Translations under genes and position numbers: made by a program
NCBI GenBank assembly: GCA_021779855.1
Contig: JAJXZW010000013.1
Coordinates: 1 to 61,770 of the forward strand
Direction: 5' to 3'
Origin: Actinomycetes bacterium
Lineage (GTDB): Bacteria > Actinomycetota > Acidimicrobiia > Acidimicrobiales > RAAP-2
DNA length: 61,770 bases
The notes under the pieces: model-generated
What the model was told of the DNA's origin: nothing
What the model saw: the letters and a program-made list of their open reading frames with translations, nothing else
Databases searched by the model: none
In this document: positions 1 to 61,770 of the stretch, piece after piece
How the letters are laid out: each line of letters starts with the position of its first letter
Numbering within the stretch: the first letter of the stretch is position 1

Positions 1-932
1 GAGGTGGCGAGCCCGTCGTCGACGAAGCGCACGTCGCCGCCGGCGCGGCGCTCGGTGGCGACCACCGTGAGCCGACCGGGCAGGGGGGCGAAGCGCGGGG
101 CGTGGGCGCGCGCCGCCTCGCGCGCGGCCCCGACCCCGACCCCGGCGATCGCCGCCGCGGCGGCCAGGGCGATCGCCACGTTCTGGTCGTTGTGGGCGCC
201 CACGAGGCCGAGCTCCCCGGCCAGCCCGCTGTCGTCGGGGCCGACCCAGGTGACCGTGCCACCGACGAGGTCGCGGCGCGCGCGCAGCGCCCCGACGTCG
301 GCGAGCAGCGTCACGTGCTCGCCCGGGGCGCGCGTGACGGCGAGCTTGTCCTCGTGGTAGCGCTCGAGCGAGCCGTGCCAGTCGAGGTGGTCGCTGCCGA
401 GGGCGGTGACGGCGACCACGGCCGGGGCGACCTCGAGGTCGACGCTCTGGAAGCTGGAGACCTCGACCACGACGTCGCGACCCTCGGTGTCGAGGGCGGG
501 GTCGTAGGGGGGGCGGCCCAGGTTGCCCGTGGCGACCGCCGCTCGCCCGAGCGACTCGAGTACGAAGGTCGTGAGGGCCGTCGTGGTGGACTTGCCCTTG
601 GTGCCGGTCACGGCGACGACGCGCGAGCGGTCGGCGCCGAGGAGCCAGAGGTTCAGTGCGGAGGTGACGAGGGTGCCGCCGGCCTCGAGGGCCAGCACGT
701 CCGCGCGACGACGGGGCACGCCCGGGCTCTTCAAGACGACGGCGCAGCGCCCCAACGCCTCGAGGCCACCCTGGGAGGTGACGAGCACCCCCTCGCCGAG
801 GTCGCGGTCGTCGACGACCACGAGCTCGCACGTGCCCTCGAGCCGGGCCCGGGCCGCGCGGCCCTCCACGCCGTAGCCCCAGAGACCGACGCGCCGGCCG
901 GCGAGGTCAGCGAAGCCAGTGGGCCGGGACAC
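1..932 (-). CDS. murD2: UDP-N-acetylmuramoyl-L-alanine:glutamate ligase, MurD2 type, C-terminus beyond window
   Basis: ATP-dependent Mur ligase of cytoplasmic peptidoglycan precursor synthesis, which adds glutamate to UDP-MurNAc-L-Ala. About 310 codons are visible; the C-terminal part lies outside the window. The P-loop GTKGKST is at about residues 108-114, followed by ATGNLG and a VVEVSSFQ segment, the usual MurD order. The N-terminal Rossmann part is short. I chose the GTG at 932, which overlaps the end of murL by 26 bases, because the frame is open from there. The pairing with murL argues for the MurD2 variant, which in characterised cases attaches L-Glu that MurL then epimerises. Ordinary D-Glu MurD remains possible because the sequence alone does not show substrate stereochemistry. 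Confidence 0.85.
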   Translation of the reverse strand, partial: MSRPTGFADLAGRRVGLWGYGVEGRAARARLEGTCELVVVDDRDLGEGVLVTSQGGLEALGRCAVVLKSPGVPRRRADVLALEAGGTLVTSALNLWLLGADRSRVVAVTGTKGKSTTTALTTFVLESLGRAAVATGNLGRPPYDPALDTEGRDVVVEVSSFQSVDLEVAPAVVAVTALGSDHLDWHGSLERYHEDKLAVTRAPGEHVTLLADVGALRARRDLVGGTVTWVGPDDSGLAGELGLVGAHNDQNVAIALAAAAAIAGVGVGAAREAARAHAPRFAPLPGRLTVVATERRAGGDVRFVDDGLAT

Positions 933-2205
933 GACTTCCCCCCTGGGGCTCGAGCAGCTCGAGGAGCGAGTGGGTGGGGCGGCACTCGCGCGCCACCGTG
1001 GCGAGCGGTTCGGCACCGGTCCACTCGGGGAGCGAGGCCGCCTCGAGGAGCGCCGCGGCGCTCTCGGCGGGGTCGCCCACGCACTCGAAGGGCTTGGGGG
1101 TGGCCCCGAGTCCCACGAGCGCGCGCAGCTGGGCCTCGCGGGCCGGGTCGGCGAGGGGCTCGACGCCGAGCAGCGCGGCGAGGTGGGCGCGCTCGACGAA
1201 GGGGGCCAGCACGAGGCTCACGAACAGGCACTTGTCGCACTCCCCGCACCAGCCCGGGGCCCGGTCCTCGGGCCGCTGGGCGAAGGCGCGGTTGCAGCTG
1301 CGAAAGACGGGGAGGTAGCGCTCGAGGCGGCTGAACTCGCGCGCCACCCAGATCTCGCTGCGGTCGCGCAGCACGCTCGCCACGCTGAGGGCCGGGCCCA
1401 CCCGCTCGGCTAGCGCCGCGGCGACGAGCTCCTCGGCCGCGAGCGACTTGCTCCACTGGTGGTTCACCGCCCGGCCGCCGATGACCAGATTCGGTGCCGA
1501 CGCCGAGTGCTCGTTGCTCATGGCGACGCCGCCCCGCCCGGTCGCGAGCGCCGCCACGGCGGCGAGCAGGGTGACCATCGCGGTCACCGGCACGTGGCCC
1601 CGCCACAGTGTCGGGTCGCTCGACAGCTGTGGGTCGAGGGTGCGGGTCGCGCGTACGACCTCGAGGCCGGTGAGCGCGGCGGCCGCCTCGAGCGGGGCGA
1701 AGCGGCCGGTGGAGGGGCTCACGACGAACAGGGCGCGGTCGAGGTCGTGCGAGAGGTGCTCGACGGTGACGACCGAGTCGATGCCCCCGCCGAAGGGGAC
1801 GAGGACGCCCGCGGGGTCGAGCGCCGGAGCCACCCGGGGGGCGGGGCTCCCGCCCACCAGGGGCACCTCGGTCAGGGAGAGGCCGTGGGCGAAGGCGAAC
1901 TCGCCCAGTCCGTCGACGAGGGCCGCCTGGATGAGGCGGCGCCCCTCCTCGCCCACCGGCGTCGCGGCGAGGTCGACCCGTCGGGCGGCGCCGGCCTTGT
2001 AGTACGAGAGGCCCGCGAGCAGGTACCAGAGCTCGGCCACGGCCACCACGTCGGGGCGGTCCAGCCGGCCCGTCCCCTCGAAGGCGACGGACTCCTCGAA
2101 GGGACGGCCGTCGAGGCTGTAGCGGCCCCGCAGGGTGTCGCGGCCGACCTCGAGCCCGACGTAGGCGAAGACCTCGGCCCGGGCCGGCCCTGAGCCGTCC
2201 GTCAT
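907..2205 (-). CDS. murL: UDP-N-acetyl-alpha-D-muramoyl-L-alanyl-L-glutamate epimerase (MurL)
   Basis: The 432-residue protein has the features I associate with MurL: an N-terminal domain opening with FAYVGLEVGRDTLRGRY, an ATP-pyrophosphatase-like loop PFGGGIDS at about 137-144, a SNEHSAS segment, and a C-terminal zinc-like CGECDKC cluster. In characterised systems MurL uses ATP to invert the terminal L-Glu of UDP-MurNAc-L-Ala-L-Glu, replacing the glutamate racemase route. It overlaps murD2 and starts 12 bases after pgeF, so the three are one leftward operon. The ATG at 2205 is used; no strong ribosome site is visible, which suits translational coupling. The family assignment is from memory of motifs, not from a search. 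Confidence 0.85.
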   Translation of the reverse strand: MTDGSGPARAEVFAYVGLEVGRDTLRGRYSLDGRPFEESVAFEGTGRLDRPDVVAVAELWYLLAGLSYYKAGAARRVDLAATPVGEEGRRLIQAALVDGLGEFAFAHGLSLTEVPLVGGSPAPRVAPALDPAGVLVPFGGGIDSVVTVEHLSHDLDRALFVVSPSTGRFAPLEAAAALTGLEVVRATRTLDPQLSSDPTLWRGHVPVTAMVTLLAAVAALATGRGGVAMSNEHSASAPNLVIGGRAVNHQWSKSLAAEELVAAALAERVGPALSVASVLRDRSEIWVAREFSRLERYLPVFRSCNRAFAQRPEDRAPGWCGECDKCLFVSLVLAPFVERAHLAALLGVEPLADPAREAQLRALVGLGATPKPFECVGDPAESAAALLEAASLPEWTGAEPLATVARECRPTHSLLELLEPQGGSRVPAHWLR

Positions 2206-2217
2206 AGGGCCTCCATG

Positions 2218-2967
2218 CTACGGGCGGCGGCGCACGACGAGCGCGAAGCGCCCCGTCGGCCGCTCGGCGCGGTCGGAGAAGAACGTCGTCCCGCCGTCGG
2301 TCACCTCGGTCGTGACGAGCACGTGGTCGCCCCCGACCCCGAGGCGCTCGAGCTGCGCGGCCGCCACCGCGCGCAGGTCGAGGCGCCAGTGCCCGGGACC
2401 GTCGGGCGTGAGGGCGCTCGCGTGGCCGTCGAAGCGCCGGGCCACCGCCTCGCCGACCTGGTAGGCCGCCCCCGAGATCGACGGGCCGAGCACCGCGACC
2501 ACGCGGGCCGGGTCCTCGAAGCGCGCGAGCGCCGCGGGGATGGCCCCCGCGGCGAGGCCCCGCCAGCCGGCGTGCGCGACCGCCACGAGTCGACCCGGGT
2601 CGAGCAGGGCCACGGGCACGCAGTCGGCGACGAGGACGCCCACGGCACGCCCGCACCCGCGCTCGACGAGCGCGTCGGCCTCGGTCGAGGGGACCGCGTC
2701 GGCGGCGTCCACCACGCGCGCGCCGTGGACCTGGCGCACCAGGGCGACCGGCGCGCCCAGCGCCGCGCCCAGGCGCCGGCGGTTCTCGGCGACGGCGGCC
2801 GGGTCGTCGCCGACGTGGGTGGCCAGGTTGAGCGACCCGTAGGGCGCGCGGCTCACGCCGCCCAGGCGTGCGCTCACGACCAGCTCGACGCCGAGCGCGT
2901 CGGCCTCGGCGAGCCCGTACAGGGGCAGCCCCCCGACCTCGCGCGCCTCGAGCGCTACGCGTCGCAC
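2218..2967 (-). CDS. pgeF: Peptidoglycan editing factor PgeF (YfiH/laccase-domain family)
   Basis: A 249-residue protein of the YfiH family. The three zinc ligand motifs are present in order: RQVHG, VADCVPV and HAGWRG. In E. coli YfiH has been linked to removing wrongly incorporated L-Ser from UDP-MurNAc in place of L-Ala; other members act as purine nucleoside phosphorylases, so the exact reaction is open. I start it at GTG 2967 (reading VRRVALEAREVGG), giving a 13-base overlap with the upstream zur; a longer frame extends upstream into zur but adds an Arg-rich, unconserved segment. Its place directly before murL-murD2 fits a role at the UDP-MurNAc-peptide stage. Confidence 0.85.
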   Translation of the reverse strand: MRRVALEAREVGGLPLYGLAEADALGVELVVSARLGGVSRAPYGSLNLATHVGDDPAAVAENRRRLGAALGAPVALVRQVHGARVVDAADAVPSTEADALVERGCGRAVGVLVADCVPVALLDPGRLVAVAHAGWRGLAAGAIPAALARFEDPARVVAVLGPSISGAAYQVGEAVARRFDGHASALTPDGPGHWRLDLRAVAAAQLERLGVGGDHVLVTTEVTDGGTTFFSDRAERPTGRFALVVRRRP

Positions 2968-3341
2968 GTGTCGCAGACCCCCGAGAGCTCGAGCACGTGG
3001 CGCAGGTCGTGGAAGCCGTAGCGCCGTCCCACCTCGCTCGCCCACGCCTCGAGGTCGGGGGCGTCGACCTCGATGGTGCGCCCGCAGCGCCGGCACGCCA
3101 GGTGGTGGTGGTGGGCGTCGACGACGCAGCGCCGGTACAGGCTCTCGCCCCGGTCGGTCATGACGACGTCGACCTCACCGGTGCGCACGAGGCTCTTGAG
3201 CTGGGAGTAGACGGTCGCCAGGGCGATCCGACCGCCGCCGTGGGCGATGAGGGCGTGCAGCTCCTGGGCGCTCACGAACCCCTGCAGGCGCGACAGGGCC
3301 CGCACCACCTCGCGCCGCTGGGCGGTGTCGCGGGTCGTCAC
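2955..3341 (-). CDS. zur: Fur-family zinc uptake regulator (Zur)
   Basis: A 128-residue Fur-family repressor: N-terminal winged helix (RREVVRALSRLQGFVSAQELH) and a C-terminal dimerisation half with a His cluster (HHHHLACRRC, about 88-97) and a second CDTC pair at the very end, giving the two CxxC structural zinc pairs. GTG start at 3341. It is divergent from a zinc ABC importer and a Zur-box-like palindrome sits between them, so zinc rather than iron is the likely co-repressor. Its stop codon lies inside the start region of pgeF, so pgeF-murL-murD2 could be read through from the zur promoter. Confidence 0.88.
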   Translation of the reverse strand: MTTRDTAQRREVVRALSRLQGFVSAQELHALIAHGGGRIALATVYSQLKSLVRTGEVDVVMTDRGESLYRRCVVDAHHHHLACRRCGRTIEVDAPDLEAWASEVGRRYGFHDLRHVLELSGVCDTCDA

Positions 3342-3373
3342 GGTGCGAGCGTACCGGTCGTCGCGTTGCTAAC

Positions 3374-3386
3374 TGGAATCATTTCA
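3374..3386. promoter_or_regulatory. Zur box (operator) between zur and znuA
   Basis: The 13-mer TGGAATCATTTCA is an inverted repeat with one mismatch around a central C and matches the general actinobacterial Zur-box pattern (TGAAAATGATTTTCA-like). It lies 32 bases upstream of the zur start and 15 bases upstream of the znuA start, so a bound dimer could shut off both. It is also an AT-rich spot in a GC-rich context. Binding is inferred. Confidence 0.75.
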
Positions 3387-3401
3387 GATAGTGTACCTGG
3401 A

Positions 3402-4343
3402 ATGGTTCTGGGTAATGCGCGACGGGGCCGGTCCGGCGCTCGGATCGCCGGCGGACTGGCCCTCGCGGGGGTGGCCCTCGCGGGCTGCGCGGCGTCGGTG
3501 CCACCGGTCGCGCCCGGCACGCTCGCCGTCGTCGGCGCCGAGAGCCAGTACGCCGACGTCGCCGCCCAGGTCGGGGGCCGCTACGTGTCGGTGGTGGCCG
3601 TGATGAACAACCCCAACGCCGACCCCCACGGCTTCGAGGTGTCGCCGAGCGTCGCGCGCGAGGTGGCCCGGGCCCGCCTGGTCGTCCAGAACGGCGCCGG
3701 CTACGACGACTTCATGCGCGTGGTGGAGGCGGCCACCCCGAGTCCGCGGCGCCGGGTCGTCGTGGCCCAGCGGGTGCTCGGGCTCGCCTCGTCGATCCCC
3801 AACCCCCACCTCTGGTACGGCCCCGCGACGATGCCGGCCGTGGCCGCGGCGATCGAGGCCGACCTCGCGCGCCTCGAGCCCGCGCACCGGGCGTACTTCG
3901 CGGCGCGCCTCGCGCGCTTCGACGTCGCGATGGGAGCCCTGCGCGCGAGGATCGCGGCCTTCGCCGCGCGCTTCGCGGGCCGCCGGGTGGCGACGACCGA
4001 ACCCGTCGGGGACTACCTGCTGAGCGCCCTCGGCCTCGTGAACGCCACCCCGTTCCGGTTCCAGGCGGACGTGATGAACGGCGTGGACCCGGCGCCCCAG
4101 GACGTGGGCACGGTCGAGTCGCTCCTGACCGGTCGTCGGGTCGCGGCCCTGCTCGTGAACGCTCAGGTGTCGAGCCCGGTGACGACCACCCTCACGGGAC
4201 TCGCCCAGGGCGCCCACGTGCCCGTCGTCGCGCTCTACGAGACGATGCCGCGGGGCTTCACCTACCAGCGCTGGATGACGGCGGAGATCGACGCGATAGA
4301 GAGGGCGCTCACCACCGGGCGCTCGACGAGGAGGCTGACCTGA
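3402..4343 (+). CDS. znuA: Zinc ABC transporter substrate-binding lipoprotein (ZnuA/TroA family)
   Basis: Extracytoplasmic metal-binding lipoprotein of 313 residues. The N-terminus has Arg residues, a hydrophobic stretch and a lipobox LAGC, so the mature protein would be lipid-anchored at Cys about 29. Metal-site motifs of cluster A-1 binding proteins are visible: NADPHGFEVSPS, GAGYDDF, NPHLWYGP and a late YETMPRGFTYQRWM. The usual His-rich loop is absent. ATG 3402 is chosen because it gives a proper signal peptide directly after the Zur box. The stop overlaps the znuC start (TGATG). Confidence 0.88.
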   Translation: MVLGNARRGRSGARIAGGLALAGVALAGCAASVPPVAPGTLAVVGAESQYADVAAQVGGRYVSVVAVMNNPNADPHGFEVSPSVAREVARARLVVQNGAGYDDFMRVVEAATPSPRRRVVVAQRVLGLASSIPNPHLWYGPATMPAVAAAIEADLARLEPAHRAYFAARLARFDVAMGALRARIAAFAARFAGRRVATTEPVGDYLLSALGLVNATPFRFQADVMNGVDPAPQDVGTVESLLTGRRVAALLVNAQVSSPVTTTLTGLAQGAHVPVVALYETMPRGFTYQRWMTAEIDAIERALTTGRSTRRLT

Positions 4344-5167
4344 TGGGATGCGAACCACTGCCCGCGGGCCGGCGCGAGCTCGTCCACGTCCACGAGGTCG
4401 AGGTCTCGCTCGGGGGGCGCACCGTCCTGCGCGACGTCGACTTCCGCATCGCCGAGGGCGAGTTCGTGGGTCTCATCGGCACGAACGGCTCGGGCAAGAC
4501 GACGCTGCTGCGGACGATCCTGGGTCTCCAGCCGACCTCGAGCGGTGAGGTCGTCGTCGCCGGTCGCGAGGGGCGCCGGGGCGGGCCCGTCGGCTACGTC
4601 CCCCAGCGCGTCACCTTCGACCACGACGTCCCGGTGCGCGTCGCGGACTTCGTCGCCCTCGGGGTCGACGGGACGCGCTTCGGCCTCGCGCGACGGGGCC
4701 GGGGGGTGCGCGAGCGCGTGGACCAGGTGCTCGCCTCGCTCGAGCTCGGCGCCCTCGCCGGTCGTCGGATCGGCGCCCTCTCGGGCGGGGAGCAGCAGCG
4801 GGTCCTCATGGCCCACGCGCTCGCGAGCCGGCCGCGCCTCTTGCTGCTCGACGAGCCGCTGGCCAACCTCGACCTGTCCGGGGTCCACGAGACCATCGCC
4901 GTCCTCGACCGCGTCCGGCGCTCCGAGGGGGTCGCCGTCCTGCTCTCCGCGCACGAGATCGGCCCCCTGGTCCCGGTGATGGACCGGGTGGTCTACGTCG
5001 CCCAGGGGCGCGTCGCCTGCGGCACGACCGAGGAGGTGGTGCGCCCCGAGGTGCTGAGCGCCCTCTACGGCCACCACGTCGACGTGCTCCACGTCCACGG
5101 TCGGGTGGTGGTGGTCGAGGGCGAGCCGGGCGACCCCGGCGCCCACCCCGAGGTGGTGGTGCGCTGA
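4343..5167 (+). CDS. znuC: Zinc ABC transporter ATP-binding protein
   Basis: A 274-residue ABC ATPase that would energise zinc import. Walker A GTNGSGKTT (about 50-58), a Q-loop around GYVPQRVTF, signature LSGGEQQRV, Walker B LLLLDEPLANLD and the H-loop LSAHE are all present. The start overlaps the znuA stop and the stop overlaps the first permease start, so the genes are translationally coupled. The C-terminus has a His/Val-rich tail (GHHVDVLHVHGR) common in ZnuC-like ATPases. Confidence 0.9.
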   Translation: MGCEPLPAGRRELVHVHEVEVSLGGRTVLRDVDFRIAEGEFVGLIGTNGSGKTTLLRTILGLQPTSSGEVVVAGREGRRGGPVGYVPQRVTFDHDVPVRVADFVALGVDGTRFGLARRGRGVRERVDQVLASLELGALAGRRIGALSGGEQQRVLMAHALASRPRLLLLDEPLANLDLSGVHETIAVLDRVRRSEGVAVLLSAHEIGPLVPVMDRVVYVAQGRVACGTTEEVVRPEVLSALYGHHVDVLHVHGRVVVVEGEPGDPGAHPEVVVR

Positions 5168-6027
5168 TGCACTGGCTCGTCGAGCCCGGCTTCTGGTCGA
5201 ACCCGGTCGTGGGCCCGGCCCTCATCCTGGGGGCGGTCGTGGCGGCGGTGTCGGCCGCCGTGGGGGTCGTCGTCGTGGTGCGCGGCCAGTCCTTCGCCGG
5301 CCACGCGCTCACCGACGTCGCGATGGCCGGCGGCGCCGGGGCCTCGCTCGTGGGCGCGACGCCGCTCGTGGGCTTCCTTCTCGCGGGGATCGTCGGGGGG
5401 GCGTCGATCGAGGCGGCCGGGGCCGAGAGGGTTCGCGACCGCGACGTCGCCACCGGCGTCGTCCTGGGGGGCGCGGCCGGACTCACGGCGCTCCTGCTCT
5501 ACTTCGTCAGCTCCTCGACCTCGGCCACCGGCTCGACCCAGTCCGTGCTCTTCGGCTCGGTCTTCACGGTCTCGCCGTCGGTCGTGCCGCTGGGCGTGGC
5601 CGTCGCGGCGGCGACGCTCGCCACGCTCTTCGGGGTGCGTCGACCGCTCCTGCTCAGCTCGCTCAGTCCCGAGCTCGCCGCGGCGCGCGGCGTGCGCCCC
5701 CGCGTGGTGAGCCTGGTCTTCGTCGTGGTGCTCGCCGCCTCGGTGGCGCTGAGCGCCCTCGTGATCGGGGCGATCCTCTCGACGGCGCTGCTCGTGGGCC
5801 CGGCCTCCGCGGCCCTCAGGGTGTCGCGGGGCCTCGTGGGGGCCACGGTCGGAGCGATCGTCGCCGGGGTCGCCGCGGTCGAGCTCGGGATCGTCGCGAG
5901 CTACGACAGCTTCTACTGGAGCGCCGCGCACCGCAGCGTCCCGGTGAGCGCGTGCGTCGTCGCGGTGGTCCTGGTCGAGGTCGCGGCCTCGGCCGGCTGG
6001 TCGCGGTGGCGCCGGGGGAGGGGCTAG
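5167..6027 (+). CDS. znuB: Zinc ABC transporter permease (ZnuB family), first copy
   Basis: A 286-residue ABC-3 family membrane protein with about eight hydrophobic segments. Family landmarks are VVVRGQSFAGHALTDVAMAGGAGA in the first third (RGQSFAGHAL motif) and ELAAARGVRPR in the middle. It would form the membrane channel with znuC. It begins on the znuC stop codon and is followed after two bases by a second, diverged permease, suggesting a heterodimeric pore. Confidence 0.88.
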   Translation: MHWLVEPGFWSNPVVGPALILGAVVAAVSAAVGVVVVVRGQSFAGHALTDVAMAGGAGASLVGATPLVGFLLAGIVGGASIEAAGAERVRDRDVATGVVLGGAAGLTALLLYFVSSSTSATGSTQSVLFGSVFTVSPSVVPLGVAVAAATLATLFGVRRPLLLSSLSPELAAARGVRPRVVSLVFVVVLAASVALSALVIGAILSTALLVGPASAALRVSRGLVGATVGAIVAGVAAVELGIVASYDSFYWSAAHRSVPVSACVVAVVLVEVAASAGWSRWRRGRG

Positions 6028-6029
6028 GC

Positions 6030-6827
6030 GTGTTCGAGCCCTTCATGGTCAACGCCTGGCTGGCCGGGACGCTGGTGGCGGTCGTGAGCGGCGCCGTCGG
6101 GCTCTTCGTCGTGGAGCGCCACCGCGCCTTCGCCGCCCACGCGATCCCCAACGGCGCCTTCGCCGGCGCGGCCGGCGCGACGCTCGTCGGGGCGAGCTCC
6201 CTCCTCGGGCTCGTCGTGTTCGCGGTCGCCGCCGCACTCGGCGTCGCTGCGCTCGGGCGCCGACGCAACGACGTGGTGACCGCGCTGGCCCTGGTGACGA
6301 TGCTGGCCCTGGGGGCCGCGTTCCTCGCGGCGAGCGGGGCCTACGAGCCGGCGATCGACGCGCTCCTCTTCGGCGAGGTGCTCGGCGTCTCGCGCGGCGA
6401 GGTGGTCGCCCTGGCGCTGCTCGTGGTGGGGGCCGGGGCCGTGCTCGTCCTCGTCTTTCGCCCCCTGCTGTACGCCTCGCTGAGCGAGGAGGTGGCGGCC
6501 GCCCGGGGCGTGGCCGTGCGTGCGCTGGACGCGACGTTCCTCGTGCTCGTCGCCATCACCGCGGCCCTCGCCGTTCCCGTGGTGGGGGCTCTCCTCACCT
6601 TCGCCCTGACCGTGGGCCCGCCGGCGGCCGCGCGGACGCTGGCCCGGGGGCCCGGGCGGGCGCTGGCGCTGGCGGCGGCGCTGTCGCTCGCCTGCGTGTG
6701 GGCGGCGATCGCGAGCGCCTACCTGTCGGGATGGCCCATCGGCTTCTTCGTCGGCGCCTACGCCGCCGTCGAGTACGTGGCCGCCCGCGCCGCGTCGGCC
6801 TGGAGGGAGGGTCGGGCGCGACCCTAA
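6030..6827 (+). CDS. Metal ABC transporter permease (ZnuB family), second copy
   Basis: A 265-residue ABC-3 family permease, paralogous to the preceding gene: VVERHRAFAAHAIPNGAFAGAAGA and EEVAAARGVAVRALD correspond to the same landmarks. GTG 6030 is two bases after the znuB stop; an internal ATG at 6045 is the alternative. Some actinobacterial metal importers have two different permeases. Identity between the copies is low, so this is an old duplication rather than a recent repeat. Confidence 0.85.
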   Translation: MFEPFMVNAWLAGTLVAVVSGAVGLFVVERHRAFAAHAIPNGAFAGAAGATLVGASSLLGLVVFAVAAALGVAALGRRRNDVVTALALVTMLALGAAFLAASGAYEPAIDALLFGEVLGVSRGEVVALALLVVGAGAVLVLVFRPLLYASLSEEVAAARGVAVRALDATFLVLVAITAALAVPVVGALLTFALTVGPPAAARTLARGPGRALALAAALSLACVWAAIASAYLSGWPIGFFVGAYAAVEYVAARAASAWREGRARP

Positions 6828-6837
6828 CGTGGGGCCG

Positions 6838-7752
6838 ATGGACCCCGGTGGACTCCTCGACGCGTGCGCGTTCCCACCGGCCGGCGCCGCGGCGGACCTC
6901 GCGGTGTCGGGCGGCCCGGACTCGGTGGGCCTGGCGCTGCTCGCGCTCGAGGTCGGGCTCACCGTGACGCTCCACCACGTCGACCACCACGCGCGTCCCG
7001 ACAGCGGCGGCGACGCCGACTTCGTGCGCGCGCTGGGCGGGCGCCTCGGCGTGACGGTGGTGGTGCACGACGTGTCGGTCCCGTCGGGCCCCAACTTCGA
7101 GGCCCGCGCGCGCGCCGCGCGCCGCGCCGTCCTGCCCGCGGGGGCGCTCACCGGCCACACCATGGACGACCTCGCCGAGACGGTGCTGTTGAACGTGCTG
7201 CGCGGCGCCGGACTCGACGGGCTCTCGCCCATGGTGGGCGATCCGACCAAGCCCCTCCTGGGCGTGCGCCGCGCGGCGCTGGCCCGCTACGTCGCGGGCC
7301 ACGGCGTCGAGGCCCGGCGCGATCCCACCAACGTCGACCCGCGCTACCGGCGCAACCGCCTGCGCCACGAGGTCCTCCCGCTGCTCTGCGGCGTGGCCGA
7401 GCGCGACGTCGTGCCCCTCCTCGCCCGCCTGGCCCGCCTGGCCGCCGAGGACCGCCGGTGGCTCGAGGACCTCGCCGAGGCCGACCAGGGGCTCGCCCTC
7501 GCCGAGGCTGACGTCACGGAGCTCCGCGGGTGGCCGCGGGCCCGGCTCGCGCGGTGGCTGCGCGCCCGGCTCGCGCGCGCCGACGAGCTCGGCGAGGTGC
7601 ACCCGCCGAGCGAGGCCGAGGTCGACCGGGCGATCGCCGTCGTCGACGGGCTCGCCGTGGCCACCGAGCTCTCGGGCGGGCGACGCCTCGCGCGCCGCGC
7701 CCGCCACCTCGCGCTCGAGGACCGTTCCACTACGCTGGCCGACCATGAGTAG
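6838..7752 (+). CDS. tilS: tRNA(Ile)-lysidine synthetase
   Basis: Converts C34 of the CAU-anticodon isoleucine tRNA to lysidine with ATP and lysine. The PP-loop SGGPDSVGL is near residue 22; HHVDHHARPDSGGDADFV, NFEARARAARR, GHTMDDLAETVLLN and the RNRLRHEVLP motif follow in the normal order. At 304 residues it is the short form without the C-terminal domains of E. coli TilS. ATG 6838 is preferred; a TAACGT hexamer lies seven bases upstream, which suits a leaderless message. The tilS-hpt pair is the standard bacterial arrangement. Confidence 0.92.
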   Translation: MDPGGLLDACAFPPAGAAADLAVSGGPDSVGLALLALEVGLTVTLHHVDHHARPDSGGDADFVRALGGRLGVTVVVHDVSVPSGPNFEARARAARRAVLPAGALTGHTMDDLAETVLLNVLRGAGLDGLSPMVGDPTKPLLGVRRAALARYVAGHGVEARRDPTNVDPRYRRNRLRHEVLPLLCGVAERDVVPLLARLARLAAEDRRWLEDLAEADQGLALAEADVTELRGWPRARLARWLRARLARADELGEVHPPSEAEVDRAIAVVDGLAVATELSGGRRLARRARHLALEDRSTTLADHE

Positions 7753-8305
7753 CGGGCCCGTCGAGCTTGGCTGGACGAACGGCAACCTCGGCGAGGTGGT
7801 CGTCTCGGCGAAGGAGATCGCCGACCGGGTGGCCGAGCTCGGCGCCCAGGTCACCGCCGACTACGCCGGCGACCCGCCCCTGCTGGTCTGCGTGCTCAAG
7901 GGCGCCCTCAACTTCATGAGCGACCTCATGCGGGCGATTCGCCTACCCGTCGAGGTGGACTTCATGGCCGTCTCGTCCTACGGTGCGGCCACCAAGACCA
8001 GCGGCGTCGTACGGATCGTCAAGGACCTGGACACCGACCTCGGGGGGCGGACGGTGCTCATCGTCGAGGACGTCGTCGACTCGGGCCTCACGCTCAACTA
8101 CCTGCGCCAGTACCTGGGGGCCCGGGGCCCCAAGAGCCTCGAGGTGTGCGCGCTGCTGCTCAAGGCCGGCGAGCAGCGCGTCGAGCAGTCGCTGCGCTAC
8201 GTGGGCTTCACCATCCCCTCGGACTTCGTGGTGGGCTACGGACTGGACGTCAACGAGCGCTACCGCAACCTCGACGCCATCTACACCTACGTCGGCGAGG
8301 CCTAG
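7745..8305 (+). CDS. hpt: Hypoxanthine phosphoribosyltransferase
   Basis: Purine salvage: hypoxanthine (or guanine) plus PRPP to IMP (or GMP). The 186-residue protein has the flexible loop MAVSSYG, the PRPP-binding motif VLIVEDVVDSGLTL, and the purine-contacting FVVGYGLD near the C-terminus. ATG 7745 overlaps the tilS end by eight bases. In mycobacteria ftsH separates hpt and folE; here folE follows after three bases, so ftsH has been lost or moved. Confidence 0.93.
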   Translation: MSSGPVELGWTNGNLGEVVVSAKEIADRVAELGAQVTADYAGDPPLLVCVLKGALNFMSDLMRAIRLPVEVDFMAVSSYGAATKTSGVVRIVKDLDTDLGGRTVLIVEDVVDSGLTLNYLRQYLGARGPKSLEVCALLLKAGEQRVEQSLRYVGFTIPSDFVVGYGLDVNERYRNLDAIYTYVGEA

Positions 8306-8308
8306 GCC

Positions 8309-8890
8309 GTGGTCGACCAGCCCCGGGTCGAGCGGCTCGTGCGCGAGCTCCTCGAGGCCCTCGGGGAGGACCCCGAGCGCGACGGGCTGCTCGAGACGCC
8401 CCGCCGGGTCGCCGACATGTACGTCGAGCTCTTCGAGGGCGTCGAGGCCGACCCGGGTGAGCACCTGCGGGTCACCTTCGAGGTCGGCCACGACGAGATG
8501 GTCCTGCTGCGCGACATCCCCTTCGTCTCGCTGTGCGAGCACCACCTCGTCCCCTTCGTCGGCCACGCCCACGTCGCCTACCTGCCCGGACCCGACGGCC
8601 GGATTACCGGGCTGTCCAAGCTGGCCCGCCTCGTCGAGGGCTACGCCCGCCGGCTCCAGGTCCAAGAGCGCATGACGACCGAGATCGCCGAGGCCATCGA
8701 GCGCGAGCTGGCGCCGCGGGGCTCGATCGTCCTGCTCGAGGCCGAGCACTTCTGCATGACCATGCGCGGGGTGAAGAAGCCCGGGATCACCACGGTGACC
8801 TCCGCGGTTCGCGGGGTCTTCCGGGACGACGTCGCGTACCGCGCCGAGGCGCTGCAGTTCGTCACGCCGCGCCGGGGCCCGTGGCGCTAA
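8309..8890 (+). CDS. folE: GTP cyclohydrolase I
   Basis: First step of folate synthesis: GTP to 7,8-dihydroneopterin triphosphate. The 193-residue protein shows the complete family pattern: [12 protein letters not shown], the zinc-binding [40 protein letters not shown], the second zinc Cys in [16 protein letters not shown], and the C-terminal F(R)DD segment. GTG start at 8309. The 3' end overlaps folP by 10 bases. Confidence 0.94.
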
Positions 8891-9687
8891 CGCCCGGCGT
8901 CATGGGCGTCGTCAACGTGACGCCCGACTCCTTCTACCCCGCCTCGCGCACGGCGGCCGTCGACGAGGCGCTCGCGCGGGGCCGGTCGCACCTCGCCGAC
9001 GGTGCCGACCTCCTCGACGTCGGGGGGGAGTCGTCCCGGCCCGGGGCCGAGCCCGTCGCCGAGGCCGAGGAGGCCCGGCGCGTGCTCCCGGTCCTCGAGC
9101 GCCTGGCCGAGCTCGCCACCGTGTCCGTCGACACCACCAAGGCGCGCGTCGCGCGCGACGCGATGGCCGCGGGCGCGCGGATCGTGAACGACGTCTCGGG
9201 CACCCTCTACCGGGTCGCCGGGGAGCGGGGGGCCGGCTACGTGGCGATGCACCGCCGGGGCGACGCGCGCACGATGCAGGTCGACCCCCGCTACGAGGAC
9301 GTGGTCGGCGAGGTGCTCGCCCACCTCGACGGCCTGGCGGGTCGGGCGCGCGCGGCCGGGGTCGGCGCGCTGTGGCTCGATCCGGGGATCGGCTTCGGCA
9401 AGACGACGGCCCACAACCTCTCCCTGCTCGCCCACCTCGACGACCTCGTGGCCCTGGCCGAGCGCCACGAGGCCGGCGTGCTCGTCGGCACCAGCCGCAA
9501 GCGCTTCCTCGGTGAGCTCGGTCCCGCCCCGCTGGGCGTGGACGACCGGCTCGAGGGCTCGGTAGCGACCGAGGCCTGGTGCCTGGTGCACGGGGCCGCC
9601 GTCATCCGGGTGCACGACGTGCGCGCGGCCGTCCAGCTGCGCGACCTCCTCTCGCGCCCTCCCGAGGCGGTGGCCCCGTGCCGATAA
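8881..9687 (+). CDS. folP: Dihydropteroate synthase
   Basis: Condenses p-aminobenzoate with dihydropterin pyrophosphate; the sulfonamide target. The 268-residue protein contains [58 protein letters not shown] and the late GTSRKRFLG and IRVHDV motifs. GTG 8881 is chosen because the conserved core begins at once and the start overlaps the folE end. The usual NxD spacing is intact, so it should be active. Confidence 0.93.
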
Positions 9688-10187
9688 GGGGCAAGTGGGC
9701 CGCCGGCATCGAGCCGAGGGGCTTCACGTGGGTCTACCGCGGCGCCTTCGCGGTGGCCGAGCGGCCGGGCGGCGCGGTGGGCGTGCACCGTCAGGTCCGC
9801 CGCGACGAGGAGCTCCTGTGGCTCAAGCACCAGGGGTTCTCGCGCGTCGTGACGGTGGCCGCCGACGTGCCCACACCCTCGGTCTACGGCGAGCACGGCC
9901 TCAGTCTCGGCCACTACGCGATGCGCGCCGGCGCCGTGCAGAGGGACGTGCTCGCCGCCTGCTACGGCGACCTCGCGCGCTGCCTGGGCGCCGGCACGGT
10001 GGTCCTGCTCCACGACGACGAGGTCTCCGACCGGCTGCTCGGAGTCGTGGCGGGCTTCCTCGTGTGGTCGGGGCGCGCCCCCACCGTCCCCGCCTCGCTC
10101 ACGGCCGTCGAGCGGCTCTTCCGCCGCTCGGTCGGGCCCGAGGGCCGGGGCGTCCTCTTCGACCTCCCCGGGGCCGGGCGTGCGTGA
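9678..10187 (+). CDS. Phosphatase-fold-like protein lacking the catalytic cysteine, in the folate operon
   Basis: A 169-residue protein I cannot assign to a named family. Its layout resembles dual-specificity/tyrosine phosphatases: an early QVRRDEELLWLKHQGFSRVV segment, then VVLLHDDEVSDRLLGVVAGF at about 108-127. That aligns by eye with the P-loop HCxxGxxR plus following helix, but the Cys position is Asp and the loop Gly is absent. If this reading is right it is a pseudo-phosphatase. GTG 9678 overlaps folP by 10 bases and the end overlaps folB by eight, so it is locked into the folate operon. A missing operon function such as the dihydroneopterin triphosphate dephosphorylation step is tempting, but the lost Cys argues against Cys-based catalysis. 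Confidence 0.6.
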   Translation: MPIRGKWAAGIEPRGFTWVYRGAFAVAERPGGAVGVHRQVRRDEELLWLKHQGFSRVVTVAADVPTPSVYGEHGLSLGHYAMRAGAVQRDVLAACYGDLARCLGAGTVVLLHDDEVSDRLLGVVAGFLVWSGRAPTVPASLTAVERLFRRSVGPEGRGVLFDLPGAGRA

Positions 10188-10542
10188 CGTCATCGAGGTG
10201 AGGGGTCTGCGCGTCTCGGCGGTCGTCGGGGTGCTGGCCGAGGAGCGCCTGCGTCCCCAACCCCTCGGGCTCGACCTCGACCTGGTACGGCCCTTCGAGG
10301 CCGCCGCCATGAACGACGACCTGGACGAGACGACCAGCTACGCCGTGGTGATCGCCCTCGTCGAGTCGGTGGTGCGCACGAGTGAGTTCTTGCTGCTCGA
10401 GACGCTGGCCCACCGAGTGGCCCGCGAGGTCCTGGCCCTCGACCCGGCGATCGCCGAGGTGACCGTCGCAGTGCGCAAGCTCCGTCCCCCGATCCCCCAG
10501 GACGCCGACACGGTGGGTGTGCGCACGACCCTCGCGCGCTGA
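10180..10542 (+). CDS. folB: Dihydroneopterin aldolase
   Basis: Cleaves dihydroneopterin to 6-hydroxymethyl-dihydropterin and glycolaldehyde. The 120-residue protein has the family signatures: IEVRGLRVSAVVGVLAEER at the start, DDLDETTSYAVV in the middle, LETLAHRVA, and VTVAVRKLRPPIPQD with the catalytic Lys near the end. GTG start at 10180 within the preceding gene; the stop overlaps the folK ATG. Confidence 0.93.
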   Translation: MRDVIEVRGLRVSAVVGVLAEERLRPQPLGLDLDLVRPFEAAAMNDDLDETTSYAVVIALVESVVRTSEFLLLETLAHRVAREVLALDPAIAEVTVAVRKLRPPIPQDADTVGVRTTLAR

Positions 10543-11006
10543 TGCGCGCGTACCTCTCGCTCGGCTCGAACGTGGGGGACCGCCGCGCCCACCTCGAGGG
10601 CGCCCTCGCCACCGTGGCGGCGGGCGATCCCTTCCGGGTCTCGTCGGTCTACGTGACCGAGCCGGTCGGCGGCGTGGCCCAGGACGACTTCTGGAACCTC
10701 GTCGTGGAGCTCGAGACGACCGCGGACCCCCACGAGCTGCTCGCGCGCGCGCGCCGCGCCGAGGCCGCCGCCCACCGCACGCGCGAGGTCCGCTGGGGGC
10801 CGCGCACGCTCGACGTCGACGTGCTGCTCGTCGGGGACGCGGTGGTCGACGAGCCCGAGCTGACGGTGCCCCACCCGCGACTGGGCGAGCGGGCCTTCGT
10901 CCTGGTTCCCCTGGCCGAGCTAGCCCCCGAGCTCGTCACCGACGACCAACTGGCCACCGCCGTCGGCCGGGTCGAGCGACTGGGTACACTCGAGACGTTG
11001 CGCTAG
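10542..11006 (+). CDS. folK: 2-amino-4-hydroxy-6-hydroxymethyldihydropteridine pyrophosphokinase
   Basis: Transfers pyrophosphate from ATP to the pterin made by FolB, supplying FolP. The 154-residue protein opens with LSLGSNVGDRR and contains DFWNLVVELET, the RWGPRTLDVDVLLVGD active-site region and the VPHPRLGERAFVLVPLAEL tail. All are typical HPPK motifs. It ends the folate set; a 38-base gap precedes the next gene. Confidence 0.93.
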   Translation: MRAYLSLGSNVGDRRAHLEGALATVAAGDPFRVSSVYVTEPVGGVAQDDFWNLVVELETTADPHELLARARRAEAAAHRTREVRWGPRTLDVDVLLVGDAVVDEPELTVPHPRLGERAFVLVPLAELAPELVTDDQLATAVGRVERLGTLETLR

Positions 11007-11044
11007 TCCGAACGGCACCCTCGGGGCCGGAACGGGGGGACGCC

Positions 11045-11752
11045 ATGCAGATCGCCGTCGTGGGCGCCGGCCGGGCCGGCACCGCCTTCAACCTCGCCCT
11101 CGCGCGCGCGGGCCACCGCGTGCGCCTGGTTCACCACGACGAGCTCGCCGACGCGCTGCCGGCCGACCTCGTGCTCTTGTGCGTGCCCGACGGGGCCCTC
11201 GCCGAGGTCGCGGCCGCCCTGCCCGTGGGCGGCCACGTCGTCGCTCACGTCGCCGGGAGCCGAGGCCTCGAGGAACTCGCGCCCCACGCGCGCCGCGCGC
11301 TGCTCCACCCGCTGGCGGCCCTGCCCGAGGCCGAGGTGGGAGCCGCGCGCCTCGTGGGCGCGCGCTACAGCGTGGCCGGCGACGAGGTGGCGCTCGCGCT
11401 CGTCGAGAGCCTGTCGGGCACGGCCGTCTTCGTCGAGCCGTCGCGGCGGGCCGCGTACCACGCGGCCGCCGCGGTCGCGGCGAACCACACCGTCGCCCTG
11501 CTCGGGCACGTCGAGGCGCTCGCCCGCGCCGCCGGCCTGGAGCTGGTCGACTACCTGGGCCTCGTCGCCCAGGCCGTAGAGGACGTCGCCACCCTCGGGG
11601 TCGATCGGGCCCTCACGGGTCCCGCGTCGCGCAACGACGTCGCCACGGTCGACAAGCATCTCGAGGCGATCCCGGCGGGCGAGCGCCCGACCTACGTGGC
11701 GCTGGCGCGAGCCGCCTTCGACATCGCCGAGCGACGCCGCGCCACGGTCTAG
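11045..11752 (+). CDS. Rossmann-like and DUF2520 domain protein
   Basis: A 235-residue NAD(P)-binding protein: GAGRAGTAF at residues 7-15 is a dinucleotide-binding loop, the first half is Rossmann-like, and the C-terminal half carries the DUF2520 hallmark GPASRNDVATVDKHLEAI. The fold is related to ketopantoate and pyrroline-carboxylate reductases, but the substrate is unknown. It ends exactly where panC begins, as its homologue does in mycobacteria, so a role in pantothenate supply (for example ketopantoate reduction) is a reasonable inference only. ATG 11045; no close upstream ribosome site other than GGGGGA. Confidence 0.8.
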   Translation: MQIAVVGAGRAGTAFNLALARAGHRVRLVHHDELADALPADLVLLCVPDGALAEVAAALPVGGHVVAHVAGSRGLEELAPHARRALLHPLAALPEAEVGAARLVGARYSVAGDEVALALVESLSGTAVFVEPSRRAAYHAAAAVAANHTVALLGHVEALARAAGLELVDYLGLVAQAVEDVATLGVDRALTGPASRNDVATVDKHLEAIPAGERPTYVALARAAFDIAERRRATV

Positions 11753-12592
11753 ATGCGCGTTCTCAAGCGCCTCGACGAGTGGCGGGCCTTCGCTGAGGGT
11801 CTGCGCCGAGGGGGCCGCACCGTGGGCCTGGTGCCCACCATGGGGGCCCTGCACGCCGGGCACCGGGCGCTCGTCGACGCGGCCCGTCGGCGCGGGGACG
11901 CGGTCGTGGTGACCCTCTTTGTCAACCCCCGCCAGTTCGACGACCCGGCCGACCTCGCGCGCTACCCCCGCACGCCGGCCGCGGACCTGGCCCTGGTGCT
12001 GGAGGCGGGGGCCGATCTCCTGGTCGAGCCGACCGTGGAGGCGATGTGGCCCCGTGGGGACCGGAGCGTCACGGTGAGCGCCGGTGACCTCGCACGCCGC
12101 TTCGAGGGCCGGGACCGGCCGGGTCACTTCGACGGCGTGGCCAGCGTGGTGACCAAGCTCTTCGCCGTGACCGGGCCGTGCCGGGCCTACTTCGGCGAGA
12201 AGGACTACCAGCAGCTGTGCGTCGTGCGCGCCCTCACGGCCGACCTCGGCTTCGACGTCGAGGTGGTCGGGGTGCCCCTGCAGCGCGACCCCGACGGCCT
12301 CGCGCTCTCGAGCCGCAACGCGCGCCTCAGCCCGACGGGACGGGCCCGTGCCCTGGGCCTCTCACGCGCCCTGGCCGCCGCGGCCGCCGGGGTGGCCCCG
12401 GCGTCGACGCTGGGAGAGCGGATGCGCGTGGTGATGGAGGACGCCGGCGTCGAGGTCGCCTACGCCGAGGTCGTCGACCCGGCGACCCTCGGGCCGCTCG
12501 ACGACGACGCCGCCGGGCCCGCACGGGCGCTCGTGGCCGGGGTCGTCGAGGGCGTGCGCCTGATCGACAACGGGCCGGTGGAGGTGGGCTGA
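11753..12592 (+). CDS. panC: Pantothenate synthetase
   Basis: ATP-dependent condensation of pantoate and beta-alanine. The 279-residue protein has the adenylation motifs VPTMGALHAGH (about 27-37), VTLFVNPRQF, RDRPGHFDGV, FGEKDYQQL, RDPDGLALSSRNARLS, all in the expected order. The ATG abuts the upstream stop and the stop overlaps coaX. panD, which in mycobacteria sits between panC and coaX, is absent, so beta-alanine must come from a gene elsewhere. Confidence 0.94.
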   Translation: MRVLKRLDEWRAFAEGLRRGGRTVGLVPTMGALHAGHRALVDAARRRGDAVVVTLFVNPRQFDDPADLARYPRTPAADLALVLEAGADLLVEPTVEAMWPRGDRSVTVSAGDLARRFEGRDRPGHFDGVASVVTKLFAVTGPCRAYFGEKDYQQLCVVRALTADLGFDVEVVGVPLQRDPDGLALSSRNARLSPTGRARALGLSRALAAAAAGVAPASTLGERMRVVMEDAGVEVAYAEVVDPATLGPLDDDAAGPARALVAGVVEGVRLIDNGPVEVG

Positions 12593-13425
12593 TGCTCTTG
12601 GCGATGGACGTGGGCAACACCGAGACGCTGATCGGGCTCTTCGGGGAGGACGGCCTCGACAGTCCCGACGCGATGGGCTTCGCCCGGGCCTCGGGCGAGC
12701 ACGGACTCGCCTACCACTGGCGCACGGCGACGGCCTCGTCGCGCACGCCCGACGAGCACGCGGTCACCCTCACCCAGCTGCTCGACCTGGAGGGCCTCGA
12801 CCTGCGCACCGCGGTATCGGCCATCGCGGTGTGCTCCTCGGTGCCGATGGTCACGACCCAGCTGCGCCGCATGGCGGGGCGGTGGTTCGCCGACCGGCCC
12901 CTCACGGTCATGGGTCCGGGCACCAAGAGCGGCATGCCGATCCTGTACGAGAACCCCCGCGACGTCGGCGCTGACCGGATCGCCGACGCGGTGGGCGCCT
13001 ACGACCTCTATCCGGGGGCACTGGTGGTCGTCGACATGGGCACGGCCACCGTCTTCGACGTGGTCTCGGCCGCCGGCGAGTACCTCGGCGGCGCGATTGC
13101 GCCGGGCGTCGCGATCTCGCTCGAGGCCCTCTACGCCCACGCCTCGGCCCTCCGCTCGGTCGAGCTGGTGCGCCCGCGCTCGGTCGTGGGCCGCTCGACG
13201 GCCGAGTCGATCCAGAGCGGCGTCCTCTACGGCTTCGCCGCCCAGATCGACGGCATGGTCGAGCGGATCTGGGACGAGGTGGGCGAGTGCACCGTCATCG
13301 GCACCGGGGGGCTGGCGTCGTTCGTGGCGCCCCACACCGCGCACGTGGGCGTCGTCGAGCCGTGGCTCACCCTGCACGGAGTGCGTATCGTTCATGAGAG
13401 GAATCACCCGAAAGAGAGCCCGTGA
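12592..13425 (+). CDS. coaX: Type III pantothenate kinase
   Basis: Phosphorylates pantothenate, the committing step of coenzyme A synthesis. The 277-residue protein has the ASKHA phosphate loop AMDVGNTETLIGLF at the N-terminus, GADRIADAVGAYDLYPG with the catalytic Asp, VVDMGTATVFDVV, GGAIAPGV and the late VIGTGGLA. An insertion after the first strand (about 20-40) is longer than in many homologues. The ATG overlaps the panC stop. Confidence 0.92.
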   Translation: MLLAMDVGNTETLIGLFGEDGLDSPDAMGFARASGEHGLAYHWRTATASSRTPDEHAVTLTQLLDLEGLDLRTAVSAIAVCSSVPMVTTQLRRMAGRWFADRPLTVMGPGTKSGMPILYENPRDVGADRIADAVGAYDLYPGALVVVDMGTATVFDVVSAAGEYLGGAIAPGVAISLEALYAHASALRSVELVRPRSVVGRSTAESIQSGVLYGFAAQIDGMVERIWDEVGECTVIGTGGLASFVAPHTAHVGVVEPWLTLHGVRIVHERNHPKESP

Positions 13426-14828
13426 CCTCCCCGTACCAGTTCGCCCACGACGCCTTCGCCGCGCGGCTGCGCGAGTCCTTCGACCATCTGGCCCCCGGCG
13501 AGGAGTCGGGCGAGGTCGTCCGGGTCGCCGGTCGGGTGATGCTGCTGCGCACCCAGGGACGAGTCGCGTTCGCCACCCTGCGCGACTCCTCGGGCGAGGT
13601 CCAGCTCTTCAGCCTGGAGACCACGACCGAGGGGTACGAGGCGTTCACCCGGCTCCATCTGGGTGACTGGGTGGGGGCCATGGGCGAGGTGGTGCGCACC
13701 CGGCGCGGGGAGCTCTCGGTGAAGGTCCTCACCTGGGCCGTCCTGGCCGAGGCCCAGCGCACCTTCGGCGAGAAGTGGGCCGGGATCACCGACGTCGAGC
13801 TGCGCTACCGCCACCGTGAGGCCGACCTCTGGGCCAACGAGACGACCCGCGCGTCGCTGCGCCGGCGCAGCGAGGTGGTGCGCGCGCTGCGCGAGCACTG
13901 CTGGGCCCAGGGGTTCATGGAGGTCGAGACCCCCATCCTCAACCTGGTGCCCACCGGGGCGGCCGCGCGGCCCTTCGTCACCTTCCACAACGCGCTCAAC
14001 AGCGAGTTCTTCCTGCGCATCGCACCCGAGCTGTGGCTGAAGCGGCTCGTGGTCGGGGGCTTCGAGCGCGTCTTCGAGCTGGGGCGAGTGTTCCGCAACG
14101 AGGGGGTGAGCCCCCGGCACAACCCCGAGTTCACGATGCTCGAGCTCTACGCCGCCTACTGGGACTACGCCGACATGATGCGCTTCACCGAGGAGCTGGT
14201 CGCCGGCGCGGTGGCGGCCGTGCTCGGCACGACCGAGGTCGTCTACCAGGGGCGCGCCGTCTCCTTCGCCACCCCGTGGGCCCGCCGGCCCATGGCCGAG
14301 CTCGTGAGCGGGGCCCTGGGCGAGGAGGTCTCGGTGCGCACGCCCCGAGCGACCCTGGCCGAGCGCCTGGCCGAGCGGGGCGTCGAGGTGGCCGACTCCT
14401 GGGGCGCGGGCCGATGCGTCCTCGAGCTGTTCGAGCACCTGTGCGAGGGGGACCTGTGGGCCCCGACGTTCGTCACCGACTACCCGGTCGAGGTCTCGCC
14501 GCTCGCCCGGCGTCACCGCGGCGACCCGGAGCTCACCGAGCGCTTCGAGGCGTTCGTCACCGGTCGCGAGCTGGCCAACGGATTCTCCGAGCTCAACGAC
14601 CCCGTCGAGCAGCGGGCCCGCTTCGAGGATCAGGCCCGCCTGGCCGCGGCCGGCGAGGACGAGACCATGTCGATCGACGAGGACTACATCGCCTCGCTCG
14701 AGTGGGGCCTGCCGCCGACGGCGGGCCTCGGAGTGGGCGTCGACCGGCTGGCGATGGTCGTCGCCGACGCCGCCAACATCCGCGAGGTGATCGCCTTCCC
14801 GACGCTGAAGCCGCGCCGCGACGGCTGA
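13422..14828 (+). CDS. lysS: Lysyl-tRNA synthetase, class II
   Basis: Charges tRNA-Lys. The 468-residue protein has an OB-fold anticodon-binding N-terminus (VRVAGRVMLLRTQGRVAF), motif 2 region FELGRVFRNEGVSPRHNPEFTMLE and motif 3 GLGVGVDRLAMVVADAANIREV. It is somewhat shorter at the N-terminus than E. coli LysS because the leading helix is trimmed. GTG 13422 overlaps the coaX stop. It ends convergently, four bases from the stop of the polyprenyl synthase, leaving no room for a separate terminator. Confidence 0.94.
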   Translation: MTSPYQFAHDAFAARLRESFDHLAPGEESGEVVRVAGRVMLLRTQGRVAFATLRDSSGEVQLFSLETTTEGYEAFTRLHLGDWVGAMGEVVRTRRGELSVKVLTWAVLAEAQRTFGEKWAGITDVELRYRHREADLWANETTRASLRRRSEVVRALREHCWAQGFMEVETPILNLVPTGAAARPFVTFHNALNSEFFLRIAPELWLKRLVVGGFERVFELGRVFRNEGVSPRHNPEFTMLELYAAYWDYADMMRFTEELVAGAVAAVLGTTEVVYQGRAVSFATPWARRPMAELVSGALGEEVSVRTPRATLAERLAERGVEVADSWGAGRCVLELFEHLCEGDLWAPTFVTDYPVEVSPLARRHRGDPELTERFEAFVTGRELANGFSELNDPVEQRARFEDQARLAAAGEDETMSIDEDYIASLEWGLPPTAGLGVGVDRLAMVVADAANIREVIAFPTLKPRRDG

Positions 14829-14832
14829 CCCG

Positions 14833-15810
14833 CTAGTAGGCGGGGAGGTCCTCGAGGAGCGAGGCGATGAAGGCGCCGAAGGCGTCGCGCAGCGTCGCGC
14901 TGCCCACCGCGGTGAGCGCCCGCAGGGCCTGGTCGAGGAAGTCGTGCGCGGTGTCGATCGTGCGCGCGATGCCGTCGGTGGCCACCACGAGCTTGCGGGC
15001 GCGCTCGCGCTCGTCGTCGCTGAGGACCCGCCCCAGGAGGGCGCGCAGCTCGTCGCCGCGGGCCGGGTCCTCCAGGGCGAAGAGCGTCGGGAGGTTGTAG
15101 ATGCCCTCGGTCAGGTCCTGGCCGGCCGGCTTGCCGAGCTGGTTGTTGACCGCCGTGAGGTCCAGCACGTCGTCGCGTAGCTGGTAGACCATCCCGAAGC
15201 AGCGACCGAACTCGGTGAGCGCGTCGCGCTCGGCGTCGGCGTGCGCGGCGGTCATCGCGCCCATGCGGCAGCTGCTGGCCATGAGGGCCGCCGTCTTGCC
15301 CTCGATGGCCTCGAAGTAGTCGGTGGGGGAGCGCTCGAGGCTGAAGGCCGTGCGCACCTCGCTGGTCTGGCCTCGGGTCAGCCACGCCAGCGTCGAGGCC
15401 ATGAGGCTGGCGGTGGCGGCGCCGAGGTCGGCGGCGATGCCGGCCGAGCGGGCCATGAGGTAGTCACCGGCGACGATCGCGATGAGGTTGCCGTAGCGGG
15501 CGTTCACGCTCTCCACGTTGCGCCGGATGACGGCCTCGTCCATCACGTCGTCGTGGTAGAGCGACGCCAGGTGCATCAGCTCGAGTGCGGCCCCGCCCAT
15601 GAGGTCCTCCCGGGTGGCGCGGCGCTCGCCGCCGGTGGCCGAGGCGACGGCGAGCAGGGGGCGCAGCCGCTTGCCGCCGGCGCGCAGCAGGTGCGTCGTG
15701 ACCGTGTCGAGGTACGGGTCGCCCAGCACGACCGACTCGGTGAGCAGGTCCTCGAGCAGGGCCATGTCCCGGTCGAGGCCGGGCAGGGCGAGCAGCGGCG
15801 ACGAATCCAC
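14833..15810 (-). CDS. Polyprenyl diphosphate synthase
   Basis: Chain-elongating trans-prenyltransferase of 325 residues that would make a long-chain isoprenoid diphosphate for menaquinone. Family regions: GGKRLRPLL, the first Asp-rich motif in LYHDDVMDEA, GNLIAIVAGDYLMARS, EGKTAALMASSCRMGA and the second motif YQLRDDVLDLT. The residues before the first motif (LASLYHDD) suit a long-chain synthase. GTG 15810; TATGGT lies six bases upstream. In mycobacteria this place holds lsr2, so the gene is an insertion into the conserved block on the opposite strand. Confidence 0.88.
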   Translation of the reverse strand: MDSSPLLALPGLDRDMALLEDLLTESVVLGDPYLDTVTTHLLRAGGKRLRPLLAVASATGGERRATREDLMGGAALELMHLASLYHDDVMDEAVIRRNVESVNARYGNLIAIVAGDYLMARSAGIAADLGAATASLMASTLAWLTRGQTSEVRTAFSLERSPTDYFEAIEGKTAALMASSCRMGAMTAAHADAERDALTEFGRCFGMVYQLRDDVLDLTAVNNQLGKPAGQDLTEGIYNLPTLFALEDPARGDELRALLGRVLSDDERERARKLVVATDGIARTIDTAHDFLDQALRALTAVGSATLRDAFGAFIASLLEDLPAY

Positions 15811-15880
15811 CCTTCCACCATAGAGGGTGCGTAATCGCTGCTCCGAGGGGCTCGTCCCCCCCGCAAACGGCGACCATTAC

Positions 15881-15893
15881 ACTGACTTTCAGT
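15881..15893. promoter_or_regulatory. Inverted repeat upstream of clpC
   Basis: ACTGA-CTT-TCAGT is a perfect 5-bp inverted repeat with a 3-base spacer, ending 19 bases before the clpC start, in a locally AT-richer stretch. It could be an operator or part of the core promoter for clpC. It does not match CtsR, HspR (HAIR) or ClgR sites as I know them. Confidence 0.35.
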
Positions 15894-15912
15894 CGATAGT
15901 TAGGACGAAGAA

Positions 15913-18417
15913 TTGTTTGAGCGCTTCACTGACCGGGCTCGGCGGGTCCTCGTGCTCGCCCAAGAGGAGGCCCGCGACCTCAACCACGCCTTCATCGGGA
16001 CCGAGCACATCCTGCTGGGCCTCATCCGCGAGGGCGAGGGGGTGGCCGCCAAGGCCCTCGACGCCCTCGGGGTGACCTTCGACGTCGTGCGCGAGAAGGT
16101 GGAGGAGGCCATCGGGGCCAACACCAACCCGTCGCCGGGTTCGCCGCCCTTCACCCCCCGGGCGAAGAAGGTGCTCGAGCTGTCCCTGCGCGAGGCCCTC
16201 CAGTTGGGCCACTCCTACATCGGCACCGAGCACATGCTCCTCGGGCTCGTGCGCGAGGGCGAGGGTGTGGCCGCCCAGGTGCTGAACGACCTCGGTGCCG
16301 ACATGGGCCGGGTGCGCACCCAGGTCATCCAGATGATGTCGGGCCAGTCGGGCAAGGAGGCCAGCGTCGCCTCGGGCCCGGGTTCGGTCAAGGGCGACAC
16401 CGAGTCAACCGGTGGCTCGGCCGTGCTCGACCAGTTCGGCCGCAACCTGACCCAGCTCGCCCGCGAGAACAAGCTCGACCCGCTCGTCGGCCGCGAGAAG
16501 GAGGTCGAGCGGGTGATGCAGGTGCTCAGCCGCCGGACCAAGAACAACCCGGTCCTGATCGGCGAGCCCGGTGTGGGCAAGACGGCGATCGTCGAGGGGC
16601 TCGCCCAGCGCATCGTCGCCAACCAGGTCCCCGTCACGCTCGCCGACAAGCAGCTCTACACCCTCGACCTCGGCGCGCTCGTGGCCGGCTCGCGCTACCG
16701 CGGCGACTTCGAGGAGCGGCTGAAGAAGGTGCTGAAGGAGATCCGCACCCGCGGCGACATCATCTTGTTCATCGACGAGATCCACACACTCGTGGGCGCC
16801 GGCGCGGCCGAGGGGGCGATCGACGCCGCCTCGATCCTCAAGCCGATGCTGGCCCGCGGCGAGCTCCAGACGGTGGGCGCGACGACGATCGACGAGTATC
16901 GCAAGCACATCGAGAAGGACGCGGCCCTCGAGCGCCGGTTCCAGCCGGTGAAGGTGGAGCAGCCCTCGGTGGCCATGACCATCGAGATCCTGAAGGGGCT
17001 GCGCGACGTCTACGAGGAGTTCCACGCGGTCAAGATCACCGACCAGGCGCTGATCGCGGCGGCCAACATGTCCGACCGCTACATCTCGGACCGTTTCTTG
17101 CCCGACAAGGCGATCGACCTCATCGACGAGGCGGGCAGCCGCCTGCGGATCCGCCGCATGAACACCCCGCCGCAGTCCAAGAAGCTCGACGAGGACATCC
17201 TGCGCCTGCGTCGCGACAAGGAGGCCGCCATGGAGTCGGGCGCCCTCGAGCAGGCCAAGGCCCTCGAGGAGCAGGAGCGCGACCTCGTGGCCAAGCGTGA
17301 GGAGCTCGACGCCCAGGTCACGTCCTCGGGCGGGGAGAGCTTCGACCTCGTGGACGAAGAGACCATCGCCGAGGTGCTCGCGACCTGGACGGGCATCCCC
17401 GTCTACCGCATCACCGAGGAGGAGACGACCAAGCTCCTGCGCATGGAAGAGGAACTCCACAAGCGCGTCATCGGCCAGGACGAGGCGGTGACCTCGCTCA
17501 GCCGGACGATCCGTCGCACCCGCGCGGGCCTGAAGGACCCCAAGCGGCCGGCCGGGTCGTTCATCTTCCTCGGCCCGACCGGGGTCGGTAAGACCGAGCT
17601 CGCCAAGACCCTGGCCGAGTTCCTCTTCGACGACGCCGACGCGCTGATCCAGCTCGACATGAGCGAGTACATGGAGAAGCACTCGGTCTCGCGCCTGGTG
17701 GGCTCGCCCCCGGGCTACGTGGGCTACGACGAGGGCGGCCAGCTCACCGAGGCGGTGCGGCGCAAGCCCTTCAGCGTGGTGCTCTTCGACGAGGTCGAGA
17801 AGGCCCACCCCGACGTCTTCAACACCCTCCTGCAGATCCTCGAGGACGGCCGCCTGACCGACTCCCAGGGCCGCACGGTCGACTTCAAGAACACCATCTT
17901 GATCATGACCTCGAACCTCGGCACGGCGGACCTGCGCCGGGCCGCGGTCGGCTTCGGCAAGGGGTCGGACACGGTGACCCACGAGCGGATGCGCGAGAAG
18001 GTGAACCAGGCCCTCAAGGCCCACTTCCGGCCGGAGTTCTTGAACCGGATCGACGACACCATCGTCTTCCACGAGCTGACCAAGCCCGAGGTCATCGCGG
18101 TGGCCGACCTGTTCATCGGCCGGCTGCGCGAGCAGCTCAGCGCCCAGGGACTCGGCCTCGAGCTCTCGGCCAAGGCCCAGGAGTTCCTCGCCGAGAAGGG
18201 GTACGACCCCGAGTTGGGCGCCCGACCGCTGCGCCGGGCGATCCAGCAGTACGTCGAGGACGTGCTCAGCGAGAAGATCCTGTTCAAGGAGTTCCACGCC
18301 GGCCAGACCATCGTGGTCGACGCCGTTGAGGGGCCCGAGGGCAAGTACCTCACCTTCGAGGGCGTCGAGGGCCTGCCCCCCTCGGTGGACTTCGAGGGCC
18401 TCGCGCCCCAGGCCTAG
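15913..18417 (+). CDS. clpC: ATP-dependent Clp protease ATP-binding subunit ClpC
   Basis: Hsp100 unfoldase feeding ClpP. The 834-residue protein has two Clp_N repeats (about 1-145), AAA module 1 with Walker [10 protein letters not shown] (about 216-224), a UVR-like coiled segment ([24 protein letters not shown] region, about 440-470), AAA module 2 with GPTGVGKTE (about 556-564) and a ClpB_D2 tail. The start is TTG at 15913, which gives the conserved [19 protein letters not shown] opening, with AGGA six bases upstream. The rare start may limit basal expression. Confidence 0.95.
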
Positions 18418-18444
18418 TCACAGCCCGCGCCTAGCCTGCGCCCC

Positions 18445-19773
18445 GTGCGCGGGACCGGTTACGTCTGCTCGTTGTGCGGGGCGCTCGCTCCCCGCTGGCA
18501 GGGACGCTGCGGGGCCTGCGCCCAGTGGAACACCCTTGAGGCCGCGCCCGACCCGACCCGCGGGCGACCCGGCCCGGACGCCGTGACCCAGCGTCTGGCC
18601 GGGGTCGACCCCGAGGGGGCGTCGCGGCGCCCGACGGGCGTCGCCGAGCTCGACCGGGTGCTCGGGGGCGGCCTCGTGGGCGGCTCGACGACCCTGCTGT
18701 TCGGCGAGCCCGGCGTGGGCAAGTCGACGCTCGCCCTCACCGCCCTGCTCTCGGTCGCGGCGCGCGGCGAGTCGGTGGTTCTGGTGGCGGCCGAGGAGTC
18801 GGCCGGCCAGGTGGCCGGCCGGGCCCGCCGGATCGGCCCGGTCCCCGAGGGCGTCGAGGTGGCCACCACCACCTCGGCCCCGGCCGCGGCCACCCTCATC
18901 GCCCGGCGGGCTCCGTCCCTGTGCGTCGTGGATTCGGTCTCGGCGATGAGTGACGACGGGCTGCCCTCCGCGACCGGCTCGGTGCCCCAGGTCCGCCAGG
19001 CGGCCGAGCGGCTCTGCGCCGCGGCGAAGGCCGCGGGCACGGCCCTCGTGCTCGTGGGCCACGTGACCAAAGACGGCGACCTGGCCGGACCCCGGGCGCT
19101 CGAGCACCTGGTCGACACGGTGGTGCGCGTCGAGGGCGACCGCCACGGGCCCCTCCGGGTGGTGCGGGCCCTCAAGCACCGCTTCGGGGCGACCGGGGAG
19201 GTGGGGCTGTTCGAGATGGGCGAGACCGGACTCGTCGAGGTGGCCGACGTGGCCGCCCTGGCCGGGCCCCGCCTGAGCGTACCCGGGGTGGTGCGCACGA
19301 TCACCAACGACGGCAGCCGGGCCTTCCCGGTCGACGTCCAGGTGCTCGTCGCCCGCTCGGCCGGGGCTCCGCGGCGCGTCGCCTACCAGGTCTCGGCGGC
19401 CCGGCTCTCACTCCTGCTGGCCGTGCTCGAGGCGCGCTGCGGCATCGACCTCGGCCCCCACGACGTCTTCGCGGCCGCTGCGGGCGGGCTGCCGGCCAGT
19501 GAGCCGGCCGTCGACCTCGCCCTCGCCCTCGCGATGGCCTCGGCGGCCGCGGGCACGGCCGTCGACCCCCACCTCGTGGCCCTGGGCGAGGTGGGCCTCG
19601 CGGGGGAGCTGCGCGCCGTCGGCGGGCTCGAGCGACGGGTGCGCGAGGCCGTCCGGCGTGGGGCGCGCGCCATCCTCGCGCCCGAGCCCGCCGGCGTCGA
19701 CGGCGTCGCCTCGGGCCTGGTGCGCCCCTGCCGGGGCCTCGTGGAGGCCCTAGCCGCGGCCGGGCTGGCCTAG
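18445..19773 (+). CDS. radA: DNA repair protein RadA
   Basis: RecA-like DnaB-type branch-migration ATPase of 442 residues. The order is an N-terminal zinc finger (CSLC..CGAC), Walker A GEPGVGKST (about 86-94), Walker B SLCVVDSVSAM, the RadA-specific motif, and a Lon-like C-terminal domain (SEPAVDLALALAMASA). The RadA motif, normally KNRFG, reads KHRFG here (ALKHRFGATGEVG). GTG 18445 has TAGCCT seven bases upstream, suggesting its own leaderless promoter. disA, next to radA in mycobacteria, is absent. Confidence 0.93.
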   Translation: MRGTGYVCSLCGALAPRWQGRCGACAQWNTLEAAPDPTRGRPGPDAVTQRLAGVDPEGASRRPTGVAELDRVLGGGLVGGSTTLLFGEPGVGKSTLALTALLSVAARGESVVLVAAEESAGQVAGRARRIGPVPEGVEVATTTSAPAAATLIARRAPSLCVVDSVSAMSDDGLPSATGSVPQVRQAAERLCAAAKAAGTALVLVGHVTKDGDLAGPRALEHLVDTVVRVEGDRHGPLRVVRALKHRFGATGEVGLFEMGETGLVEVADVAALAGPRLSVPGVVRTITNDGSRAFPVDVQVLVARSAGAPRRVAYQVSAARLSLLLAVLEARCGIDLGPHDVFAAAAGGLPASEPAVDLALALAMASAAAGTAVDPHLVALGEVGLAGELRAVGGLERRVREAVRRGARAILAPEPAGVDGVASGLVRPCRGLVEALAAAGLA

Positions 19774-19793
19774 GTGCGCCGAGCCGTTCCATC

Positions 19794-19802
19794 TGCTACA
19801 AT
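19794..19802 (+). promoter_or_regulatory. Extended -10 promoter of carD
   Basis: TGCTACAAT is a near-consensus extended -10 element (TGn plus TACAAT) in otherwise GC-rich DNA. No good -35 is seen 16-18 bases upstream. A start near 19808 would give a leader of roughly 37-55 bases before carD. Confidence 0.6.
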
Positions 19803-19844
19803 GGTTAACCCCCAAAACGCCCCCAAACGGGAGCGGAATCCCTG

Positions 19845-20351
19845 ATGAGGAGCATTGTGGTCATGGCGCCGCGTAAGTACAAGAAGGGCGATCGACTCGT
19901 CTACCCCCACCACGGGGCGTGCACCGTGGAGAAGATCGAGAAGATGGAGGCCTTCGAGGTCAAGCAGGACTACCTCAAGCTGAAGGTCGCCTACACCGAC
20001 CTGACCCTGATGGTGCCGGTCGCCAACGCCGAGGCCGTGGGACTGCGCGAGGTGATCAACGACGAGGAGGTCGAGGAGGTCTTCGCGGTGCTGCGCAAGC
20101 GCGAGGCGCGCATGCCGACCAACTGGTCGCGACGGTTCAAGAACCATTCCGAGAAGTTGCGCTCGGGCGACATCTACCAGGTCGCCGAGGTGGTGCGGAA
20201 CCTCTCGATCCGCGACAAGGACAAGGGCCTGTCGGCCGGCGAGAAGCGGATGCTGACCCGGGCCCGCCAGATCCTGGTCTCGGAGCTGACCTTCGCCCTC
20301 AACGTGGACACCGCGGCGGCGGAGGAGAAGCTCGCCTCGGTCCTGCCCTAG
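19845..20351 (+). CDS. carD: CarD family transcriptional regulator
   Basis: RNA polymerase-binding regulator that stabilises open complexes. The 168-residue protein has the N-terminal RNAP-interacting domain (KKGDRLVYPHHGACTVEKIE, then LKVAYTDLTLMVPV) and a helical DNA-binding C-terminus (SRRFKNHSEKLRSGDIYQVAEVVRNL with the conserved Trp just before). ATG 19845 gives the longest reading. GTG 19857 or ATG 19863, both behind a GAGGAG at 19847, are good alternatives and closer to the family start. It heads the carD-ispD-ispF-rlmB unit. Confidence 0.93.
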   Translation: MRSIVVMAPRKYKKGDRLVYPHHGACTVEKIEKMEAFEVKQDYLKLKVAYTDLTLMVPVANAEAVGLREVINDEEVEEVFAVLRKREARMPTNWSRRFKNHSEKLRSGDIYQVAEVVRNLSIRDKDKGLSAGEKRMLTRARQILVSELTFALNVDTAAAEEKLASVLP

Positions 20352-20353
20352 CC

Positions 20354-20986
20354 GTGGGCGTCGCGGCCGTGGTGGTGGCCGCGGGTGAGGGCCGGCGCTT
20401 CGGCTCGCCCAAGCAGTTCGCCGACCTCGACGGATCGAGCGTCGCCCGGCGCTCGGTCGAGGCGAGCCGCAGCGTCGCCGACCTCGTGGTGCTCGTCGTG
20501 CCCGCCGGCTACGACGGTGACGGCGAGGGGGCGGACCTAGTCTGCGAGGGCGGTACGACGCGTTCGGCGTCGGTGCGCGCCGGACTGGCCCACGTGGGTG
20601 ACGCCGAGGTCGTGGTGGTCCACGACGCGGCCCGCCCGTGGGCGCCGCCGGCGCTCTTCGCCGCGGTGGTGGCGGCGGTGCGCGCGGGGGCCGACGGCGC
20701 GGTGCCGGGCCTCGAGGTCACCGACACGCTCAAGCGGGTCGGCCTGTCGGACGGCCAGCACGTCATCGAGGGGACGGTCGCGCGCGAGTCCCTGGTCGCC
20801 GTCCAGACCCCCCAGGCCTTCCGCTCCCGCGCCCTGGTCGCGGCCTACGCCCTCGGGGGCGAGGCGAGCGACGACGCGGCCCTCGTGGAGGCGGCCGGGG
20901 GGCGGGTCGTCGTCGTCCCGGGCGACCCGGCGAACCGGAAGATCACCCGGCCGGTGGACCTGTCGGCGGAGGGCGCGCGCGCGTGA
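20354..20986 (+). CDS. ispD: 2-C-methyl-D-erythritol 4-phosphate cytidylyltransferase
   Basis: Third step of the non-mevalonate isoprenoid pathway. The 210-residue protein has the nucleotidyltransferase motif AAVVVAAGEGRRFGSPKQF at the N-terminus, EGGTTRSASVRAGL, VVVHDAARPW, VTDTLKR, VAVQTPQAFR and DDAALVEAAGGRVVVVPGD. GTG 20354 follows the carD stop by two bases; the end overlaps ispF by four. Confidence 0.93.
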   Translation: MGVAAVVVAAGEGRRFGSPKQFADLDGSSVARRSVEASRSVADLVVLVVPAGYDGDGEGADLVCEGGTTRSASVRAGLAHVGDAEVVVVHDAARPWAPPALFAAVVAAVRAGADGAVPGLEVTDTLKRVGLSDGQHVIEGTVARESLVAVQTPQAFRSRALVAAYALGGEASDDAALVEAAGGRVVVVPGDPANRKITRPVDLSAEGARA

Positions 20987-21453
20987 GGATCGGCCAGGGC
21001 ATCGACGTACACCGCGTCAGCGATGACCCGGTGCGTCGCCTCTGGCTCGGGCTCGTGCACGTGCCCGACGCGCCCGGCCTCGTCGGCCACTCCGACGCTG
21101 ACGTGGTCACCCACGCCCTGTGCGACGCACTGCTCGGCGCGGCCGGGCTCGGTGACCTCGGACGGCACTTCCCCGATACCGATCCGGCGTTCGCCGGCGC
21201 GTCGTCCCGGCGGTTCCTCGAAGCGGTCGTCGAACTGGTCCACGGGTCCGGCTACGTGGTGACCTCGGGCGACGTCACCGTGATCGCCGAACGGCCCAAG
21301 CTCGTCCTCTATCTGCCCGCGATGTCCCACGAGCTCTCCTCGGTGGTGGACGCACCGATCTCGGTCAAGGCGACCACTCCCGAGGGCCTCGGCGCCCTCG
21401 GGCGCGTGGAGGGAATCGGCGCGAGCGCGGTCGTCCTGCTGAGCGCGTCGTGA
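20983..21453 (+). CDS. ispF: 2-C-methyl-D-erythritol 2,4-cyclodiphosphate synthase
   Basis: Fifth step of the non-mevalonate pathway, next to IspD in the same operon. The 156-residue protein shows the metal site GQGIDVHRV, LVGHSDADVVTHALCDALLGAAGLGDLG in shortened form, HFPDTDP, and the late ISVKATTPEGLGALGR. GTG 20983 overlaps the ispD stop. Confidence 0.94.
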   Translation: MRIGQGIDVHRVSDDPVRRLWLGLVHVPDAPGLVGHSDADVVTHALCDALLGAAGLGDLGRHFPDTDPAFAGASSRRFLEAVVELVHGSGYVVTSGDVTVIAERPKLVLYLPAMSHELSSVVDAPISVKATTPEGLGALGRVEGIGASAVVLLSAS

Positions 21454-22292
21454 GCCCGCGACCGGGTCGCCCCGGGCCGTCCCGCCGACCGGGCGGCCGC
21501 CCACCCGCCCGTCGGACACCGTCGGGCCCACCGACGCGCCGCGCGCCGCGCTCCGAGGGCGTCGGCGGCGACCAGGTCGAGGGACGCCGCGCGGTGCTCG
21601 AGCTGCTCGAGGCGCGGCGCCGCACGGTGCGCGCGGTCTACGTCGCCGACGGGCAGGAACCCTCGGTGATCCTCGACCAGATCGAGGTCCTGGCCCAGCG
21701 TCGCCGTGTCCCGCTCCACCTCGTCGCGCGGGCGCGCTTCGACAAGATGGCCGCCACCGAGGGTCACCAGGGGGTCCTCGCCCACGCCGCGCCGATCGAG
21801 GCGGTCGGGCTCGAGGAGCTCGTCGCCGACCCCCGGGCCTTCCTCCTCGTGTGCGACGGGGTCACCGACCCGCGCAACCTGGGCGCGATGCTGCGCAGTG
21901 CCGACGGGGCGGGCGTCACCGGCGTCGTGCTCGCCCGCCACCGCTCGGCGCGGGTCTCGCCCACCGCGGCCAAGACGGCCGCGGGCGCGGTCGAATACCT
22001 TCGCTTCTGCGACGTCGGCGGGATACCGAGCGCGGTGGACCAACTCAATCGGAGTGGCATTCTTACGATTGGTCTTGCCGGTGAGTCCAGTGCATCCCTC
22101 TATGACCTCGACCTCGTGTCGACTCCCGTCGCGCTGGTGGTCGGGGGCGAGGAGAAGGGACTGTCACCCCTGACTCGTAAACGTTGTGGGGTGGTTGTCT
22201 CGATTCCCCAGATGGGTCATCTATCTTCCCTCAACGCGGGAGTCGCCCTCTCAGTCGCAGCGTTCGAGGTCGCAAGGCAACGGCGAGGCTGA
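21450..22292 (+). CDS. rlmB: 23S rRNA (guanosine-2'-O-)-methyltransferase RlmB family (SpoU/TrmH)
   Basis: A 280-residue SPOUT methyltransferase. A basic, low-complexity N-terminal extension (about 1-35, Arg/Pro-rich) precedes the substrate-binding domain (VEGRRAVLELLEARR). The knotted catalytic domain has LVCDGVTDPRNLGAMLRSADG, VVGGEEKGLS and IPQMGHLSSLNAGVALSVAAFE. The first two thirds have the GC-rich codon use of the neighbours; from about 22020 to the stop the DNA is much richer in A and T, although the protein motifs stay intact. cysS, which lies before rlmB in mycobacteria, is absent. Confidence 0.92.
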   Translation: MSPRPGRPGPSRRPGGRPPARRTPSGPPTRRAPRSEGVGGDQVEGRRAVLELLEARRRTVRAVYVADGQEPSVILDQIEVLAQRRRVPLHLVARARFDKMAATEGHQGVLAHAAPIEAVGLEELVADPRAFLLVCDGVTDPRNLGAMLRSADGAGVTGVVLARHRSARVSPTAAKTAAGAVEYLRFCDVGGIPSAVDQLNRSGILTIGLAGESSASLYDLDLVSTPVALVVGGEEKGLSPLTRKRCGVVVSIPQMGHLSSLNAGVALSVAAFEVARQRRG

Positions 22293-22447
22293 CAAGTTGG
22301 TGATACTCGCAGTCCTTGTGGCTGTGTGGTTTACCAAAGTAGATCCGATTGCCGTCGTGTGTCGGTTCAAGCATCATTGGTCCTCCACGCTCAGCAAGGG
22401 CAATTGAGCGCAGTGCCGCGACCGTTGTGGGGCGGCGGAAGGATCAG

Positions 22448-24139
22448 GTGAGCGTGTCGAATATCCCTTCCCCATCTCCATTCCGCCGCTGCACAGCATT
22501 CGTACGCAAGAGGATGCGCAGACCTCGTATGGCCTCAATCCTGCTTCGACTCGCTTTGGTGGCTCTAGTTGGATCTCTCCTACCTATAGTGCTTCTCCAG
22601 TCATCGGCCTCAGCAAGTTCCGTGTATCACGTCGTTACGTTTGAAGAGAATGACAGTGCTTCCGATGGCGTGTATGCCACACAAACCGAGAACGCAGCAA
22701 TGCCGTTGACCGCGTTTGCATCTTTGAGCCCTGCATTCAGCAATCCTGGCTTCACGTTTGTTGGCTGGAATACCGCATCAAACGGGTCTGGTACTTCCTA
22801 TGCGGACGGCCAAACCTACGGGTTCACTTCGGATTTGGTCCTCTATGCGCAATGGCAAGGCAGTTATCACGTGGTGACGTTTTATGAGAACGACTCGCCA
22901 AGCGACAATGTGTACGCGACACAGACATCCAATTCTCCCGAATCTCTTACTCGCTTCTCCAGTCTCACGCCAAGCTTCACCAATCCTGGCTACAGCTTCT
23001 CTGGCTGGAATACCGCTTCAAATGGGTCGGGTACGTCCTATTCCGACGGATCTCCCTATTCGTTCACATCTGACTTGGGTCTTTACGCTCAATGGACGGC
23101 GAACGCGTCGCTGGCCGTGAACTTCGTCGACAACGGAGGTACCGGCACCGTCGCACCGCTCTCGGCCCCAACTGGGACATCGGTCGTACTTCCTGGTGGG
23201 AGTGGGCTCAGTGATCCCGGCTACGCGTTCACGGGCTGGAACACCCAGGCCAACGGTTCGGGGACGGCCTTTTCGGTGGGGTCAACCATCACCTTGTCGT
23301 CGAACCTCACCCTCTACGCGCAGTGGACCACGTCGAAGTTCGTAGTGACCTTTGACGCCGACGGCGGCACGGCCAGCATCCCCTCCGAGCAGTTCGCCGC
23401 CGGTTCGACACCGTTCGCGCTTCCCAACGCCACGTTGGCGGGATCGACCTTCGAGGGGTGGTTCACAGCTCCCTCGGGTGGTTCACTCGTCGGAGCCGCG
23501 GGCGCTTCCTACGCGCCGATCGACTCGGTCACCCTCTACGCGCAATGGTCGACGCCCACCCCCTCGACGTCGAGCGCGCCGCTTGTCCTCACCTTCGCGC
23601 CTAACGGTGGAAGCGGCTCCCTGGCTCCGGCGACCGTCGCCGACGGAGCGCCGACGAACTTGCCCGGCGGAGTCTTCATCCGACCGGGCTACGTCTTCGA
23701 GGGCTGGTCCACGTCGTCGAAGGGGAGCGGCACCGTCTACGCCCCTGGTCAGTCCTTCACACCCACGACCTCGGAGACGCTCTACGCCGTGTGGCGGCGG
23801 GCCCCCGCTGCGGAGACCCTGTACGGGGCCGTCGGCGACTTCCCGCACTTCACGACCGCGCTCACCCCCGCTCTGTCGAGACAGGTCATGACGCTAGCCC
23901 GCGTCATTCGAGTGAAGGGGTGGCGTAAGGTCGAGCTCCTCGGCTACACCGCGTCGACCGGGTTGGGCAGCGTCGACCGGGCACTGAGCGTTCGGCGCGC
24001 CGACGTCGTCGCGCGGGCCCTACGGGCGGATCTTCGCCGACTCCACGTGAGAGGCGTCACGATCCGGGCCAGCGGGGAGGGCTCCATCGACCGGCGGACC
24101 GCACCCGTCTACTCGCGCGTCGAGGTCTTCCTCGCCTAG
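22448..24139 (+). CDS. Secreted/anchored protein with five InlB-type B-repeats and an OmpA-like C-terminal domain
   Basis: About 563 residues. A basic N-terminus and a hydrophobic segment (LLRLALVALVGSLLPIVLL) ending in Ala/Ser form a signal peptide. Five repeats of about 70-77 residues follow, each ending in LYAQW or LYAVW and containing GW(N/S)T...GSGT, the Listeria-Bacteroides (Flg_new) pattern. Repeats 1 and 2 are nearly identical. The last 110 residues resemble an OmpA-like domain (ELLGYTAS, LSVRRADVVARAL, ASGEGS, YSRVEVFLA). GTG 22448 follows GGAAGGA by four bases; ATG 22514 is the other choice. The first third is AT-richer than the rest, showing a mosaic gene. A role in surface adhesion or cell-wall binding is inferred; no ligand can be named. 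Confidence 0.8.
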   Translation: MSVSNIPSPSPFRRCTAFVRKRMRRPRMASILLRLALVALVGSLLPIVLLQSSASASSVYHVVTFEENDSASDGVYATQTENAAMPLTAFASLSPAFSNPGFTFVGWNTASNGSGTSYADGQTYGFTSDLVLYAQWQGSYHVVTFYENDSPSDNVYATQTSNSPESLTRFSSLTPSFTNPGYSFSGWNTASNGSGTSYSDGSPYSFTSDLGLYAQWTANASLAVNFVDNGGTGTVAPLSAPTGTSVVLPGGSGLSDPGYAFTGWNTQANGSGTAFSVGSTITLSSNLTLYAQWTTSKFVVTFDADGGTASIPSEQFAAGSTPFALPNATLAGSTFEGWFTAPSGGSLVGAAGASYAPIDSVTLYAQWSTPTPSTSSAPLVLTFAPNGGSGSLAPATVADGAPTNLPGGVFIRPGYVFEGWSTSSKGSGTVYAPGQSFTPTTSETLYAVWRRAPAAETLYGAVGDFPHFTTALTPALSRQVMTLARVIRVKGWRKVELLGYTASTGLGSVDRALSVRRADVVARALRADLRRLHVRGVTIRASGEGSIDRRTAPVYSRVEVFLA

Positions 24140-24177
24140 GCCTCTCGACGGTGCGCGGGCGGATCGGGGGGAGGCGT

Positions 24178-24200
24178 ACCCGGCCCGGCGAGGGCCGGGT
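24178..24200. terminator. Bidirectional hairpin terminator
   Basis: Perfect 9-bp inverted repeat ACCCGGCCC / GGGCCGGGT with a 5-base GGCGA loop, lying 38 bases after the B-repeat gene on one strand and three bases after the tRNA-Thr on the other. No U-tract, as is usual for actinobacterial hairpins. It can serve both converging transcripts. Confidence 0.7.
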
Positions 24201-24203
24201 GAG

Positions 24204-24278
24204 AGCCGGTGGAGGGATTCGAACCCACGACCTGACGATTACAAATCGCCTGCGCTAACCAGACTGCGCCACACCGGC
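24204..24278 (-). tRNA. tRNA-Thr (anticodon UGU)
   Basis: 75-base cloverleaf on the minus strand. The acceptor stem GCCGGTG pairs with CACCGGC, the anticodon stem GGCGA/TCGTC encloses the loop TTTGTAA with anticodon TGT, and the T arm carries GTTCGAATC. The discriminator base is U; CCA is not encoded. It is followed directly by the shared hairpin terminator. Confidence 0.95.
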
Positions 24279-24327
24279 GTAGCCCCCAGGCTAGTGAAGG
24301 CCGAGCCCGGACTCTAGAGTGGACGCG

Positions 24328-24831
24328 ATGAGCGACCGGATGCCCTCCAGCCACGAGGCGCGTCCGGCGGGCTCTCATTACCAGCCCTCCCTATGGGTGG
24401 TCGTCGTCATCATCGTCTTGTTCATCGGTGGCGCGGTGTTGATGCTGCGCACGCCCGGTGCCTCGGCCCCGGGCTCGCCGACCACCATCCCCACGGCGAG
24501 CGGCGCACCGACCACGACGACCACCGGCGTCGTCAACCGGGCGAAGGTCACGGTGCAGGTGGCCAACGGCACCCACGTCACCGGCCTCGCCGCCTCCTAC
24601 ACCCAGAAGCTCCAGCTGCTCAACTGGGCGACCCTGCCCCCGGGGAACTCGACACTCGCCGGGCGGACCATCATCTACTTCAACCCCGGCTACGTGAACG
24701 CCGCGCGCGAGATCGCCACGGAGATAAAGATGCCGGTCTCCATCGTGCGCCCGCGCGGTGGGGCGAACCCCATCGCGAACGCGGCCCACGACGACATCAT
24801 CCTCGTCCTGGGTCCGAACGCGGCGGGTTAG
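24328..24831 (+). CDS. LytR C-terminal domain protein, single-pass membrane
   Basis: A 167-residue protein with a short cytoplasmic N-terminus, one transmembrane segment (LWVVVVIIVLFIGGAVLML, about 23-41), a Thr/Pro/Ser linker (TTIPTASGAPTTTTTG) and a LytR_C domain (AKVTVQVANGTHVTGLAAS onward). Such domains occur alone or after LCP ligases in actinobacterial envelopes; their ligand is not established. ATG 24328 has TAGAGT seven bases upstream, a leaderless arrangement. The stop overlaps the stop of gpgS by four bases in convergent fashion. Confidence 0.8.
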   Translation: MSDRMPSSHEARPAGSHYQPSLWVVVVIIVLFIGGAVLMLRTPGASAPGSPTTIPTASGAPTTTTTGVVNRAKVTVQVANGTHVTGLAASYTQKLQLLNWATLPPGNSTLAGRTIIYFNPGYVNAAREIATEIKMPVSIVRPRGGANPIANAAHDDIILVLGPNAAG

Positions 24832-25625
24832 TTGTAGTGCCGAGGTAGGTAGTCGACGTCGGAGTGCGATTGCTCGAGACCGAACCGCTCGAGCACCGCC
24901 CGTAGGACCTCGGTGGCCATGGGCCGGAGTTCGTCGAGGGGGCGGTTGCGGTGGCGACGGACGCCGAGGTCGACCTGGGCCGTCGCGTCGAGCCCGTAGC
25001 GCCGGGCCACGTCGATGAGGAGCGCGATCTCGACGTCGTAGCCCGGGGCGAGGTCGATCCCGTCGAGGGCGGAGCGTCGTAGGGCGGTCTCGCCGGCGAG
25101 TGGCTGGCGGACCCCGTCGAGACCGGGGAAGAGGAGGGCGAGGATGGGCCGGGCGGCGAGCTCGTTCACTCGCCCGCCCCCCGTCGGCATGTCGAAGTAG
25201 GGCCGCTCGTAGATGGGCTTCACGAGCTGGATTCGGGGCGACTCCAGGAGGGGCTGGACGAGGCGAGCGACGTAGTCGGGGGTCGTGTTCACGACGTCGC
25301 CGTCGAGGAAGACGAGCAGGCTCGAGGTGGTGGCCTGGACTCCGGCCGCTAGCGCCCGGCCCTTGCCGCCGGGACCGTCGGCCTGGACGACCTTGGCCCC
25401 GTGGCGCTCGGCGACGCGAGCTGACCCGTCGGTCGAGTGGTCGTCGACGATCACGAGCTCGTCGATCAGCTCCTCGTGGTCGCGCACGGCGTCGATGACC
25501 GCCCCGACGGTGGCGGCCTCGTCGCGGACCGGGACCACGACGGCGATGGATGCCTCGCCGCGCAGCTCGCGGACCCGGGAGTAGGAGTAGGCGGAGGTCG
25601 GCAGCGTCCAGGGGGCGTCGGCCAT
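24828..25625 (-). CDS. gpgS: Glucosyl-3-phosphoglycerate synthase
   Basis: GT81-type glycosyltransferase of 265 residues that joins a sugar nucleotide to 3-phosphoglycerate, the first step of glucosylglycerate and of methylglucose lipopolysaccharide primers. Motifs: VVVPVRDEAATV, VIVDDHSTDGS, VFLDGDVVN (DxD-like), VKPIYERPYF, GGGRVNELAARP, QPLAGETALRR and YDVEIALLID. A short ELRGEAS precedes the core. ATG 25625 has TAGCCT six bases upstream. The partner phosphatase GpgP is not obvious, though a histidine phosphatase is encoded at 39390-39962. Confidence 0.88.
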   Translation of the reverse strand: MADAPWTLPTSAYSYSRVRELRGEASIAVVVPVRDEAATVGAVIDAVRDHEELIDELVIVDDHSTDGSARVAERHGAKVVQADGPGGKGRALAAGVQATTSSLLVFLDGDVVNTTPDYVARLVQPLLESPRIQLVKPIYERPYFDMPTGGGRVNELAARPILALLFPGLDGVRQPLAGETALRRSALDGIDLAPGYDVEIALLIDVARRYGLDATAQVDLGVRRHRNRPLDELRPMATEVLRAVLERFGLEQSHSDVDYLPRHYN

Positions 25626-25655
25626 GGGACGAGGCTAGGCGTGGAGGGGGCGCCC

Positions 25656-25684
25656 TTGACAATTCCGACCCAAGCGGTAAGAAT
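25656..25684 (+). promoter_or_regulatory. Sigma-70-type promoter of the thrC leader
   Basis: TTGACA (consensus -35) at 25656-25661, then 16 bases, then TAAGAAT as the -10 region at 25678-25684. The expected start, near 25690, is exactly at the 5' edge of the riboswitch. This is one of the clearest full promoters in the window. Confidence 0.75.
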
Positions 25685-25687
25685 TGC

Positions 25688-25793
25688 GGTGTCATCAAGA
25701 GCGACTGAGGGACGGCCCCTTTGACGTCGCGACAACCAGTGTGGGTCCCGGGCTAGCCCTCCACACCAGGTGCCAAAGGCCGATCGATGAAAG
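25688..25793 (+). promoter_or_regulatory. SAM-I (S-box) riboswitch upstream of thrC
   Basis: The conserved S-box landmarks occur in order: TCATCAAGAG, then CTGAGGGACGGCCC, then CGACAACC, a variable hairpin (GTGGG...CCACAC), GGTGCCAAAGGCC and the closing GATGA, which pairs with TCATC at the 5' end to form P1. The ribosome site AAGGGAGA (25791-25798) follows P1 at once, so control by ribosome-site occlusion is more likely than transcription termination; no terminator hairpin is seen before the ATG at 25800. SAM binding would be expected to lower threonine synthase expression. Confidence 0.88.
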
Positions 25794-25799
25794 GGAGAC

Positions 25800-27047
25800 A
25801 TGGGATACTCGCTCGGACTCATCTGTCGAGAGTGTGCCGCCACCTATCCCGCGGAGGCGCGCTACGTCTGCGAGCGGTGCTTCGGCCCCCTCGAGGTCCG
25901 CTATGACCTCGAGGCGGCGCGCGGTCGGGTCACGCGCGCCTCGATCGAGGCCGGCCCTCAATCGATGTGGCGGTACCGCGAACTGCTGCCTGAGGCCGGC
26001 GACGAGCCGGTGGACCTCGGGACGGGGTGGACGCCGCTGCGCCGCGCCGACCGGCTCGCTGAGCGGCTCGGCGTGCGCGAGCTCTGGCTGAAGGACGACA
26101 CGCGCAACCCCACCGGATCGTTCAAGGATCGCGTGGTGTCGGTGGCGCTGTCGGCCGCCCGTCGGCTGGGCTTCTCGACGGCCGCCTGCGCCTCGACGGG
26201 CAACCTGGCCACGTCGGTGGCCGCCCACGCGGCGGCGATGGGCTGGCCCAGCGTGACGATCATCCCGTCGGACCTGGAGGCCTCGAAGATCGTCATGGCC
26301 GCTGTCTTCGGGGGCGTCGTGCTCGGCGTCGAGGGCAACTACGACGACGTGAACCGGCTCTGCGTCGAGCTGGTGAGCGAGCACCCCGACTGGGCGTTCG
26401 CGAACGTCAACCTGCGCCCCTACTACGCCGAGGGCTCTAAGACCCTCGCCTTCGAGGTCGTCGAGCAGCTGGGGTGGCGACTCCCGGACCAGGTGGTCGT
26501 ACCGATCGCCTCGGGGAGCCAGTTCACCAAGGTCGCCAAGGGCTTCGACCAGCTGCGTGCGCTCGGACTGGTCGAGGGGGCGGCGCCCCGCCTCTTCGGC
26601 GCTCAGGCAGCGGGCTGCTCGCCCGTGGCGACGGCCTTCGCCGAGGGCGCGCCGGCCATCCGACCCCAGAAGCCCCGTACGGTGGCGCGCTCGCTGGCCA
26701 TCGGCAACCCGGCCGACGGACCCTACGTGCTGGACGAACTGCGCGCGGGCGGCGGTGACTGCGGATCGGTCACCGACGAGGAGATCCTTGAGGGGATCGA
26801 GTTGCTCGCCGCCACCGAGGGGGTCTTCGCCGAGACCGCCGGCGGGACGACGATCGCGTCGCTGCGCCAGATGGTCCAGCGCGGCACGCTCGACCCCGAG
26901 GGGTCGGTCGTCGCCATCATCTCGGGTCACGGCCTCAAGACGGTCGAGGCGCTCGAGGGGCGCACGACGGTGACCGCCACGATCCCGGCGACCCTGGCCG
27001 CCGCGCAGGACGCCCTGGCGGCGCGACTGCTGGTGGAGGCGTCGTGA
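25800..27047 (+). CDS. thrC: Threonine synthase
   Basis: PLP enzyme converting O-phosphohomoserine to threonine. The 415-residue protein has an N-terminal zinc ribbon (CREC...CERC), TGWTPLRRADRL, the PLP-lysine motif DTRNPTGSFKDR, ACASTGNLATSVAAHAA in the phosphate site region, and a late IISGHGLKT. This is the plant/actinobacterial class with the extra N-terminal ribbon. It is preceded by a SAM-I riboswitch and overlaps the sulfur-carrier gene by four bases. Confidence 0.93.
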   Translation: MGYSLGLICRECAATYPAEARYVCERCFGPLEVRYDLEAARGRVTRASIEAGPQSMWRYRELLPEAGDEPVDLGTGWTPLRRADRLAERLGVRELWLKDDTRNPTGSFKDRVVSVALSAARRLGFSTAACASTGNLATSVAAHAAAMGWPSVTIIPSDLEASKIVMAAVFGGVVLGVEGNYDDVNRLCVELVSEHPDWAFANVNLRPYYAEGSKTLAFEVVEQLGWRLPDQVVVPIASGSQFTKVAKGFDQLRALGLVEGAAPRLFGAQAAGCSPVATAFAEGAPAIRPQKPRTVARSLAIGNPADGPYVLDELRAGGGDCGSVTDEEILEGIELLAATEGVFAETAGGTTIASLRQMVQRGTLDPEGSVVAIISGHGLKTVEALEGRTTVTATIPATLAAAQDALAARLLVEAS

Positions 27048-27319
27048 GCGTCGTGGTGCGCCTGCCAGCCCAGCTGCGCGCCCTGGTGGGTGGCGCGGGC
27101 GAGGTCCCGGTCGAGGCCCGCACCGTGCGCGAGGCGATTCTCGCCGTCGACGCGGCCCACCCCGGGCTGGCCGAGCGGGTGCTCGACGACGAGGGGGCGC
27201 TGCGGCGCTTCGTCAACGTGTTCGTGGCCGACGAGGACGTCCGATTCCTCGACGGACTGGACACGACGGTGGCCGCAGGCGAGACGATATCCCTGGTCCC
27301 AGCGGTCGCGGGGGGTTGA
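27044..27319 (+). CDS. MoaD/ThiS-family sulfur carrier protein
   Basis: A 91-residue beta-grasp protein: VVVRLPAQLRALVGG, a VREAILAVDAAHPGL helix, FVNVFVADEDVRFLDGLDT and the C-terminal diglycine VAGG that would be adenylated and turned into a thiocarboxylate. It resembles CysO (cysteine synthesis with CysM) and HcyS (homocysteine synthesis) more than molybdopterin MoaD, judging by length and the NVFVAD segment. It is in the SAM-riboswitch operon with thrC, so a role in methionine or cysteine supply is inferred. No Mec-like protease or E1-like enzyme is adjacent. Confidence 0.85.
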   Translation: MSVVVRLPAQLRALVGGAGEVPVEARTVREAILAVDAAHPGLAERVLDDEGALRRFVNVFVADEDVRFLDGLDTTVAAGETISLVPAVAGG

Positions 27320-27327
27320 GCGCCGCG

Positions 27328-27354
27328 TTAGCACTCTCATAGGGTGACTGCTAA
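27328..27354 (+). promoter_or_regulatory. CIRCE operator (HrcA site) upstream of groEL
   Basis: TTAGCACTC, nine bases, then GACTGCTAA: a 9-9-9 inverted repeat with one mismatch to the CIRCE consensus (GAGTGCTAA). It lies 44 bases before the groEL start. HrcA repression with heat induction is the known role of this element. Confidence 0.9.
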
Positions 27355-27380
27355 CATCGATGGGTACCGAGTTGTGGTGA

Positions 27381-29021
<1,641 letters not shown>

Positions 29022-29046
29022 ACCGTTCCGCGGTCAAGGGGCGTGG

Positions 29047-29074
29047 ACGGCGCGGGGCGCGAGCCCCGCGCCGT
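29047..29074 (+). terminator. Rho-independent-like hairpin after groEL
   Basis: Perfect 12-bp stem (ACGGCGCGGGGC / GCCCCGCGCCGT) with a GCGA tetraloop, 25 bases after the groEL stop. Very stable; no U-tract. Confidence 0.8.
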
Positions 29075-29145
29075 TGCGCGTCCGGTGGGACCGTCCGGGC
29101 GGGGCCGTCGGACGCCGGGCGAGGGGTCCCTCTAGCATGGGTCCC

Positions 29146-29832
29146 GTGACCACGTCCGAGCCGCTCACTCCCTCTCGCGGGCTCAACGTCGTGCACCTCT
29201 TCTGCCACCGCGGAGGCGACGTCGACCCGGTCGCCCTCGCCACGGCGGTCGAGGGGGCGACCGCCGCTGGCCTCCAGGTGCTCTGCCTCGCCCTGATCGG
29301 GGCGAAGGCCGACGTCGGGTTTATGGTGATCGGCCCCGACCTCTGGGAGATCCGGCGGTTCCAGTCGAGGGTCCAGGCGGCCGGCCTACGGGTGGACGAC
29401 TCCTACGTCTCGGTGACCGAGGTGAGCGAGTACGCCCAGGGCATGCCCGAGGCGATGCTGAACGCCCGGCTCTACCCGGTGCTGCCGCCCGAGGGCAAGC
29501 GGGCCTTCTGCTTCTACCCCATGTCCAAGCGGCGTGGTGAGACGAACAACTGGTACGCGCTCGACTACGAGCGCCGCGAGCGACTGATGCGCGAGCACGG
29601 GTCGACCGGCAAGACGTTCCGCGGGCGCGTCCTGCAGCTGGTGACCGGCTCGACGGGACTCGACGACTGGGAGTGGGGCGTGTCGCTCTTCGCCGTGCAC
29701 GTGGACGACCTCAAGGAGTGCGTCTACACGATGCGCTACGACGAGGGCTCCACCCTCTACGGGGAGTTCGGGCCCTTCTACACCGGCATCGTGGGCACGC
29801 TCGACGAGGTCCTCGACGCGGCCCTCGGCTAG
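29146..29832 (+). CDS. hemQ: Coproheme decarboxylase (HemQ/ChdC), chlorite dismutase family
   Basis: Peroxide-dependent enzyme that finishes the coproporphyrin branch of heme synthesis by converting coproheme to heme b. The 228-residue protein has the actinobacterial HemQ landmarks FYPMSKRRGETNNWYAL, LMREHG with the likely axial His, RVLQLVTGSTGLDDWEWGV, CVYTMRYDEGS and EFGPFYTG. GTG 29146 sits seven bases after TAGCAT; ATG 29137 would overlap that hexamer. The other coproporphyrin-pathway genes are not in the window. Confidence 0.9.
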   Translation: MTTSEPLTPSRGLNVVHLFCHRGGDVDPVALATAVEGATAAGLQVLCLALIGAKADVGFMVIGPDLWEIRRFQSRVQAAGLRVDDSYVSVTEVSEYAQGMPEAMLNARLYPVLPPEGKRAFCFYPMSKRRGETNNWYALDYERRERLMREHGSTGKTFRGRVLQLVTGSTGLDDWEWGVSLFAVHVDDLKECVYTMRYDEGSTLYGEFGPFYTGIVGTLDEVLDAALG

Positions 29833-29836
29833 GGCC

Positions 29837-30526
29837 GTGCCCGGCGACGTCCCCGAGAAGACGCTGCGGCGCTGGGCCGAGGCCCTGGCGGGCGTGGCCA
29901 AGACGGGCCTCGGTTTCTCCGACAGCCCCTACGAGCGCGAGCGCTTCGAGGAGGTCCTCGCGATCGCGGCCGACATCCGCGCGGCCGCCGACGAGGGGCT
30001 CGAGGGCGTGCCCGACGCCGCGGGCGTGGTGACCCAGTGGCTGGCCGAGGTGGGCCGTGGTGTCCCCGGCTACCAGACCCCCAAGGTCGCCGTGGGGGCC
30101 GCGGTGACCGACGGCGAGGGCCGCCTGCTGCTCATCCAGCGCTCGGACTCGGGCTACTGGCTCTACCCGACCGGTTGGTGCGACGTCGGCTACTCCGCCC
30201 CCGAGGTCGTGGTGAAGGAGGTCCGCGAGGAGACGGGAGTGCTCGCCGAGCCGGTGCGCCTCATCGGCGTGCTCGACGGCATGCGACTGGGCGAGTCGCG
30301 CATCCCCCTCTACTCGCTGCTGTTCCTTTGCCGAGCCGTGGGCGGCGACCTGCGTCCCCACCCCCAGGAGGTGCTCGACGTCGGCTGGTTCGAGCGTGAT
30401 CACCTCCCGAACCCGATCATCGGCGCGGAGCGCTGGGCCGGTCCCATCTTCGCCGCGATCGACGGCGAGGTCCGCGACGTCTTCTACGACGACCTGCGCC
30501 GGCCGGTGTGGAGGGGGGAGGGGTGA
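29837..30526 (+). CDS. Nudix hydrolase with N-terminal NUDIX_N-like domain
   Basis: A 229-residue protein. Residues 1-75 form a helical N-terminal domain (LRRWAEALAGVAKTGLGFSDSPYERERFEEVL) like that of the Nudix-N group; the Nudix fold follows. The Nudix box reads GYSAPEVVVKEVREETGVL: the late KEVREETG part is good, but the first box glutamate is replaced by Tyr and the Arg by Lys. Substrate is unknown; nucleotide sugars or ADP-ribose-like compounds are hydrolysed by relatives. GTG start five bases after hemQ. Confidence 0.8.
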   Translation: MPGDVPEKTLRRWAEALAGVAKTGLGFSDSPYERERFEEVLAIAADIRAAADEGLEGVPDAAGVVTQWLAEVGRGVPGYQTPKVAVGAAVTDGEGRLLLIQRSDSGYWLYPTGWCDVGYSAPEVVVKEVREETGVLAEPVRLIGVLDGMRLGESRIPLYSLLFLCRAVGGDLRPHPQEVLDVGWFERDHLPNPIIGAERWAGPIFAAIDGEVRDVFYDDLRRPVWRGEG

Positions 30527-30954
30527 TCGAGGTCGTGGCCGCGACGTCGGTCGACGACGAGCTCGTCGCCGGCCTCAACGCCCTCGTGGCCCAGCTCTCG
30601 TCGAGCGCCCCGCCCCTCACGCGCGAGGCCGTCGCGAGGATCGTGGGCTCGCCGGCGACCACGCTCTACCTCGCGCGCGACGACGGGCGCCTGGTGGGCA
30701 CCCTGACGCTCTGCGCCTTCGCCATCCCGACCGGCGTGCGCGCCTGGATCGAGGACGTCGTCGTGGACGCCGGTGCGCGGGGCCGCGGCGTGGGCGAGGC
30801 CCTGACGCGACGGGCCCTCGAGGACGCCCGCGCGCTCGGCGCCCGCACGGTGGACCTCACGAGTCGGCCGTCGCGCGAGGCTGCCCACGCCCTCTACCGA
30901 CGAGTCGGCTTTGAGGTGCGCGACACCAGCGTCTACCGGCTGCGCTTCGACTAG
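30523..30954 (+). CDS. GNAT family N-acetyltransferase
   Basis: A 143-residue acetyl-CoA-dependent acyltransferase. Strand beta4 and the acetyl-CoA loop are seen in VRAWIEDVVVDAGARGRGVGEAL (RGRGVG), with a late AAHALYRRVGFE. GTG 30523 overlaps the Nudix stop by four bases. Substrate cannot be named. Confidence 0.85.
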   Translation: MIEVVAATSVDDELVAGLNALVAQLSSSAPPLTREAVARIVGSPATTLYLARDDGRLVGTLTLCAFAIPTGVRAWIEDVVVDAGARGRGVGEALTRRALEDARALGARTVDLTSRPSREAAHALYRRVGFEVRDTSVYRLRFD

Positions 30955-31485
30955 ATGCGCGAGCCCGTGCTCGACGGCGACGGATTCGTCCTGCGGCCGT
31001 GGCGCGACGACGACCTCGACGCACTGGCGGAGATGAACGCCGACCCCGTCGGGATGGCTCACTTCCCCGCGACCGTCGACCGCGAGCGGTCCGCGTCGCT
31101 CATCGAACGCGAGCGCGAGTCCCTTGCCGCGACGGGGCTGGGCCTTCGGGTCGTCGACCTGGAGGGCCGCTTTGCGGGCTTCGTCGGGCTCTCGAGGGTC
31201 ACGCGACGCACCCCGATCCACGGCGAGGTCGAGGTGGGGTGGGGTCTCGCCCGGTGGGCCTGGGGACGGGGCCTCGCGACGCGGGGTGCGCGCCTCGCCA
31301 TCGAGGACGGACGGCGCCGTTTGGGTGTGGGCGACGTCTACGCCGCGACCAGCGTGCACAACGCGCGCAGCGAGGCCGTCATGGTGCGCCTCGGCATGTC
31401 GCGCCGCCCGGACCTCGACTACGTGCTCGAGGAGTTCCCCGACTGGCCGGGCTCCCCCCACGTCGTCTACGTGCTGATCCGCTGA
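30955..31485 (+). CDS. GNAT acetyltransferase, RimJ/RimL-like
   Basis: A 176-residue protein with the RimJ/RimL layout: FVLRPWRDDDLDALAEMNADPVGM at the start, GEVEVGWGLARWAWGRGLATRGARLA with the CoA loop, and TSVHNARSEAVMVRLGM. Such enzymes acetylate amino groups of proteins or antibiotics. The ATG follows the preceding stop without a gap. Confidence 0.85.
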   Translation: MREPVLDGDGFVLRPWRDDDLDALAEMNADPVGMAHFPATVDRERSASLIERERESLAATGLGLRVVDLEGRFAGFVGLSRVTRRTPIHGEVEVGWGLARWAWGRGLATRGARLAIEDGRRRLGVGDVYAATSVHNARSEAVMVRLGMSRRPDLDYVLEEFPDWPGSPHVVYVLIR

Positions 31486-31486
31486 G

Positions 31487-32098
31487 TCAGTCCACCCGCC
31501 GCAGGGCGACCCAGGTGAAGGGCTGGGTAGAGCCCCACGGGGTGGTGTGCACGACGCGCTCGGCGCGCACCAGTGCGAAGCGCGGACCGATCGCTGTGGC
31601 GAGCGCCTCGGCGTCGTAACGCTCGACCGGCAGTCCCGAGCAGGTCTCGGGCCCGTCGGGTGCGAACGTCGCGATCACGGCCACCGAGCCCACGTCGGTC
31701 GCCCGCAGGAGCACCTGGGCGTAGTCCTCGCGACGCGAGGGCTCGGTGAGGAAGTGGAAGACGGCCCGGTCGTGCCACACCCGATAGGCCCGCGTGGGGG
31801 ACCACGTCGTGACGTCGGCGACGACCCACTCGACCCGGGCCGCGGGCCCGGGGTCCCCGATCCGGTTCCGCGCCTCGGCGAGCGCGCTCGCGGCGACGTC
31901 GAGGACGGTGAGGTCGACGAAGCCGCGCGCGAGCAGCGCGTCGACGAGTCGTGACGCCCCGCCCCCGACGTCGACGACCGCCGCGTCGGATGCGATCCCG
32001 AGCGCGTCGAGGAGGGCGAGCGACTCGAGCGGCTCGTCCTCGGTCCAGGACCGCTCCTCGGGGGCGGTCGCGCGGTAGCGCTCGTCCCAGTAGACCAC
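31487..32098 (-). CDS. Class I SAM-dependent methyltransferase
   Basis: A 203-residue protein starting YWDERYRA, with the SAM-binding motif VVDVGGGASRLVDALLARG at about 41-59, an acidic VLDVAA, then VADVTTW and HDRAVFHFLT. This pattern is common in small-molecule methyltransferases related to thiol/tellurite methyltransferases. GTG 32098 with TAACGT six bases upstream. It converges on the RimJ-like gene, whose stop is one base away. Confidence 0.82.
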   Translation of the reverse strand: MVYWDERYRATAPEERSWTEDEPLESLALLDALGIASDAAVVDVGGGASRLVDALLARGFVDLTVLDVAASALAEARNRIGDPGPAARVEWVVADVTTWSPTRAYRVWHDRAVFHFLTEPSRREDYAQVLLRATDVGSVAVIATFAPDGPETCSGLPVERYDAEALATAIGPRFALVRAERVVHTTPWGSTQPFTWVALRRVD

Positions 32099-32138
32099 GG
32101 CCTCACGTTAGGGGTGACGCGGCTGGGTACGATGGCCC

Positions 32139-32555
32139 ATGCCCGCCGAGGAGCTGACGGTCGACGACGAGTCGGCGACGGTGGCCCTGTGGGAGGCGGC
32201 GGGCCTCACTCGACCCTGGAACGACCCGCGCGCCGACTTCCGCCGGGGGCTCGAGGGCGCGACCTCGACGGTGCTCGGCGTGCGCGAGGGCGACGCGCTG
32301 GTGGGGGCGGCGGTGGTCGGCGAGGACGGCCACCGGGGCTGGCTCTACTACGTCGGGGTCGAGCCGGGCCACCAGGGACGCGGGGTCGGCCGGGGTCTGG
32401 TCGAGGCCGCCGTGGGGTGGCTCGGGGCGCGGGGGGTCCCCAAGGCGCTCCTCATGGTGCGCGGCGAGAACGAGGCCGCCCTCAGCTTCGACGCGACGGT
32501 GGGCTTCGCTGAGGAGGACGTCGTGGTCCTCGGACGACGGCTGGACGTGCGGTGA
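32139..32555 (+). CDS. GNAT family acetyltransferase, YpeA-like
   Basis: A 138-residue protein of the YpeA type: VALWEAAGLTRPWNDPRADF, then GWLYYVGVEPGHQGRGVGRGLVEAA with the CoA loop and MVRGENEAALSFDATVGF. TACGAT is five bases before the ATG. It overlaps the next gene by four bases. Function in the cell unknown. Confidence 0.85.
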   Translation: MPAEELTVDDESATVALWEAAGLTRPWNDPRADFRRGLEGATSTVLGVREGDALVGAAVVGEDGHRGWLYYVGVEPGHQGRGVGRGLVEAAVGWLGARGVPKALLMVRGENEAALSFDATVGFAEEDVVVLGRRLDVR

Positions 32556-33082
32556 GCGAGTCGGTGCGCGACAAGGCGTCGGTGCGCCGGGTGGTCGAGG
32601 CGCTCGCGCGCGCGGGCCTCGACACGTCGGTCCGGGTCCTCGACGACTCGGCGCGCACCGCGGCCGACGCGGCGGCGGCCCTGGGCGTCGAGGTCGGCCA
32701 GATCGCCTCGTCGATCGTCTTCCGGCTCCCCGACGACCACCCCCTCCTCGTGATCACGAGCGGCCGCCACCGGGTCGACACCGCGAGGGTGGCCGCCGCC
32801 CTCGGCCACGTCGAGCTGCACCGGGCCGACGCCGACTACATCCGGGCCTGGACGGGCTTCGCGATCGGCGGGGTGAGCCCGGTGGGCTGGAGCAGCTCGG
32901 TCTCCGCCGGGACCAGCGCGACGGGCTACCCGAAGGAGGCGACCGTCGTGATCGACGAGGCGCTCGGCGACTACGACGTCGTCTGGGCCGCCGCCGGCCA
33001 CCCCCACGCCGTCTTCGCGACGACCTACGAGGAGCTGGTTCGGGCGACTGGCGCGACGCCCCTCGCGGTGGCCGAGGACTGA
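32552..33082 (+). CDS. YbaK/EbsC family aminoacyl-tRNA deacylase
   Basis: A 176-residue protein of the trans-editing family that hydrolyses mischarged tRNAs, such as Cys-tRNA(Pro). Seen are a VGQIASSIVFR segment with the substrate pocket, VDTARVAAALG, IGGVSPVGW (GxxxP motif) and the final AAAGHPHAVFATTYEELV. GTG 32552 overlaps the preceding GNAT gene. The exact amino acid edited cannot be deduced. Confidence 0.85.
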   Translation: MSESVRDKASVRRVVEALARAGLDTSVRVLDDSARTAADAAAALGVEVGQIASSIVFRLPDDHPLLVITSGRHRVDTARVAAALGHVELHRADADYIRAWTGFAIGGVSPVGWSSSVSAGTSATGYPKEATVVIDEALGDYDVVWAAAGHPHAVFATTYEELVRATGATPLAVAED

Positions 33083-33121
33083 CGACGTGACGGCCACGTC
33101 TGATGCTGGCAGACTGGCGAA

Positions 33122-33790
33122 GTGGGCACACCGGACGGGGCGGCCGTCGACCGCTACCTCGCGAGCACCCTCCTCGGGGACGACCCGGTACTCGAGGCCG
33201 CCCTCGCGGCGAGCGACGAGGCGGGTCTCCCGCCGATCGCCGTCTCACCGCTCCAGGGCCGTCTCCTCGGCCTGCTCGCGCGCGCCGTGGGCGCCCGTCG
33301 AGTCCTCGAGGTCGGGACGCTCGGCGGCTATTCCGCCATCTGCCTCGCCCGGGGGCTCACCGAGGGCGGCCTCCTCGTCACCGCCGAGCTCGAGCCCCAC
33401 CACGCCGAGGTGGCGCGAGCCAACCTCGAGCGTGCCGGCCTCGCCGACCGGGTCGAGGTCCGCGTGGGCCCCGCGAGCGAGACCCTGAGGGCGCTGGCCC
33501 GCGAGGGGGCGGAGCCCTTCGACCTCGTCTTCATCGACGCGGACAAGTCGGGCTACCCGGAGTACTTCGAGCTCGCGCTCGGGCTCGTACGGGTGGGCTC
33601 GGTGATCGTCGCCGACAACGTCGTGCGCGACGGCGAGGTCGCCGACGCCGACTCGGCCGATGAGGCGGTTCGGGGGGTTCGCCGGTTCTTGGAGCGGGTG
33701 GGTCGCGAGCCGCGCGTCGAGGCGACGGCGATCCAGACGGTCGGGGTCAAGGGCCACGACGGGTTCGCCGTCGCCGTGATCGTGGCGTGA
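33122..33790 (+). CDS. O-methyltransferase, catechol O-methyltransferase-like
   Basis: A 222-residue SAM enzyme of methyltransferase family 3. The SAM loop is VLEVGTLGGYSAICLARGL (about 61-79), with VTAELEPHHAEVARANLERAGL, the metal-binding FIDADKSGYPEYF and VIVADNVVRDG. These are the classical cation-dependent O-methyltransferase motifs. GTG start at 33122. Its stop overlaps the next methyltransferase by four bases. Confidence 0.87.
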   Translation: MGTPDGAAVDRYLASTLLGDDPVLEAALAASDEAGLPPIAVSPLQGRLLGLLARAVGARRVLEVGTLGGYSAICLARGLTEGGLLVTAELEPHHAEVARANLERAGLADRVEVRVGPASETLRALAREGAEPFDLVFIDADKSGYPEYFELALGLVRVGSVIVADNVVRDGEVADADSADEAVRGVRRFLERVGREPRVEATAIQTVGVKGHDGFAVAVIVA

Positions 33791-34584
33791 CCGGCCCGGA
33801 GGTCTACACCCACGGTCATCACGAGTCGGTGCTGCGCAGCCACCGCTGGCGCACCGCGGAGAACTCGGCCGCCTTCGTGCTCGCGCAGCTCACGCCGTCG
33901 GCGCGCGTCCTCGACGTGGGGTGCGGGCCGGGCACGATCACGGCCGACCTCGCGCGGCGCGTGCCCGGCGGGGCGGTCCTCGGGATCGACCGCAGCGCGT
34001 CGATCGTGGAGGCGGCCCGGTCGGAGCACGCGGCGGCGAACCTCTCGTTTCGCGTCGGGGACGTCTACGCGCTCGACCTGGAGGACGCGTCGTTCGACGT
34101 GGTCTACGCCCACCAGCTGCTCCAGCACCTCACCCGGCCGGTCGAGGCGATCGTCGAGATGCGCCGGGTCCTGCGGCCCGGGGGGCTGCTCGCGGTGCGC
34201 GACGCCGACTACGGCGGCTTCCTCTGGGCGCCGGCGGACCCGGTCCTCGACCGCTGGAACGACGCCTACCACCGGCTGGCGCGGCTCAACGGCGCCGAGC
34301 CCGACGCCGGGCGCCACCTGCCGGGCTGGGTGCGAGCGGCGGGCTTCACCGCGCTCGAGGTGACCTCGTCGACCTGGACCTACGCGAGCGAGACGGAGCG
34401 CCGCTGGTGGGGCGGCCTGTGGGCCGAGCGTGTGACCGAGAGCGACCTCGCCCGCCAGCTGCTCGAGCACGCGCTGTGCGACGCCGCCGAGCTCGAGGCG
34501 TTCGCCGCCGCCTTCGCGCACTGGGCCGCGAGCCCCGACGGGGTCTTCGTCGTGCCCAACGTCGAGGTCGCGGCTCGTCGCTAG
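33787..34584 (+). CDS. SAM-dependent methyltransferase, UbiE/Methyltransf_11 type
   Basis: A 265-residue protein: GHHESVLRSHRWRTAENSA at the start, the SAM loop VLDVGCGPGTITADLARRV (about 40-58), GIDRSASIVEAA, and VYAHQLLQHLTRPVEAIVEMRRVLRPGG in shortened form as motif IV-VI. Natural-product and quinone methyltransferases share this build. It is coupled to the preceding O-methyltransferase, so both may act on one substrate. Confidence 0.85.
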   Translation: MTGPEVYTHGHHESVLRSHRWRTAENSAAFVLAQLTPSARVLDVGCGPGTITADLARRVPGGAVLGIDRSASIVEAARSEHAAANLSFRVGDVYALDLEDASFDVVYAHQLLQHLTRPVEAIVEMRRVLRPGGLLAVRDADYGGFLWAPADPVLDRWNDAYHRLARLNGAEPDAGRHLPGWVRAAGFTALEVTSSTWTYASETERRWWGGLWAERVTESDLARQLLEHALCDAAELEAFAAAFAHWAASPDGVFVVPNVEVAARR

Positions 34585-34630
34585 GGGCCGTGCTCGGCGT
34601 GGCTTAGAGTGAGGTCGACGAAGGAGCAGC

Positions 34631-36030
34631 ATGCCCTACGGCGACATGGACGTGGCGGCGAGCCCGCTCGAGCTGATCGGCCGCACCCCGATGGTGCGTC
34701 TGACCAAGGTCGTCGACGGCGTGGCCTGCGACGTCATCGCCAAGCTCGAGACCACGAACCCGGGGGGCAGCGCCAAGGACCGGCCGGCCCTGACCATGGT
34801 CGAGGCGGCCGAGCGCGACGGCCTGCTCGGGCCGGGCTCGACCATCATCGAGCCCACGAGCGGCAACACCGGGGTGGGCCTGGCCATCGTGGCCGCCCAG
34901 CGCGGCTACTCGTGCGTCTTCGTGATGAGCGACAAGATGGCGCCCGAGAAGATCGACGTCCTGCGCGCCTACGGGGCGCAGGTGGTGGTCTGTCCCACGG
35001 CCGTGCCACCCGAGCACCCCGACTCCTACTACTCGACCGCCGAGCGGCTCACCCGCGAGACCCCCCACGCCTTCCGGCCCGACCAGTACTCCAACCCGAA
35101 CAACCCCCGCGCCCACTACGAGACGACCGGGCCCGAGATCTGGGCGCAGACCCGCGGGCGGGTGACCCACTTCGTCGCCGGCGCCGGGACCGGCGGGACC
35201 ATCTCGGGCGTCGCGCGGTACCTGAAGGAGCAGAACCCCTCGGTCCAGGTGATCGCGGCCGATCCCGAGGGCTCGGTCTTCTCCGGTGGGGCCGGCCGCC
35301 CGTACCTCACCGAGGGGGTGGGCGAGGACTTCTGGCCGGCCAACTACGACCCGTCGCTCGTGGACCGGGTCGTGGCGGTGTCCGACGCCGACGCCTTCGC
35401 TATGGCGCGCGCGGTCACGCGTCGCGAGGGACTCCTCATCGGGGGCTCGGGCGGCACCGCGGTGGCGGCCGCGCTGCGCGTCGCGCGCGGCCTGCCGGAG
35501 GGCGCCGTCGTCGTGGTGCTCATCCCCGACTCGGGCCGCGGGTACCTGTCCAAGATCTTCAACGACACCTGGATGACCGAGTACGGCTTCTTGCGACCCC
35601 ACGACGTGGACGACGTCGGGGACGTGCTGGCGGCCAAGCGGGCCCGACCCGGCGAGGAGCTCGACGACCTGGTGCTCGTGACCGAGGACGTACTGGTGCG
35701 CGACGCGATCGCCCTGATGCGGGCGAAGGACGTGAGCCAATTGCTCGTGACGGTCACCGACGAGCTGCCGCTCGCCGCGAAGGAGGTCTCCGGATCGCTC
35801 AGCGAGCTCGGCCTGCTCGAGGCGACGACCCGTGACGCGTCGGTCCTCGGACTTCGGGCGAAGGACGTGGCGGACCCGCCGCTGCCCATGGTGGGGGTGG
35901 GGATGCCCGTCACCGACCTGACCCGCGAGCTCTCGCGCACGGCCGGGGTCCTCGTGCTCGACGGCGGTCATCCGGTGGGCGTCCTCACGCGATCAGACCT
36001 CTTGAGCTTCCTCGAGCAGCGGAGGGCCGG

Positions 36031-36034
<4 letters not shown>
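34631..36034 (+). CDS. Cystathionine beta-synthase
   Basis: PLP enzyme condensing serine and homocysteine to cystathionine. The 467-residue protein has the PLP-Lys motif NPGGSAKDRPAL (about 47-58), EPTSGNTGVGLA, GAGTGGTISGVARYL and GGSGGTAVAAAL, followed by a regulatory CBS domain pair (LVTEDVLVRDAIALM, PVGVLTRSDLL) in the last 120 residues. GGAG lies seven bases before the ATG and TTAGAGT further upstream may be the -10. The next gene overlaps by four bases. Confidence 0.9.
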
Positions 36035-37158
<1,124 letters not shown>

Positions 37159-37220
37159 GCGGCCGCGGCGGCTTCTCGCCCGTCGCGCCCGGGGGCCGTC
37201 GCTAGGGTTGCCCGGGGGGT

Positions 37221-37418
37221 GTGATGGGCGCACGGGTCAGGATCCTGGGCTTCTCGGTGTCGCGCGACGGCTACGGCGCCGGGCCCCACCAGAGCGAGCG
37301 TGAGCCGCCCGGCGAGGGCGGCAGCGAGGGCGTCGACGACGCCCACGTCCGTCGTGACGTCCACGCGCTCGCCTTCACCGACTGGGGCCGCCGGCGCGGC
37401 ACTAGAACGGTGGCGTGA
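37221..37418 (+). pseudogene. Remnant of a RibD_C/dihydrofolate-reductase-family gene
   Basis: The frame starting at 37221 reads RVRILGFSVSRDGYGAG, GPHQSEREPPGEGG and then loses resemblance. The first part matches by eye the opening of small RibD C-terminal/DHFR-family reductases (SLDGFVAGPNQSLENPLGEGG type). The remaining 130-150 residues of such a protein are missing; the frame runs on to the pirin start. A TAGGGT hexamer at 37203 still precedes it. I read it as a decayed gene, though a short chance ORF cannot be excluded. Confidence 0.5.
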
Positions 37419-38296
37419 GCGTGGCGCAGATCACCCCGGCGCGCGCGTCGTCGGTCGGTGAGCTCGCGGTGCGCCGGGCCCTGCCCACGCGCGGCCGGCG
37501 CACCGTCGGACCGTGGTGCTTCCTCGACCACCTCGGCCCCGCGACGTACCGCGAGGACCTCCGCTACGACGTGGCCCCCCACCCCCACATCGGCCTCCAG
37601 ACCGTGACCTGGCTGCTCGAGGGCGCGATGGTGCACCGCGACAGCCTGGGCAGCGAGCAAATGATCCGCCCGGGCCAGGTGAACCTCATGTCGGCGGGCG
37701 ACGGAGTCGTCCACTCCGAGGAGAACCCCGGGCTCGACCGCGGTGAGCTCCACGGTGCCCAGCTGTGGCTCGCCCAGCCCGACACGACCCGCCACGGGGC
37801 TCCCGCCTTCGCGCACCTCGAGGACCCGCCGCGCCTCGAGCTGGACCAGGGGTCCGCCACGCTGGTCGTGGGGACCGCGATGGGGATGGCCTCGCCGATG
37901 CGCGGCGACGCTGGCGGCCTTGCGCTCGAGTTGCGCCTCGCTAGGGGCACGACCGCGGTGGCCCTCGAGCCGGCCTTCGAGCACGCCCTGCTCGTCGCCG
38001 AGGGCGAGGCGGTTCTCGGGGGCGAGTCGGTCGCCCCGGGCTCGCTCGCCTACCTCGAGCCCGGCGCGGACGAGGTCGACCTCGTCACCCACGAGGGGGC
38101 CGTGGCCCTGCTCATCGGTGGTGTCCCCTTCCCCGAGCCGGTGGTGATGTGGTGGAACTTCGTCGCGCGCAGCCACGAGGAGATCGCGCGGGCCTACGAG
38201 GACTACCTCAAGCACGACGAGCGCTTCGGCGAGGTCGACTCGTCGCTCGCGCGCCTCGAGGTCACCCCACCCCCATGGTTCGGCTCGCGGCGCTGA
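37415..38296 (+). CDS. Pirin family protein
   Basis: A 293-residue bicupin. The N-terminal domain has VGPWCFLDHLGP, the metal-binding PHPHIGLQTVTWLLEG, HRDSLGSEQMIRPGQVNLMSAGDGVVHSEE in shortened form (ligands H, H, H, E), and the C-terminal cupin ends in VMWWNFVARSHEEIARAYEDY. Pirins may act as quercetinase-like dioxygenases or redox sensors; the target here is unknown. GTG 37415 with TAGAAC six bases upstream. Confidence 0.9.
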   Translation: MSVAQITPARASSVGELAVRRALPTRGRRTVGPWCFLDHLGPATYREDLRYDVAPHPHIGLQTVTWLLEGAMVHRDSLGSEQMIRPGQVNLMSAGDGVVHSEENPGLDRGELHGAQLWLAQPDTTRHGAPAFAHLEDPPRLELDQGSATLVVGTAMGMASPMRGDAGGLALELRLARGTTAVALEPAFEHALLVAEGEAVLGGESVAPGSLAYLEPGADEVDLVTHEGAVALLIGGVPFPEPVVMWWNFVARSHEEIARAYEDYLKHDERFGEVDSSLARLEVTPPPWFGSRR

Positions 38297-38346
38297 GCGC
38301 GAGCGAGGGTCCCCTAGGCGCGACGGCCCGCCCGTAACGTGGGCGG

Positions 38347-39393
38347 GTGTCCGCCCTGACCCACACCCTCGCGGTGACGTGGTCGCCGTTCGTCTTGGTG
38401 GCGGGGCTCCTGCTCATCGGCCAGGTGGCTGCCGGCGAGGGCCTCTTCACGCTCATCGGGTCGTGGTGTGCGCGGGTGCCCGGGGGCGCGCGGGCGAGTC
38501 TCGTCGTCACGCTGCTCGCCGTCGCCGCGGTCACGGCCGTGTTGAACCTCGACACGGCGGTCGTCTTCATGACCCCGGTCGCCCTGCACGCGGCGCGACA
38601 GCGCGCATCCGACGAGCGGGCCTTCCTCTACGGGACGGTCTTCATGTCGAACGCCGCGTCCCTGCTGCTCGTCGGCTCGAATCTGACGAACCTGCTCGTG
38701 GTGGCCGACCGCGGAGGCGGAGGGTCGGACTTCGCCGCGCGCACGGGCCTGCCGTGGGCGGCGTGCGTGGTGGCCACGGTGGCCGTGGTGCTTGCGTGGT
38801 GGTGGCGGGCTCTGGGGGCGGGGACCGGGGCCGGCGGCGCGCGCGAGCCCTTCCGGGCCGGCCCGGGGACAGCCGGCGCCACCCTGGCCGTCGCGGCCAT
38901 GCTGCTCACCCGCCAGCCCGCGCTGTGGGTCCTCGGCGTCGGGCTCGTCGTGGCGGCCGTCGACGTCACCGTGCGCCGGCGCCTCGAGCTGCGCGAGGCG
39001 CTCGCCGTCACGAACCCCCTCCTGCTGGGGGCGCTGTTCGCGGTGGCGACCGCCGTGGGGTGGTTCGCCCGCACCTCGGGCTTCGCCGCGGGCGCCCTCG
39101 CCCACACCGACGTCGCGGCGACCACCGCCCTGGCCGCCCTGACGACCGTCGTGATCAACAATCTCCCGGCGGCGTCGTTCTACGCGGCCCACGCCGTCGC
39201 CCACCCGCTCGCCCTCCTGGTGGGTCTCGACGTGGGTCCGAACCTCGCGGTCACCGGGGCCCTGTCGTCGCTGCTGTGGCGCCGGATCGCCGCGCGCGAG
39301 GGCGCCTCGACCTCTCCCGCGACCTTCAGCCGGGTGGGCGCCGCTGTCGCCGTCGTGGCCGGTGCGGCCGCGACGCTCCTCCTTCGCGGCTAG
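38347..39393 (+). CDS. ArsB/ion-transporter superfamily membrane protein
   Basis: A 348-residue integral membrane protein with about ten hydrophobic segments. Landmarks of the IT superfamily: LNLDTAVVFMTPVAL, MSNAASLLLVGSNLTNLLV, and in the second half TTVVINNLPAASFYA and NLAVTGALSSLLW. ArsB arsenite pumps, anion and Na+/H+ antiporters share these. No arsenic genes are adjacent, so the ion is unknown. It is shorter than ArsB (about 430 residues). GTG 38347 with TAACGT six bases upstream. Confidence 0.8.
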   Translation: MSALTHTLAVTWSPFVLVAGLLLIGQVAAGEGLFTLIGSWCARVPGGARASLVVTLLAVAAVTAVLNLDTAVVFMTPVALHAARQRASDERAFLYGTVFMSNAASLLLVGSNLTNLLVVADRGGGGSDFAARTGLPWAACVVATVAVVLAWWWRALGAGTGAGGAREPFRAGPGTAGATLAVAAMLLTRQPALWVLGVGLVVAAVDVTVRRRLELREALAVTNPLLLGALFAVATAVGWFARTSGFAAGALAHTDVAATTALAALTTVVINNLPAASFYAAHAVAHPLALLVGLDVGPNLAVTGALSSLLWRRIAAREGASTSPATFSRVGAAVAVVAGAAATLLLRG

Positions 39394-39962
39394 TCGGTGG
39401 GGACTGGCTCGAGGGGCCAGAGTGTCGCGTTGTCGACCCGCTCCCAGGCCATCCCCTCCAGGGGGACGCCCCAGGCGACCGCGCGTACCGCCCTCACGAA
39501 CCCGCCGTGGGTCACGACCAGCAGTCGGCGGTCCGGCCAGGCGAGTTCGGCCTTCTCGAGGAATCGCCGGGCGCGCAGCGCCACGTCACGGAAGGACTCG
39601 CCCCCGGCGGGGCGGGCGTCGGGGTCGACGAGGACGTCGTCGGCGATGCCCGTGTTGGCCGGGGTGACGGCGGCGAGCGGACCGCCCTCGAGGTAGCCGA
39701 AGGAGCGCTCGCGCAGGAGCGGGTCGATCAGGCGGGTGACGTCGAGGGCGCCGGCCACGATGTCCGCGGTCTCGAGCGCGCGGGTGAGGTCGCTCGCCAG
39801 GATGAGGTCGACTCCTCGCGCGCGCACTGCGTCGACCGCCTCGAGGGCCTGGGCCCGGCCCTGGTCGGTGAGCCGGGCGCGGTCGTCTTGACCTTGGCAG
39901 CGTCGGGCCACGTTCCAATCGCTCTCACCGTGACGCAAGAGGGTCAGTGAAGGCGGGGCCAT
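39390..39962 (-). CDS. Histidine phosphatase family protein (phosphoglycerate-mutase-like)
   Basis: A 190-residue protein with the catalytic LLRHGESDWN at about 8-17, the second Arg in ASDLTRALETA, the acid-base ERSFGYLEGG and VVTHGGFVRAV with the second His. Substrates range from phosphoglycerate to sugar phosphates; GpgP (glucosyl-3-phosphoglycerate phosphatase) is of this family and would complement gpgS at 24828, a hypothesis only. ATG 39962 with TAGCGT seven bases upstream. It converges on the transporter with a four-base overlap. Confidence 0.88.
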   Translation of the reverse strand: MAPPSLTLLRHGESDWNVARRCQGQDDRARLTDQGRAQALEAVDAVRARGVDLILASDLTRALETADIVAGALDVTRLIDPLLRERSFGYLEGGPLAAVTPANTGIADDVLVDPDARPAGGESFRDVALRARRFLEKAELAWPDRRLLVVTHGGFVRAVRAVAWGVPLEGMAWERVDNATLWPLEPVPTD

Positions 39963-40175
39963 CGCTCCCACGCTAGAGAGCCCGAGTCGCCGCACTCGCG
40001 TCACGCCGTCCCCGCCGGGAGCGTCCGCGGGGCGTGTCGGCCCATTCTCAGGATTCTCTAAGGGCACCTTCCAGCGTGCTCACGGCGCTCTTTCCTTGGG
40101 TTACGGGCACAGCGGGTCACCGGGGGGACCTTGGCCCCCTGGAGTCGGAGGGCCCTCCGTCGTTAGCATCGAAAC

Positions 40176-40949
40176 GTGGCCCTCCTCCTCCCCGATCGCT
40201 CGCCGAAGCCCCGTCGCACGGGGCTAACGATGACGATCGACAAGGGCCTGCCACTCGGCCAGTTCCGCGACCTCGTGGAGAGCCACGGCGAACTGATCGA
40301 CCTGGTGAAGTTCGGCTGGGGGACCTCGGTGGTGACGAAGGACTTCCCGGAAAAGGTCGCCACGTTGGCCGAGAGGGGCATCGACTTCTACTTCGGCGGG
40401 ACCCTCTTCGAGAAGTACGTCCTGCAGGGCCGCTTCGACGAGTTCCGCGATCTGTGCGCCACGGTCGGCTGCCCGATCGTCGAGGTCTCCAACGGGACGA
40501 TCGACATCACCAACGACGACAAGGCGGACTACGTGAAGCGCCTCTCGGACGACTTCCGGGTCATCTCCGAGGTCGGGTCGAAGGACCAGCTGAGGTCCGA
40601 CACCATGGCGCCTCATCTGTGGATCCGCTACATCCGGGCCGACCTCGACGCCGGGGCCGAGCTGGTCACCCTGGAGACCCGCGAGGGCGGCAAGGGAGGG
40701 ATCTGCCGGTCCAACGGCGAGCTGCGCTACGGGCTGATCGAGGAGATCCTCGACGCCGGCCTCCCGCACGACCGGCTCCTCTTCGAGGCCCCCTCGACCG
40801 AACTGCAGACCTACTTCGTCAAGCGAGTCGGGCCCAACGCCAACCTCGGAAACATCGCCGTCACCGACATCGTCCCGCTGGAGACGATCCGGCTCGGCCT
40901 GCGCTCCGAGACCCTCCTCGAGTTCGAGCCGCGCGACTGGGAGGACTAG
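40176..40949 (+). CDS. comA: Phosphosulfolactate synthase (ComA family)
   Basis: A 257-residue TIM-barrel protein with the ComA pattern: PKPRRTGLTMTIDKG, LIDLVKFGWGTS, FYFGGTLFEKY, VEVSNGTIDI, RVISEVGSKD, AELVTLETREGGKGGI and APSTELQTYFVKRVGPNANLGNI. ComA adds sulfite to phosphoenolpyruvate to give phosphosulfolactate, the first step of coenzyme M synthesis in methanogens; bacterial relatives supply sulfolactate-derived compounds. GTG 40176 with TAGCAT six bases upstream. It is followed without a gap by a VOC protein and then an AMP-forming ligase, making a three-gene unit. Confidence 0.85.
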   Translation: MALLLPDRSPKPRRTGLTMTIDKGLPLGQFRDLVESHGELIDLVKFGWGTSVVTKDFPEKVATLAERGIDFYFGGTLFEKYVLQGRFDEFRDLCATVGCPIVEVSNGTIDITNDDKADYVKRLSDDFRVISEVGSKDQLRSDTMAPHLWIRYIRADLDAGAELVTLETREGGKGGICRSNGELRYGLIEEILDAGLPHDRLLFEAPSTELQTYFVKRVGPNANLGNIAVTDIVPLETIRLGLRSETLLEFEPRDWED

Positions 40950-41363
40950 GTGCGCGAGCCCCGCGACGTCTTCCACCTCGCCGTCCCCTGCTACGACCTC
41001 GACGCGACCGTCGAGTTCTACGTGGGCCGGCTCGGCTGCAAGCTCGCGCGCCGCTACGACGACCGCGTCACCCTGGACTTCTTCGGGGACCAACTCGTCT
41101 GCCACCTATCCGCAGCGCCCGAGCGACTCACGCCGATGAACGAGCTGCCGATGTACCCGCGCCACTTCGGGGTCACCTTCCGGGAGGGTGAGGACTTCGA
41201 CGCCCTCCACGCGTTGTGTCAGCAGAGGGGCGTCCCGTTCTACGCCGACGTGAGCCGTCGCTTCGAGGGGCGTGCGGAGGTCCACCGGACCTTCGTCGTC
41301 TGTGACCCGGCGAACAACCTCCTCGAGTTCAAGCACTACGACGACCACCGAATGATGTACTAG
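40950..41363 (+). CDS. VOC family (glyoxalase/dioxygenase fold) protein
   Basis: A 137-residue protein of the vicinal-oxygen-chelate fold: FHLAVPCYDLDATVEFYVGRLG with an N-terminal His ligand, ARRYDDRVTLDFFGDQLVCHL, then RHFGVTF, and the end DPANNLLEFKHYDDHRMMY with the Glu ligand. Members isomerise, cleave or sequester small substrates with a metal. GTG start directly after the comA stop. Its substrate is presumably made or used in the same pathway. Confidence 0.85.
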   Translation: MREPRDVFHLAVPCYDLDATVEFYVGRLGCKLARRYDDRVTLDFFGDQLVCHLSAAPERLTPMNELPMYPRHFGVTFREGEDFDALHALCQQRGVPFYADVSRRFEGRAEVHRTFVVCDPANNLLEFKHYDDHRMMY

Positions 41364-41370
41364 GCGGGCC

Positions 41371-42888
41371 ATGGAATCGAGGCCGCCTCTGACACCGGAG
41401 TCCCTCGCCGCGCTCGTGGCGCGCCGAGGGGCGGACGCGCCCGACGCGCCCTACCTCGTGGAGGTCCGGGGCCCTCGGGCGGTCACCTTCGGGTCGCTCG
41501 CCACCGACCTCGCCCGGGGCCGGTCCTGGCTGGCCGCAGAGGGGCTCGTCCCGGGCGCGCGGGTCGGGCTCGTCGTCGCCGACCCCCTCGACTTCTGTCG
41601 GTGGTTCCTCGCTGGGCTGAGCGCGGGGCTGTGGGTCGCGCCCCTCGACCCGACTCCCGCCCCGGGGGCCGCCGCGACCACGGCCGAGCGGATCCGGACC
41701 CTCGCGCTCGACGCCGTCCTCGCCGATCGCCCCCGGCTCCAGGGCCTCACCCGGCCCTGGCTCGAGGTCGCGCGCGCGCGCGCCGGGGCCGTCCTGGACC
41801 CGCCCGGCGCCGTCGGGGGGATCCTGCTGGCCTCCTCGGGCACGACGGGCACGCCCAAGGTCATGGCCCTCACGGTGGCCCAGGTCCTCGCAACGGCTGG
41901 GCTGGTCGCCGAGCACCACGGCCTGCGGCCCGGGGAGCGGGGCTTCAACCCGCTGCCGCTCTGGCACGTGAACGCCGAGGTGGTGGGGGTGCTGGCCACC
42001 CTCGTCGCGGGGGCGTCGCTCGCTCTCGACGACCGGTTCCACCGCACCGGGTTCTGGAAGGTGGTCGACGAGTCCGGGGCGACGTGGGTCAACGCCGTGC
42101 CGGCGATCATCGCCCGCCTCGTCGAGCCCGAGGCCGGCGAACGGGTCCCCGAGCGCGTGCGCTTCGTGCGCAGCGCGTCGGCCCCGCTCGCGCCCTCGCT
42201 CGAGGGGACCTTCGAGCGCGTGACCGGCGTCCCGGTCGTCCAGTCCTACGGCATGACCGAAGCCGCGAGCCAGATCTGCGCCAACCCGGTGGGGGGGCCG
42301 CGCAAGCCCGGCTCGGTGGGTCGCCCGGTCGGCGTGTCGCTCCGGGTGGTGTCGCTCGAGGGGCGGACGGTTCTCGGCACCGGGACGGTCGGCTCGATCG
42401 AGATCGCCGGGCCCACCGTCATCGACCACTACGAGTGGGGCGCCTACGCCGACCGGTTCGACGACGAGGGCTGGCTGCGCACGGGCGACCTCGGCTACGT
42501 CGACGAGGACGGGTACGTCTTCCTCGTCGGGCGCAGCGACGACGTGATCAACCGCGGTGGGGAGAAGGTGTACCCGCTCGAGATCGAGCACGTCCTCGCC
42601 GCCGTCGAGGGTGTCGCGGCGGTCGCGGTAGTCGGGGAGCCCGACGAGGTCTTCGGGCAGGTACCGGTCGCCTTCGTCCAGCCCCGCGACGCCGACGACC
42701 TCCGGGGTGACCGGGCCGCCGCGCTCGTGGCGCGGCTCCGCGAGGCCGCCGGGGTAGCCCTCACCCGGCCGACGCGACCGGTGACGATCAAGCTCGTGGA
42801 GGCCTTCCGCGCGCACGCGACGGGCAAGATCCAGAAGAGCCGCCTGCGCGACGGGACGGTGCCGGTCGCCTACGTCGAGGCCGTCTAG
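41371..42888 (+). CDS. AMP-dependent acyl-CoA synthetase/ligase family protein
   Basis: A 505-residue ANL-superfamily adenylating enzyme. Core motifs: A3 LASSGTTGTPKVM, A5 QSYGMTEAAS, A7-A8 GWLRTGDLGYVDEDGY and GRSDDVINRGGEKVYPLEIE, and the A10 lysine in HATGKIQKSRLR. It lacks carrier domains, so it probably makes an acyl-CoA or acyl-adenylate for a free acceptor. Its place seven bases after the VOC gene and downstream of comA suggests activation of a sulfonated or related carboxylate. Confidence 0.85.
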   Translation: MESRPPLTPESLAALVARRGADAPDAPYLVEVRGPRAVTFGSLATDLARGRSWLAAEGLVPGARVGLVVADPLDFCRWFLAGLSAGLWVAPLDPTPAPGAAATTAERIRTLALDAVLADRPRLQGLTRPWLEVARARAGAVLDPPGAVGGILLASSGTTGTPKVMALTVAQVLATAGLVAEHHGLRPGERGFNPLPLWHVNAEVVGVLATLVAGASLALDDRFHRTGFWKVVDESGATWVNAVPAIIARLVEPEAGERVPERVRFVRSASAPLAPSLEGTFERVTGVPVVQSYGMTEAASQICANPVGGPRKPGSVGRPVGVSLRVVSLEGRTVLGTGTVGSIEIAGPTVIDHYEWGAYADRFDDEGWLRTGDLGYVDEDGYVFLVGRSDDVINRGGEKVYPLEIEHVLAAVEGVAAVAVVGEPDEVFGQVPVAFVQPRDADDLRGDRAAALVARLREAAGVALTRPTRPVTIKLVEAFRAHATGKIQKSRLRDGTVPVAYVEAV

Positions 42889-42890
42889 CG

Positions 42891-44150
42891 GTGACCGAGG
42901 TCGCGCCGGTTGTCGCGGTGGCCGACGCCACCCGGGGGACGCGCCAGCGCCTCGACCACGTCGACGCGATGCGCCCGATCAAGCAGTCGGCGGTCATCTC
43001 GACCCACGCGTTGATCTACTTCGCTCCGCTCTCGACCAGCCTCTGGGCGTCGGGGATGCTGACGCTCACCCACTTCTCGCGTGACGCCTTCTTGTTCGTC
43101 TCGGCCTGCATGCTCGCCTACAGCTACCGCGACAGCGCCCGCGTCGCGCTGGGGCGCTACTGGCAGCGTCGGTTCATGTCGGTGGGTCTCGTCTACCTCG
43201 CCTGGACGGTCATCTACGTCCCCGTGTCCATGGCCCGGCCGACCTCGGGCTTTCCCTTCTACCACCTGTCGGCCTCGACGCTGTTCTCGACGGTGGGGCT
43301 GCGACACCTGGGGGTGGCGCTGGCGACGGGTTACTACCACCTGTACTTCCTGCTCCTGCTGCTGGAGTTCTACGTCCTCTTCCCCTACCTCTTCTGGCTC
43401 ATCCGCCGGTGGCCGCGCTCGCACCTGGCCCTCGTGGTCGTGGCCGCACTGTGGCAGTTCGCCGTGCCCTACCTCTTCCGCCACGGGTACCTCGGCTTCA
43501 CCATCTCCCCGTGGCTCGAGACCCGCCTCGTCTCGAGCTACCTCCTCTACCTCATCGGGGGCGTGGTCTGCGCCTTCCACCTCGAGGCTTTCCACGACTG
43601 GGTCGTGCGCCACTGGCGCGGATTGCTGGTGGCCACCGTGGCCCTGGCGGCGGTGCCGCTCGTGCTGGACGCGCTGCACCGCCACTACGGGATCATCTCG
43701 TCGGCGCTGGTGCCCGGCGGCGACCCCTTCGCCTCGGCCGTAGTCCCCTACAACGTCGGGGCGATCATCGCGATCTACCTCCTCGGGGTCTTCCTCGTCG
43801 ACCGGCGCCGTAGCGCGCGGACCCGCGCGATCACCAAGTCCGGCTCCGAGGCGGCCTACGGCATCTACGTCAGCCAGCTCCTGTGGATCCTCTTCTTGCA
43901 CCAGTGGCTGCTCGTGAGCGGCGAGATCGCCCACGTGTGGTGGGTGCTGAACGTGGTCGGGGTGATCGTCGTGACCTACTTCGCCGGCTGGCTGTTCAGC
44001 GCGGTCTTCGCGCGCACCGCGCTCGCGCGTCCCCTCGTCGGACGGAGCCGCGCGAGCTGGGCGTCGCTCTGGCCGCGCCCGGCGGAGCGCGTGGTCGCGA
44101 GCTCGGCCGCCGAGGTCGGCGAGGGCCCGCTCAACCTCACCGACGTCTAG
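42891..44150 (+). CDS. Acyltransferase 3 family membrane protein
   Basis: A 419-residue protein with about ten transmembrane segments. It has the family opening LDHVDAMRPIKQSAVISTHALIYF (His in TH/RxxH position) and SRDAFLFVSACMLAYSYRD, typical of OafA-like membrane acyltransferases that modify sugars or lipids at the envelope. GTG 42891 follows the ligase stop by two bases, so it may belong to the comA unit. Acyl donor and acceptor are unknown. Confidence 0.85.
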   Translation: MTEVAPVVAVADATRGTRQRLDHVDAMRPIKQSAVISTHALIYFAPLSTSLWASGMLTLTHFSRDAFLFVSACMLAYSYRDSARVALGRYWQRRFMSVGLVYLAWTVIYVPVSMARPTSGFPFYHLSASTLFSTVGLRHLGVALATGYYHLYFLLLLLEFYVLFPYLFWLIRRWPRSHLALVVVAALWQFAVPYLFRHGYLGFTISPWLETRLVSSYLLYLIGGVVCAFHLEAFHDWVVRHWRGLLVATVALAAVPLVLDALHRHYGIISSALVPGGDPFASAVVPYNVGAIIAIYLLGVFLVDRRRSARTRAITKSGSEAAYGIYVSQLLWILFLHQWLLVSGEIAHVWWVLNVVGVIVVTYFAGWLFSAVFARTALARPLVGRSRASWASLWPRPAERVVASSAAEVGEGPLNLTDV

Positions 44151-44172
44151 CCACGCCGGAGCGCCTGAGGGC

Positions 44173-45594
44173 GTGACTACGATGGGGCTCGGACAGCGGG
44201 TGAGGTCGCGCGTGGCGGGAGCGAGGCGAGAGAGCGAGCGCCAGCGGGTGCCGGCACCCCTCCTCAAGCGGCGGCTGCCCTCCGGGCGCGGCGCGATGGA
44301 GCAGCCCAACGTCACGAGCGACCCCGACGCCCCCCAGACCGCGCGGTTCTGGGTCGCGGTGGTGGCGACCGGCGTGATCACCGGGCTCTTCGGGGACTTC
44401 CTCATGTGGGTCCTCTACTGGGCCGAGCGCGTCGGGTTCGGCTACGTCGGCGGCAGCGTTCAGGCGGCCGTGATGGCCACGGGCGAGGCGCGGCGCGCGG
44501 GGGCGCTCGCGGCGGCCGCGGTGATCGGGTCGGTCGCGTGGTACCTCATCCGACGGTTCCTCGCCCACGAGCACGCCGAGATCGACGAGGTGCTGTGGAC
44601 CGGCGCGGGCACGCTGGGCTTCCGACGGAGCCTGCTGACCTCGCTGACCTCGGAGGTGGTGGTGGGCCTAGGGGCGTCGATCGGTCGCGAGGCCGCGCCC
44701 AAGCTGATGGGCGGCGCCTCGGCGAGCGTGCTCGGGGGGTGGCTCGGGCTCACCCCCGGCCAGGTCCGACTCCTCGTCGCCTGCGGCGGCGGGGCCGGTC
44801 TGGCCTGCGTCTACAACGTGCCCTTGGGCGGGGCGCTGTTCACCGCCGAGGTCCTCTACGGCAGCTACGCCCTGCCGGTGGCGCTGCCGGCCCTGGCGAC
44901 CTCGTTCATCGCGACGACGGTCGCGTGGGCCTACCTGCCCAGCCGGGCCACGTACGTCAACGTCCCGCTCTACCACTTCAGCGCCACGATCATGGTCTGG
45001 TCGCTCGTCGCCGGCGTCGTCATCGGCCTGCTCGCCGTGCTCTACGTGCGCCTCATCGGCGTCACCGCCCACTACCGGTCCCGGGGCGCGCACATCTTCT
45101 GGACGATGCCGCTCGCGTTCCTGGGCCTCGCCGGGATCGGCACGTGGTACCCCCAGCTCTTCGGCAACGGCAAGGGCATGGCTCACGACGCGTTCTTGGG
45201 CGTCGGCTCGGTCGGCCTGTTCTTCGCTCTGGCGATGCTGAAGCCCCTGGTCACGGCCGCGGTGCTCGGCTCGGGCGCGTCGGGCGGGCTCTTCACGCCG
45301 TTCCTCTCGACCGGCGCCGTCCTCGGGGCGTTCCTCGGTGCCGTCTGGAGCCACCTGTGGCCCGGCGCCCCGGTGGGCGCCTTCGCCCTCGTCGGGGCGG
45401 CGGCCATGATCGGCGCCTCGATGCAGGCACCCTTCGTGGGGCTCGTCCTGGTGATGGAGCTCTCCCACGGCGGCTACGACCTCGTGGTGCCGATGGTCGC
45501 CGCGACGGTCATCGCGACGCTGCTGGTCCGCTGGATCGATGGCTACTCGATCTACTCGGCTCGCCTGCCCTACGCTGAGCGGGTCCATGACTGA
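44173..45594 (+). CDS. CLC-family chloride channel/antiporter
   Basis: A 473-residue CLC protein with about 11 membrane segments. Selectivity motifs are GASIGREAAPKLMGG (gating Glu present, GREGP modified to GREAAP), VYNVPLGGALFTAE and GSGASGGLFTPFLSTGA. GTG 44173 gives a basic N-terminal extension; ATG 44296 just ahead of the first membrane segment is a good alternative. The end overlaps the double-GNAT gene by eight bases. Confidence 0.9.
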   Translation: MTTMGLGQRVRSRVAGARRESERQRVPAPLLKRRLPSGRGAMEQPNVTSDPDAPQTARFWVAVVATGVITGLFGDFLMWVLYWAERVGFGYVGGSVQAAVMATGEARRAGALAAAAVIGSVAWYLIRRFLAHEHAEIDEVLWTGAGTLGFRRSLLTSLTSEVVVGLGASIGREAAPKLMGGASASVLGGWLGLTPGQVRLLVACGGGAGLACVYNVPLGGALFTAEVLYGSYALPVALPALATSFIATTVAWAYLPSRATYVNVPLYHFSATIMVWSLVAGVVIGLLAVLYVRLIGVTAHYRSRGAHIFWTMPLAFLGLAGIGTWYPQLFGNGKGMAHDAFLGVGSVGLFFALAMLKPLVTAAVLGSGASGGLFTPFLSTGAVLGAFLGAVWSHLWPGAPVGAFALVGAAAMIGASMQAPFVGLVLVMELSHGGYDLVVPMVAATVIATLLVRWIDGYSIYSARLPYAERVHD

Positions 45595-46564
45595 CACCCC
45601 CGAGCGCGACCGCCTCATCGTGCGCGTCACGACCGTCGACGACGCCGACGACTACCGGGCGCTGCGCCTCGAGGCGCTCGCCGACAGCCCCGACGCCTTC
45701 GGCACGACCCTCGCCGAGGCGCGCGACTACGAGCCAGCGCGCTGGGAGTCGCTCGCCGCGAGCGGGGCGACGGTGCTCGCCTGGCGAGGTCGTCGCGCCG
45801 TCGGGATGGCCTCGGGCGGGGTGAACGACTCCCACCCGGGCACCCGATGGCTCTACGGGATGTACGTCACCCCGGCCGAGCGGGGCCGGGGCGTGGCCGA
45901 GACTTTGGTCGAGGCGGTCCTCGAGCGGGCCCGGGCCCTCGGGGCCCCGGCGCTCTACCTCCAGGTGACCGGGGCGATGGCCCGCGCGCGGGCCTTCTAC
46001 GCGCGCCTGGGCTTCGAGCCGACGGGCGAGCGACTCGCGATGCGTCGGGACCCGTCGCTTGCGCTCGCGACCCTCGCGCGCCCGCTGGATCGCGAGCCGG
46101 TGCGGGTGCGTCGCGTCGCGGCCGAGGTGCTCGTCGACCTGCGCACCCGGGTCCTGCGCGACGGCGACCCGGCGCGCGCGGCGCGCAACCCCCGGGACGA
46201 GGAGCGCTCCACCTGGCATTTCGGGGCGTTCATCGGCGCCGACCTCGTGGGCTCGGCCTCGTTCTTCGCGAGCGCGTGGCCGCTCGAGCCGGCCCGCGAC
46301 GCCTATCAGCTGCGCTACATGGCTGTCGAGCCGAGTCTCCAGGGCCGCGGGGTCGGCCGCGTGCTGCTGGAGCACGCCGAGGCGATCCTCGCCGCGAACT
46401 CGGTACGGCGCGTGTGGGCCCACGCCCGTGACAGTGCCCTCGGCTTCTATCGGGCGACCGGCTGGGAGGTCGTCGCCGGCAGCGAGCACCTCAGCGCCGA
46501 GACCGGGCTCCCGCACACCTCGGTCACGAAGGTGCTGTCCGGCGCCGGTGGGGGGGCTGGGTAG
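45587..46564 (+). CDS. Tandem-GNAT acetyltransferase
   Basis: A 325-residue protein with two GNAT domains. Domain 1 has RLIVRVTTVDDADDYRALRLEAL and YVTPAERGRGVAETLVEA; domain 2 has DAYQLRYMAVEPSLQGRGVGRVL and HARDSALGFYRATGW. Both CoA loops look usable (RGRGVA, QGRGVG). Similar fusions include mycothiol synthase (MshD), but its length and sequence here do not let me claim that. ATG 45587 lies inside the CLC gene end. Confidence 0.85.
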   Translation: MTDTPERDRLIVRVTTVDDADDYRALRLEALADSPDAFGTTLAEARDYEPARWESLAASGATVLAWRGRRAVGMASGGVNDSHPGTRWLYGMYVTPAERGRGVAETLVEAVLERARALGAPALYLQVTGAMARARAFYARLGFEPTGERLAMRRDPSLALATLARPLDREPVRVRRVAAEVLVDLRTRVLRDGDPARAARNPRDEERSTWHFGAFIGADLVGSASFFASAWPLEPARDAYQLRYMAVEPSLQGRGVGRVLLEHAEAILAANSVRRVWAHARDSALGFYRATGWEVVAGSEHLSAETGLPHTSVTKVLSGAGGGAG

Positions 46565-46573
46565 GCTCGTCGG

Positions 46574-47590
46574 GTGCGCCGGTTCCTCGTCCTCGTGCTC
46601 GTCGTGCTCGTGGTGATCGGCGTCGTCCTCTCGCGCACGGTGCACCGCCACTCGGGTGCGCCCACCACTACGACGACCGCACCCGCCGCGACGAGCACGA
46701 CGACGCCGGCGCCGATCGCGCCGCTGACGGGACTGCCCGACCCGGGGGGGGCGGCGCTGCACCGGCCGGCCCTCACGGTCAAGATCGAGAACACGCCTGA
46801 GGCGATGCCCCAGTGGGGTGTGTCCCAGGCCGACGTCGTCTACGAGGAGATCGTCAACGGCGGCATCACCCGACTGGCCGCCGTCTTCAACTCCCAGGCC
46901 CCGGGCAAGGTGGGCCCGGTGCGCTCGGTGCGCCCGACCGACACCCAGGTCGTCTACCCCCTCGGGGGGATCTTCGCGTTCTCGGGGGGCGCGCCCTACG
47001 CGATCGCCTCGATCCAGACCGCGCCGGTGAAGCTCGTGGACGAGAGCTCGGCCGGCAACGCGATGTTCCGCGACCCGAACCGGTACCCGCCGCACAACCT
47101 GTACGCCCGGGCCCCGCAGCTGTTCGCCTTCGGCGGGACCCCCACGCCCCCGCCGGCCCTCTTCACCTACCGCTCGGCGGGCCAGGCGGCCACGGGTCCC
47201 GCCGTGGCCCGGGTCGTCGTGCCCTTCCCGAGCATCTACGCGGTGACCTGGACGTGGGACGCGACGACGCGCTCGTGGGACCGCACCCTCTTCGGCCAGC
47301 CCGACGTCACCGGGACTGGCCAGCGCGAGTCGCCCAAGAACGTCGTGGTCATGGAGGTCACCTACGTCAACGGCGTGGGCACGTTCACCTCCTACGCGGA
47401 CCTGCAGGGCTCGGGGCCGGTCACGGTCTTCACCGACGGTCACGAGGAGCGAGGCACCTGGTCGCGCGGACCGAGCAAGTCCGACGTGATCACCTACGAC
47501 GGGGCCAACGGCAAGCCGATCGCCCTCACGCCCGGCCAGACCTGGGTCGAGCTGCTCGACAACGCCGTCACCCCCCAGGTCACGCACTGA
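46574..47590 (+). CDS. DUF3048 domain-containing secreted/anchored protein
   Basis: A 338-residue protein: an N-terminal membrane anchor (FLVLVLVVLVVIGVVLS), a Thr/Pro/Ala linker, then the DUF3048 (YerB-like) domain with RPALTVKIENTPEAMPQWGVSQ-type opening, VYEEIVNGGITRLAAVF, GPVRSVRPTD and the C-terminal DUF3048 half (ESPKNVVVMEV, GPVTVFTDG). Function is unknown; relatives are extracytoplasmic. GTG 46574 has TAGGCT six bases upstream, a leaderless pattern. Confidence 0.85.
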   Translation: MRRFLVLVLVVLVVIGVVLSRTVHRHSGAPTTTTTAPAATSTTTPAPIAPLTGLPDPGGAALHRPALTVKIENTPEAMPQWGVSQADVVYEEIVNGGITRLAAVFNSQAPGKVGPVRSVRPTDTQVVYPLGGIFAFSGGAPYAIASIQTAPVKLVDESSAGNAMFRDPNRYPPHNLYARAPQLFAFGGTPTPPPALFTYRSAGQAATGPAVARVVVPFPSIYAVTWTWDATTRSWDRTLFGQPDVTGTGQRESPKNVVVMEVTYVNGVGTFTSYADLQGSGPVTVFTDGHEERGTWSRGPSKSDVITYDGANGKPIALTPGQTWVELLDNAVTPQVTH

Positions 47591-47619
47591 GCTCGCGACC
47601 CTGGGTTAGGGTCGCGGCC

Positions 47620-48504
47620 ATGGACTACTCCGACCAGGTGCTGACTCTCGGCGACGGTCGGCTCCTCGAGTTCGCCACGATGGGCGATCCCGCCGCGCCG
47701 ACCGTCTTCTACCACCACGGCACGCCCGGGGCGTGCACCATGGTGCGTGAGAACGCCGTCCTCCTGGAGCACGCGGACCTCTTCTTCGTGACCGTGTCGC
47801 GCGCGGGCTACGGGGCCTCGGATCGCCTCGCGGGTCGTCGGGCGGCCGACTGCGTGGCCGACGCGCGCGCGGTGCTCGACCACCTGGGTCGGACCGACTA
47901 CGTCGCCTACGGCCACTCGGGCGGTGGGCCGCACGCGCTGGCGTGCGCCGCGCTCGACGAGCGCTGCACCGGTGCCCTGTCGCTCGCCGGGGTCGCGCCC
48001 TACGCCCAGGGCTTCGACTGGACCGCGGGGATGGCCGAGGAGAACGTCGAGGAGTTCCGCCTCGCCCTCGAGGGCGGCGAGGCGTACCTCGCGATGCTCG
48101 AGGCGGCGCGCTCCCTGTTCCTCGAGGCGACCCCCGACACCGTGGTCGACCTCCTCGGGGGTCTGCTGCCCCCCGTCGACCGGGCGGCGCTCGCCCCGCT
48201 CGAGGCCCGCGAGGTCTTCGTCGAGAGCCTCGCCCGGGGGTTCGCCGAGGGCTACTGGGGCGTCCACGACGACGACCGCGCCTTTCTCACCGACTGGGGC
48301 TTCGACCCCTCGGCCATCGACGAGCCGGTCGCGGTCTGGTTCGGCGACGCCGACACGATGGTGCCGCCGAGCCACGGCGAGTGGCTCGTTGGGCAGGTGC
48401 CCGGCGCGACGCGCCGCTTCGCCCCCGGCGAGGGCCACCTCTCGATCCTCGTGGCGCGGGCCGTCGACCTCGCCGCCGACCTCGTGGCGCTCGGCGGACG
48501 ATGA
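47620..48504 (+). CDS. Alpha/beta-fold hydrolase
   Basis: A 294-residue hydrolase. The oxyanion HGTPG (about 32-36), nucleophile elbow GHSGGGPHAL with Ser near residue 97, Asp in WFGDADTMVPPSHG and His in GEGHLSI form a complete triad. Substrate unknown; epoxide hydrolase-like or esterase-like. ATG 47620 has TAGGGT seven bases upstream and overlaps the ureohydrolase by four bases at the end. Confidence 0.87.
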   Translation: MDYSDQVLTLGDGRLLEFATMGDPAAPTVFYHHGTPGACTMVRENAVLLEHADLFFVTVSRAGYGASDRLAGRRAADCVADARAVLDHLGRTDYVAYGHSGGGPHALACAALDERCTGALSLAGVAPYAQGFDWTAGMAEENVEEFRLALEGGEAYLAMLEAARSLFLEATPDTVVDLLGGLLPPVDRAALAPLEAREVFVESLARGFAEGYWGVHDDDRAFLTDWGFDPSAIDEPVAVWFGDADTMVPPSHGEWLVGQVPGATRRFAPGEGHLSILVARAVDLAADLVALGGR

Positions 48505-49499
48505 CCCGCCTCGGCAACCTCTACGGTCCCGACGCCACCTTCCTCGGGGTGCCGGCGGCCGACCCCGACGATCGGGCGAGCTGGGGCGACGCCAGGGCGG
48601 CGATCGTGGGCGCGCCCTTCGACGGGGGCACGTCGCACCGGCCCGGAGCGCGCTTCGGCCCCCAGGCGATCCGCCTGACCGACTACCTGCCCCACGACGG
48701 TCGCCGCCCGAGCCTGGCGCTCGGGGTCGACCCGCTCGAGGCACTCGCCGTGGTGGACCTGGGCGACGTGGAGATGCCCTCGGGCGAGACGGAGCGCTCG
48801 CTCGCGGCCCTCGAGGGTGCCGTCGAGGCGGTCGCGCGCGCGGGCGTCGTGCCCGTCGTGCTCGGCGGCGACCACACCATCGCGCTGCCCGACGTCACCG
48901 GGGTCGCCCGCCACGCGGGGTGGGGCCGGGTCGCCCTGGTGCACTTCGACGCCCACGCCGACACCGGGGACACCCAGATGGGCTCGCTCTACGGCCACGG
49001 CACCCCGATGCGCCGGCTCATCGAGTCGGGTGCCTGCCGGGGCGACCGGTTCATCCAGATCGGCCTGCGCGGCTACTGGCCCGAGCCCGAGACCCTGGAG
49101 TGGATGGCCCGCCAGTCCATGCGCTCGTTCGAGATGTCCGAGATCGTCGCCCGCGGCCTGGACGCGGTGCTGGACGAGGCCCTGGCGATCGCCACCGACG
49201 ACTGCGACGCCGTCTTCTTGTCGGTCGACGTCGACGTCGTCGACCCCGGTCACGCCCCCGGCACCGGGACGCCCGAGCCCGGCGGCCTCTCGAGCCGCCA
49301 GCTGCTCGACGCCGTGCGGCGCATCGCCATGGAGGTGCCCCTCGCCGGGATGGACGTCGTCGAGGTCGCCCCGCCCTACGACCACGCCGAGGTGACGGCC
49401 TACCTGGCGAACCGAGTCGTGCTCGAGGCCCTGTCGGGTCTCGCCTGGCGCCTCGCCGGCGGGCGCGCGCCGGCGCGCCCGCTGCTCGAGGGCCGCTAG
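48501..49499 (+). CDS. Ureohydrolase (agmatinase/arginase family)
   Basis: A 332-residue manganese hydrolase. Metal-binding motifs VLGGDHTI, VHFDAHADTGD and LSVDVDVVDPGHAPGTG are complete, plus GAPFDGGTSHRPGARFGPQAIR at the N-terminus in shortened form. Agmatinase, guanidinobutyrase and guanidinopropionase are the usual activities of this subgroup; no choice can be made here. It ends four bases into the stop of a PLP decarboxylase on the other strand. Confidence 0.88.
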   Translation: MTRLGNLYGPDATFLGVPAADPDDRASWGDARAAIVGAPFDGGTSHRPGARFGPQAIRLTDYLPHDGRRPSLALGVDPLEALAVVDLGDVEMPSGETERSLAALEGAVEAVARAGVVPVVLGGDHTIALPDVTGVARHAGWGRVALVHFDAHADTGDTQMGSLYGHGTPMRRLIESGACRGDRFIQIGLRGYWPEPETLEWMARQSMRSFEMSEIVARGLDAVLDEALAIATDDCDAVFLSVDVDVVDPGHAPGTGTPEPGGLSSRQLLDAVRRIAMEVPLAGMDVVEVAPPYDHAEVTAYLANRVVLEALSGLAWRLAGGRAPARPLLEGR

Positions 49500-50863
49500 T
49501 CCCGTGTCGAGTCGAGGATCTCGGTGACGAGCTCCTCGGTGGTGTCGGGGTGCAAGAAGGCCAGGCGGGCCACGGTCTCGCCCTCCCACTTCGTGGGGGT
49601 CACGAAGGCGATCTGGCGTTTCAAGAGCTCCTGGCCCCAGGTGGTGTAGCGCGCGCCGTCCCACCCCCGACGCCGGAACAGCACCACCGAGAGGCCGGCC
49701 GGACGCACCAGCTCGAGGTGGTCGCTCGACTCGATCCGCTCGGCGGTCCAGGCGGCGAGGTCGATGCCGCGCTGGATCGCGCTGCGGTAGGCCTCGACCC
49801 CGTTGGTGCACAAGGAGAACCAGAACGGCAGGCCCCGGGCGCGCCGCGAGAGGTGGATGCCGAAGTCCGAGGGGTTCCAGTCGTAGTCTTCGTCACCCGT
49901 CTCGTGCAGGACGTCGAGGTAGCCCGCCTGCTGGGCGAGCACGGTGCGGGCCACCGTCGGGTTCCGGTATAGGAGGGCGCAGCAGTCGAGCGGGGCGAAG
50001 AGCCACTTGTGCGGGTCGACGATGAAGCTGTCGGCGTGGCGTAGTCCCTCGAAGAGGTGGCCGTGGCTGCGCGAGAGCATGGCCGCGCCGCCGTAGGCGC
50101 CGTCCACGTGGAACCACAGGTCGTGGTCGCGGCAGTAGGCGCCGAGCCCCTCGAGGTCGTCGACGATGCCGGCGTTGGTGGTCCCGGCCGTGGCGGCGAC
50201 CCCGACCACGGTCTCGGGGTGCGGGTCGGCCGCGAGGGCCTCCTCGAGGGCCCCGCGCGTGAAGCGGTGGTCGTCGGTGGGGACCGGGAAGGGCTCCACG
50301 TCGAGGATGTGCAGGGCCTTGCCGATGCTCGAGTGGGCGTCCTCAGAGATAGCGACGCGTACGCGGGCCGTGGCCGAGCCGAGCCGGGCCCGACCGACGT
50401 CGCGCGCCACGGTGAGGGCGGAGAGGTTGCCGAGGGACCCGCCCGAGACGAAGGCGCCGCCCGATCCCTCGGGCAGGCCGGCCGCGCCGGCGAGGAAGTC
50501 GAGGGCCTGGTTCTCGGCCACGACGACCCCCGAGGACTCCAGCCAGCTCGTCCCGTTCAGCCCCGAGCAGGCGACGACCATGTCGAAGAGCAGGGAGTTC
50601 TTGGTCGGCGCGTTGGGGATGAAGGCGAGGAAGCCGGGCGAGTCGATGGAGACGACCGCCGGGGCGAGGTGGGTGCGGAAGACGTCGAGCACCTCCTCGG
50701 CCGGCGTGCCGGCCTCGGAGATCAGCCCGCGCAGGACGCCGTCGGCGACGTCCACCGCGGAGCCGAAGTCGAGGGGGACCGGGTCGAGCGAGAGCCGCTC
50801 GCGGCAGTAGTCGAAGATCACCTCGCCGAACTTCTCGTCGTAGTGGAACATCGGGTGCGCCAT
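49496..50863 (-). CDS. PLP-dependent group II amino acid decarboxylase
   Basis: A 455-residue fold-type I PLP enzyme. Features: FLAFIPNAPTKNSLLFD, GGAFVSGGSLGNLSAL, ISEDAHSSIGKAL, WFHVDGAYGG and the PLP-Lys motif FIVDPHKWLF. It resembles aromatic-L-amino-acid and glutamate/tyrosine decarboxylases. The substrate is unknown. ATG 50863 is preceded by GGAAGGA at good spacing. The convergent ureohydrolase raises the possibility that the pair handles amines derived from amino acids. Confidence 0.85.
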   Translation of the reverse strand: MAHPMFHYDEKFGEVIFDYCRERLSLDPVPLDFGSAVDVADGVLRGLISEAGTPAEEVLDVFRTHLAPAVVSIDSPGFLAFIPNAPTKNSLLFDMVVACSGLNGTSWLESSGVVVAENQALDFLAGAAGLPEGSGGAFVSGGSLGNLSALTVARDVGRARLGSATARVRVAISEDAHSSIGKALHILDVEPFPVPTDDHRFTRGALEEALAADPHPETVVGVAATAGTTNAGIVDDLEGLGAYCRDHDLWFHVDGAYGGAAMLSRSHGHLFEGLRHADSFIVDPHKWLFAPLDCCALLYRNPTVARTVLAQQAGYLDVLHETGDEDYDWNPSDFGIHLSRRARGLPFWFSLCTNGVEAYRSAIQRGIDLAAWTAERIESSDHLELVRPAGLSVVLFRRRGWDGARYTTWGQELLKRQIAFVTPTKWEGETVARLAFLHPDTTEELVTEILDSTRD

Positions 50864-50953
50864 TGCACGTCCTTCCCGTGTGGGCCCTGTCCATCGTACG
50901 CGTCCGAACGATTCCCCCCGGGGGCGCCGGCGGGCCGCCGCTAGCATCCCCTC

Positions 50954-51865
50954 ATGGTCACCGGACGCGTCGGCTTCCTCGGCCCCGAGGGCTCCTTCTC
51001 CCACGAGGCGGTGACCTCCCTCGGGGCCGCCGCGGTCGCCTACCCCACCATCGAGGACCTCCTGGCCGCGGTGGCGGTCGGCGAGGTCGACGAGGCGCTG
51101 GCACCCCTGGAGAACGCCCTCGAGGGGACGGTCTCGGCGACCATCGACGGCCTCGTCTTCGACCACGACCTCGTGATCCGCCGCGAGGTGGTCCTAGCGA
51201 TCCACCTCCACCTGTTGGCTCGCGCCGGCGTGGCTCTCGAGGACGTCACGCTGGTGCGCAGCTACGTGCACGCCCTCGCCCAGGTCCGGGGATTCCTGCA
51301 CCGCCACGGGCTGGCCAGCGAGGCCACCGCCTCCACCTCCCGGGCGGCCCGCGAGGTCGCGGCCTCCGACGAGCCGTGGGCCGCGGTGGGCTCGGCGCTC
51401 GCGGCCGAGCTCTTCGGCCTAGCCGTCCTCGCGCGCGACGTGGAGGACCACCCGGGCAACGAGACGCGCTTCGTCCTCGTGGGTCGCGGGACCATCGCCG
51501 CGCCCACCGGGCACGACCGCACGACGATCGTGTGCTTTCAGGACGCTGACCGGCCGGGATCGCTCTACGGCATCCTCGGCCGATTCGCCGCCCGTGACCT
51601 CAACCTCACCAAACTCGAGAGCCGTCCGACCAAGCGAGGCCTGGGCGACTACTGCTTCGTCGTCGAGTTCGAGGGCCACGTGAGCGACGACGTCGTGGCC
51701 GACTGCCTCGCCGACCTCGAGGCCCACCTCGCGCGGGTTAAGTTCCTCGGCTCCTACCCGGTCACCGGCGAGGGCGCGGGCGTTCGGCGCGACGAGGTGA
51801 GCGCCCGCCGTCGGGCCGCCGAGGCGTGGATCGAGGGGCTGCGCGCCCGGGTGGAGCCGACCTAG
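50954..51865 (+). CDS. pheA: Prephenate dehydratase
   Basis: Converts prephenate to phenylpyruvate in phenylalanine synthesis. The 303-residue protein has the catalytic domain (VGFLGPEGSFSHEA, APLENALEGTV, the TRF motif in NETRFVLVG) and a C-terminal ACT domain (DRPGSLYGILGRFAARDLNLTKLESRPTK in part) for Phe feedback. No chorismate mutase domain. ATG 50954 with TAGCAT six bases upstream. Confidence 0.92.
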   Translation: MVTGRVGFLGPEGSFSHEAVTSLGAAAVAYPTIEDLLAAVAVGEVDEALAPLENALEGTVSATIDGLVFDHDLVIRREVVLAIHLHLLARAGVALEDVTLVRSYVHALAQVRGFLHRHGLASEATASTSRAAREVAASDEPWAAVGSALAAELFGLAVLARDVEDHPGNETRFVLVGRGTIAAPTGHDRTTIVCFQDADRPGSLYGILGRFAARDLNLTKLESRPTKRGLGDYCFVVEFEGHVSDDVVADCLADLEAHLARVKFLGSYPVTGEGAGVRRDEVSARRRAAEAWIEGLRARVEPT

Positions 51866-52777
51866 GTGGCTCTCGTCGTGAGCGTCCCGGACGAGGCACT
51901 GGCCTCGGCCCTCGGCGAGCTCGGGGCGCGAGTGGTGCGCTGGGACCTCAGGGGCCCGGCGCCCGAGACGACGATCGACCTCGTCGTGCTGCCCTACACG
52001 ATGGGCGCGGTCGACCTCGCGCACCTCGGGGGCGTCACCACCCAGCTCGTCCAGACCCAGAGCCTCGGCTACGACAACCTCATCGGCCACGTGCCGGCGG
52101 GGCACCGGGTCGCCAACGCGGTGGGGGTCCACGAGGGTCCGACCGCCGAGCTCGCCGTCGCCCTCATCCTCGCGTCGCGCCGCGGCCTCGACGATGCGCT
52201 GCGCGCCCAGCTCCGGCACGCCTGGTCCAGGGAGTGGTCCCAGGGGCTGCTCGGCGCGCGCGTGGTGCTCGTCGGCTACGGCGGGGTCGCCCGCGCCGTC
52301 GCCGCGCGCCTCGAGCCCTTCGGCTGTGCGATCGAGGCGGTCGCGACTCGTGCGCGCCGCGTCGAGGGCCGTGACGTGCACGGTCCAGAGGACCTCGAGG
52401 AGCTGCTCGGGTCGGCCGATGTCGTCGTGCTCGCCGTCCCCCTGTCGGCGTCGACCGACGGCCTCGCGGACCGCGGATTCCTCGCGCGGATGAGGGACGG
52501 GGCCGTGCTGGTAAACGTCTCGCGCGGCCGGGTCGTCGACACCGGCGCCCTTCTCGACGAGTTGCGGTCGGGCCGCTTGCGGGCCGCGCTCGACGTGGTC
52601 GACCCGGAGCCGCTGCCCTCCGACCACCCCCTGTGGGACGCGCCGGGACTGATCCTCAGCCCCCACGTGGGGGGATTGGTGAGTTCGATGACCGCGCGCG
52701 TGGCGGCGCTCGTTCGCGACCAGGTGGATCGGCTCGGTCGGGGCGAGCCGCCCCGGAACCTCATCGACGTCGCCTGA
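51866..52777 (+). CDS. D-isomer-specific 2-hydroxyacid dehydrogenase
   Basis: A 303-residue NAD-dependent oxidoreductase. The dinucleotide loop VVLVGYGGVARAVAARL is at about 131-147, with LVNVSRGRVVDTGALLDELRSGRL-type catalytic region (Arg), a DVVDPEPLPSDHPLW with Glu and SPHVGG with the catalytic His. The N-terminal domain is shorter than in phosphoglycerate dehydrogenase. Coupled directly to pheA (no gap), it might act on an aromatic 2-oxo acid, but that is only inferred from position. Confidence 0.85.
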   Translation: MALVVSVPDEALASALGELGARVVRWDLRGPAPETTIDLVVLPYTMGAVDLAHLGGVTTQLVQTQSLGYDNLIGHVPAGHRVANAVGVHEGPTAELAVALILASRRGLDDALRAQLRHAWSREWSQGLLGARVVLVGYGGVARAVAARLEPFGCAIEAVATRARRVEGRDVHGPEDLEELLGSADVVVLAVPLSASTDGLADRGFLARMRDGAVLVNVSRGRVVDTGALLDELRSGRLRAALDVVDPEPLPSDHPLWDAPGLILSPHVGGLVSSMTARVAALVRDQVDRLGRGEPPRNLIDVA

Positions 52778-52779
52778 GG

Positions 52780-52852
52780 CGCCGGGCGCTGAGACGATGA
52801 GGGCCGGTTCGCCCTGACCGGCCCTCGGGGGCCCTCTCAGCGCGCCCGGTCA
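52780..52852 (+). terminator. Large nested hairpin after the pheA unit
   Basis: An inner perfect 10-bp stem GAGGGCCGGT/ACCGGCCCTC (52799-52808 with 52817-52826) is nested inside an outer imperfect stem, CCGGGCGCTGAGA pairing with TCTCAGCGCgcCCGG with a two-base bulge. It lies between the convergent dehydrogenase and MMPL genes, so it probably terminates one or both. Confidence 0.65.
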
Positions 52853-52922
52853 TCGTGGGGTTGGCGGTGGAGACGAGCCGGACCCTTCGACCCCGGACTC
52901 GGGACTCGCTGGACCGGGACTC

Positions 52923-55244
52923 TCACCGGACTCGTGACGTCCGTCGCCCCCGCCCTCGCGGCCGTCTCCCCGGCCCGGGCCGGCCGCGACCGGTGCTGTC
53001 GGCGCCCGGGGGGGCGCCGACGTCGGGCGCCGGTGGTCGCGCGACGGGCTCTCCCGGCTCTCGGGCGTGACGGTGGTCCCCCGGCAGGTACCAGTTCCAG
53101 CGACCGAGGAGCGTCATCGCCGCGGGCAGCAGGACGATCCGCACGACGGTCGCGTCGATGAGCACGGCCACCGCGAGGGCCAATCCCAGCTGCTTGTAGA
53201 TCACCTCGGACAGGGTCGCGAAGATGGCGAAGACCGCGATCATCACGACCGCCGCGCTGGTGATGACGCCGGCCGTGGAGGTGATCCCCTGGGCCACCGC
53301 GTCGCGCGTGGGCAGGCCCCCGCGGTGCGCCTCGCGAATCCGGCTGAGGATGAGGACGTGGTAGTCCATCGAGAGGCCGAAGAGCACTATGAAGAGGAAG
53401 AGGGGTAGCCAGTTGACGACCCCGCCGACGTTGGGGGCGCCGATGAGCGAGCGCATCCAGCCGCGTTGGAAGATGAGCACTACCACCCCGTACGCCGCGC
53501 CCACCGAGAGCACGTTGAGCACGATCGTGAGCAGGGGGATGACGAGCGAGCGGAAGGCGACGAGCAGGAGCACGAAGGCGAGTCCGAGGACGAAGACGAA
53601 GACGTAGAGGAGGTGGGCGTCCATCGTCGAGTTGAAGTCGACGGACTGGGCCGTCAGTCCGGTGACGTAGGCGTGGACGCCCGGGACCCGGCCCACCGTC
53701 TCGGGGATGACGGTGTCGCGCAGCCGCGCGAGCGCCGCCGTCGAGGTCGCGTCGACCCCGGACCCCTTGACCGACAGGGTGACGAGGGCCACCCGGTGGT
53801 CGGAGCTCGCTACCTCGAGGAGGGGGCCCGCGAGCCCTCTGGTCTGGAGGGCGCGCGCCCCCAGCGCCGTGACCGCGGCCGAGACCGGTGCGGCCGTCAC
53901 GTTCGGGGCCGTGAGCACGACGACGGCCGGGATCGGCGCGCCCGGGAAGGCCCGCTCGATGCGCGAGAAGGTGGCCATGATCGGCAGCCCCCGCGGCAGC
54001 CCCGCCGTCTCGGTCGTCACCGTGCGCATCGAGAGGGCCGGGGCCGCGATCACGGCGAGGAGGGTGACCGCGAGGACGGCCGATAGGGCCGGGACGCGCA
54101 GCACCGCGCGGACGATGGCCGGCCACACTCTGCCCCCCCGGGTGTTGCGGCGCGAGAGGAGGGGCACCCGTCCCCACTCGACCCGGTCGCCGAGAGTGGC
54201 GATGAGGGCGGGCAGGACCGTGACCGAGCCCACGACCGAGATCGCGACGACGAGCATGGTGCCCATGGCGAGGGATCGGAAGTCGGCGATGCCCACGAAG
54301 AACATCCCGGCCATGGCCGTGAGGACCGTGAGGCCCGAGGTGAGGACGGCGAGGCCCGAAGTCGCCGAGGCGTGTGCGAGCGCGGTGCGCGCGTCGAGTC
54401 CGCGCCGGCGCTCCTCGAGCTGTCGGCGGAGGTAGAACATCGAGTAGTCGACGCCGACGGCCAGCCCGATGAGGAGCACGACGGGCTCGATCTCGCCCTG
54501 AGCCACCGGGAAGAGGTGGGAGATCGGGTTTATGAGACCCAGGGCCGCCACGACCGCCGTCAGGCCGAGCGCGAGCGGCACCGCGGCGGCCATGAGCGAG
54601 CCGAAGGCGAGCAGGAGGACGACGAGGGTCACGGGCAGCGAGGTGTGCTCGGCGCTGGAGAAGTCATCGACGTAGACCTTGACGAGGGCCCGGTACGCGC
54701 TGGCGGTCCCGAACTCGGAGATCGACAGGGAGGGGAAGTCGCGCTGGGTCGCGGCCGTCGCGCCGAGGGCCGCGGTCACGTTCGACTGGGCCTGGATCGA
54801 GCTGCCCGAGACGTAGAAGGTGACGAGGACCGAGTGGCCGTCCTTCGAGACGAGGCTCGAGCCGCCGTAGGGGGAGTACGGGGTCAGGACCTCGGCGACG
54901 GTAGGCAGCTTCGACAGCCGCGCGACGAGGTCCTCGACGGCCGCGCGCACCACCGGTGCGTTCGAGGCGACGGCGCCACGGGTCTGGATTAGGACCTCTT
55001 CGGAGCTGTGGAACGGGAACGCCGACTCGAGGATCCGCGTCGCCTGCCCCGAGGGGCCGCTGCCCTCCTGGGCGTCGGTGAGGTTCTGCTGGCTGACGGC
55101 CTGCCCGACGGCCCACGACGCGAGGACAAAGACAAGCCACAACAGAATCGTGAGGGTCCGGTGGCGTGCGCTCACCCGCCCTATCCGGCCCGCGATGTTG
55201 GGCGGGGCGCCCTCGCCGTCCGGTGGTGACTCGAGCGCTGCCAC
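52923..55244 (-). CDS. MMPL/RND family transporter
   Basis: A 773-residue membrane protein built of two RND halves, each with one membrane segment, an extracytoplasmic loop and a bundle of five or six segments. Asp-Tyr pairs of the proton relay are visible in VGVDYSMFYLRRQ and GLSMDYHVLILSRI. MMPL proteins export lipids or small molecules. The C-terminal tail is hydrophilic and Arg/Gly/Pro-rich. GTG 55244. No dedicated lipid synthesis gene is adjacent, so the substrate is unknown. Confidence 0.88.
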   Translation of the reverse strand: MAALESPPDGEGAPPNIAGRIGRVSARHRTLTILLWLVFVLASWAVGQAVSQQNLTDAQEGSGPSGQATRILESAFPFHSSEEVLIQTRGAVASNAPVVRAAVEDLVARLSKLPTVAEVLTPYSPYGGSSLVSKDGHSVLVTFYVSGSSIQAQSNVTAALGATAATQRDFPSLSISEFGTASAYRALVKVYVDDFSSAEHTSLPVTLVVLLLAFGSLMAAAVPLALGLTAVVAALGLINPISHLFPVAQGEIEPVVLLIGLAVGVDYSMFYLRRQLEERRRGLDARTALAHASATSGLAVLTSGLTVLTAMAGMFFVGIADFRSLAMGTMLVVAISVVGSVTVLPALIATLGDRVEWGRVPLLSRRNTRGGRVWPAIVRAVLRVPALSAVLAVTLLAVIAAPALSMRTVTTETAGLPRGLPIMATFSRIERAFPGAPIPAVVVLTAPNVTAAPVSAAVTALGARALQTRGLAGPLLEVASSDHRVALVTLSVKGSGVDATSTAALARLRDTVIPETVGRVPGVHAYVTGLTAQSVDFNSTMDAHLLYVFVFVLGLAFVLLLVAFRSLVIPLLTIVLNVLSVGAAYGVVVLIFQRGWMRSLIGAPNVGGVVNWLPLFLFIVLFGLSMDYHVLILSRIREAHRGGLPTRDAVAQGITSTAGVITSAAVVMIAVFAIFATLSEVIYKQLGLALAVAVLIDATVVRIVLLPAAMTLLGRWNWYLPGDHRHAREPGEPVARPPAPDVGAPPGADSTGRGRPGPGRRPRGRGRRTSRVR

Positions 55245-55597
55245 GCCTCCAGCGTCGCCGAGTGAGACCCGCCCGACCAGGGGAAGAGGTCATATCCTGC
55301 CTGATTGGAGGGCGGTGGCCGGCGAAAGCCCGCGGCGGAGCGAGGGTTCGCCCGCGTCGGTGGCGCCCTCGTCCACCCCGAGGCGACCCGACCGCCGACG
55401 ACAGGTCCCACGACCGCCACGCATCGGCGCGCCCGGGCGAGGCTCCGCGCGGCGCCGGCCCGACTGGGCCGACGGATCCGGGTGGGGAGCCCGGCCATCG
55501 ACCCGCGGCGGTCGACGACCGGTCGTCGGCTCGCCTCAGGGGGTTGGGGCCGGGCCCACGCCCGCGGTCTGCCCGTCGGCGCGCGACCCGGCCCGAG
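55245..55597. other. Intergenic stretch without recognised gene
   Basis: 353 bases between the MMPL start and the 3' end of the tRNA-Ser. Open frames here have no recognisable protein features. The MMPL promoter must be in this interval; an AT-richer patch around 55287-55310 is the most likely place, but no convincing hexamer pair is seen. Confidence 0.5.
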
Positions 55598-55682
55598 CGG
55601 AGGGAGTGGGATTCGAACCCACGGTGGGCGAGCCCACGCCGGTTTTCAAGACCGGTACATTCGTCCGCTCTGTCATCCCTCC
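55598..55682 (-). tRNA. tRNA-Ser (anticodon UGA)
   Basis: 85-base class II tRNA on the minus strand: acceptor GGAGGGA/TCCCTCC, anticodon stem CCGGT/ACCGG around CTTGAAA with anticodon TGA, a long variable arm (GTGGGCTCGCCCAC), T arm with GTTCGAATC and discriminator G. CCA is not encoded. Confidence 0.95.
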
Positions 55683-56216
55683 GCGGACGACGATAGCGAG
55701 AGCACGCCTCGTCCCGCGTCGCGGGGTCCGAACTAGCACGAGGTGAGGGTGCCGCCGCGCCGGCTAGGGCGGGAGGGGTAGTCGTCCCGCCGTAGGAGGG
55801 TGCCCGGTTGCCTCCCGGCCCGCGACGGGCCGTCCGTTCATCGAGGTGCGGCCGGACGTCTCACGGCCGACGTCGCGATGCGCAGGAGCGGCGCCGCCGA
55901 GGACCGGGACGCGGACGCCCGCTCGCGTCACTCCCTGTCGGGACGTGATGCCAAGGCCCGGCCGGTTGCTCCGGTGGCCCGTCTCTCCGACGGACCGTCC
56001 TAGTTACACCACTTCAGGGGACGTCAACCGGGTGTGAGCCCCACGCTGCGAGGACCCCGGGCCCGCCGTGGACAGCGTCGTCGAGGCGAGCGTGAGGACC
56101 GCCGCCGCGACGACCACCCGAGAGACGACCTTGACCAGGGCGGGGGCTCGTCAGGCCAGCGGGGACAGGCCAGACGGTCGTCGTGGGCCGTCCCGTCCGG
56201 GGCCAGGGAGGGGTCT
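55683..56216. other. 534-base non-coding stretch with several hairpins
   Basis: No convincing gene. It contains strong inverted repeats: GGCGGGA/TCCCGCC at 55768-55791, GGCCC-GCGAC-GGGCC near 55828, and an 8-bp stem GGCCCGTC/GACGGACC at 55976-55996. On the minus strand the segment around 55990-56030 resembles the 5' half of a tRNA (GTGGTGTAACTAGGACG) but has no T arm. It lies downstream of typA, so some hairpins could be its terminator; an unannotated small RNA is possible. Confidence 0.45.
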
Positions 56217-58061
<1,845 letters not shown>

Positions 58062-58226
58062 GACCGGTCCACGCTAGTGGCGCGCGGTGTGGCGGCCGTT
58101 GCGCGTGACCGGCGCCTCGCCGCGGTCGCCGGTGGCCCGGGGCGCCCCGGCGATCCGGGGCCCGCGCGGCCCCCCATCCCCGGGCCCGGTCCGACCCGTA
58201 CGGCGCGGGGGCCGGGCTGACCCCTG

Positions 58227-58240
58227 TTACCCTTGGGTAA
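58227..58240. promoter_or_regulatory. Perfect 14-bp palindrome upstream of the CoA-transferase gene
   Basis: TTACCCTTGGGTAA is fully symmetrical and ends 20 bases before the GTG at 58261, in a local AT-richer patch. Short TTAC...GTAA palindromes are typical operators of TetR-type repressors of lipid and CoA metabolism. No regulator gene is next to it. Confidence 0.5.
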
Positions 58241-58260
58241 GTCGTTGACCGTAAGGGAAT

Positions 58261-59451
58261 GTGGTGGATATGGCCGAGGGGGTGCTCGAAGGGCTGCACG
58301 TCCTGGACCTCTCACGGGTGCTCGCCGGCCCTTACGCCACGATGATCCTGGGGGACCTGGGGGCCGAGGTGATCAAGGTCGAGCACCCCGACGCCGGTGA
58401 CGACACCCGGTCCTGGGGTCCGCCCTTCATGCCGACGGCGACCGGCAGGGAGAGCACCTACTTCCTCTCGGCGAACCGGAACAAGCGCAGCCTGACCCTC
58501 GACCTGAAGGACCCGGCGGAGCGGCCCTTCCTGGAGGACCTGGTGCGCTGGGCCGACGTGGTGGTGGAGAACTTCCGCGCCGGGGTCATGGACCGGCTCG
58601 GCCTCTCCGACGCGCACCTCGAGGAGCTGAACCCCGCCCTGGTGCGCTTCTCGATCAGCGGCTTCGGCGAGGACGGCCCCGACGCCGAGCGCGTCGGCTA
58701 CGACCACATCCTCCAGGCCGAGGGCGGGCTCATGTCCTTCACCGGCCCCCGTGGGGGCCCCGTGGTCAAGGTCGGGGTGCCCATCGCCGACCTCACGGCC
58801 GGTCTCTACGGGGTCATCGGGATCCTCGGGGCGCTGCTCGAGCGCGGGCGAAGCGGCCGGGGCCAGCGGGTGACGACATCGCTGCTGGCCGGCCAGATCG
58901 CCCTGCACTCCTACCAGGGCACTCGGTACCTCGTGGCCGGAGAGATCCCCCGGCCCCTGGGTAACGACCACCCCTCGATCTGCCCCTACGGGGTGGTCGA
59001 GGCCGCCGACGGGCCGATGGTCCTCGCGGTGGGGAACGACGCCATCTGGCGCCGGTTCGCGCCGCTCGTCGGGATCGACCCCGACGACGAGCGCTTCGCG
59101 ACCAACGACGCGCGGATCGCCCGCTCGGTCGAACTCGTCGCCCTCATCGAGTCGGGGCTGGCCGCACGCCCCGCGGCGGAGTGGATCGCCGCGTGCGACG
59201 AGGCGGGGGTGCCCGCCGGCGTCGTCAAGGCCCTGGACGCCGTCTACGCCACCCCCCAGGTGCGCCAGCAGGGGTTGGTGTGGCGCACGGAGCACTCCAC
59301 CCTCGGGGAGATCGAGCTGCCGGGCAGCCCCCTGCGCTTTGGCCGCTCCGCCGTGGGCGTGCGCCGTCCGCCGCCGACCCACGGCGAACACAACGCTGAG
59401 ATCCGCGAGGAGTTCGCCGCCGGTCCGCCCCCGGCCCGGGAGGACCGGTGA
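58261..59451 (+). CDS. CaiB/BaiF family CoA transferase (class III)
   Basis: A 396-residue class III CoA transferase. N-terminal VLDLSRVLAGPYATMILGDLGAEVIKVE, ANRNKRSLTLDLKDP, the catalytic Asp in VGYDHILQAEGGLM and GVPIADLTAGLYG are present. It moves CoA between a donor acyl-CoA and an organic acid. The start is uncertain among GTG 58261, GTG 58264 and ATG 58270; AAGGGA precedes them. Its stop overlaps the crotonase gene by four bases, so the two probably act on one acid. Confidence 0.9.
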   Translation: MVDMAEGVLEGLHVLDLSRVLAGPYATMILGDLGAEVIKVEHPDAGDDTRSWGPPFMPTATGRESTYFLSANRNKRSLTLDLKDPAERPFLEDLVRWADVVVENFRAGVMDRLGLSDAHLEELNPALVRFSISGFGEDGPDAERVGYDHILQAEGGLMSFTGPRGGPVVKVGVPIADLTAGLYGVIGILGALLERGRSGRGQRVTTSLLAGQIALHSYQGTRYLVAGEIPRPLGNDHPSICPYGVVEAADGPMVLAVGNDAIWRRFAPLVGIDPDDERFATNDARIARSVELVALIESGLAARPAAEWIAACDEAGVPAGVVKALDAVYATPQVRQQGLVWRTEHSTLGEIELPGSPLRFGRSAVGVRRPPPTHGEHNAEIREEFAAGPPPAREDR

Positions 59452-60362
59452 GCCCGACGACGCGGCTCGGCCGCTCCTGGGGTCGGGTCGTGTCCCGGGT
59501 CGGCGCCTCGCGGCGCGGCGCACGCCGGTGGCGGCACCCCCGTCGGCCGCACCCTGCGACACCCCCGCCCACCCCCATCGAGGTGTCGGTCGTCGAGGGC
59601 GTGGTCGAGCTCCGCCTCGCGGCCGGGGACCGGCGCAACGTGCTGGGGCGCGAGACCATCGATCGGATCGAGGAGGTCGTGGCGAACCCGCCCGCGGGCG
59701 CGCGGGCAATCGTGATCACGGCCGAACCGCCGGACTTCTGCGCGGGCTATGACCTGCTCGAGGCGAGCCGCGTCGACCCCTCGTCGCTCATCGCCCACGA
59801 GGGCAACTTCGCGGCGCTGCGGGCGTCGCGGCTGCCGGTCGTCGTGGCCCTCTCGGGCAACGTCATCGGTGGCGGACTGGAGCTGGCCCTGCTCGGTGAC
59901 GTGAGGGTTGCCACGCCGGACACGCGCTTCGCGATCCCGGCGTCGCGCATGGGCCTCGTCTACTCCGCGGCCGGGGCGCGGCTGGTGGTCGACGCCTTCG
60001 GGGAGAGCGTCGCGCGCTCGATGTTCCTCTCGGCGGCGACGGTCTCGTGCGAGACGGCGCGGGCGCTCGGGGTGGTCTCGGTCGTCGTGGGGCGCGAACA
60101 GCTGCGGGCCCGGGCGCTCGCGATGGCCCACGAGATCGCGTCCTGGCCCCAGGTGGCGACCTCGGGTAACCGCCGGGTCCTCGACGTGGTGACCGGGCGC
60201 GCGGCGTGGGACGTCGCCGGCCTGCGCGAGGCGAGCTTCGCACCGCGCGGGCCGCTCGCCGCGACGATCCAGCGCTTCGTCGAGCGTCGCGCCCGTCGTG
60301 CGGGGACGGTGCCGGCGGTCCCGTCGGAGCCCTACGCCGCGAGTGGGGCTCGCGGGGACTAG
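59448..60362 (+). CDS. Enoyl-CoA hydratase/isomerase family protein without the usual glutamates
   Basis: A 304-residue crotonase-fold protein. The oxyanion-hole segments are present (DFCAGYDLLEAS and GNVIGGGLELALLGDVRVA). At the first catalytic position the family PE(I/V) is replaced by PASRMGLVYSAAG, and the second Glu is also not seen, so it is unlikely to be a simple hydratase; isomerase, hydrolase or decarboxylase activity is possible. The first 45 residues are Arg/Pro-rich and probably not folded; a later start near 59583 may be the true one. Confidence 0.8.
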   Translation: MSPTTRLGRSWGRVVSRVGASRRGARRWRHPRRPHPATPPPTPIEVSVVEGVVELRLAAGDRRNVLGRETIDRIEEVVANPPAGARAIVITAEPPDFCAGYDLLEASRVDPSSLIAHEGNFAALRASRLPVVVALSGNVIGGGLELALLGDVRVATPDTRFAIPASRMGLVYSAAGARLVVDAFGESVARSMFLSAATVSCETARALGVVSVVVGREQLRARALAMAHEIASWPQVATSGNRRVLDVVTGRAAWDVAGLREASFAPRGPLAATIQRFVERRARRAGTVPAVPSEPYAASGARGD

Positions 60363-61162
60363 ACGGGCTCGAGGGCCCGGCGACGGGCGACGACCACCGC
60401 GCGTACCACGGCCCTCGCCCCGGCGCGCAGGTCCGCGAGCGTCCCGTCGACCGTGAGGGCCACGCCCGCCTCGGGCCAGAGGCCGACGACCCGCGCAGCC
60501 GGCCTTCCGACGGGGTCGGCCAGAGCGTCGACGAGCAGGTCCACGCGCAGCCCCGCCCCGGCAGTGCGCCCCGGCGCACCGGCGCGCACCCGCACCACCA
60601 CTCGGTCGGCGCCGGCCGTGACGACGAGGTCGCGCTGGCCCCGCAGAGCGGTGCGCGCCCCGGGGACGTCGTAGTAGGGGTCGGCCGGCGGGATCGCCCA
60701 CGGGTGCGACAGCGTCGCGGCGGCCTCGCCCGTCTGGGTGGCCCAGGTCACCGCCTCGGCCGCGCACAGCGCGCGCGTCGCGTCGTCGACGGCCGCCAGG
60801 TACGCCGCCAGGGTGCCCGCGCCGACGTAGCCCGTGGCGGCCCGAGCCAGGTGGTCGAGGACCTCCTCGGTCACGGCCGCGCGGGGGGTTCGCGACGGGT
60901 CGGCCGCGAGCCGGCGCAGCGCACCGCGCCCGAGGGCCCGACGCGAGCGCGCGGGACTCCAGGCGAAGGCCGTCGGCGCTGTCCCGCCGCGCTCGACGAG
61001 CCAGGCGTCGACCCGGCGGCGCTCCAGGGTCGGCACGGCCGCGAGGCGCGCGCCGAAGGCGTCGCGCGCGGGCGCGCCGAGGGACCCCTCGGGCGCCGGG
61101 GCGCCCTCGACGAGTCGGTCGAGCACGTGGCGCGAGTAGCGGTGGTGTCCGAGGGTCGTCAC
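60359..61162 (-). CDS. Uncharacterised protein, coupled to the nuclease-like gene
   Basis: A 267-residue protein I do not recognise. It is Ala/Arg-rich with a helical N-terminal two thirds (HVLDRLVEG, VTEEVLDHLARAATGYVGAGTLAAYLAAV) and a beta-rich last third (DPYYDVPGARTALRGQRDLVV, RVDLLVDAL, GLWPEAGVALTVDG). GTG 61162 overlaps the stop of the following-on gene by four bases. The C-terminal third could be a degraded nuclease-like or OB-like domain, but no catalytic pattern is evident. It converges on the crotonase gene. Confidence 0.6.
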   Translation of the reverse strand: MTTLGHHRYSRHVLDRLVEGAPAPEGSLGAPARDAFGARLAAVPTLERRRVDAWLVERGGTAPTAFAWSPARSRRALGRGALRRLAADPSRTPRAAVTEEVLDHLARAATGYVGAGTLAAYLAAVDDATRALCAAEAVTWATQTGEAAATLSHPWAIPPADPYYDVPGARTALRGQRDLVVTAGADRVVVRVRAGAPGRTAGAGLRVDLLVDALADPVGRPAARVVGLWPEAGVALTVDGTLADLRAGARAVVRAVVVARRRALEPV

Positions 61163-61770
61163 GCCGCCCGCTCCATCGCGGGCGCGCCGAGGACGGCGAC
61201 GAGCTCGTCCACCGCGCGCTCGAGCGTCGCTGCGCCGACGTCGAGGCACCACAGCTCGCCCGTCGCGGTGGAGAGCACCGCGCTGCGCAGCGGGACCGTC
61301 GCGGTGCGCAGGGTCTGGACGAGCGCGTGGTACCGGGCGACGCGCTGGTCGTCCTCGCCGAGGGGGGCGGTGGTGACGTCGAGCAGCGACACCGCGGCCG
61401 AGGGTCCGAGCGTGGTGCCGACCATGAGGTCGACGACGTCGCGCAGCACGACGTCTCCGCCGGCCAGGCGCTGGTGGGCGTGCACCGCCGTGCGCGGCAC
61501 CCAGGCCGCCGGGACGGTCCCGAGGCGCGCGCGCAGCATCGCGACGTGCGCGGCGACGTCGCTCTCGAGTCGGGCGCGCTCGTCCGCGCCGAGCTGGTCA
61601 CTGGCGAGGGCCAGGGGCGAGTCGCCCTCGGTGGCGCGCCAGGCCGTGAGCAGTGCGTCGGGCGGCTGGGGTCGCGCCCCGACCGCGAGGAGGCGCAGCG
61701 CGCTCGCCACGAGCGATCCGCGCAGCGCGCCCGCGAGCGGCGCGGGCGCGGTCGGTGGGGTGCGCAGGCT
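61159..61770 (-). CDS. PD-(D/E)XK-nuclease-like protein, N-terminus beyond window
   Basis: The frame is open to the window edge, so the start lies outside. The last 110 residues show a RecB/AddB-like core pattern: GDVVLRDVVDLMVG (motif II Asp), LLDVTTAPLG (where D-x-K would be expected) and RYHALVQTLRTATVPLRSAVL. The lysine of motif III is Thr, so catalysis is doubtful. Likely a companion of the next gene in one leftward operon. Assignment is by eye only. Confidence 0.5.
   Translation of the reverse strand, partial: SLRTPPTAPAPLAGALRGSLVASALRLLAVGARPQPPDALLTAWRATEGDSPLALASDQLGADERARLESDVAAHVAMLRARLGTVPAAWVPRTAVHAHQRLAGGDVVLRDVVDLMVGTTLGPSAAVSLLDVTTAPLGEDDQRVARYHALVQTLRTATVPLRSAVLSTATGELWCLDVGAATLERAVDELVAVLGAPAMERAA

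Follow-up and report, generated by a model that had tools for sequence, protein, structure and literature searches.

The analysed window, a stretch of 61,770 nucleotides, carries a gene cluster in which a subfamily of VOC-fold proteins is linked to a ComA-type phosphosulfolactate synthase. With a probability that we put at about one half, the cluster serves to synthesise an acyl group derived from sulfolactate and to transfer it to an acceptor, which most likely lies outside the membrane. ComA would join sulfite and phosphoenolpyruvate to phosphosulfolactate, which a divergently encoded histidine phosphatase would convert to sulfolactate in place of ComB. The VOC metalloprotein would then act on sulfolactate or phosphosulfolactate, our best guess being that it isomerises the compound or alters its hydroxyl carbon in some other metal-assisted way, before the ligase would adenylate the carboxylate and the membrane acyltransferase would pass the acyl group on to a sugar or lipid of the cell surface. 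The data themselves establish the protein families, the recurrent clustering of the genes, the alternation of two phosphatases and the preservation of catalytic residues and of a promoter motif; we infer all of these reactions as well as the substrates of the VOC protein and the ligase and the nature of the acceptor. Read most simply, the cluster encodes a sulfonate pathway that is distinct from the standard route to coenzyme M. The features are as follows, with Pfam scores and cut-offs in bits:

39390–40067, minus strand: branch 1 histidine phosphatase, encoded divergently to ComA; PF00300, 144 (cut-off 21.7)
40164–40169, plus strand: TAGCAT, leaderless-type −10 hexamer, 6 bases 5′ of the ComA GTG
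40176–40949, plus strand: ComA-type phosphosulfolactate synthase, GTG start; PF02679, 271.9 (cut-off 25.2)
40950–41363, plus strand: VOC-fold metalloprotein of the 3rri type (matching 3rri), GTG start; Glyoxalase PF00903, 46.6 (cut-off 20.6)
41371–42888, plus strand: AMP-forming acid ligase; AMP-binding PF00501, 146.2 (cut-off 29.9), and AMP-binding_C, 45.9 (cut-off 24.5)
42891–44150, plus strand: membrane acyltransferase-3; Acyl_transf_3 PF01757, 88.2 (cut-off 31)

The Pfam profile scan covered nine window proteins (37415–46564). ComA, VOC, ligase and acyltransferase form a tight head-to-tail run on one strand with intergenic gaps of 0, 7 and 2 bases. The preliminary description of the first three as co-directional genes separated by 0 and 7 bases proved exact in coordinates, strand and gaps, and its assignment of them to ComA, VOC and AMP-forming ligase agrees with profile scores above the Pfam cut-offs throughout. 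The leaderless-type hexamer which it had placed before the first gene was likewise recovered. A TAnnnT motif precedes the ComA start in 23/23 loci selected for a best ComA segment of 70% identity or more, among them locus L001 of the window itself, at a distance of 6 bases in 21 and 7 bases in 2 of them. These upstream rows are partly identical and represent 16 distinct sequences; around the motif, the adjoining bases differ among the 23 loci, as does the ComA start codon, which is either GTG or ATG. Inspection of the window sequence by eye revealed no such hexamer 5′ of the VOC or ligase gene.

The closest solved structure to ComA is 1u83, a B. subtilis-type enzyme (269.5 bits, E = 2.6e-79). 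Lys136 of the window ComA is kept in 95/95 aligned rows and aligns with Lys137 of the M. jannaschii enzyme, the conserved active-site lysine. For the residue counts of ComA and VOC, rows shorter than 75% of the query were excluded from the alignment, and a separate ComA set left out proteins of fewer than 200 residues.

The conserved linkage of the three genes, which had been proposed as a check, was borne out by the co-occurrence analysis. The VOC subfamily adjoins ComA in 18/18, 4/4 and 15/16 VOC-carrying genomes of three genome samples, the sixteenth genome of the third sample having ComA at another place, and the ligase was found in 18/18 VOC-bearing relatives. Tree distances of VOC and ComA correlate with a coefficient of 0.74, compared with 0.17 for the best of 999 shuffles (n = 74). 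A chance neighbourhood was dismissed because gene membership persists although gene order changes. As for the suggestion of a candidate pathway in an actinobacterium, the ComA-VOC pair occurs in several phyla and not in actinobacteria alone. Loci were also collected via the VOC protein as the best 80 of 136 relatives, and counts per locus from this set are not to be read as prevalence; loci L001–L023 and L024–L057 overlap partly in genomes, and L133 and L135 duplicate the window. Two actinobacterial metagenome-assembled genomes (MAGs) speak against the proposed pathway, as they carry VOC, ligase and acyltransferase, and no ComA was found in them. In its favour, some neighbours relate to sulfur: a PAPS reductase gene adjoins the Anoxybacillus set and a TauE/SafE gene the Nitrosomonadales set.

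The preliminary description had set the cluster apart from the standard coenzyme M route on the grounds that ComB and ComC are not adjacent. This view holds, as the window's genome contains no ComB (no PF04029 match), but a phosphatase is present: the divergent histidine phosphatase had been overlooked. Its true start is likely the ATG ending at 39962. The catalytic RHG motif is kept, and the catalytic residues Arg45, His46, Arg96, Glu120 and His187 were found in 58/58 rows. The two phosphatases alternate: among the best 80 of 136 VOC relatives, the histidine phosphatase lies in the cluster at 42 of the 74 ComA-bearing loci, in four arrangements, and ComB at 9/80 loci, none of which has the histidine phosphatase in the cluster. 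Within the window's genus and order, the search covered 17 ComA-VOC genomes (17 of 18 VOC-bearing relatives, without G015) and found ComB in none of them; seven of the nine ComB loci (without L066 and L069) were included in the same search. Of twelve additional genomes whose cluster includes the histidine phosphatase, two showed a ComB-like gene elsewhere. When the phosphatase of a distant cluster was compared with the window's genome, the window phosphatase was the top match with 129 bits versus 50 bits for the next. Neither phosphatase was present in the cluster at nine actinobacterial loci of the ComB search, and five of these genomes lack ComB altogether, as do 3/3 Alicyclobacillus genomes. 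In one of these genomes, a HAD hydrolase gene adjoins VOC. Judged from sequence, the histidine phosphatase beside ComA probably replaces ComB.

The best solved relatives of the ligase are the oxalate-CoA ligases 5ie0, 6qjz and 8aff (194 bits), enzymes that use a small dianionic acid, compared with 144 bits for FadD13. Residues His199, Asn201, Arg267 and Ser270 are invariant in 55/55 rows, and Arg267 is common to the three oxalate ligases and, as the alignment was read, absent from FadD13 and MenE. In oxalate-CoA ligases, oxalate is contacted by His, Ser and His; the ligase keeps the first two of these positions and has Ser300 at the third (Ser in 52/55 rows). The replacement of this third histidine led us to reject a plain oxalate ligase. 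It is conceivable, though unlikely, that the ligase instead has an ordinary fatty acid or short acid as its substrate, and that the acyltransferase esterifies the hydroxyl group of sulfolactate or a sulfolactate-bearing headgroup to yield a sulfonated lipid-like compound. Such a route accounts for the same gene set, and the ligase also matches fatty-acid ligases, the FadD7-type model reaching 252.9 bits, far below its cut-off of 650. The higher score with oxalate-CoA ligases than with FadD13 and the invariant residues, with an arginine shared with oxalate ligases, argue against it.

The proposed activation and transfer of a sulfolactate-derived acyl group are not universal, because the ComA-VOC loci of Bacillaceae and Alicyclobacillus are without a ligase or acyltransferase of the window's type; these two are the actinobacterial part of the cluster. 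The Bacillaceae arrangement, ComB-ComA-VOC without a ligase, is in line with a somewhat more doubtful alternative, namely that free sulfolactate or a simple derivative is the end product and serves as a solute, while ligase and acyltransferase fulfil a neighbouring function. Sulfolactate accounts for 5% of the dry weight of B. subtilis spores, according to PMC517825. Against this stands the recurrence of both genes: within 6 kb of VOC, the ligase was found at 57/80 and the acyltransferase at 50/80 loci (best 80 of 136), with varying gene order; the ligase lies downstream of VOC in 39 cases, upstream on the same strand in 13 and upstream on the opposite strand in 2. A distant cluster ligase likewise retrieved the window ligase as the top match in the window's genome, with 330 bits versus 141 bits for the next. 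Moreover, an acid-activating enzyme and an acyltransferase from other families recur beside ComA-VOC in other phyla, where Sulfuricurvum has an AMP ligase and Antibiotic_NAT at the corresponding place and a Bacteroidetes MAG has an AMP ligase together with MBOAT. The Sulfuricurvum set is embedded in a sugar-biosynthesis locus encoding NeuB, a cytidylyltransferase, a dTDP-sugar epimerase and DegT, and it is mainly this one genome that points to a surface sugar.

A PDB search with the VOC protein revealed 3rri with 191.7 bits (66% identity), the next match reaching only 20.4 bits. The predicted structure (pLDDT 95.3) matched 3rri with a Z-score of 22.1. His9 and His72 occur in 100/100 aligned rows and Glu126 in 99, and from this pattern they would form a two-His-one-Glu metal site; L069 was excluded from alignment A1 for a stop inside its VOC stretch. 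The fold does not reveal the reaction; VOC is tied to ComA by gene linkage. The nearest characterised structural neighbours are Fos proteins (Z about 12–14), and the alignment pairs the first histidine and the strands near by. A Fos-type thiol transferase or resistance-like protein, which would attach a thiol to an intermediate carrying a sulfonate or protect against such a compound, is nevertheless improbable, since other VOC proteins score equally in the structure comparison and an epoxide intermediate is not expected; membership in the Fos families was rejected as the curated FosA/FosB models gave at best 19.7 bits, far below the cut-off of 250. A Legionella VOC protein is described as fosA1 in PMC12400152, in the available part of which no ComA link was found. 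A plasmid search with VOC returned 94 records, every one below 60% identity, which probably belong to other subfamilies.

Both coenzyme M routes begin with ComA, but participation of the cluster in either is very improbable and was dismissed, as the genome lacks ComB, TIGR03849 stays below its cut-off and the nine scanned window proteins (37415–46564) include no ComC, ComDE or lyase of the bacterial cluster type.

A literature search (open-licence papers, titles and beginnings of abstracts) gave no description of this cluster among the matches listed. The present analysis places a VOC subfamily with a solved structure, for which we found no reported function, firmly in a pathway context that extends over several phyla. 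It also points to a likely substitute for ComB and predicts sulfolactate-derived conjugates in bacteria for which we found no such report. More tentatively, we propose a widespread and hitherto undescribed means by which bacteria would equip their surface with a sulfonate of permanent charge: phosphoenolpyruvate and sulfite would yield sulfolactate, which a new VOC enzyme would process and which, once activated, would be linked to a glycan or lipid by acylation. Actinobacteria, Campylobacterota and Bacteroidota would each have recruited different protein families for the phosphatase step, the activation and the transfer. If so, bacterial surfaces would be sulfonated via acyl transfer rather than by sulfotransferases.

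Among known systems, the archaeal coenzyme M pathway (ComA, ComB, ComC, ComDE) shares with the window the ComA family and presumably the first product; it differs in ComB, which the window's genome lacks, and in ComA itself, which scores 222 bits with the archaeal equivalog TIGR03849 (cut-off 280). The bacterial coenzyme M cluster of Xanthobacter and Methylohalobius also contains a ComA-type synthase, whereas its lyases, desulfhydrase and sulfoacetaldehyde dehydrogenase, as named in PMC11507031, are absent from the nine window proteins (37415–46564). The oxalate-CoA ligases have the same residues as the window ligase at His199, Arg267 and Ser270 and differ in carrying histidine in place of Asn201 and Ser300. 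The Alicyclobacillus acidocaldarius protein 3rri, whose structure title gives no function, belongs to the same subfamily as the window VOC, but in Alicyclobacillus loci, unlike the window, no ligase or histidine phosphatase was found. B. subtilis yitC-yitD (ComB-ComA) resembles the window in that the window ComA is nearest to 1u83 and Bacillaceae relatives have ComB-ComA-VOC; the window cluster differs by a histidine phosphatase instead of ComB and by the addition of VOC, ligase and acyltransferase, and is best read as a variant of this known ComA/ComB sulfolactate route.

The preliminary description had reported a unit of ComA-type phosphosulfolactate synthase, VOC-fold protein and AMP-forming ligase genes, and its coordinates, gaps and families were confirmed. 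Together with an acyltransferase-3 gene these lie head to tail with gaps of 0, 7 and 2 bases, and all four products exceeded their Pfam cut-offs in a family search. The genome to which the contig (contig 37) belongs measures 2.06 Mb. The cluster and its neighbours are:

34631–36034, cysteine-synthase-like gene, about 3 kb upstream of the cluster
36031–37158, transsulfuration-type PLP gene, about 3 kb upstream of the cluster
38347–39393, CitMHS/ArsB-like transporter, adjoining the histidine phosphatase gene
39390–40067, minus strand, histidine phosphatase, divergent from ComA
40176–44150, ComA, VOC, ligase and acyltransferase-3
from 44173, chloride channel, 3′ of acyltransferase-3

The first two were named from sequence alone, the transporter and the channel by family search. 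As 50 of 58 aligned rows lack the first residues of the histidine phosphatase, its translation probably begins at the ATG ending at 39962. The CitMHS/ArsB-like gene keeps its position beside the phosphatase in many loci of the genus and is a candidate transporter of the pathway. The chloride channel, a GNAT and one more downstream gene (44173–47590) trail the cluster in numerous loci within the genus and are absent behind it in distant loci; they are therefore probably inherited neighbours. The hexamer TAGCAT ends 6 bases upstream of the ComA GTG, and TAnnnT was found 6 or 7 bases upstream of the ComA start in 23/23 loci with a ComA identity of at least 70% (16 distinct upstream sequences). 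The constancy of this motif, while the start codon and the surrounding bases differ, supports a predicted leaderless promoter for the unit.

Linkage was determined in three genome samples picked independently of the cluster. Among 61 relatives, chiefly of one genus so that the cases are not independent events, ComA occurred in 20 genomes and VOC (at least 143 bits; three remaining hits at most 65) in 18, adjoining ComA in 18/18. Of 296 genomes of the phylum, 32 contained ComA and four VOC (at least 170 bits; ten remaining hits at most 71), adjoining ComA in 4/4. The 250 genomes from the class of Anoxybacillus tepidamans yielded ComA in 107 and VOC in 16, with both genes adjacent in 15/16 and ComA on a different contig in the last (G572). 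Across the three samples no VOC-bearing genome lacked ComA; ComA without VOC was frequent, and 28 of the 32 ComA genomes of the phylum sample lacked the VOC subfamily (L104–L119, L121, L123, L125–L132). The ligase (E ≤1e-80) was found in 20/61 relatives: every one of the 18 VOC carriers, and in addition G027 and G036. Four loci of relatives (L013, L015, L021, L022) have ComA without VOC, and two (L020, L032) have ComA in two pieces, owing either to gene breakage or to misassembly.

The closest VOC relatives in the public collection, at most 97% identical, belong to MAGs titled Actinomycetes or Acidimicrobiaceae. A VOC scan revealed 136 relatives, and the hosts of the best 80 of 136, which were retained, include Acidimicrobiaceae, Actinomycetospora, Frankia, Alicyclobacillus, Bacillaceae, Legionella londiniensis and MAGs titled Sulfuricurvum, Sulfurimonas, Planctomycetota, Nitrosomonadales and Bacteroidetes. 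ComA was present in 74/80 of these VOC loci. Four of the six others lie in Bacillota genomes with ComA elsewhere, and a genome search did not find ComA in two actinobacterial MAGs carrying VOC. In a ComA tree of 159 rows including repeats, all 98 VOC-linked rows fell into a single clade (support 0.999) with 8 other rows, among them L069, whose VOC stretch is interrupted by a stop; the remaining 53 rows lay outside. VOC and ComA tree distances correlated at 0.74 (n=74; best of 999 shuffles 0.17).

In two Bacillota MAGs with ComA elsewhere in the genome, a DUF2891 gene precedes VOC (L076:5684–6769, L080:1305–2318) and may belong to the same pathway. In another Bacillota MAG (L070:5484–7881), D-2-hydroxyacid dehydrogenase and MFS transporter genes stand ahead of VOC with no adjacent ComA. 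Judged from titles, several hosts among L024–L103 are apparently from acid habitats (Alicyclobacillus, bog and palsa MAGs); a sulfonate retains its charge at low pH. In Anoxybacillus, ComB-ComA-VOC and a PAPS reductase gene are oriented divergently, and a TauE/SafE gene adjoins the cluster of the Nitrosomonadales MAG.

In the VOC protein H9, H52, H72, H112, R34, R104 and K128 were conserved in 100/100 rows and E126 in 99/100, many rows being related. H9, H72 and E126 fit a putative metal triad of the VOC fold, and the many basic residues would suit an anionic substrate. The predicted model (pLDDT 95.3) matched 3rri, a VOC protein of Alicyclobacillus acidocaldarius, with Z 22.1, followed by Fos and other VOC proteins at Z ~12–14.

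A histidine phosphatase lies within 6 kb of VOC in 44/80 loci and scored above 100 in 42/74 ComA-bearing loci. Legionella londiniensis also possesses it. Its placing in these 42 varies (upstream, 18 on the opposite and 9 on the same strand; downstream, 12 on the opposite and 3 on the same strand), which argues that selection holds it at the cluster. Searched against the window's genome, a homologue from a distant cluster (L071) scored 129 bits with the window gene and 50 bits with the runner-up. ComB-like genes occurred in nine loci (8 by the 6-kb count, plus L069), PF04029 being confirmed for the two scanned, and none of the 80 loci had both phosphatases. A whole-genome PF04029 search of 50 genomes found the family in 7/7 genomes with ComB in the cluster; it was absent from 17/17 genomes that carry ComA-VOC and belong to the window's genus and order, and from 10/12 further genomes with a cluster histidine phosphatase. 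We read the histidine phosphatase as replacing ComB. A fixed phosphatase partner is disfavoured, since some clusters have neither. PF04029 was detected in 4/9 actinobacterial genomes with such clusters (63–85 bits), and in one such Frankia locus (L065) a HAD hydrolase adjoins VOC. The L068 and L086 genomes likewise contain PF04029, which was absent from 3/3 Alicyclobacillus genomes. Histidine phosphatases also occur near VOC-less ComA (L109, L119, L013, L015).

The ligase of a distant cluster (L097) gave 10 hits in the window's genome, led by the window ligase at 330 bits with the second best at 141, which by sequence comparison places both ligases in one subfamily. Ligase residues H199, N201, R267 and S270 were present in 55/55 rows; in our reading of the alignments, R267 is Arg in three oxalate ligases and not in FadD13 or MenE. 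Other phyla have different proteins at the corresponding place, which is occupied by an AMP ligase with an Antibiotic_NAT acyltransferase in Sulfuricurvum, by an AMP ligase with MBOAT acyltransferase and DegT genes in the Bacteroidetes MAG, and by an ATP-grasp protein in Legionella londiniensis. In 14/80 loci the 6 kb around VOC include a GDSL-type hydrolase; of two scanned, one was above and one below the Pfam cut-off. One flank of the Sulfuricurvum cluster carries genes for NeuB, cytidylyltransferase and aminotransferase, and the opposite flank genes for dTDP-sugar epimerase, C-methyltransferase and DegT. Mainly because this locus, from one genome, looks like a surface-sugar locus, a surface acceptor is proposed. 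Bacillaceae and Alicyclobacillus loci had no window-type ligase and acyltransferase within 6 kb of VOC, and the activation and transfer steps are thus not universal.

The sulfonate pathway envisaged in the preliminary description is well supported by linkage, its chemistry being unproved. We put the probability that ComA, phosphatase and VOC yield a sulfolactate-derived product at about 0.75; the full account, including activation and transfer, has roughly even odds. Among the matches listed in a search of titles and abstract openings of open-licence papers, no description of the ComA-VOC set was found. For comparison, extracts of PMC517825 infer phosphosulfolactate synthesis for yitCD of B. 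subtilis and give sulfolactate as 5% of spore dry weight, and the bacterial coenzyme M cluster, as outlined in an extract of PMC11507031, combines the synthase with lyases, a desulfhydrase and a sulfoacetaldehyde dehydrogenase.
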